In this document: in pieces, positions 1 to 20,319 of the stretch
How the letters are laid out: each line of letters starts with the position of its first letter
How positions within the stretch are numbered: the stretch's first letter is position 1
IMG/VR virus record: IMGVR_UViG_3300020185_000324
Coordinates: 1-20,319 of that record
DNA from: a virus
Length of the DNA: 20,319 nt
Strand: one strand, 5' to 3'
Notes under the pieces: model-generated
Database searches by the model: none
Seen by the model: only the letters and a program-made list of their open reading frames with translations
Told to the model about the DNA's origin: nothing
Position numbers and translations under genes: made by a program

Positions 1-69
1 AGTTAACGTGGTATCTGTCAACGTAGCGTGTTTTGTATACAGCTTAGATAATTGTTCACGTTCCCTCAT
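1..69 (-). CDS. N-terminus of an unidentified late gene, cut by the left window edge
   Basis: An ATG on the minus strand at 69-67 lies 1 nt after the terminase stop codon, and 23 codons stay open to the window edge. The visible N-terminus begins MREREQLSKLY and is charged. No family can be named from so little. The tight spacing to the terminase gene suggests the same leftward late operon; in related phages a portal or other head gene often follows, but nothing here proves that. There is no strong Shine-Dalgarno sequence, so translation may depend on coupling with the upstream gene. Confidence 0.5.
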   Translation of the reverse strand, partial: MREREQLSKLYTKHATLTDTTLT

Positions 70-70
70 T

Positions 71-1336
71 TTAATACCCCGCGACAATATCTAAGATTTC
101 TGGTTCATCAAAGTCCCAATCACCAATACCATAAGGTACTTGAGCAAGCTGATCTACGTAACTAAGAGAATCAATAAGATCGTCATGTGTTAACGCATCT
201 GGAAACTGGTAAAGCTGATCTAAAAACCTAGCGTTCCATTCGCCTTTATTTAAAGTTATCATACCGTTTTCAAAACGTCCTTGTAATGCCCACATAATTC
301 TATCAGTCTTTTTCTTGTTACCGTGAGTCAGTGTTTGTATGGGGAAGAATTTGCTGTGTCTTCTTTGGAGATCCATGAGGGGTGAAGTGACGGCCTGTTT
401 AGCAATTCCGCGTTCGATACCAACAGAAATAGGGTTGTAATCTTTAACAGCTTTAAATATTTTGTTGGCCGTTTCATTTAAATCCCAGCGTCCGTATATG
501 ATATTATCAACAAACCAATGGCCGTTGTCGCTTACTTTAACAACTGATATTGCCGTGTCATCTAGTCTTGAGTTCTTACTTCTTGCTTTTCCTACTTCTT
601 CAAAACCAGCTAGGTCAATAGCAATGTAGTAATCTCCTGCGTCTTCAGAGTCTTTTTTACCGAACTGAACCCACTCTTCCTTAAACATCTCAGAGCCTTT
701 AGACTCGAATGACGCCATAAACTCTTGACGAAACGCATAAGACGACATGGATCGTTTAGCTGCGTTTATTTCTGATTCTTTTAGAAACGGATTGTCGTAG
801 CTAGTAAAGTGCCACGATTTCCACTCTGCATCTTTGGATATTTCAGAGTACTTGTACAAATCGTAAAAATGGTTACGACCCTTTGGAGTGCCTATAAAGA
901 TAGCAGGGGCTTCTTTGTCTGCACAAGCTGGCCTTAGAATTTCTTCCCAGACTTCAGCTTTGATGTCAGCGTATTCGTCTAGCACTAGGTAGTTAAGAGA
1001 AACACCACGCATAGTATCTGGACGGTCAGCGCCACGTAAACCTATCGTTTGTCCGTTAATTAACTCGATGTCAAGGTTATTTATGTGTGCCTTTTTAATA
1101 ACACTATGCCCTAGTTCGAGCAACGTGCGCCACATAATCTGTCTTGCTTGCCCTTGTGTGGGCGCTACGTAAAACGTCCACGATCTAGGGTCATCACTTT
1201 GTAGAGCGTTTATTAATAAACTCCAAGCGGCCAAGTAAGACTTACCACAACGACGGCCAGCAGCCACCACTTTAAAGCGTGTAGGGTCATTGAACACCTC
1301 CTGCTGCCAGTCTGTAAACTGTACGTCTAAATCCAA
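71..1336 (-). CDS. terL: Terminase large subunit (packaging ATPase/nuclease)
   Basis: This is the DNA-packaging motor: the ATPase drives DNA into the prohead and the RNase H-like nuclease cuts the concatemer. The 421-residue product has a Walker A-type loop (AAGRRCGKS, residues 25-33) and a Walker B strand ending in DE (YLVLDE, residues 116-121). The coupling segment IFIGTPKG is near 147-153. The C-terminal nuclease shows acidic residues in YIAIDLAG (D241), in VGIERG (E308) and in HDDLIDSLSYV (from 384). Length and motif order match phage large terminases. The start appears to be TTG at 1336, just after the muramidase-like gene, because no ATG or GTG precedes the ATPase motif closely. It lies in the leftward packaging operon behind the putative small subunit. 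Confidence 0.93.
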   Translation of the reverse strand: MDLDVQFTDWQQEVFNDPTRFKVVAAGRRCGKSYLAAWSLLINALQSDDPRSWTFYVAPTQGQARQIMWRTLLELGHSVIKKAHINNLDIELINGQTIGLRGADRPDTMRGVSLNYLVLDEYADIKAEVWEEILRPACADKEAPAIFIGTPKGRNHFYDLYKYSEISKDAEWKSWHFTSYDNPFLKESEINAAKRSMSSYAFRQEFMASFESKGSEMFKEEWVQFGKKDSEDAGDYYIAIDLAGFEEVGKARSKNSRLDDTAISVVKVSDNGHWFVDNIIYGRWDLNETANKIFKAVKDYNPISVGIERGIAKQAVTSPLMDLQRRHSKFFPIQTLTHGNKKKTDRIMWALQGRFENGMITLNKGEWNARFLDQLYQFPDALTHDDLIDSLSYVDQLAQVPYGIGDWDFDEPEILDIVAGY

Positions 1337-1346
1337 GTTACGCCCT

Positions 1347-2219
1347 TCATATAGCGTTTACAAAAGTATTTGCTAAATTAGCAAGTTTAGCTTTGTAGTT
1401 GCCTTTGTCAAAACGTGCGTTCCACATTGTTTCTTTTGCAAGTATATCTTCAGACTTTCCTGCCCAGTGGTACTTAATCCAAGCGTCTTTAGGCGATACA
1501 GTCCCTTTAGCTATTTTAGTAAGAGGAGTTCGTGGATGTTTACTGTGATGTATAAAAAACAAAATGTCTTGTGTTTGTTCAGAAAGCTTAGAAAAATCTG
1601 GGTCTTTTTTTTCTAATTCTTGTCTATCTGATTTAGGAATATCTAAAGCTCCGTTTTCTTTTTCCCATGCGTTAAAACGATTACGTGCTGTTACTGCTGT
1701 ACCTGATCCGGCTGTGCTTTCAAATTGGTATTTACCGCGTCCAATGCCTTTTTCTTTGTTATTTTGCGTGCTATCAGGAATGTTTTTAGATTCTATTTCT
1801 CCAACTTTATTTGCCCAGTCTGCTAGACGAGAAAGGTCTTTTTTTTCTAAGTTGCGCTTTTTAGCTTCTGTTTGTAAAACGTACCCTAGTCCTTTTTTAA
1901 CCTTAACAGCGTCCGTGTACACCTCATCAACGTAGTTAAGCAACGGGTTTTTTATTGTTTCTGGAATGTCTTTTGACGTCGCTGGACGCTTAATTGTTTC
2001 TGGAATGTCTTTTGACGGCGTTGGACGCTTAATTGTTTCTGGAATGTCTTTTGACGTCGCTGGACGGACTTCTTTAAGAGGAGGCGTCAGCATTCCTCCT
2101 TTGTTTTTTAAACGTATTTCTTCTTCATCGTTGCGACGAAAATAATCAATGACCTCTTGTTTTTGTTTAGGTGTCATTGTTTTCATACGTTCTACTATTT
2201 GAGGAGGTAATTCACGCAT
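1347..2219 (-). CDS. Muramidase/transglycosylase-like lysis or virion protein with three 13-residue repeats
   Basis: The 290-residue protein has a basic N-terminal part (1-50), then three near-identical 13-residue units (RPATSKDIPETIK, residues 52-90), and a C-terminal domain from about 130. That domain contains IESKNIPDSTQ and GIGRGKYQFES, typical of lysozyme-like transglycosylase folds where a Glu is followed by a glycine-rich YQF segment; E138 is a candidate acid. Such domains degrade peptidoglycan, either as endolysins or as virion enzymes used in DNA entry. There is no signal peptide or membrane segment. Its ATG overlaps the small terminase stop by 8 nt and it precedes terL, a place where phage lysis genes often sit. 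Fold assignment is moderately sure; the exact role (lysis or entry) is inference. Confidence 0.6.
   Translation of the reverse strand: MRELPPQIVERMKTMTPKQKQEVIDYFRRNDEEEIRLKNKGGMLTPPLKEVRPATSKDIPETIKRPTPSKDIPETIKRPATSKDIPETIKNPLLNYVDEVYTDAVKVKKGLGYVLQTEAKKRNLEKKDLSRLADWANKVGEIESKNIPDSTQNNKEKGIGRGKYQFESTAGSGTAVTARNRFNAWEKENGALDIPKSDRQELEKKDPDFSKLSEQTQDILFFIHHSKHPRTPLTKIAKGTVSPKDAWIKYHWAGKSEDILAKETMWNARFDKGNYKAKLANLANTFVNAI
1950..2066 (-). repeat. Three tandem 39-bp units encoding RPxxSKDIPETIK
   Basis: Three in-frame 39-bp direct repeats lie inside the muramidase-like gene. The first and third encode identical 13-residue units; the middle one differs at two residues (TP for AT). Each carries the shared core SKDIPETIK. 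They form a proline- and lysine-containing linker between the N-terminal segment and the enzymatic domain. Such arrays can gain or lose units by slippage. Confidence 0.9.
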
Positions 2220-2592
2220 CTTTAATTATTTCTCCATCTATAACGTCGCCACCACTAATGTTAGCGGAATTAACACCAGTAATGTTGATTTGTATAGCGT
2301 TGCGTCCTCCGCTTTGCATTACTTCCTTTTCAAAAGCTCCTACAGGCAGTATACGGTCCATTACTAGTTTCCAGGCGGATGACTGGTTTTTATGGTCGTC
2401 ATCCAATGCTGCGTTAAAGATGGACTCTAATACTTTAGCTGACTTAGGACTGGCTAACATCCTAGCCTTGTACTCATTTATGATCGCTGCGTCGCCTTTT
2501 GGTCGGCCACGAACACCCCTGTTTCCTTTTTTAACAGCCGCCAATGCAGTCTTTTTCGGACGGCCACGGCCACGAATAGATTCTTCTGACAC
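2212..2592 (-). CDS. Putative terminase small subunit with twin AT-hook-like motifs
   Basis: The 126-residue protein starts with GTG at 2592, chosen because GAGG lies 8 nt upstream; an upstream in-frame ATG at 2667 lacks such a site and would extend into the inverted-repeat region. Two RGRPK motifs near the N-terminus (RGRGRPKK and RGVRGRPKG) are AT-hook-like DNA-binding elements. The centre (NEYKARMLASPKSAKVLESIF, then AWKLVMDRILP) is helical and resembles phage small terminases that recognise cos or pac DNA. Position directly upstream of the packaging genes supports this. Small terminases diverge strongly, so the call rests mostly on context and general character. Its 8-nt overlap with the next gene implies coupling. 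Confidence 0.6.
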   Translation of the reverse strand: MSEESIRGRGRPKKTALAAVKKGNRGVRGRPKGDAAIINEYKARMLASPKSAKVLESIFNAALDDDHKNQSSAWKLVMDRILPVGAFEKEVMQSGGRNAIQINITGVNSANISGGDVIDGEIIKDA

Positions 2593-2618
2593 TATAACAT
2601 CCTCATATAGAACTATAT

Positions 2619-2751
2619 AGAAACTTGACCGTGCCTTGACAACATAAAGGACCATGACCATCGACATTAACGTTATATTTTATATATTTTATCCTTAATG
2701 CTTTTATGTTGTCATGGTGTTGTCAAGCATTAGCGGCGCGGTCAAGTTTCT
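2619..2751. repeat. Large imperfect inverted repeat around an AT-rich core
   Basis: Outer arms AGAAACTTGACCG (2619-2631) and its exact complement (2739-2751) match over 13 bp. Inner arms TGACAACATAAA (2637-2648) and its exact complement (2703-2714) match over 12 bp. CTTGACAACA (2635-2644) also has a 10-bp complement at 2718-2727, so the right side holds two copies of the inner element. About 54 bp of very AT-rich DNA lies between the inner arms. The element is the leader of the terminase transcript and is next to the small terminase gene. It could be a packaging (cos/pac) recognition site, a replication origin or an operator array; the sequence alone does not decide. Confidence 0.85.
2686..2715 (-). 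promoter_or_regulatory. Possible second leftward sigma70 promoter
   Basis: Read on the minus strand, ATGACA (2715-2710) and TAAAAT (2691-2686) are separated by 18 bp, which would start RNA near 2679, about 87 nt ahead of the small terminase GTG. It lies within the inverted repeat, so a protein bound there would control it. It is weaker than the consensus promoter at 2781-2809. Confidence 0.35.
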
Positions 2752-2780
2752 CTTTAGTTAAATGCTTATCTATACAGTAT

Positions 2781-2809
2781 ATTATATCATACTTTTCAGT
2801 ATTTGTCAA
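2781..2809 (-). promoter_or_regulatory. Perfect-consensus sigma70 promoter for the leftward packaging/late unit, with a palindrome in its spacer
   Basis: On the minus strand TTGACA (2809-2804), a 17-bp spacer and TATAAT (2786-2781) form an exact sigma70 consensus promoter, with transcription expected from about 2774 leftward toward terS, the muramidase-like gene and terL. The spacer contains the perfect inverted repeat ATACT-N4-AGTAT (2789-2802), placed where a bound repressor would block polymerase. Consensus promoters of this strength are rare by chance in 20 kb. Confidence 0.85.
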
Positions 2810-3019
2810 GAACTATTTAGCTATTTGTAAACTATTACCAGTATCAACACTTCACCTTTTTTGTTATCATTAGCAGCGCAGTAAGTCTTTGATCTATTTA
2901 GACTATTTAGTTGCAATATGCAATGCTATTTAGGTTCTATTTTGCCTCTTTTTTGTGGCTGTGCAGGTACAATAATAATCTACAGCAACATCGACCCTCC
3001 CCCGTCCCTAAATAGTAAC

Positions 3020-3038
3020 ACGAATCATTCTCATTAGC
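3020..3038 (-). promoter_or_regulatory. Weaker Fur-like box
   Basis: On the minus strand this reads GCTAATGAGAATGATTCGT, matching the classical 19-bp Fur consensus at 13 positions and sharing AATGAGAAT with the two stronger sites at 3067 and 3098. It is in inverted orientation to them. Confidence 0.45.
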
Positions 3039-3066
3039 GTTATTGTTAGCAACAGACTACGCAGAT

Positions 3067-3085
3067 GCGAATGAGAATCATTATC
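3067..3085 (+). promoter_or_regulatory. Fur-like iron box, copy A
   Basis: GCGAATGAGAATCATTATC matches the classical Fur consensus GATAATGATAATCATTATC at 16 of 19 positions, and in the 7-1-7 description (TGATAATnATTATCA) matches 13 of 14 specified bases. The same 20-bp string (including the preceding T) recurs 31 bp downstream, about three helical turns away. Fur is the host iron-responsive repressor. Whether this phage uses host Fur or another protein with a similar site is inference. Confidence 0.6.
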
Positions 3086-3097
3086 GTTTAGCCAGGT

Positions 3098-3116
3098 GCG
3101 AATGAGAATCATTATC
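3098..3116 (+). promoter_or_regulatory. Fur-like iron box, copy B
   Basis: This copy is identical to copy A over 20 bp (3097-3116). With the following A, TGAGAATCATTATCA matches every base of the 7-1-7 Fur consensus except one. A CTATTTAG motif follows 4 bp downstream and the LexA-type array begins 46 bp downstream. Confidence 0.62.
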
Positions 3117-3162
3117 ATTACTATTTAGATCTGCATTATCAGAGCGTGTGAGTCTGTGCTGG

Positions 3163-3216
3163 TACTGTACAGCCATACAGTACTGTACAGCCACACAATA
3201 CTGTACATCCATACAT
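3163..3216 (+). repeat. Three tandem 18-bp repeats containing LexA-type (SOS) boxes
   Basis: Units at 3163-3180, 3181-3198 and 3199-3216 share TACTGTACAKCCAYACA, each differing from the first at two positions. Unit 1 with its right flank reads TACTGTACAGCCATACAGTA, a perfect CTGT-N8-ACAG box with TA on both sides, as in the gammaproteobacterial LexA site; units 2 and 3 match 7 of the 8 conserved bases. The junction of units 1 and 2 is the perfect palindrome TACAGTACTGTA (3176-3187). Two readings are possible: SOS/LexA operators ahead of the early genes, or replication iterons, which also occur as tandem repeats of this length. Confidence 0.75.
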
Positions 3217-3318
3217 GTAGTGATTCTATACAGGTTTGCATTGTTGGCATGGTTCGTGCTAGGCGCGTTGCAGATTCTAAATGGTTATAAGAATCCAGGC
3301 TGTTATGACAAAGTAGTC

Positions 3319-3348
3319 TTTGACATTCTCGTTTGCTTCGCTCAATAT
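3319..3348 (+). promoter_or_regulatory. Candidate early rightward promoter
   Basis: A perfect -35 hexamer TTGACA (3319-3324) is followed after 18 bp by CAATAT (3343-3348), a poor -10. RNA would start near 3355, about 28 nt before the first small gene. It is the best placed -35 downstream of the operator cluster, but the weak -10 means an activator or another promoter may be needed. Confidence 0.33.
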
Positions 3349-3382
3349 GAACGCAGCTAATCACTAACCATTGGAGCTTGAC

Positions 3383-3568
3383 ATGGAAGACGCAAAAGTT
3401 TACTTAGCAGAGAGGACACCTGAAGGGTATGTTATACAGTCCGAGCGGGCAGCATCGATAGCTGACTTCAGGCTAACGATGAAGGAACTGGGCACGGTTT
3501 ACAATTCCGCGCTTGGTATTTGGGAATCAAATGACGGCCATGATTACTGGCCGGAGGAGCAATCATGA
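3383..3568 (+). CDS. Small acidic early protein of unknown function
   Basis: This 61-residue product is the first rightward gene after the control region. ATG at 3383 is preferred over TTG at 3371 because GGAG (3373-3376) sits 6 nt upstream of it. The protein is acidic, tryptophan-containing and ends in a segment rich in Asp, Glu and Trp (residues 47-61), with no membrane segment or motif I recognise. The stop overlaps the next ATG (ATGA). Small first-transcribed phage genes often encode host-takeover or anti-defence proteins, but nothing in this sequence shows that. Confidence 0.7.
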   Translation: MEDAKVYLAERTPEGYVIQSERAASIADFRLTMKELGTVYNSALGIWESNDGHDYWPEEQS

Positions 3569-3771
3569 AATATACATTCGAGCCGGAAGTAGTTTATGAG
3601 GCAGACAATGGTGAGACTGGCGTTTTGGCGCAGGTTGTTACGACCAGCAATATTCGCTGGAAGTTCAAGGTTGTCGTTCACGATGTCGATGAAGGCGAAA
3701 TTGTGGGCACCAAGTCTTTCGAACACCGGGACGATGCGGAAGCTTACGCCGATAGCTGTACCTTCGACTAA
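3565..3771 (+). CDS. Small acidic protein of unknown function, upstream of the ribozyme
   Basis: The 68-residue protein has a beta-rich look (VVTTSNIRWKFKVVVHDVDEGEIVG) followed by an acidic helix with DDAEAYADS. GGAGGAG lies just ahead of the ATG, which overlaps the previous stop codon. No family recognised. The stop codon (3769-3771) is immediately followed by the first base of the hammerhead ribozyme, so ribozyme cleavage would leave this gene and the one before it on the 5' product, ending in a 2',3'-cyclic phosphate hairpin. Confidence 0.75.
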   Translation: MKYTFEPEVVYEADNGETGVLAQVVTTSNIRWKFKVVVHDVDEGEIVGTKSFEHRDDAEAYADSCTFD

Positions 3772-3826
3772 CCACACTGATGAGCCTGTGAGACTCAGGC
3801 GAAACGCCCCCACGGGGTGTCTGTGG
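3772..3826 (+). ncRNA. Type I hammerhead self-cleaving ribozyme
   Basis: All core elements are present in order. Stem I 5' strand CCACA (3772-3776) pairs with UGUGG (3822-3826). Core CUGAUGA is at 3777-3783. Stem II pairs GCCUG (3784-3788) with CAGGC (3796-3800) around a 7-nt loop. GAA (3801-3803) follows, with A3804 pairing U3820. Stem III pairs CGCCCC (3805-3810) with GGGGUG (3814-3819) around loop CAC, including one G-U pair. The cleavage triplet is GUC, with cutting expected after C3821. Stems II and III are closed by loops and stem I is open, which defines type I. Stem I is short and no loop-loop tertiary contact is obvious. It lies on the coding strand between a small gene and the GP88 gene, so it would process the early mRNA. 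Confidence 0.93.
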
Positions 3827-3858
3827 AAGCCACCACTAATAAACACGAGGGTTAAACC

Positions 3859-4509
3859 ATGCTTAAACTTTCTAAAGCTTCAAAGATGCCGTGCCGTTCG
3901 TGGTCGCTGCAAGCGCTAGACACTTGTCCAGGTTCGCGAGATAAAAGCGGAGAACTTGTTCCGGCTTGTTCGGGATGTTATGCAACGGACGGTAATTATC
4001 GTTTTAAGAACGTTAAAGCGCCGCGCCTACACAATCGCGAGGATTGGAAACGCTCGGATTGGGTTGATGATATGGTCGCTGAATTAGACAATGATCGGCA
4101 TTTTCGGTGGTTTGATAGCGGCGACGTTTACGATGTCAGGTTAGCTAAAAAGATTTTTGAAGTATGCGAGCGCACGCCTTGGGTTAGTCATTGGATACCT
4201 ACGCGCATGCACAAATTCGCAAAGTTCAAGCCTGTACTTTCCGAGCTTGAAGCATTACCGAACGTGGTGGTTCGCTTGTCTAGCGACTCAATAACGGGAG
4301 AGACTATAAGAGGCGCGACTACTTCGACAATTACAACGCTTGACAATGTGCCAGAAAATGCGCAAATATGTGAAGCATACACGCGAGAAGGCAAGTGCAA
4401 AGCGTGCCGCGCTTGCTGGGATAAAACCGTGCAAGTGATAGCCTACATTGGACACGGTCGCTCAATGTTGAAACAGCAACGGAACGCTGACATAATTGCG
4501 GCAGCATAA
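3859..4509 (+). CDS. GP88-family phage protein with two cysteine clusters
   Basis: The 216-residue product resembles the phage GP88 family: CSGCYATDGNYRF (37-49), RWFDSGDVYD (83-92), HWIPTRMHKF (111-120) and the C-terminal CKACRACWDK (180-189) ending near IAYIGHGR. Cysteines C12, C23, C37, C40 and C171, C180, C183, C186 could hold metal, perhaps an iron-sulfur cluster; this is inferred from spacing, as the family's activity is unknown to me. The start has GAGGG upstream in a 37-nt leader created by the ribozyme cut. The gene is followed by the SprT-like gene, and a partial second copy of the 3' end lies at 5067, so this pair once existed twice. Confidence 0.75.
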   Translation: MLKLSKASKMPCRSWSLQALDTCPGSRDKSGELVPACSGCYATDGNYRFKNVKAPRLHNREDWKRSDWVDDMVAELDNDRHFRWFDSGDVYDVRLAKKIFEVCERTPWVSHWIPTRMHKFAKFKPVLSELEALPNVVVRLSSDSITGETIRGATTSTITTLDNVPENAQICEAYTREGKCKACRACWDKTVQVIAYIGHGRSMLKQQRNADIIAAA

Positions 4510-4528
4510 CTTTAAAGGAGTTTTAATT

Positions 4529-5065
4529 ATGGAAAGGGTAACCGAGGAATTTATAACGAGTATGGTGTGGGCATTCCATGAGGTTCTAGACAAAGAGCTC
4601 GAAGTTAAGCCGCACAATTACAAACACCCATTGCGCACAGTTGTAATAAATAAGAGGATGAAACGCGCATTAGGGCGCGCAAACATTAGAGGGCGTCTTG
4701 AGATAGCCGGTTTTTTTGTTGGGCTGGAAAAGACAGAAGACAACCTTGACCAATTATTTGACACTATCATGCATGAATTGGCGCACCTTTATGTAGGCAT
4801 TCAAGAAGGGCATAACAAAAAATGGCAGCGCATGGCGCTTTACATGGGCGCCAGGCCTGAAAGAGCGGCGAGGGCCAACGATGACATACAAAGAGCAACG
4901 CAGCCGCCATGGCTATTGGTAGCTACGCTATCGTCGGGCAAAATAGTAAAATGCAAAACAGCGTACAAAAGGACGTTTAAGTATTTGGAACGTCCAAGCG
5001 CCTATAGTATAAGCGGCGAAACGGTTCAAAGTTTCCAATGGATTAGACTATCAAAGGCGGCGTGA
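4529..5065 (+). CDS. SprT-like zinc metallopeptidase-type protein
   Basis: The 178-residue product carries the zinc signature HELAH (residues 82-86) with E83 as candidate catalytic base and a third ligand in GHNKKW (H95), the layout of SprT/Spartan-like domains. Cellular Spartan proteins cut proteins crosslinked to DNA; the phage role is unknown. The C-terminal part contains beta-strand-like segments without the CxxC zinc ribbon of many relatives. ATG 4529 is chosen for its AAAGGAG 8 nt upstream; an in-frame ATG at 4496 lies inside the GP88 gene. The C-terminus borders a duplicated sequence (5067-5225), showing past recombination at this gene's end. Confidence 0.75.
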   Translation: MERVTEEFITSMVWAFHEVLDKELEVKPHNYKHPLRTVVINKRMKRALGRANIRGRLEIAGFFVGLEKTEDNLDQLFDTIMHELAHLYVGIQEGHNKKWQRMALYMGARPERAARANDDIQRATQPPWLLVATLSSGKIVKCKTAYKRTFKYLERPSAYSISGETVQSFQWIRLSKAA

Positions 5066-5066
5066 A

Positions 5067-5225
5067 CGTGCCGTGCTTGCTGGGATAAAGCCGTCAAGGT
5101 GGTCGCGTACATTGGACACGGTCGTTCAATGTTGAAACAGCAACGGAACTCTGACATAATCGCAGCGGCATAACTTTTTTAAGGAGGGAGTGTTACTTAT
5201 GGAAAAATTGGAGCGCGAACAATGA
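5067..5225 (+). pseudogene. Remnant of a second GP88 3' end plus the start of a second SprT-like gene
   Basis: Bases 5067-5173 match 4403-4509 without gaps with about 13 differences in 107, mostly silent. In frame they encode the last 34 residues of the GP88 protein, CRACWDK to the stop. The copy continues through a similar Shine-Dalgarno (AAGGAGG) into ATGGAA at 5199, as at 4529, but this second reading frame stops after eight codons. A diverged tandem copy of the GP88-SprT pair has therefore been lost by deletion, leaving only the junction. The short frame ends in ATGA, which starts the next tiny gene. Confidence 0.85.
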
Positions 5226-5326
5226 TAATTTATTTTTGTTTTTTTGTGGTAGGGTTTACATGTAAAATGTTATGGGATGATCACAAAGCGCTGGTGCGCC
5301 AGTATAGGGAGAGTAAAAATGTCTAA
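5222..5326 (+). CDS. Tiny single-membrane-segment protein
   Basis: A 34-residue frame starts at the ATGA that ends the eight-codon remnant, with GGAG 7-8 nt upstream. Its first 13 residues (MIIYFCFFVVGFT) are strongly hydrophobic and form a probable membrane helix, followed by a basic, charged tail. Its end overlaps the ATG of the next gene. No family recognised. Shortness makes this uncertain, but hydrophobic profile, ribosome site and chained overlaps favour a real gene. Confidence 0.5.
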   Translation: MIIYFCFFVVGFTCKMLWDDHKALVRQYRESKNV

Positions 5327-5519
5327 ATGGCAATTAGAAGAAGTAACAGGGGTTTACCCTAGTACGCCGTACGTTGGCACGTTTTCGGGCAGCTTGACCT
5401 CGGCTAAAGCATTAGTGACCAAAAAGCAAAGGTATTTGGGAACGTGGTTAAGCGTTACAAACTCAGAAACGGGCGAGGTACACGTTAAGAAAAAAGATAA
5501 ATGGGAGCTTTACCAATGA
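5319..5519 (+). CDS. Small basic protein of unknown function
   Basis: ATG 5319 follows AGGGAGAG and overlaps the stop of the tiny membrane gene; an upstream in-frame ATG (5277) has no ribosome site. The 66-residue product is basic and rich in Thr, Ser and Tyr, with SVTNSETGEVHVKKKDKW near the end suggesting beta hairpins. No family recognised. Its stop forms ATGA with the methyltransferase-remnant gene. Confidence 0.65.
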   Translation: MSKWQLEEVTGVYPSTPYVGTFSGSLTSAKALVTKKQRYLGTWLSVTNSETGEVHVKKKDKWELYQ

Positions 5520-5683
5520 AAAAAACAATACTGTTTTTGTTTAACTCGTCCAAATACGCACCTGAACCCGCGCTTTTCCCTTTGGCTCATGGGCTACCCA
5601 ATCGAGTGGGCACACTGCGCGGAGCGGGTAACGCCATCGTCCCACAGGTCGCGGCAGAAATCATAAAGGCATACATGGGCTAA
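5516..5683 (+). pseudogene. C-terminal remnant of a phage DNA methyltransferase, still an open frame
   Basis: The 55-residue frame starts at an ATGA overlap. Residues from about 22 on (PLAHGLPNRVGTLRGAGNAI, then VPQVAAEIIKAYM) match the extreme C-terminus of phage-type C5-cytosine DNA methyltransferases, where the LRGxGNAIVPQVA block ends the protein. No catalytic PCQ, ENV or SAM-binding part is present here or upstream, so the enzyme body is gone. The first about 20 residues are hydrophobic and unrelated or decayed. The fragment may now be a non-functional scar or a short peptide gene translated through coupling. Confidence 0.65.
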
Positions 5684-5695
5684 CAAGGAGTCAAT

Positions 5696-5779
5696 ATGAT
5701 TGACGCACAGGAATTCACAGTATACACTACGTTTCTAGTGGTAATGATTATTTGGATTGAAATTAAGGGGATAGACTAA
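5696..5779 (+). CDS. Tiny membrane-segment protein
   Basis: A 27-residue frame with AAGGAG 7 nt upstream. Residues about 9-23 (YTTFLVVMIIWIEI) form a probable single membrane helix with acidic N-terminus. Its TAA overlaps the next ATG (TAATG). No family recognised. Confidence 0.5.
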   Translation: MIDAQEFTVYTTFLVVMIIWIEIKGID

Positions 5780-5949
5780 TGAGTACAGATAAGAACAAGG
5801 TAGGGACGCTATTGGTGCGTGCCTTGAAAGAAAAAGAGATCGACGACCGCAGCGCGTCAGAAATCTTTGCGGAGATGTCGGCGCTAGTCGCTGACTTTCT
5901 GGACAGCACCGACAACTTGATTAAAAAGGAGCCAGGATGCCAACGCTGA
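5779..5949 (+). CDS. Small helical protein of unknown function
   Basis: A 56-residue frame begins in the TAATG overlap with the tiny membrane gene. It is charged and helical (VRALKEKEIDDRSASEIFAE, then SALVADFLDSTDNLIKKE) and could be a DNA- or protein-binding helical bundle, but no family is recognised. Its 3' end overlaps the next frame by 13 nt and contains the AAAAAGGAG that serves that gene. Confidence 0.55.
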   Translation: MSTDKNKVGTLLVRALKEKEIDDRSASEIFAEMSALVADFLDSTDNLIKKEPGCQR

Positions 5950-6026
5950 TAGAAAGCTTAGTTATGTTAGTTATAGGTGGTTTGATTTGCTATGAACTTT
6001 ATTTATGGATGGAGGGCGACGAATGA
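5937..6026 (+). CDS. Tiny membrane-segment protein
   Basis: A 29-residue frame with AAGGAG 6 nt upstream. Residues 4-18 (LIESLVMLVIGGLIC) are hydrophobic, followed by YELYLWMEGDE. A probable single membrane helix with an acidic tail; it ends in ATGA with the next gene. It is the third such tiny membrane frame in this stretch. Confidence 0.5.
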   Translation: MPTLIESLVMLVIGGLICYELYLWMEGDE

Positions 6027-6214
6027 AAGGTGTTTTTGAGTATGAGGGTGACGACATGGAGTATTTCGTCGAATGGGACATGGACGATGGGGTGATGTTC
6101 TGTGACGTTTTCATAGTAGCAAACGGAAAGGTCAACGTTAACTATAATCTCTATCCAGCGATTACTGAGCGCATTTACTCGACGGCGCACGACTACTACT
6201 GGGAGCGCCAATGA
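6023..6214 (+). CDS. Small acidic protein of unknown function
   Basis: ATG 6023 overlaps the previous stop and follows GGAGG; the 63-residue product is very acidic at its N-terminus (EYEGDDMEYFVEWDMDDGV) and aromatic-rich. The alternation of acidic and aromatic residues resembles small DNA-mimic-like phage proteins in general character only; no family is recognised. Its stop overlaps the next start. Confidence 0.6.
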   Translation: MKGVFEYEGDDMEYFVEWDMDDGVMFCDVFIVANGKVNVNYNLYPAITERIYSTAHDYYWERQ

Positions 6215-6390
6215 ACCAGTTAGAAACGTATCATAAACTGTGCGGTGTAATAGTCGCGCTCATTCACCTTCGTGATAGCAACACGGACAACCCTGGTGTA
6301 GCGTTAGCGTATGACAACGCATGCATTATGATTGACGACATCGCTGACACGCTGTACCAAACAGGCATAGAGCAGGATGAGAAAGCTTGA
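6211..6390 (+). CDS. Small protein of unknown function
   Basis: A 59-residue frame starting in an ATGA overlap, with GGGAG 8 nt upstream. It is probably alpha-helical (TYHKLCGVIVALIHLRD and later IMIDDIADTLYQTG), with a helix-loop-helix outline reminiscent of many small phage proteins. No family recognised. It is the last gene of the ATGA-chained accessory cluster; its stop codon lies inside the -35 box of the primase-helicase promoter. Confidence 0.55.
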   Translation: MNQLETYHKLCGVIVALIHLRDSNTDNPGVALAYDNACIMIDDIADTLYQTGIEQDEKA

Positions 6391-6415
6391 CACCAATCCA
6401 AATACATGCTAAAAT
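6387..6415 (+). promoter_or_regulatory. Strong sigma70 promoter of the replication module
   Basis: TTGACA (6387-6392), 17-bp spacer and TAAAAT (6410-6415) with an extended -10 TG at 6407-6408. RNA should start near 6422, giving a leader of about 78 nt before the primase-helicase ATG. The leader contains the dyad at 6432-6480. Confidence 0.85.
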
Positions 6416-6431
6416 ATTACTATAGAGTAAA

Positions 6432-6491
6432 CTTTAAAGACAAACATTATAATAAACTTATTATAGTTTTATCTTTAAAGACTCTTTAAAG
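6432..6491. repeat. AT-rich nested dyad with three CTTTAAAG palindromes
   Basis: CTTTAAAG, itself a palindrome, occurs at 6432-6439, 6473-6480 and 6484-6491. The first two flank a perfect 8-bp inverted repeat TATAATAA-ac-TTATTATA (6448-6465) almost symmetrically, so 6432-6480 reads as one imperfect 49-bp palindrome (CTTTAAAGA-Y-AAA arms). The third copy lies 11 bp, one helical turn, from the second. It sits just downstream of a strong promoter and just upstream of the primase-helicase gene. Candidate roles are an operator for that transcript, a replication origin, or an mRNA leader hairpin. Confidence 0.8.
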
Positions 6492-6499
6492 AGGTTGTT

Positions 6500-8077
6500 A
6501 TGAAAGCAAAGACGCATCAAAGCTGCCCCGACTGTGGGCATCACAAATGTTTAATTATTAACGCGGATGGTTCATCGTACTGCTTCTCGTGTGGTGAGCG
6601 CGGCACAGCGCAGGGCGGTGTCAGTTACGCGCACCGTCCAGAATCAAAGAAGCAATTTAACGCCAAGATACTGACAGGAAAATACAGCGCCATCATTGAC
6701 CGACGCATACAGCGAGACACCGCAGAAAAGTACAGTGCTATAGTCGATGGTGATCGTGTATTGTTCGGGTATTACGATGAAGGTAACGAACCCGTGGCCG
6801 CGAAGGTTCGCTACCCTGACAAACGTTTCGTTACGGAGGGTGACTGGACCAAAGGTGGGTTGTTCGGTCAGCAATTGTTCAGCGCAGGTGGACGTTACAT
6901 AACCATAACAGAGGGTGAGTACGACTGCATGGCTGCGTTTCAGATGTTCGGAAACAAGTATCCTGTCGTTAGTGTGCGCAACGGCGCTCAGTCTGCCATT
7001 AAGGATTGTCGTAATCAGTTTGAATACCTAAACAGTTTTGAGAATGTTGTCATTTGCTTTGACAGTGACGAGCCTGGACAGAAGGCTGCGAAGGATGTCG
7101 CAGAATTATTCGGAAACAAGGCTAAGATAATGAAGATGTCAGACGGCAAGGATGCCAACGAGTACCTGCTCAACGCCAAGGCTAATGTGTTTGTAAAGCA
7201 GTGGTGGGAGGCAGAAACGTTTACGCCTGACGGTATCGTGCGACCGAGCGAGTTACTTGCTGCTATCAAGGTGCCGCTGCGTAGAGGTACGACTTCCTAC
7301 CCATTCCGCCAACTTGATAACATGTTATACGGAATCCGCCCGGCTGAACTGGTGACGTTGTGTGCTGGCTCTGGGCTGGGCAAGTCAACCATCCTTAGAG
7401 AGCTTGTCGTAGCCATGCTGAAACAAGACAAGGATGGGTGCATGGGTCTTATGTTCCTAGAAGAAACGCCTGAGAGGACGTTACGGGGGCTTGTAGGGTT
7501 AGAAATGAACAAGCCTATACACTTACCTGACTGCGAGTACTCACCGGAGGAGGTTGACAGGGTGTACCGCGCCACTAACTACGAGAACAGAGTATTCTTT
7601 TGGGATGCTTTCGGCAGCAACGAAATCGAACGTGTGCTGGGACGGATGCGGTACATGGTGAAGGGCCTGGGTTGTCAGTTTATTGTACTTGATCACCTGT
7701 CTATACTGGTTTCCGACCAGCAGAACGGGGATGAACGCAAGGCGATTGACATGATTATGACCAAACTACGCATGTTCGTACAGGAGATGCGGATCACCCT
7801 ACTGTTAGTGTCGCACCTGAAGCGTCCAGACGGTAAGTCTTTGGAGGATGGTGCGGCGACAAGTCTCGGCATGTTACGAGGCAGCGCAGCTATCGCACAA
7901 CTATCGGATGCAGTGATAGGTGCAGAGCGTAACAGTCAAGCAGAGGATGCAGAAGAACGTAACACTACCAAGCTGCGTGTACTGAAGAACAGGTTCAGCG
8001 GGAAGACAGGGCCAGCAGGAAGGCTAGTCTACAACGAGGACACCGGACGCTTAACAGAAGAGGAGAATGCATTGTGA
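6500..8077 (+). CDS. T7 gp4-type DNA primase-helicase
   Basis: This bifunctional enzyme unwinds DNA and makes primers at the phage fork. The 525-residue product has an N-terminal zinc-binding domain (C9, C12, C28, C31) and a TOPRIM primase core with the ITEGEYD glutamate (E138) and DSDEPG (188-193). The RecA-like hexameric helicase domain has Walker A GSGLGKST (290-297), Walker B-type VLDHLS and a later conserved MLRGSAAIAQLSD arm. Full-length family size suggests activity. AGAGG precedes the ATG. It is the first gene after the strong promoter at 6387 and overlaps the next gene's start, so primase, polymerase and accessory proteins are made from one message. Confidence 0.95.
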   Translation: MKAKTHQSCPDCGHHKCLIINADGSSYCFSCGERGTAQGGVSYAHRPESKKQFNAKILTGKYSAIIDRRIQRDTAEKYSAIVDGDRVLFGYYDEGNEPVAAKVRYPDKRFVTEGDWTKGGLFGQQLFSAGGRYITITEGEYDCMAAFQMFGNKYPVVSVRNGAQSAIKDCRNQFEYLNSFENVVICFDSDEPGQKAAKDVAELFGNKAKIMKMSDGKDANEYLLNAKANVFVKQWWEAETFTPDGIVRPSELLAAIKVPLRRGTTSYPFRQLDNMLYGIRPAELVTLCAGSGLGKSTILRELVVAMLKQDKDGCMGLMFLEETPERTLRGLVGLEMNKPIHLPDCEYSPEEVDRVYRATNYENRVFFWDAFGSNEIERVLGRMRYMVKGLGCQFIVLDHLSILVSDQQNGDERKAIDMIMTKLRMFVQEMRITLLLVSHLKRPDGKSLEDGAATSLGMLRGSAAIAQLSDAVIGAERNSQAEDAEERNTTKLRVLKNRFSGKTGPAGRLVYNEDTGRLTEEENAL

Positions 8078-8280
8078 GATGTAAAGCGTGCAACGTAGAA
8101 CTGTCAGGTTACGAAGCAACCCTGCGCTGTGCCAATACAGATGCTTTCATTGACCTGTGCATGACATGCTTGACAGCAGGTGGTGATGTTAACTATAGTG
8201 ATCGTGCTGATCTTAGATCACTCGCTGACTTACCAGAACTTAATAGCTTGTTCGATGACTTGGAGCATTACGATGAGTAA
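8074..8280 (+). CDS. Small zinc-finger-like protein
   Basis: The 68-residue product starts with GTG at 8074, overlapping the helicase stop (GTGA), with GAGGAG upstream. It carries two cysteine pairs, CKAC (3-6) and a later CANTDAFIDLCMTC, forming a likely zinc ribbon, and an acidic C-terminus. Similar small zinc proteins are common in phage replication operons; the partner is unknown. Sitting between primase-helicase and polymerase suggests a replication role, by context only. Confidence 0.7.
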   Translation: MRCKACNVELSGYEATLRCANTDAFIDLCMTCLTAGGDVNYSDRADLRSLADLPELNSLFDDLEHYDE

Positions 8281-8315
8281 CATGGGTCGCTGGATAATTA
8301 AACAGGAAGAAGACA

Positions 8316-9941
8316 ATGAAATACGCCGTGCTGGATATAGAAACGACATTGGACTGGAAGAAGATACACCTAGCAGGAGTGTATCTACCCGACTCTGGGA
8401 AGAATATTGCGTGTTACAACGCTACACAACTAAAGGAAGCCTTGATCGGTGTATCCACGGTGATCGGCCACAACCTGATTGGCTTCGATCTGCCTAGACT
8501 TGAAGAAGTCTGGGGTTTTTCTTGGACGGGTGACATCAAGGATACGCTAGTACTCGGTCGTTTGCTTGATCCGTCCATCGATGGTGGACACTCACTGAAG
8601 CAGTGGGCTATGCGTACCGGCGAAGAACTCAAGCAAGAGTTTTCAATCGAGGCGTTTGACGGTCCGCTAACGGATGAGATGGTTGAGTATTGTTTGACAG
8701 ACTGCCGCGCAACATGGAATGTCTATCGACATATAGTGCAACGCCTTAAAAAGCTAGACTTCAGTGAGCAGTGTCAGCAGCTAGAGCATGACGTAGTCGC
8801 GATCATTTCAGAGCAGATCAGAAACGGCTTTGCGTTTGACTTTGACCTGGCGTGTACGTTACATGCTCAACACGAACAGCGCATGAACGCTATCGAATCT
8901 GAACTGCAAGAAGTATTCCCGCCCATCGTTGAAGAGCGTTGGTCTGAGAAGACAGGCAAGCAGTTAAAGAATAAGGTAACAGTGTTCAATCCCGGTTCTA
9001 GACAGCAGGTAGCAGAGCGTTTGGATGTTGTATGGAGTGAGCTAACACCATCAGGTAAACCAAAGGTGGATGAAAGCACACTAAAGCCACTGCAACACAT
9101 ACCAGAAGCTGCGCTGGTGCTGGAGTATTTAACAATCAGTAAGCGTATCGGTATGCTCAAGTCGTGGATTGATTCCGCTAAAGGAAAACGCATACACGGT
9201 TACGTCAATACGTGCGGCGCTGTTACTGGGCGCATGACACACAGCAAACCAAACATGGCGCAGATACCATCTGAGTCTAAATATCGTGAATGTTTCACAG
9301 TCGAGGAGGGTAACGTGCTAGTCGGTGCTGATGCTTCAGGTCTGGAGCTACGCTGCCTTGCACACTACATGAAAGATGAAGAATACATCAAAGAATTACT
9401 TGAAGGAGATGTACACACAGCAACGCAACAGGCTGCTGGACTTACAACAAGAGCTGATGCTAAACGTTTTACCTATGCTTTATTGTATGGAGCAGGAAAC
9501 GCAAAGCTTGGATCTATCATCGGAGGAACTACTAAAAATGGCAAGCGAGCTAGAGATAGATACCTACGAAACATGCCAGCTTTTGGGAGGCTGGTCAGAA
9601 AGATTGAGTCTCTTGCTTCAACAGGCCGCGTACCCGGAGTTGATGGCAGACAAGTATGGATCAGACATCAACATGCTGCACTGAACACACTGTTACAATC
9701 GTGTGGTGCTATCATTATGAAACAGGCGTTAGTCATAGCTAAGGACAGATTATGTAACGTGCCTCACAAGTTTGTTGCTAACGTGCATGATGAGTTCCAG
9801 GTTGAGACTACGCCAGAACACGCAGAAGCCGTAGGGAGGGAGTTAGTAAACGCAATCATCGAAGCAGGTGAAGTACTGAATCTGCGCTGTCCGTTGGACG
9901 GTGCGTATAAAATTGGTAAAACTTGGGCAGAAACGCATTGA
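8316..9941 (+). CDS. Family A DNA polymerase with 3'-5' exonuclease
   Basis: Replicative polymerase of 541 residues, shorter than T7 gp5 (about 700). The exonuclease domain has DIETT (D7, E9), GHNLIGFD (D58) and YCLTD (Y125, D129), so proofreading looks intact. Polymerase motif A is GADASGLELR (D339), motif B is RADAKRFTYALLYG (R379, K383, Y387) and motif C is HDEF (491-494). The residue equivalent to E. coli Pol I F762 / T7 Y526 is tyrosine (Y387). The 5'-3' nuclease is absent and is supplied as a separate gene at 10395. The start ATG follows AGGAAGAAG. The stop codon lies within the promoter of the next gene. Confidence 0.96.
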   Translation: MKYAVLDIETTLDWKKIHLAGVYLPDSGKNIACYNATQLKEALIGVSTVIGHNLIGFDLPRLEEVWGFSWTGDIKDTLVLGRLLDPSIDGGHSLKQWAMRTGEELKQEFSIEAFDGPLTDEMVEYCLTDCRATWNVYRHIVQRLKKLDFSEQCQQLEHDVVAIISEQIRNGFAFDFDLACTLHAQHEQRMNAIESELQEVFPPIVEERWSEKTGKQLKNKVTVFNPGSRQQVAERLDVVWSELTPSGKPKVDESTLKPLQHIPEAALVLEYLTISKRIGMLKSWIDSAKGKRIHGYVNTCGAVTGRMTHSKPNMAQIPSESKYRECFTVEEGNVLVGADASGLELRCLAHYMKDEEYIKELLEGDVHTATQQAAGLTTRADAKRFTYALLYGAGNAKLGSIIGGTTKNGKRARDRYLRNMPAFGRLVRKIESLASTGRVPGVDGRQVWIRHQHAALNTLLQSCGAIIMKQALVIAKDRLCNVPHKFVANVHDEFQVETTPEHAEAVGRELVNAIIEAGEVLNLRCPLDGAYKIGKTWAETH

Positions 9942-9966
9942 GTATTATCAATATCCGTGGTATAAT
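9938..9966 (+). promoter_or_regulatory. Internal sigma70 promoter for the SSB gene
   Basis: TTGAGT (9938-9943), 17-bp spacer and perfect TATAAT (9961-9966) with extended -10 TG (9958-9959). It overlaps the polymerase stop codon and would start RNA near 9973, about 24 nt before the SSB ATG. It gives the SSB and following genes a boost separate from the helicase-polymerase message. Confidence 0.8.
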
Positions 9967-9996
9967 ATTATGGTAGTAAACAAAAAGGAGAAAGTT

Positions 9997-10398
9997 ATGA
10001 CTGATAAACCACAACCGATCACACTCAAGGGAACTCTGTACTGGGTTGAACGTCACAAGCTGAACAAGTTTAGCGACAAGTATCAGATTGTACTGGGCAA
10101 CCTCAGTGACAAAGCCGTTGAAGCGTTGGATAACATGGGCATTGCTGCTGCTAACAAAGGCGATGAGAAGGATTCGTTCATCACCATGAAGAGCAACAAC
10201 CCAATGCGTGTTACAGACGCTGACGGCAACGAGTTCGACTCAGACGTTATGATCGCCAATGGCAGTGAAGCTGTCTGTGTTGTCGGTTACTACGACTGGT
10301 CTGTCGGTACAGGACGCAGCCCTAGCATGATCAAGTGCAAGGTAACGAAGCTGATCGAATACGTTGACGACCCCGTTGATGAGGCTGCTGCCTTGTGA
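9997..10398 (+). CDS. Single-stranded DNA-binding protein, T7 gp2.5-like
   Basis: The 133-residue protein has the size and build of phage SSBs: a beta-rich OB-fold region (TLKGTLYWVERHKLNKFSDK onward, including DSDVMIANGSEAVCVVGYYD) and an acidic tail ending DDPVDEAAAL that would contact the polymerase or helicase. ATG 9997 follows AAAGGAG; an upstream in-frame start at 9901 would lie inside the polymerase gene. It has its own strong promoter, fitting the high protein amount such a role needs. The stop overlaps the exonuclease GTG start. Sequence divergence makes the name a family-level call supported by neighbours. Confidence 0.8.
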   Translation: MTDKPQPITLKGTLYWVERHKLNKFSDKYQIVLGNLSDKAVEALDNMGIAAANKGDEKDSFITMKSNNPMRVTDADGNEFDSDVMIANGSEAVCVVGYYDWSVGTGRSPSMIKCKVTKLIEYVDDPVDEAAAL

Positions 10399-11078
10399 TC
10401 TTGATTGATGGGGACATAGTAGCATACCGCTGCGCTTACAAGTCTAAAGATGATCGTGCAGAATATGCAGCATACAGCGTAGGCTCCTACCTGTCCGATC
10501 TTATCAGCGACCTGTATATCCTCATCGAAGACGAGCCTGAGTACCGTGTGTTCCTCACGGGAAAGGGCAATTTTCGACACGAGTACGCAGTCACTGCTGG
10601 CTATAAGGAAAACAGAAAGGACAAGGAGAAACCCGAACACCTTGCTGTTATCCGTCAGTATCTTATTGATGAATGGGAAGCCGTTGTTAGTGACGAGGAA
10701 GAGGCAGACGACTTGATTGCCATTGCCGCCACCCAACAGCCAAGCATCATCGTCAGCATCGACAAGGACTTTAATCAAGTTCCTGGCAAACACTTCAACC
10801 CTAACACTGGCAAGCTATACAATGTCAGCGAAGAGGATGCTGTCAAGTTCCTGTATGAACAAATCCTTACGGGCGACCGCGCAGATAACATCATGGGAAT
10901 CAAGGGCGTTGGTCCAGTCAAGGCTAAGAAAGCATTAGCAGACTGTGTTACAGAACGTCAGATGTACGATGTGTGTGTTGAAATGTACGGCGGTGACGAA
11001 CGTGTCATTGAAAACGGTAGGCTTCTGTACCTGCGCCGCAAAGAGGGAGAGATCTGGAATGCGCCGAACGCTGAGTAA
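10395..11078 (+). CDS. 5'-3' exonuclease (T7 gp6 / FEN-like)
   Basis: This enzyme removes primers and degrades DNA from 5' ends, complementing the polymerase that lacks this domain. In 227 residues the PIN-type active-site acids are visible: LIDGD (D5, D7), EEEADDL (about residues 97-103), SIDKDF, and then GDRADNIMGIKGVGPVKAKK, a helix-three-turn-helix DNA clamp. The likely start is GTG at 10395, overlapping the SSB stop (GTGA). It reads on into the endonuclease I gene with a 20-nt overlap. Confidence 0.92.
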   Translation: MILIDGDIVAYRCAYKSKDDRAEYAAYSVGSYLSDLISDLYILIEDEPEYRVFLTGKGNFRHEYAVTAGYKENRKDKEKPEHLAVIRQYLIDEWEAVVSDEEEADDLIAIAATQQPSIIVSIDKDFNQVPGKHFNPNTGKLYNVSEEDAVKFLYEQILTGDRADNIMGIKGVGPVKAKKALADCVTERQMYDVCVEMYGGDERVIENGRLLYLRRKEGEIWNAPNAE

Positions 11079-11460
11079 CGTGCCAAAGGGCTTTGACTCG
11101 TGGCTTGAGTGGGATCTGGCGCAAGTGCTGGTCAATTGTGACTATCACCCCTGTGCCATTTCTTACGTCCAATATAAAAACTATTACCCTGACTTCACAT
11201 ATAAGCAAGGTGATATAACGTATTACATAGAAGCCAAAGGGAGGTTCCGTGACAAACCAGAGGCGCGTAAGTATGTCGATGTCAAGAAAGCTCTCAAGCC
11301 AGAGGAGGAATTGGTATTTGTCTTCCAAAACCCAGACAACAGAATGCCAGACGCAAAGCGAAGGAAAGACGGCAGCTTTTACTGCATGTCAAACTGGGCA
11401 GAGCGACACGACTTCAAGTGGTACACCCCTAAAACCATGCCAGAGGAGTGGAGACAATGA
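11059..11460 (+). CDS. Endonuclease I-type Holliday junction resolvase (T7 gp3-like)
   Basis: The 133-residue protein matches T7 endonuclease I, which cuts branched DNA so concatemers can be packaged and host DNA degraded. The catalytic set is in order: E17 (SWLEWDL), D45 (YYPDF), E58 and K60 (YYIEAKG), and the C-terminus ends in the typical MPEEWR. It is slightly shorter than T7's 149 residues. ATG 11059 lies inside the end of the exonuclease gene, with GAGAG upstream. Its stop overlaps the metallophosphoesterase start (ATGA). Confidence 0.92.
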   Translation: MRRTLSNVPKGFDSWLEWDLAQVLVNCDYHPCAISYVQYKNYYPDFTYKQGDITYYIEAKGRFRDKPEARKYVDVKKALKPEEELVFVFQNPDNRMPDAKRRKDGSFYCMSNWAERHDFKWYTPKTMPEEWRQ

Positions 11461-12215
11461 CACGCCATCTAGTAATACCTGATACACAATGTAAACCGGG
11501 AGAGTCACATGAGCATCTGCGCTGGGCTGCGCGTTACGCTGTTGCAGCAAAGCCTGATGTGATTATACATTTGGGCGATCACTGGGATATGCCTAGCCTT
11601 TCTTCGTATGATGTAGGTAAGAAGTCGTTTGAAGGACGGCGTTACGCTTCTGATATTGAGGCGGGTAACCAAGCAATGACTGCGTTTATGAAAGTTATAC
11701 GAGACGAACAGAAGCGCCTACGCAAACATAAGAAGCGCATCTGGAAACCAAGGTTCGTGTTTACACTGGGCAATCACGAACACCGTATTAACCGCGCAGT
11801 AGAGAACGATGCAAAACTTGAAGGACTGATGAGCTATGAAGATCTTAACCTCAAGGGCTGGGAAGTTTATCCGTTTCTTCAGCCAGTTATTATTGACGGT
11901 GTTGCTTATTGTCATTACTTTACTAGCGGGGTCATGGGTAGGCCAGTCAGCAATGCAAAGCTTCTACTCCAAAAGAAACACATGTCAGCCGTCATGGGAC
12001 ACGTTCAAGACAGAGACATTGCCTTCGACCGAGACGCATCAGGAAAGAGAATGACTGCGTTGTTTGCAGGTATCTACTATCAGCACAATGAAGAGTATTT
12101 GAATCCGCAGACAAACGGATCTTGGTCAGGACTCTGGATGTTTAATGAAGTAAAGGACGGTGCGTTTGACGAGATGCCTATAAGCATTGCGTATCTGCGG
12201 AGGCGGTATGCCTAG
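11457..12215 (+). CDS. Calcineurin-like metallophosphoesterase
   Basis: The 252-residue product has the metal-binding motifs of metallophosphoesterases: PDTQ (D9, Q11 in place of the usual DxH), HLGDHWD (D41) and GNHEH (106-109), with a later histidine pair candidate in YCHYF and MGHVQ. Family members cleave phosphodiesters or phosphomonoesters; many phages carry one next to replication genes, with unclear substrates. Candidate jobs are nucleotide recycling or removal of nucleic acid end groups. The Gln in the first motif is seen in other phage members. ATG 11457 follows GAGGAG and overlaps the endonuclease stop. Confidence 0.85.
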   Translation: MTRHLVIPDTQCKPGESHEHLRWAARYAVAAKPDVIIHLGDHWDMPSLSSYDVGKKSFEGRRYASDIEAGNQAMTAFMKVIRDEQKRLRKHKKRIWKPRFVFTLGNHEHRINRAVENDAKLEGLMSYEDLNLKGWEVYPFLQPVIIDGVAYCHYFTSGVMGRPVSNAKLLLQKKHMSAVMGHVQDRDIAFDRDASGKRMTALFAGIYYQHNEEYLNPQTNGSWSGLWMFNEVKDGAFDEMPISIAYLRRRYA

Positions 12216-12381
12216 AACATTTGATGAAATGCTAGAACTTATCGGTAACAACATTGACGAGATTACGTTACTGGAAGTACTAGAAATAAACTCAGAGGAT
12301 ATTGTTATAGCTTTTGCTGATCGAATAAAGAATAATATGGAAAAATTTAACGGCTTGGAGGAAGATATCGATGACTTCTAA
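12208..12381 (+). CDS. Small acidic helical protein of unknown function
   Basis: ATG 12208 follows GGAGG and overlaps the metallophosphoesterase stop. The 57-residue product is strongly acidic and helical (FDEMLELIGNNIDEITLLEV and on, ending EEDIDDF). Similar small LLEVLEI-type proteins occur in phages but I cannot name a function. Its stop lies 8 nt inside the DUF3310 gene. Confidence 0.7.
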   Translation: MPRTFDEMLELIGNNIDEITLLEVLEINSEDIVIAFADRIKNNMEKFNGLEEDIDDF

Positions 12382-12706
12382 ATTTGGTAATTCAATAGAT
12401 GACGCTACGCCAGAAGAATGGGACGCAATAACTACTGCTTTTACGGTGCACCCATCTGATTTAGTTATTGAAGAGCCTGTAAAAGAAAAACAGTTCGATG
12501 CCGTCGCACGACCGGATCACTACAACACTGGTTCAATAGAGGCCATAGAAGCAATCAAAGCATCTATGCACCCGCAAGAGTTCAAGGGTTATCTCAAAGG
12601 TAACTGCATGAAGTATCTATGGCGGTACGAATACAAGGGCAAACCAGTTGAAGACCTCCGTAAATGTCGCTGGTATCTTGAGAAGCTGATCGAGGAGAAC
12701 TTATGA
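12371..12706 (+). CDS. DUF3310-family phage protein
   Basis: The 111-residue protein has an acidic N-terminal half and a C-terminal DUF3310 domain: RPDHYNTGSIEAIEAI (from about 48), FKGYLKGNCMKYLWRYEYKG and the DLRKCRWYLEKLIEE end. This domain is widespread in phages near nucleotide metabolism and replication genes; its biochemical role is not established, though it is often called a nucleotide kinase in databases with little support. GGAGGAAG lies just ahead of the ATG. The next gene starts at its stop (ATGA). Confidence 0.85.
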   Translation: MTSKFGNSIDDATPEEWDAITTAFTVHPSDLVIEEPVKEKQFDAVARPDHYNTGSIEAIEAIKASMHPQEFKGYLKGNCMKYLWRYEYKGKPVEDLRKCRWYLEKLIEENL

Positions 12707-12912
12707 AGAAACGAAAACTAGAAGATACCCTCAGAGCAGTATTTATCTGCCTAGACAATATAAATTATCTCATTAGTAAACAGAAATCAGGGGCATACGC
12801 AAGACATGTTTTGTTGGACGCCATCGAAGGAGAACTCAAAACAGGGGCATACGAAGACGCGGAAAAGCTTTTAATTAAGCTGGGGGAAGACCTATGCGAT
12901 ACTATGGATTAA
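12703..12912 (+). CDS. Small protein of unknown function
   Basis: The 69-residue product starts in an ATGA overlap with the DUF3310 gene. It is helical, basic at the start (MKKRKLEDTLRAV) and acidic at the end (LGEDLCDTMD). It contains two similar short phrases, QKSGAYARH and LKTGAYEDA, hinting at a small internal repeat. No family recognised. Confidence 0.65.
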   Translation: MKKRKLEDTLRAVFICLDNINYLISKQKSGAYARHVLLDAIEGELKTGAYEDAEKLLIKLGEDLCDTMD

Positions 12913-12962
12913 ACTTATACGGAGAACAAGCAGACTGCATGATAAAAACGAGGAATAAATAA
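12894..12962 (+). CDS. Possible 22-residue peptide gene
   Basis: A short frame starting at ATG 12894, preceded by GGGGGAAG at good distance and ending in TAATG at the next gene. The peptide begins MRYYGLNLYGEQ. It overlaps the previous gene's 3' end by 19 nt. It could simply be a coupling leader that carries ribosomes to the next gene. Confidence 0.35.
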   Translation: MRYYGLNLYGEQADCMIKTRNK

Positions 12963-13216
12963 TGAAGGTCGTTGAAGGTAACTTCGGTAAGCCAACAGAT
13001 AACGAGAGCAAAGCCTCTGAGATGTTTCAACTGTTAGCTGCTCACTGCGCAGAGGAAGAGGCAGAGGGTGCTGATATACAGGCTGTGGTGGTGACTTTTG
13101 TAGAGGGTGAAGCACTAGCTGTGGCCTCAACTGTTAACTACCCTGATGGCGCATACATGCTTCTCTCGATGGGGAAAGACAGCATCATGGAAAGTATACT
13201 AGGAGGAGGAGAATAG
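12962..13216 (+). CDS. Small acidic protein upstream of the ribonucleotide reductase
   Basis: The 84-residue product has a GAGGAAT ribosome site and ends directly before the reductase ATG with no gap. It is acidic with a helical N-terminal half (ASEMFQLLAAHCAEEEAEGA) and beta-strand-like AVVVTFVEGEALAVASTVNY. No family is recognised. The 3' end provides AGGAGGAGG, the strong ribosome site of the reductase, so the two are probably coupled and the protein may act with the reductase. Confidence 0.7.
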   Translation: MKVVEGNFGKPTDNESKASEMFQLLAAHCAEEEAEGADIQAVVVTFVEGEALAVASTVNYPDGAYMLLSMGKDSIMESILGGGE

Positions 13217-15088
13217 ATGGACGCCTATCAACAATATATAGCGAAATCACGTTACGCACGATACCTACCAGAAGAGCAGCGGAGAGAGACATGGGAAGAG
13301 ACGGTTAATAGATATGTGCAGTTCTGGATTGACCGTGGAGCTTTGAAGGGCGCAGACGTAGCTGTTGTCGCTGAGTCCATCACTAATCTGGAGGTCATGC
13401 CTTCAATGAGAGCGTTAATGACAGCGGGTTCAGCACTCAACCGGGATAACGTAGCTGGATTCAACTGTAGCTACTTACCTATTGACCACCCCAAAGCGTT
13501 TGATGAAATGATGTACGTGCTTATGTGCGGAACAGGCGTTGGCTTCAGCGTCGAACGCCAATACATTTCTAAATTACCAGAGATAGCGGAGCACTTCCAT
13601 GAAACCGAAAGTGTTATACATGTCGCGGACAGTAAAATTGGATGGGCTAAAGCATACCGAGAGCTTATTGCCATGCTCTATTCGGGTCAAGTGCCAAAGT
13701 GGGATACAAGCGGAGTACGACCTGCTGGTGCCGCGCTCAGAACCTTTGGCGGCAGAGCGTCTGGCCCAGAACCTCTTGAAGATTTGTTCAAATTCACCGT
13801 TGAAGTCTTTCTCGCAGCTTATGGACGAAAGCTTAGTTCCATCGAATGTCACGATATATGCTGTAAGATTGCGCAGGTCGTCGTTGTTGGAGGAGTACGA
13901 CGAAGCGCACTCATCAGTCTTAGTAACCTTACCGATGATCGAATCCGACGAGCTAAGACAGGACAGTGGTGGATAGACAACCCGCAGCGTGGCCTGGCTA
14001 ACAACTCGGCGTGTTACACAGAGAAGCCTGATTTCGCTGCGTTTTTAAACGAGTGGAAGAGCCTGTACGAGTCTTTCTCAGGCGAACGCGGAATGTTTAG
14101 TCGTGTTGCTAGTCAGAAGCAAGCTGCAAAGAACGGTCGTCGCGATGCAGACTGGGACTTCGGCACTAACCCATGCAGTGAAATAATCTTACGTCCCTAT
14201 CAGTTTTGTAATTTGTCTGAGGTTGTTGTTAGATCAGAAGATACGCTGAAGGATCTCAAGCGGAAAGTACGAGTTGCTGCGATCTTGGGAACGCTCCAAG
14301 CAACACTAACAGACTTCCGTTACTTGCGTAAGATCTGGAAACAAAACACAGAAGAGGAAGCTCTATTAGGCGTGTCTCTCACAGGGATTATGGATCACCC
14401 AGTTTTATCAGGAGCTAAAGATGAGAAGCAGCTTAAAAAATGGCTTACAGAAATGCGCGATGAGGCTATACAGACTAATAAAGAGTGGGCTAAAAAGCTT
14501 GGGATTAACCCTTCTACTGCTGTTACTGCTGTTAAGCCCAGTGGTACTGTCAGTCAGCTTGTTGATTCTGCTTCGGGAATACACCCTCGATTCGCAAAGC
14601 AATACATAAGACGAGTAAGAGGTTCTGCTGATGATCCTTTGTGCGGTGTCTTAGAAGCCGCTGGTGTGCCCGTAGAGAACGATGTGATGTCACCCAATAC
14701 CAAAGTATTCAGCTTCGTTCAAAAGGCTCCAGAGGGCGCTGTGTGTACTTCTGAGGTGGGTGCTATGGAGCAGCTACGCCTGTGGAAGATCTATCAGGAT
14801 CACTGGTGCGAACACAAGCCGAGCATCACCGTCTATTACAAGGACTCTGAGTTCATGGAAGTAGGGCAGTGGCTATATAATAATTTTGACGACGTATCGG
14901 GCATAAGCTTCCTGCCGTACTCTGAGCATACGTATCAACAGGCACCCTACGAGGAGATCGACAGGGCCACCTATGACAAGCTAGTGAAGGACATACCCAC
15001 GGTTATAGACTGGGACATCATTGAACACGAAGATAAAACAGAAGGTTCTCAGACACTCGCCTGTGTAGGCAATTCGTGCGAAATATAA
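13217..15088 (+). CDS. Class II (adenosylcobalamin-dependent) monomeric ribonucleotide reductase
   Basis: It makes deoxynucleotides for phage DNA from ribonucleotides. The 623-residue product resembles the monomeric class II triphosphate reductase type: active-site cysteines C84 (FNCSY) and C331 (QFCNLSE), the radical loop N318-P-C320-S-E322, the segment VKPSGTVSQLVD, and a C-terminal redox pair C616/C621 in ACVGNSCEI. It lacks the N-terminal ATP-cone, and is shorter than cellular forms (about 740). As a B12 enzyme it needs no oxygen or separate radical subunit, but depends on host cobalamin, which narrows likely hosts. It is preceded by a very strong ribosome site and followed by a homing-type endonuclease gene. 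Confidence 0.93.
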   Translation: MDAYQQYIAKSRYARYLPEEQRRETWEETVNRYVQFWIDRGALKGADVAVVAESITNLEVMPSMRALMTAGSALNRDNVAGFNCSYLPIDHPKAFDEMMYVLMCGTGVGFSVERQYISKLPEIAEHFHETESVIHVADSKIGWAKAYRELIAMLYSGQVPKWDTSGVRPAGAALRTFGGRASGPEPLEDLFKFTVEVFLAAYGRKLSSIECHDICCKIAQVVVVGGVRRSALISLSNLTDDRIRRAKTGQWWIDNPQRGLANNSACYTEKPDFAAFLNEWKSLYESFSGERGMFSRVASQKQAAKNGRRDADWDFGTNPCSEIILRPYQFCNLSEVVVRSEDTLKDLKRKVRVAAILGTLQATLTDFRYLRKIWKQNTEEEALLGVSLTGIMDHPVLSGAKDEKQLKKWLTEMRDEAIQTNKEWAKKLGINPSTAVTAVKPSGTVSQLVDSASGIHPRFAKQYIRRVRGSADDPLCGVLEAAGVPVENDVMSPNTKVFSFVQKAPEGAVCTSEVGAMEQLRLWKIYQDHWCEHKPSITVYYKDSEFMEVGQWLYNNFDDVSGISFLPYSEHTYQQAPYEEIDRATYDKLVKDIPTVIDWDIIEHEDKTEGSQTLACVGNSCEI

Positions 15089-15103
15089 CTAAGGAGTACG
15101 CTA

Positions 15104-15733
15104 ATGTCGACAAATAAATATAGATTTGTATCGGTAGACGGCAAGGAGCAATTACTTCACAGGGCATTGTGGGAAGCTGCTAATGGCACTATACCAGAGG
15201 GTATGCAGATAGATCACATCAACGGAAACACTCTCGATAACCGCCTAGAAAATCTGCGAGTGGTTACGCATCAAGAGAATGCGCGGAACCAGAAGAGGCG
15301 CAACGACAATACGTCAGGAGTCACTGGAGTTTCTTGGAACAAGAAGAAGCAGAAGTGGGAGGCACGGATAACCGACAACGGCAAGTTGGTCTTTCTGGGC
15401 TTGCATGACGACTGGTTTGAGGCAGTATGCGCCAGAAAATCAGCAGAGAAGCGGCTGGGTTACCATGAGAACCACGGCAGGGTTATGCTGGAAACGAACA
15501 AAGACGACAGGGTTAGGCGTGGACAGCGCCACTTAAAGCAGCGCAATAACAAGTCAGGGGTTAACGGAGTCTGTTGGGATAAACAGAGCCAAAAGTGGCT
15601 TCCGCAAATAAGCGACAACGGCAAGAAAGTTTATCTTGGCCGTTATGCTAACTTGGCCGATGCGGTTAATGCTCGTAAGGCGGCGGAGGCGCAGCTAGGC
15701 TACGCCCCAGACCACGGAAAGCTTGTGCTATAA
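15104..15733 (+). CDS. HNH homing-type endonuclease with two AP2 DNA-binding domains
   Basis: The 209-residue protein begins with an HNH nuclease domain (H19, IDHINGN with D37/H38, LDNRLENLRVVTHQENARNQ), followed by two AP2-like domains: residues about 70-120 (SGVTGVSWNKKKQKW) and about 150-200 (SGVNGVCWDKQSQKW). The two halves also share ISDNG/ITDNG, YLG/FLG, ARKxAExxLGY and HG, so the region after the nuclease is an internal duplication. Such free-standing enzymes spread by cutting a target in related phages, often next to conserved genes like reductases. AAGGAG lies ahead of the ATG, 15 nt after the reductase stop. It is the last rightward gene. Confidence 0.9.
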   Translation: MSTNKYRFVSVDGKEQLLHRALWEAANGTIPEGMQIDHINGNTLDNRLENLRVVTHQENARNQKRRNDNTSGVTGVSWNKKKQKWEARITDNGKLVFLGLHDDWFEAVCARKSAEKRLGYHENHGRVMLETNKDDRVRRGQRHLKQRNNKSGVNGVCWDKQSQKWLPQISDNGKKVYLGRYANLADAVNARKAAEAQLGYAPDHGKLVL

Positions 15734-15747
15734 TCAACTTGCTAGGG
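15734..15747. other. Meeting point of convergent rightward and leftward units, no clear terminator
   Basis: Only 14 bp separate the endonuclease stop and the leftward gene's stop. A weak GGCTA/TAGCC hairpin (15746-15767) overlaps the leftward gene's end but has no T-run. Transcripts of both units would therefore overlap as antisense RNA unless a factor-dependent terminator lies here. Confidence 0.5.
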
Positions 15748-15936
15748 CTATACGTAGTAGCTGTAGCCTCCGAAACCCTCGCGCATCTTTTGTTCACGCT
15801 CTTGGATCTCTTCGTTACTTTTACTGGGGGTGGCACACGTTTGCATCCCCATTTCTGCCATCTTAATAGACCGCTGCTTTTCTTTATCTGACTTCATGTA
15901 GTGATCCATTGACATGTATTCTGTTTGGTCTTTCAT
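15748..15936 (-). CDS. Small Met- and Lys/Glu-rich protein of unknown function
   Basis: The 62-residue product has GGAG 9 nt upstream of its ATG. It is unusually rich in methionine (nine), Lys, Glu and Gln, helical in the middle (SNEEIQEREQKMREGF), and ends GGYSYYV. No family recognised. As the last leftward gene after the ejection proteins it may be a minor virion or late protein. Confidence 0.65.
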   Translation of the reverse strand: MKDQTEYMSMDHYMKSDKEKQRSIKMAEMGMQTCATPSKSNEEIQEREQKMREGFGGYSYYV

Positions 15937-15963
15937 AATGTTTTCTCCTTAAATTTAACTAAC

Positions 15964-17940
15964 TTACTGCTGTTCTTGTTGACCTAGCTCAAACACGTTT
16001 TCAATAACTTTTTGCTTTTCGTCTTCCTCTAAAGTGTTCCAAAAGTCGCCTAAAAGAGCAACAAAAGCTGCTTGAGCTTGCTCTGGGTTTTTATAGTTTC
16101 CTTGCGAAATAGCAATAAGTCTGTTGGTTGTTTTAGGATTTGTTGCGATGTTAGCAAGCATTCTAGGAACGGTAAGCATAAGACCAGCACCTGCCCAACC
16201 CGCTGGCCCTAAAGAGCCTCCAACACCCGCTCCACCTAACTGAAGAATATTAGCAAGTGTCTTGTACTCTTGTCCGCGCATGATAAACTCGCCTGTTCTT
16301 GTTCCCGGATTTATTGCTGTGTCAGACATCACATTAAGCAACTTTTTAAATGCTGGAAAATCGTCCCCTAGTATCATTTTCATTTTTTTAAGTTCGTTTG
16401 GCTTTTGCGTTTTTACAGCTAAAGATGCATAAGTAGAAGCATCAAACGATCCTGAAGGAAAGTTAGGGAACATTGTTTCGAGGTAAGCTCTTTTAACAAT
16501 CTTGTCTGCGTCCGCTTTAGAAACAGAAGTGTTAGACCCCGCCTTATTAAATGCCACAGCCAACGAATTCTTTAAAGCAGCTACCTGAGAAATACTTCCA
16601 GAACCTCCCATAAGTTTTCCTAAAGAGTCAAACTTGTCTTTGTTAGCTTGATTAACAAATGTTTCGTTTATCTTAGGAAGAACACCCTCAATACCTTCAG
16701 CGTATCCTTTTTTAGCTGCTGCGTATTTCGCAGCAGCCGCAGGTGATACGTTTTCTATTAGAGTACCTATGGTGTCTTTAAGAGTTCTCGAAAGCTCAGT
16801 AAGCTCACGCGAAGCAGCGGAATTAAACTTAGCGTTACGAACATCACTGAAGTTTGATACTTCTTTTGTTATAAGCTTGTCAAGCTCTATTAAAGATGTA
16901 ACAGGAACTGCCATTGTGTTTGAATCAGCCAGACGCTTTGTAAACGAATCAACAAAACTCAAAGCTTCGTCACTGAGTACGTTACCGATGCCTTCTTTTT
17001 CGTAAGAAGCTACAAAGTTGTCTACAGCGTCTGTAATAGGTTTAAACGGTACTCTCTCCATTCCTATGTTTGACACAACATCCGACATAGACCTGACATA
17101 CTCGTCAGACACTGCTACTTTTCCTTTACTTATTATGTCAAAAGCCGCCCTGCCTAGACTATCAGCATCTAAAGCATAGTTAACACTGTTTAAGTCAATC
17201 AAATCACTCAACTCTTTTGAAATAACCTGGTTTAATTGCTGAACATTGCTTTCTATTTTTCCACCAGCAAGCAAACTAACTCGTGCAATTTTTTCTGCTA
17301 AGACAGGAAAACCTTGTGCGTTTGTTTGTAACGGAGTTAAAGTAGCTCCTCGCTCACTAAGGAAGTTTTGAGTTTGTGCCAAAGACTTTTTTGTTCCTGC
17401 GGCAGGGACACCTGCTTCTTTAGCAAGCTCTTTAACTATTTGTTCAGGAGTTTTTCTTTCTCCGAATGCTTTTTTAATAAGAGGAGCTACAGCAGGTTTA
17501 ACAACTTTACCTAAACCTAAAAGAGTTATATCAAGTCCCGCACTTATAGCGGCATCTCTTATGGCGTTTGCGTAAGAAACCTCATCCTCTGTTAAAAGGT
17601 CAGACGCAACAGAACCTGTAAAAGTTCCTAAACTTCCTCCAATAACAGCACCCGCAGCAACACCCGCTGGCCCTAAAGAAGAGCCTAATATCCCACCTGC
17701 TATAGAGCCTCCAATGCCCACAGGAAAATCTAAGTTCCGCGCTAACCAGCTAGGTTCTTCAGCTTGTTGTGTTGTTCCAACAGTAGAACCACGTTTTCGT
17801 GGGTTAGTTGGCAATGCTGTGGCGCTTTTAGGCTGCTTGTCTTTTTTATACTGAGCAGTAAGAATCATCTCAATTTGCTGTTGAGACATTTCAGATGGAA
17901 ACTCTATCAAACCATCAGGTGTTTCAATTAGCTGGGGCAT
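15964..17940 (-). CDS. Putative large internal virion (DNA-ejection) protein with glycine zippers
   Basis: ATG 17940 is chosen because GGAG lies 8 nt upstream; an in-frame start at 18021 lies within the preceding gene. The 658-residue protein begins MPQLIETPDGLIEFP, common to large marine-phage virion proteins. A glycine/alanine-rich hydrophobic zone (about 74-113, GGSIAGGILGSSLGPAGVAA and GGSLGTFTGS) is a likely membrane-inserting segment, and another GGAGVGGSLGPAGWAGAGL stretch lies near the C-terminus. The centre is helical. This profile fits proteins ejected to form a conduit across the cell envelope. The gene overlaps its upstream neighbour by 17 nt. A tape-measure role in a non-podovirus is the main alternative. 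Confidence 0.6.
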   Translation of the reverse strand: MPQLIETPDGLIEFPSEMSQQQIEMILTAQYKKDKQPKSATALPTNPRKRGSTVGTTQQAEEPSWLARNLDFPVGIGGSIAGGILGSSLGPAGVAAGAVIGGSLGTFTGSVASDLLTEDEVSYANAIRDAAISAGLDITLLGLGKVVKPAVAPLIKKAFGERKTPEQIVKELAKEAGVPAAGTKKSLAQTQNFLSERGATLTPLQTNAQGFPVLAEKIARVSLLAGGKIESNVQQLNQVISKELSDLIDLNSVNYALDADSLGRAAFDIISKGKVAVSDEYVRSMSDVVSNIGMERVPFKPITDAVDNFVASYEKEGIGNVLSDEALSFVDSFTKRLADSNTMAVPVTSLIELDKLITKEVSNFSDVRNAKFNSAASRELTELSRTLKDTIGTLIENVSPAAAAKYAAAKKGYAEGIEGVLPKINETFVNQANKDKFDSLGKLMGGSGSISQVAALKNSLAVAFNKAGSNTSVSKADADKIVKRAYLETMFPNFPSGSFDASTYASLAVKTQKPNELKKMKMILGDDFPAFKKLLNVMSDTAINPGTRTGEFIMRGQEYKTLANILQLGGAGVGGSLGPAGWAGAGLMLTVPRMLANIATNPKTTNRLIAISQGNYKNPEQAQAAFVALLGDFWNTLEEDEKQKVIENVFELGQQEQQ

Positions 17941-19168
17941 TGTAAAACTCCACAGTTCCGGTTTCTGGGTTCCATCTTCCAACAGGAGCAGGGGCGTTTT
18001 TGGTTTCAGCAGGTTCTTCAAACGAACTGCCTTCCGGGAAAAATTTATCTAATTTCATATTGTACGCATCGAAGTTTTCAGAAGACCTAATTAAATTTGC
18101 TTTTTCGATAGTCTCATCTAGCTTACGTTTCAACTGCTTAAGGATGCTTCTGTTTGCAGGGTTACCTCGTGTTAGGTTTGCGTATAACCCTTCAATAGCT
18201 TCTCTTTCAGTATTAGAAATAACCCCCCCAAATAAAGGTTTTAACCTAGAATACATAGCTTCGCCTACTAACAGATCATAGTTAGCAGCATTTGGGTCTT
18301 GTATTCCAGTAACAGACCTTAAATAATTTTCTATTCTAGAAGGAATACCTGCCGTACTAATGCTATCAAGGGATTGCATAGCCATATTAATGTCGTTTAA
18401 TTGAGCAATCAAAATAGGTAATTCCTCTGCCGCTTGTACTCTAATCGCACCAAAGTTTTTAGCGGTCTCTGTCTCTCCGGCTTCGTTTGTTATTCTAGCT
18501 GTAGCCTCTGGACCCGTTTCTCTAAATTGACCGCCTACAGGAGTTAGTTGACCTACGGGCGTGTCTGGAGCGCCAGGGGAAACAGGTATATAATGCCTTC
18601 GAGAACCGCTTTTTGTTCTCTGTATGTCAACTTCGTATATGTTACCTTCCTTGTCTTTGTATTGACCTGCGCTTCTTGAGCTTGTTACGCCTTCTGCTGT
18701 CTTAGTAATTTGACCTACGTACTCTTTAGGATCAATAAGCCCACTACGGATAGCCTGAGCAGCTTCCCTGTCACCTCTTTGGAGTGCCATCTGTGTTGCC
18801 CTAGCCCTCTGAGCTTGAGCGGTGATCTCTTGTCCGCCTTGCTCTAACAAAGCTATGTTACTCTGTCTTACCGAAGTGTTCAAAGCACGAGCGTTGTCTA
18901 CGATCTGCATAATTTGTGGTTGCTCCATCCCAAGGGCAGCCAAAGAACCAGCAGCGTCTACAAGCTGTTCATTAGTCAAATTACCTGACGAAGCGCCTTT
19001 CTGAATAGCCATACTAGCACCAATCAAACCTTTTTGTCTCCGCTTTTGTTCTTGCTCTTCTCTAGCAACTCCCGGAGCAGCGCCTAATTTCTGACCAGCC
19101 GTAAATAAACCATCTGCATAAGAGGGGTTTGCTAAACCTTGAATAAAACTACTACTAAAACGTGCCAT
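17924..19168 (-). CDS. Putative internal virion protein
   Basis: The 414-residue protein begins MARFSSSFIQGLANPSYADG, an opening I associate with podovirus internal/ejection proteins of this position. Residues about 30-160 are helical and rich in Ala and Gln (RAQRARATQMALQRGDREAA type), with a central region (about 165-225) of Thr/Gly/Pro and a helical C-terminus (LKRKLDETIEKANLIRSSEN). GGAG precedes the ATG by 7 nt. It overlaps the next gene by 17 nt, and the neighbours look like the other two members of an ejection-protein set, as in T7 gp14-15-16 order. Function by context and composition only. Confidence 0.55.
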   Translation of the reverse strand: MARFSSSFIQGLANPSYADGLFTAGQKLGAAPGVAREEQEQKRRQKGLIGASMAIQKGASSGNLTNEQLVDAAGSLAALGMEQPQIMQIVDNARALNTSVRQSNIALLEQGGQEITAQAQRARATQMALQRGDREAAQAIRSGLIDPKEYVGQITKTAEGVTSSRSAGQYKDKEGNIYEVDIQRTKSGSRRHYIPVSPGAPDTPVGQLTPVGGQFRETGPEATARITNEAGETETAKNFGAIRVQAAEELPILIAQLNDINMAMQSLDSISTAGIPSRIENYLRSVTGIQDPNAANYDLLVGEAMYSRLKPLFGGVISNTEREAIEGLYANLTRGNPANRSILKQLKRKLDETIEKANLIRSSENFDAYNMKLDKFFPEGSSFEEPAETKNAPAPVGRWNPETGTVEFYNAPAN

Positions 19169-19187
19169 TATATTCTCCTAGTCTTAT

Positions 19188-20114
19188 TTAAGGTATTAGG
19201 GTGCTATAATTTATACCGCCTAAGATACCGGCACCTGCTTCACCTAACAGATTTCCTTGTCCTAAAGCAGCCCCCAGAAGTGCCTCAACACCACCCATGT
19301 TAGCCTCACCATACAAACCAGCCCCCTCAAATTGAGCGCGTTGATTAAGCTGAGGATATAGATCAGTAGCTTGCTGAACAGTTAACATTTGATTTTGAGG
19401 AGCATAAGACGCGCCTAACGCTTGAATACCTAAACCCTGCTGATTTTGTCTGTTTGCTAAATCTTGTGCAAAAAGTCCTGAGCCTAGTCCTGCGTACATG
19501 TTTCCTAAGTTTGCTTGCTGTAGCTGCTCTGCTTGGCCCTGCTGCATTGCCAGTAGAGATGCTTGATTCTGTGCTTCAGCTTGAGCCTTTGCCATAGCTA
19601 ACTGCTCTGGTGTACCGCCGTACATATTGCTTGAAACGCCACTACGACCCTGATTGTACAAGCGTTCCTCTAACGCCATGCGCTGACGCTCTTCTTCGGG
19701 ACTTTGCATAGCGCGTATATTGTCATAGATGTCTTGCTCTCTAGTAGCTGTATCCATTCCAGCTTGAGTCATAAACCCCTGACCAAGATTGTAAGCACTA
19801 GTAGAAAAATCTCTACCCATTTGTTGACCAAAAGGATCTGTCTGTGCCGCTTGTTGCGCTTGATTCAGCATCATTTGCTGGTACTGTTGCTCTTGAGGCG
19901 AAAGAGCTGTAGTCGCTCCAGAGCTATCTACATTAAACATGCCACCTGTAGATGATGTAATTGAATAAGGCTGGAACTTAGTTTGCTCTAATCCTGTATT
20001 TCCAATACCCTGTGCTGCGTTAAAAGCTCTATCTCCAATAGCTCCTAATCTATTATAACCCGATTTTATCAGCCCAATACCGGCTCCGGCCCCTATAAGA
20101 TCTCCTAGTGCCAT
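19188..20114 (-). CDS. Putative Gln/Ala/Gly-rich internal virion protein
   Basis: The 308-residue protein has a small hydrophobic glycine-rich N-terminus (MALGDLIGAGAGIGLIKSGY), then a Gln- and Met-rich helical middle (QQQYQQMMLNQAQQAAQT-type; later EERLYNQGRSGV and AMAKAQAEAQNQASLLAMQQ) and a glycine-rich end (LLGEAGAGILGG). This matches the smallest of the three ejection proteins of podoviruses (T7 gp14 analogue). GAGG lies before the ATG, which overlaps the stop of the preceding gene (TAATG). No homology can be proved from sequence reading alone. Confidence 0.55.
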   Translation of the reverse strand: MALGDLIGAGAGIGLIKSGYNRLGAIGDRAFNAAQGIGNTGLEQTKFQPYSITSSTGGMFNVDSSGATTALSPQEQQYQQMMLNQAQQAAQTDPFGQQMGRDFSTSAYNLGQGFMTQAGMDTATREQDIYDNIRAMQSPEEERQRMALEERLYNQGRSGVSSNMYGGTPEQLAMAKAQAEAQNQASLLAMQQGQAEQLQQANLGNMYAGLGSGLFAQDLANRQNQQGLGIQALGASYAPQNQMLTVQQATDLYPQLNQRAQFEGAGLYGEANMGGVEALLGAALGQGNLLGEAGAGILGGINYSTLIP

Positions 20115-20319
20115 TAGTACGTTCCTCCATCAATAGTTCCTGTCATAGTTCCCGTAAGATTTAAGGCAGGAATTGTTACCGTCCCGCTAAATGTAGGAGA
20201 AACTAAATCTGCTTTAGTAGCACTTGACGTTTGCAAATTATTAAACTCTGTGTTTATTTCAACGCCTTTAACCAGTTTTGCAGGATTGCCAGAAGGCAAG
20301 GAATCCTTTGTTGCAAAGT
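20114..20319 (-). CDS. C-terminal part of a tail-type protein, cut by the right window edge
   Basis: The frame is open from the window edge to its TAA at 20116-20114. The visible text (FATKDSLPSGNPAKLVKG, then EINTEFNNLQTSSATKADL and SPTFSGTVTIPALNLTGTM) is typical of phage tail fibre or tail-tip-associated proteins: a TKxxLPSGxPxKLVKG opening followed by the SPTFSGTVTIPALN beta-repeat. About 68 residues are seen; the start lies outside. TTG at 20299 is an internal codon, not a supported start. Confidence 0.65.
   Translation of the reverse strand, partial: FATKDSLPSGNPAKLVKGVEINTEFNNLQTSSATKADLVSPTFSGTVTIPALNLTGTMTGTIDGGTY

Follow-up and report, generated by a model that had tools for sequence, protein, structure and literature searches.

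The window analyzed here is the whole of a 20,319-base virus record from an uncultured phage, in which rightward genes run from near position 3383. The genes flanking the feature under study are listed below, and replication genes follow the last of them.

3383–3568, plus strand: ORF1, 61 aa, matching no family; would lead the 5′ product of the predicted cleavage
3565–3771, plus strand: ORF2, 68 aa; its TAA stop (3769–3771) adjoins stem I of the hammerhead
3847–3851, plus strand: likely ribosome-binding site of GP88, GAGGG, assigned from sequence
3859–4509, plus strand: GP88-family protein (PF17338, E 2.9e-32); would lead the 3′ product of the predicted cleavage
4529–5065, plus strand: SprT-like protein (PF10263); would come second in the 3′ product

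A single relative of ORF2 was found, on contig L123 (57% identity), and none among named phages. Comparison of the whole region with named phages at the DNA level yielded one weak match (65.6%), located inside GP88. The last 111 nt of GP88 (4403–4513) recur beyond the SprT-like gene at 5067–5177 with 88% identity, as if a duplication event had brought in the SprT-like gene. Farther downstream, a free-standing HNH endonuclease (15104–15733; phrog_99, E 5e-74) directly follows the ribonucleotide reductase gene. Upstream of the early genes, AATGAGAATCATTATC repeats occupy 3065–3120 between divergent gene blocks, with a weaker inverted copy at 3018–3042. These repeats differ from the Fur-box consensus TGATAATNATTATCA by 1 and 2 mismatches, and the window holds three Fur-box matches at ≤3 mismatches versus a mean of 1.0 in shuffles; iron-dependent host control of the phage promoters is a possible reading of these sequences. 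Shortly before the early genes, at 3164–3207, tandem ACTGTACA repeats, overlapping as ACTGTACA...ACANTACTGTACA and absent from shuffles, look like operator sites.

The gap between ORF2 and GP88 contains the following elements.

3772–3826, plus strand: type I hammerhead ribozyme, 55 bases, with stems II and III closed and stem I open
3772–3776, plus strand: 5′ strand of stem I, CCACA, pairing with TGTGG at 3822–3826; seen in covariation
3777–3783, plus strand: catalytic core CUGAUGA, from the motif; columns invariant in relatives
3784–3800, plus strand: stem II, GCCUG (3784–3788) with CAGGC (3796–3800), around the 7-nt loop UGAGACU
3801–3803, plus strand: catalytic core GAA, from the motif; columns invariant in relatives
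3804–3820, plus strand: stem III, ACGCCCC (3804–3810) with GGGGTGT (3814–3820), seven pairs including A15.1-U16.1, around the loop CAC
3821–3822, plus strand: predicted cleavage site, between 3821 and 3822, after C17 (3821), placed from the motif
3822–3836, plus strand: conserved tail UGUGGAAGCCACCAC, in which GUGG (3823–3826) can pair with CCAC (3833–3836) after cleavage

Every invariant core position is present (C3, U4, G5, A6, N7, G8 and A9 at 3777–3783; G12, A13 and A14 at 3801–3803), A3804 and U3820 form the A15.1-U16.1 pair, and H17 is C3821, not G. Three helices surround this core, and helix I is the one left without a loop. Judged from its sequence, 3772–3826 is a complete type I hammerhead ribozyme. 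A preliminary description of this DNA had reported the core, a GUC cleavage triplet, the A15.1-U16.1 pair and three stems, and each element was recovered where it had been placed. Its further statements that the motif begins at the base after the ORF2 stop codon and is sense to the operon also proved accurate, the hammerhead and the early genes all lying on the plus strand; the distance from the end of the motif to the GP88 start at 3859 was corrected from 33 to 32 nt. Hammerhead cleavage leaves a 5′ product ending in a 2′,3′-cyclic phosphate and a 3′ product beginning with a 5′-OH, which would read 5′-OH-UGUGG here. The proposed split into an ORF1-ORF2 part and a GP88-SprT part with a 37-nt leader stands as a prediction from the position of the motif.

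The structural claim was then weighed against chance. With the window left out of its training, a covariance model scored the site at 70.4 bits (E 2e-19), whereas the next best site reached 10.7 bits, and a finder demanding all core bases and three helices returned no site in 1.08 Mb of dinucleotide-matched random sequence. A search with the pattern CTGATGAG, the loop TGAGACT and CGAAA, in which pairing was not required, matched 31 viral contigs. All 31 share a 28-base spacing and pair along the whole of a 5-bp stem II, and type I stems I and III were also present in 28; a hammerhead of the type III permutation can be read in L106, one of the remaining three. The covarying stems that the preliminary description had proposed seeking in relatives were evident in the 28-RNA alignment, which served as a gauge of how much the paired bases vary: 98.4% of base-pair cells were paired, and changes occurred on both sides in 13 of 16 pairs. 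The covariation score of this alignment was 0.565 versus 0.150 in shuffles, none of 500 shuffles reached the observed level, and pairing collapsed in controls in which the partner strand was slid. Moreover, RNAalifold recovered the hammerhead fold from the relatives unaided. CUGAUGA, GAA, A15.1 and U16.1 were invariant in 28/28 relatives, an invariance that the search pattern partly imposes on the core and imposes less on A15.1 and U16.1. The A immediately 5′ of stem I was likewise invariant in the 28 relatives, in which loop II was fixed by selection; this is what would be expected if loop II made a tertiary contact with the periphery of stem I. A larger hammerhead set was gathered with core patterns and, in part, a pairing filter, so that its pairing rate is not independent evidence; given this bias, the structural claim rests on the 31-contig pattern and the model trained without the window.

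Rfam, by which the preliminary description had suggested confirming the motif, gave no match at the gathering threshold, Hammerhead_1 included. The best sub-threshold matches were RAGATH-1-hammerhead (20.0 bits) and Hammerhead_3 (17.3 bits); RF00163 did not appear at E ≤ 10 among matches reported as the best per clan. The Rfam gathering score is a curated detection threshold rather than a structural definition, and a single gathering match came from ten other loci that together contain several dozen junction hammerheads. Since Rfam misses most junction hammerheads of the same build, the negative result says more about the models than about the window RNA, and standard Rfam annotation overlooks most of these elements.

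Folding predictions depended on the length of the transcript. For the isolated 61-nt core, the hammerhead was the minimum-energy fold (−23.1 kcal/mol), whereas in longer context the minimum-energy fold was a different one (−31.6 versus −23.1 kcal/mol). With a more stable alternative in the longer transcript, cutting would have to win during transcription, and misfolding could compete with the hammerhead unless cutting were co-transcriptional. In one predicted fold only, ACCUUCG, from the last bases of ORF2, paired in the uncut RNA with CGAGGGU, the ribosome-binding site of GP88.

Scans of other contigs identified a few hundred hammerheads, and most of these occupied junctions between genes on viral contigs. 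Placement was quantified for the 228 that had 300 nt of sequence on both sides in the scanned contigs. An upstream sense-frame stop codon fell within −20 to +14 nt of the core in 184 of them (81%), a start codon followed the cut by 15–45 nt in 133, and both held for 108; at control positions shifted by 200 or 400 nt, the corresponding rates were 2–13%, 2–12% and 0–4%. The stop codon was the UGA inside the catalytic core in 21 of the 228. On L123, for instance, the ORF2 homologue ends in the core UGA of a type I hammerhead, and the core UGA of the next hammerhead, 475 nt on, is likewise a gene stop. Stem I follows the stop codon directly in the window and L052, and the two share one base in L047. 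The L047 and L052 records carry one hammerhead each; in the window, two type I models run with filters off found no further hammerhead, and a search for types II and III listed none. Elsewhere, hammerheads form series: 10–11 at successive junctions within 6.3 kb of L175 (2292–8607), seven in L131, six in L174 and five each in L155 and L162. L207 (4983–7270, minus strand) has five at successive junctions, three of type I, one of type II and one of type III, and its first type I hammerhead is nearly identical in sequence to that of the window. A 479-aa protein of L175 matched, among named phage records, a single 485-kb uncultured phage (37%), and 45 kb of that related phage gave no match to the type I model.

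The preliminary description had considered a self-cleaving RNA in a phage operon unusual. That view was not supported: a 2011 report (PMC3088659) already describes such RNAs, and our scans add a few hundred. The window RNA, which almost certainly cuts itself, is one of a large group of ribozymes, most of them without annotation, that lie exactly at gene junctions in many phages and probably cut long messages into smaller pieces.

Cultured phages also carry hammerheads without annotation. Streptomyces phage R4 (NC_019414.1), a phage of S. coelicolor A3(2), has type II hammerheads at 46461–46515, 48224–48275 and 48907–48958 on the minus strand, within its leftward gene cluster, and phiELB20 has four of type II. 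Unannotated type I hammerheads occur in the Acinetobacter phages JeffCo (MW176034.1, 24290–24337) and Alexa (MT375042.1, 34949–34996); their stem I is CCCAT/ATGGG and no annotated gene lies closely 3′, a placement that differs from that of the junction set. Given the junction placement, the processing idea could be tested in cultured phages; R4 on S. coelicolor A3(2) would be a convenient laboratory system.

We also compared what surrounds related hammerheads. An identical 52-nt hammerhead was present in seven contigs representing five unrelated gene contexts, and homology stopped 0–13 nt upstream and 0–21 nt downstream of it. The window's own module, CCACA...TGTGGAANYCACCAC, was shared with ten further contigs, where it precedes at least five downstream genes other than GP88, and a tail of the UGUGGAAGCCACCAC kind was present in ten other contigs. 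Comparison with L005 delimited a larger unit.

3350–3846, plus strand: swappable cassette comprising ORF1, ORF2 and the hammerhead; homology to L005 ends at 3349 and resumes at 3847

Relatives of GP88 that are 92–98% identical have other genes before GP88 and no hammerhead, and by model 78 of 80 GP88 relatives lack one. In the remaining two, L047 and L052, a hammerhead with the same loop II and different paired bases lies upstream of GP88. We accordingly rejected an origin within the GP88 lineage, and the homology boundaries indicate that the hammerhead arrived with a cassette swapped in before GP88. The preliminary description had held that homologous phages failing to keep the stems or core would count against it. 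Homologues without the element do exist, as the 78 of 80 attest, but no decay of stems or core was seen; because the whole cassette before GP88 differs in the closest relatives, what they display is absence of the module. A separate case is L110 (2928–2985, minus strand), in which the 5′ half matches one junction type, the 3′ half another, and stem I is unpaired; this apparent hybrid would be a recombinant or an assembly chimera.

We propose that the hammerhead is a gene-junction processing module that cuts the early message in two, with the break between ORF2 and GP88, a reading to which we assign a probability of roughly 75%. It takes as its basis the observed structure, covariation, sense orientation, junction placement and modular sharing, to which it would add cleavage in the cell, distinct fates for the products and a benefit to the phage. 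The hammerhead would be transcribed within the early message, fold once stem I closes, and cut itself between 3821 and 3822. The 5′ product would be an ORF1-ORF2 message with stems II and III, shortly beyond the stop codon, as its structured 3′ tail, and the 3′ product a GP88-SprT message whose 37-nt 5′-OH leader would place a short hairpin ahead of the ribosome-binding site. This GUGG/CCAC hairpin, once freed, might protect the new 5′ end. A post-cleavage hairpin was found in 18 of 259 hammerheads versus a shuffled mean of 6 and maximum of 13, and we rejected it as a general feature; it is mainly a property of the window's subfamily. The likely use of cutting would be to uncouple the two halves of the message in stability and translation, which would allow a cassette to be inserted at the junction without its neighbors depending on it. 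The capacity of such arrangements to cut is established for other hammerheads, the tandem phage and prophage sets of PMC3088659. Conversely, the processing explanation is weakened by the close GP88 relatives that manage without a hammerhead.

That patchy presence among GP88 relatives would also fit a selfish or hitch-hiking module, one that uses its own conserved sequence as a site of homologous recombination to spread between phages, brings the phage little benefit, and is tolerated as a cutter owing to its position between genes. The sharp homology ends of the 52-nt hammerhead shared by five unrelated contexts, the recurrence of the window's module before at least five other downstream genes, and the apparent L110 hybrid with its broken stem I all point the same way. 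However, the strong helix covariation argues that pairing is under selection and not merely copied, placement is mostly confined to the narrow gap between stop and start, and no movement gene is attached. We regard a selfish module as a serious but unlikely alternative to message processing.

It is very improbable that the element is instead a structured intergenic hairpin that shields the upstream message at its 3′ end or stops exonucleases, self-cleavage then being a side activity or missing altogether. Two strong hairpins do stand right after the stop codon, and the 5′ cleavage product would retain both; yet a simple hairpin needs none of the CUGAUGA, GAA, A15.1 and U16.1 that are exact in 28/28 relatives, nor would it explain why the junctions of one operon show this core in three circular permutations. 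An intrinsic terminator between the operon halves, suggested by the G+C-rich hairpin of stem III between genes, can be dismissed, since no T run follows the motif and a terminator scan of the plus strand found nothing at the hammerhead.

The processing reading can be extended, tentatively and at somewhat less than even odds, to a general punctuation system in which hammerheads of many tailed phages cut messages and also serve cassette exchange. If so, modules of 50–70 nt, each consisting of stop codon, ribozyme and leader, would sit at successive early-gene junctions, cutting the polycistronic message into smaller units and offering short shared sequences for the exchange of cassettes. Each gene would bring its own processing site, and the window would contain one such joint, before GP88.

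Several known systems resemble this element. Hammerhead_1 (RF00163, clan CL00010) shares the core, the three helices with an open stem I, the GUC triplet and the A15.1-U16.1 pair, whereas the window RNA has a stem I of only 5 bp before conserved flanking UAA/AA, the loop II UGAGACU, a location between phage genes instead of within an animal repeat, and a score below the Rfam gathering threshold. RAGATH-1-hammerhead (RF03152) also has a hammerhead core and scores 20.0 bits in the window and up to 42 bits in L175, but these values lie under its gathering score of 56.3, and its extra 5′ hairpin fits only poorly, over a 49-nt insert. The HDV-like theta ribozymes of gut phages are likewise small self-cleaving ribozymes in phage genomes, but they form another class, linked in PMC10879173 to tRNA-based recoding.

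A close precedent is the work of Perreault and colleagues, published in 2011. In that work (PMC3088659), hammerheads of phages and prophages are clustered and flank genes, are suggested to process long phage transcripts, and in tandem sets cleave in vitro, one set also in E. coli; examples include an Agrobacterium ardA triple set, Azorhizobium, Clostridium scindens and phage PaP3. All three hammerhead types have been recorded for phages (PMC7761336), and a 2017 review treated the role of prokaryotic and phage hammerheads as an open question (PMC6155905). The window hammerhead resembles the 2011 examples, some of which cleave, in being sense, between phage genes and a candidate for transcript processing; it differs as a single copy before GP88, whereas theirs are frequently, though not necessarily, clustered. 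Stop-codon overlap, module boundaries and 10–11 copies per 6.3 kb are features of the window's relatives that do not figure in the accessible portion of that report, and an incomplete search of the literature found no paper describing stop-codon placement, sharp module edges and high copy number per operon. We claim no priority for these placement features: hammerheads of this kind are already known in phages, and the window contributes a new member. Collectively, the comparison ties phage hammerheads to a precise place: in sense orientation they follow or span a stop codon, and often a start codon comes 15–45 nt later. Sometimes one junction after another is occupied in this way, and all three permutations can occur within one operon.

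Follow-up and report, generated by a model that had tools for sequence, protein, structure and literature searches.

Introduction

In phage T7, RNase III processing sites lie between the early genes. Hammerhead ribozymes (HHRs) of phages have been described as clustered elements that flank genes and that cleave both in vitro and in E. coli, and it was proposed that they convert long phage transcripts into mRNAs the length of an operon or a gene (Perreault et al., 2011; PMC3088659). The available part of that paper also covers HHphage of the haloviruses HF1/HF2, a hammerhead variant situated 13 nt upstream of a phage gene start and suggested, from a transcript 5' end, to be active in vivo; the same part describes neither a stop-codon placement rule nor a 5' hairpin. 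In the sections of the papers available to us, RiboJ is a synthetic part derived from sTRSV in which a hammerhead is followed by an added 23-nt hairpin (PMC8794103), and in E. coli it increases transcript levels about twofold and protein levels two- to tenfold (PMC6206723). The role of prokaryotic hammerheads is given as an open question of the field in the accessible part of a review (PMC6155905), and among the open-licence papers listed, no title or abstract opening mentions a stop-codon rule or a hairpin that captures stem I in phages. Here we describe an HHR at the boundary between a small ORF and the GP88 gene in the window, by which we mean the whole 20,319-nt stretch of viral DNA that was analysed, and compare it with its kin in other phages.

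A type I hammerhead ribozyme between a small ORF and GP88

Positions 3772-3826 of the window form a complete type I HHR, which reads CCACA-CUGAUGA-GCCUG(UGAGACU)CAGGC-GAA-ACGCCCC(CAC)GGGGUGU-C^UGUGG. All features of the junction lie on the plus strand. Stem I is formed by the 5' strand CCACA (3772..3776) and the 3' strand UGUGG (3822..3826), which would also be the predicted 5' end of the GP88 mRNA; the catalytic core consists of CUGAUGA (3777..3783) and GAA (3801..3803); stem II is GCCUG/CAGGC with the loop UGAGACU, of the GUGAGA class (3784..3800); and stem III is ACGCCCC/GGGGUGU with the loop CAC and an A-U pair at the core (3804..3820). The three stems comprise 5, 5, and 7 pairs, respectively, with stem I open at both ends of the motif. 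All elements of the type I core (CUGANGA ... GAA, A15.1-U16.1, H17) are present, with A3804-U3820 and C3821, and the hammerhead consensus sets the predicted cleavage site at GUC^U (3821..3822). The minimum free energy fold of 3772-3826 is the hammerhead itself, at -22 kcal/mol. The window holds seven CUGANGA cores per strand, and the remaining HHR parts accompany only the one at 3772-3826; a structural descriptor that requires stems of at least 4 pairs and the full core gave this one site in the window versus none in 500 dinucleotide shuffles, both strands included.

The element is homologous to other natural hammerheads, as a covariance model of 32 other phage hammerheads, from which the window was left out, scored it at 69.5 bits (E = 1.5e-19). 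Covariation is seen in the stems of these 32 kin, with pairing counts that are to some extent a product of selection, as sequences with paired stems had been picked. Rfam at its gathering score gave no match for the window HHR, the best weak match being RAGATH-1-hammerhead (RF03152) at 20 bits, under the 56.3-bit gathering cut-off. At that score Rfam also gave no HHR in nine loci; the descriptor and/or the covariance model place HHRs in at least seven of them, and the failure therefore lies in the reach of the models; annotation at gathering score overlooked the ribozyme of the window together with those of the tested loci. A separate Rfam match, to abiF RNA (42.4 bits), was seen at 7273-7308 of L094. 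When the uncut 126-nt stretch 3750-3875 of the window is folded, the preferred structure has the downstream hairpin and no stem I (-32.8 kcal/mol), and the fold of 3750-3880 likewise favours the hairpin over stem I. The efficiency of cleavage in context is therefore uncertain.

The upstream ORF is small (68 codons, 3565..3771), had no Pfam match, and ends in a UAA stop codon (3769-3771) directly before stem I. Downstream, the GP88 gene (3859..4509; Pfam PF17338, E = 2.9e-32) begins with the ATG at 3859, 37 nt from the predicted cut at 3821/3822, and is preceded by a Shine-Dalgarno-like (SD) GAGGG (3847..3851). The sequence GAGGGTTAAACCATG at the GP88 SD position is common to L001, L002, L005, and the window. 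An earlier note on this DNA had the ribozyme filling nearly all of the 87-nt gap, and took the gap to be a rare one in a cluster where most neighbouring genes overlap. The HHR does lie in the gap, where it takes up 55 of the 87 nt (63%) and leaves 32 nt after 3826; the setting was misjudged, since genes overlap at 10 of 21 junctions and there are five gaps of at least 50 nt (87, 211, 95, 55, and 109), as counted from simple ORF calls in which two start codons are approximate. Sigma-70-like promoters with 9 to 11 of 12 matches occur in three of the four other gaps of at least 50 nt, and the best sigma-70-like match in the GP88 gap reaches at most 6 of 12. Elsewhere in the window, the region from the terminase genes to the early genes (3009-3119) contains three repeats around AATGAGAATCATTATC that we take to resemble Fur boxes, and three 18-nt direct repeats with ACTGTACA, arranged head to tail at 3162-3215 ahead of the early genes, are a possible operator.

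Relatives of the flanking genes

Relatives of GP88 were found in 80 IMG/VR loci and two GenBank entries, two of these relatives lacking upstream sequence. In the 80 that have upstream sequence, GP88 is never directly preceded by an HHR, not even in L001 and L002, whose GP88 is 98% identical to that of the window. An HHR pattern anywhere in the contig was found in two of 80 GP88 contigs (L047 and L052), at 472 and 228 nt upstream of GP88, respectively. Since almost all of these GP88 relatives are without an HHR, GP88 does not need one, and these counts rule out the HHR as an element that belongs to GP88. A promoter-like palindrome is present within 110 nt before GP88 in 29 of the 80 loci (20 of one class and 9 of another, the classes having been set after the sequences had been inspected). 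Promoter-like palindromes with long inverted arms were seen in gene gaps, before GP88 in L007, L008, L022, L037, L055, and others, and behind the upstream-ORF relative in L438; these gene-gap palindromes may be either promoter-operators or structured RNAs.

The upstream ORF has six relatives in IMG/VR, and what follows them varies. In L436 the relative runs into a type I HHR (E = 3.5e-12 by the covariance model) whose core UGA is the stop codon, and a different gene comes next. In L437 it is followed by a type III-like, HHR-like element that by eye has an extra U at stem II and an irregular core, in L438 by a palindrome, and in L439-L441 the gap is absent. Four of the six relatives have neither a clear HHR nor an HHR-like element behind them. 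L437 contains two hammerhead-like elements, one of type I and one type III-like; one lies at 5010-5070 and one follows the stop at 3084, and in both an extra U comes behind CUGAUGA. The differing content before the relatives of GP88 and behind those of the upstream ORF indicates that what lies at this junction is exchanged between phages. The same gene pair was not found among the relatives of either gene, the upstream ORF had no tblastn match in phages, and a blastn search of phages with the gap returned only three matches at E = 3, all to the gap end. Applied to 57 loci, the covariance model gave five HHR matches in four loci (L052, L047, L437, and L436 twice), L047 and the L052 contig (as L426) having themselves been in the building set of the model, and one further match at chance level.

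Phage hammerheads often sit at stop codons

Pattern scans of IMG/VR combined with the structural descriptor yielded at least 309 deduplicated type I HHRs. Among the matches listed, set 1 was reduced from 178 to 129, window included, and set 2 from 255 raw matches, 10 of them kin, to 180, in both cases by removal of near copies (>0.8 alike); excluded before counting were L083, which duplicates the window, and any site lying within 60 nt of a locus end. Because the collecting patterns require GTC behind the core, they are biased towards type I. A GTC-free scan gave 88 classified sites in the 80 loci listed, namely 55 of type I, 19 of type III, 10 weak or none, and 4 at edges. L463 carries three type III HHRs, with an ATG a few bases downstream of two stem III strands.

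Among the matches listed, an upstream ORF of at least 50 codons ends between -10 and +3 nt of the core in 210 of the 309 type I HHRs, versus 18.1 ± 3.8 expected from same-strand random positions. The core UGA is itself the stop of an ORF of at least 50 codons in 64 of the 309 listed matches (21%), versus 11% of other CTGA. An SD and a start codon lie downstream of 171 of the 309 HHRs among the matches listed, at a median cut-to-start distance of 30 nt (middle half 25.5-37), and for set 1, again among the matches listed, the frequency was 82/129 versus 110/645 at random positions. A placement rule emerges in which the stop codon lies on or in the ribozyme and the cut falls about 30 nt before the next start.

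A possible 5' hairpin on the predicted cleavage product

In the cut RNA of the window, the freed strand of stem I could form the hairpin GUGG-AAGCCA-CCAC (3823..3836), which is exclusive with stem I and has a predicted energy of -4.5 kcal/mol versus -5.1 for the free stem I duplex. The hairpin is equalled by 13% of shuffles and is therefore only suggestive for the window locus alone. In many HHRs the leader past the cut contains a second copy of the stem I 5' strand, with which the freed strand can pair, as in GUGG-AUCC-CCAC of L091 and GCGG-GAAA-CCGC of L208; one hairpin in L528, GUGGG-AAGCCA-CCCAC, has a loop identical to that of the window. Hairpins were counted if the helix started at product nt 1-4 with a loop of 3-8 and a weight of at least 10, and each leader was shuffled to give the null. 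Among the matches listed, 64 of the 309 HHRs have such a hairpin, versus 35.8 ± 5.3 expected (reached in 0 of 1000 shuffles), and the excess resides in those with a GC-rich stem I (42/115 versus 16.5 ± 3.7; 0 of 1000 shuffles), with none for AU-rich stem I (22/194 versus 19.6). Restricting the matches listed to one HHR per contig gave 46/224 versus 26.1 and, with GC-rich stem I, 31/87 versus 12.1, neither reached in 500 shuffles. Taken separately, and among the matches listed, set 1 has 33/129 versus 16.2 ± 3.7 and set 2 has 31/180 versus 19.7 ± 4.2, the count for set 2 having been attained by at least one of 400 own-tail shuffles (shuffle maximum 35).

The hairpin was first noticed on set 1, and the GC split was found on sets 1 and 2 together and fixed before set 3 was inspected. 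Set 3 comprises 36 HHRs left from 46 after removal of near copies, among the matches listed, and 27 of the 36 come from bacterial and archaeal genomes. In this pre-set test the hairpin was found in 13 of the 22 listed matches with a GC-rich stem I, versus 5.4 ± 2.0 expected (0 of 1000 shuffles), and no excess was seen for AU-rich stem I (1/14 versus 1.2, among the matches listed). Control hairpins that start 8-11 nt in showed no excess among the matches listed (28/309 versus 24.5), nor did they in set 3 (2/36 versus 4.5, among the matches listed), nor did an upstream mirror control, again among the matches listed. Where stem I is GC-rich, the freed strand and the leader can form a 5' hairpin in far more cases than chance would give, which is a new observation. 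That the excess is limited to a strong stem I would fit a role in the release of a tightly held strand.

Proposed function of the ribozyme

We consider it likely that the HHR forms the boundary between the small ORF and GP88, with the predicted cut and a 5' hairpin on the new mRNA. In the proposed mechanism, the type I HHR would mark this boundary in the early transcript and, once RNA has been made up to 3826, would fold and cut between 3821 and 3822. The 3' end of the upstream mRNA would keep the ribozyme body with its GC-rich stem III and, by known hammerhead chemistry, would carry a 2',3'-cyclic phosphate, and the GP88 mRNA would begin with a 5'-OH and a 37-nt leader with the SD, followed by the start codon. 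Base pairing of the freed stem I strand with the leader (GUGG-AAGCCA-CCAC) could follow; product release would thereby become irreversible, and the new mRNA would carry a fold at its 5' end. We infer that the RNA is cleaved in the cell and that this alters its stability and translation. The processing suggested in the earlier note, by which the HHR separates small genes from GP88, fits both the anatomy and the placement statistics, with the cut itself a predicted one, but its detail of a site switch is not supported; the note thus had the direction right and some details wrong. The anatomy and the population statistics are best read as a cut by the HHR that separates the small genes from GP88, a reading that they support in part. 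That phage hammerheads process mRNA has already been proposed (PMC3088659) and is not new here.

The hairpin could also be viewed as a brake that forms before cleavage and leaves part of the transcripts uncut, for instance in such a way that a ribosome on the upstream stop codon covers the other strand of stem I. The mutual exclusion of hairpin and stem I, the fold of 3750-3875 that favours the hairpin, and the stop codon that abuts or lies inside the ribozyme in 210/309 HHRs among the matches listed would all be in keeping with a brake, but the ribozyme is transcribed earlier and may cut before the leader arm exists, and the hairpin of the window is not stronger than the free stem I duplex, so we regard a brake as rather unlikely. 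We hold it to be unlikely, too, that the HHR acts chiefly for the upstream small gene, whose mRNA would thereby acquire a defined and structured 3' end, and that GP88 is an accidental neighbour. GP88 relatives are without the HHR, and the upstream-gene relative in L436 has an HHR with another gene downstream and that in L437 an HHR-like element, yet four of the six upstream-gene relatives have no HHR behind them, and an SD and start follow at a narrow distance in 171/309 HHRs among the matches listed.

In the switch proposed in the earlier note, UGUGG added to the base of stem III could hide or expose GAGGG, depending on cleavage. UGUGG is instead the 3' strand of stem I, and in the uncut RNA GAGGG is predicted to pair with ACCUUCG (3760..3766) at the end of the upstream ORF. 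A cut that exposes a GP88 ribosome site masked by this sequence would agree with the modelled probability that the SD is unpaired in the window (0.006 before and 0.21 after the cut, against 0.19 when the upstream sequence is shuffled). Over the 171 HHRs with an SD and start among the matches listed, however, the effect is absent (0.481 natural versus 0.477 with shuffled upstream sequence, p = 0.42), and the rise to 0.614 in the cut product of these 171 listed matches is what a shorter RNA would show. A general ribosome-site switch is not supported by these figures, and for the window such exposure is very unlikely, given that ribosomes translating the upstream ORF would open the ACCUUCG pairing and that the SD of the product is still mostly paired in the model. 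We consider it highly improbable that the HHR is a relic or passenger with no present effect on expression: junction content does turn over fast among relatives, but the core and stems are intact, covariation is seen in the 32 kin (partly by selection), and the placement is far from random.

Comparison with known systems

Returning to the HHR as a transcript boundary, we tentatively extend it, with slightly less than even confidence, to a view of phage HHRs as operon punctuation placed on stop codons that replaces an internal promoter or RNase site, in which, where stem I is strong, the freed strand is captured by a second copy of the stem I 5' strand in the leader, so that the cut cannot be reversed and the new mRNA is capped by a hairpin. 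If true, phages would have a natural equivalent of the synthetic insulator RiboJ that Rfam largely misses. From the placement rule and the 5' hairpin follow predictions, concrete enough to test, about the ends and stability of mRNAs and about expression ratios in phage operons.

The RNase III sites of T7 and the window HHR are alike in that an early phage transcript is cut at gene junctions, although T7 processing needs a host enzyme whereas the window RNA would cut itself. The window HHR shares its core, three stems, gene-junction placement, and proposed processing with the type I phage and prophage hammerheads in the available part of PMC3088659, and is unlike the phage hammerheads of that paper in having no Rfam match at gathering score. 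HHphage of HF1/HF2, as far as that part of the paper describes it, is a variant hammerhead of an archaeal virus, whereas the window HHR has a consensus core and a 37-nt leader. The arrangement of RiboJ, as given in the portions of its papers available to us, is like the one that the window may have, with a hammerhead, a hairpin directly downstream, and then the expression signals of the next gene; in RiboJ, however, the hairpin was added, whereas that of the window, equalled as it is by 13% of shuffles, would reuse the freed strand of stem I.
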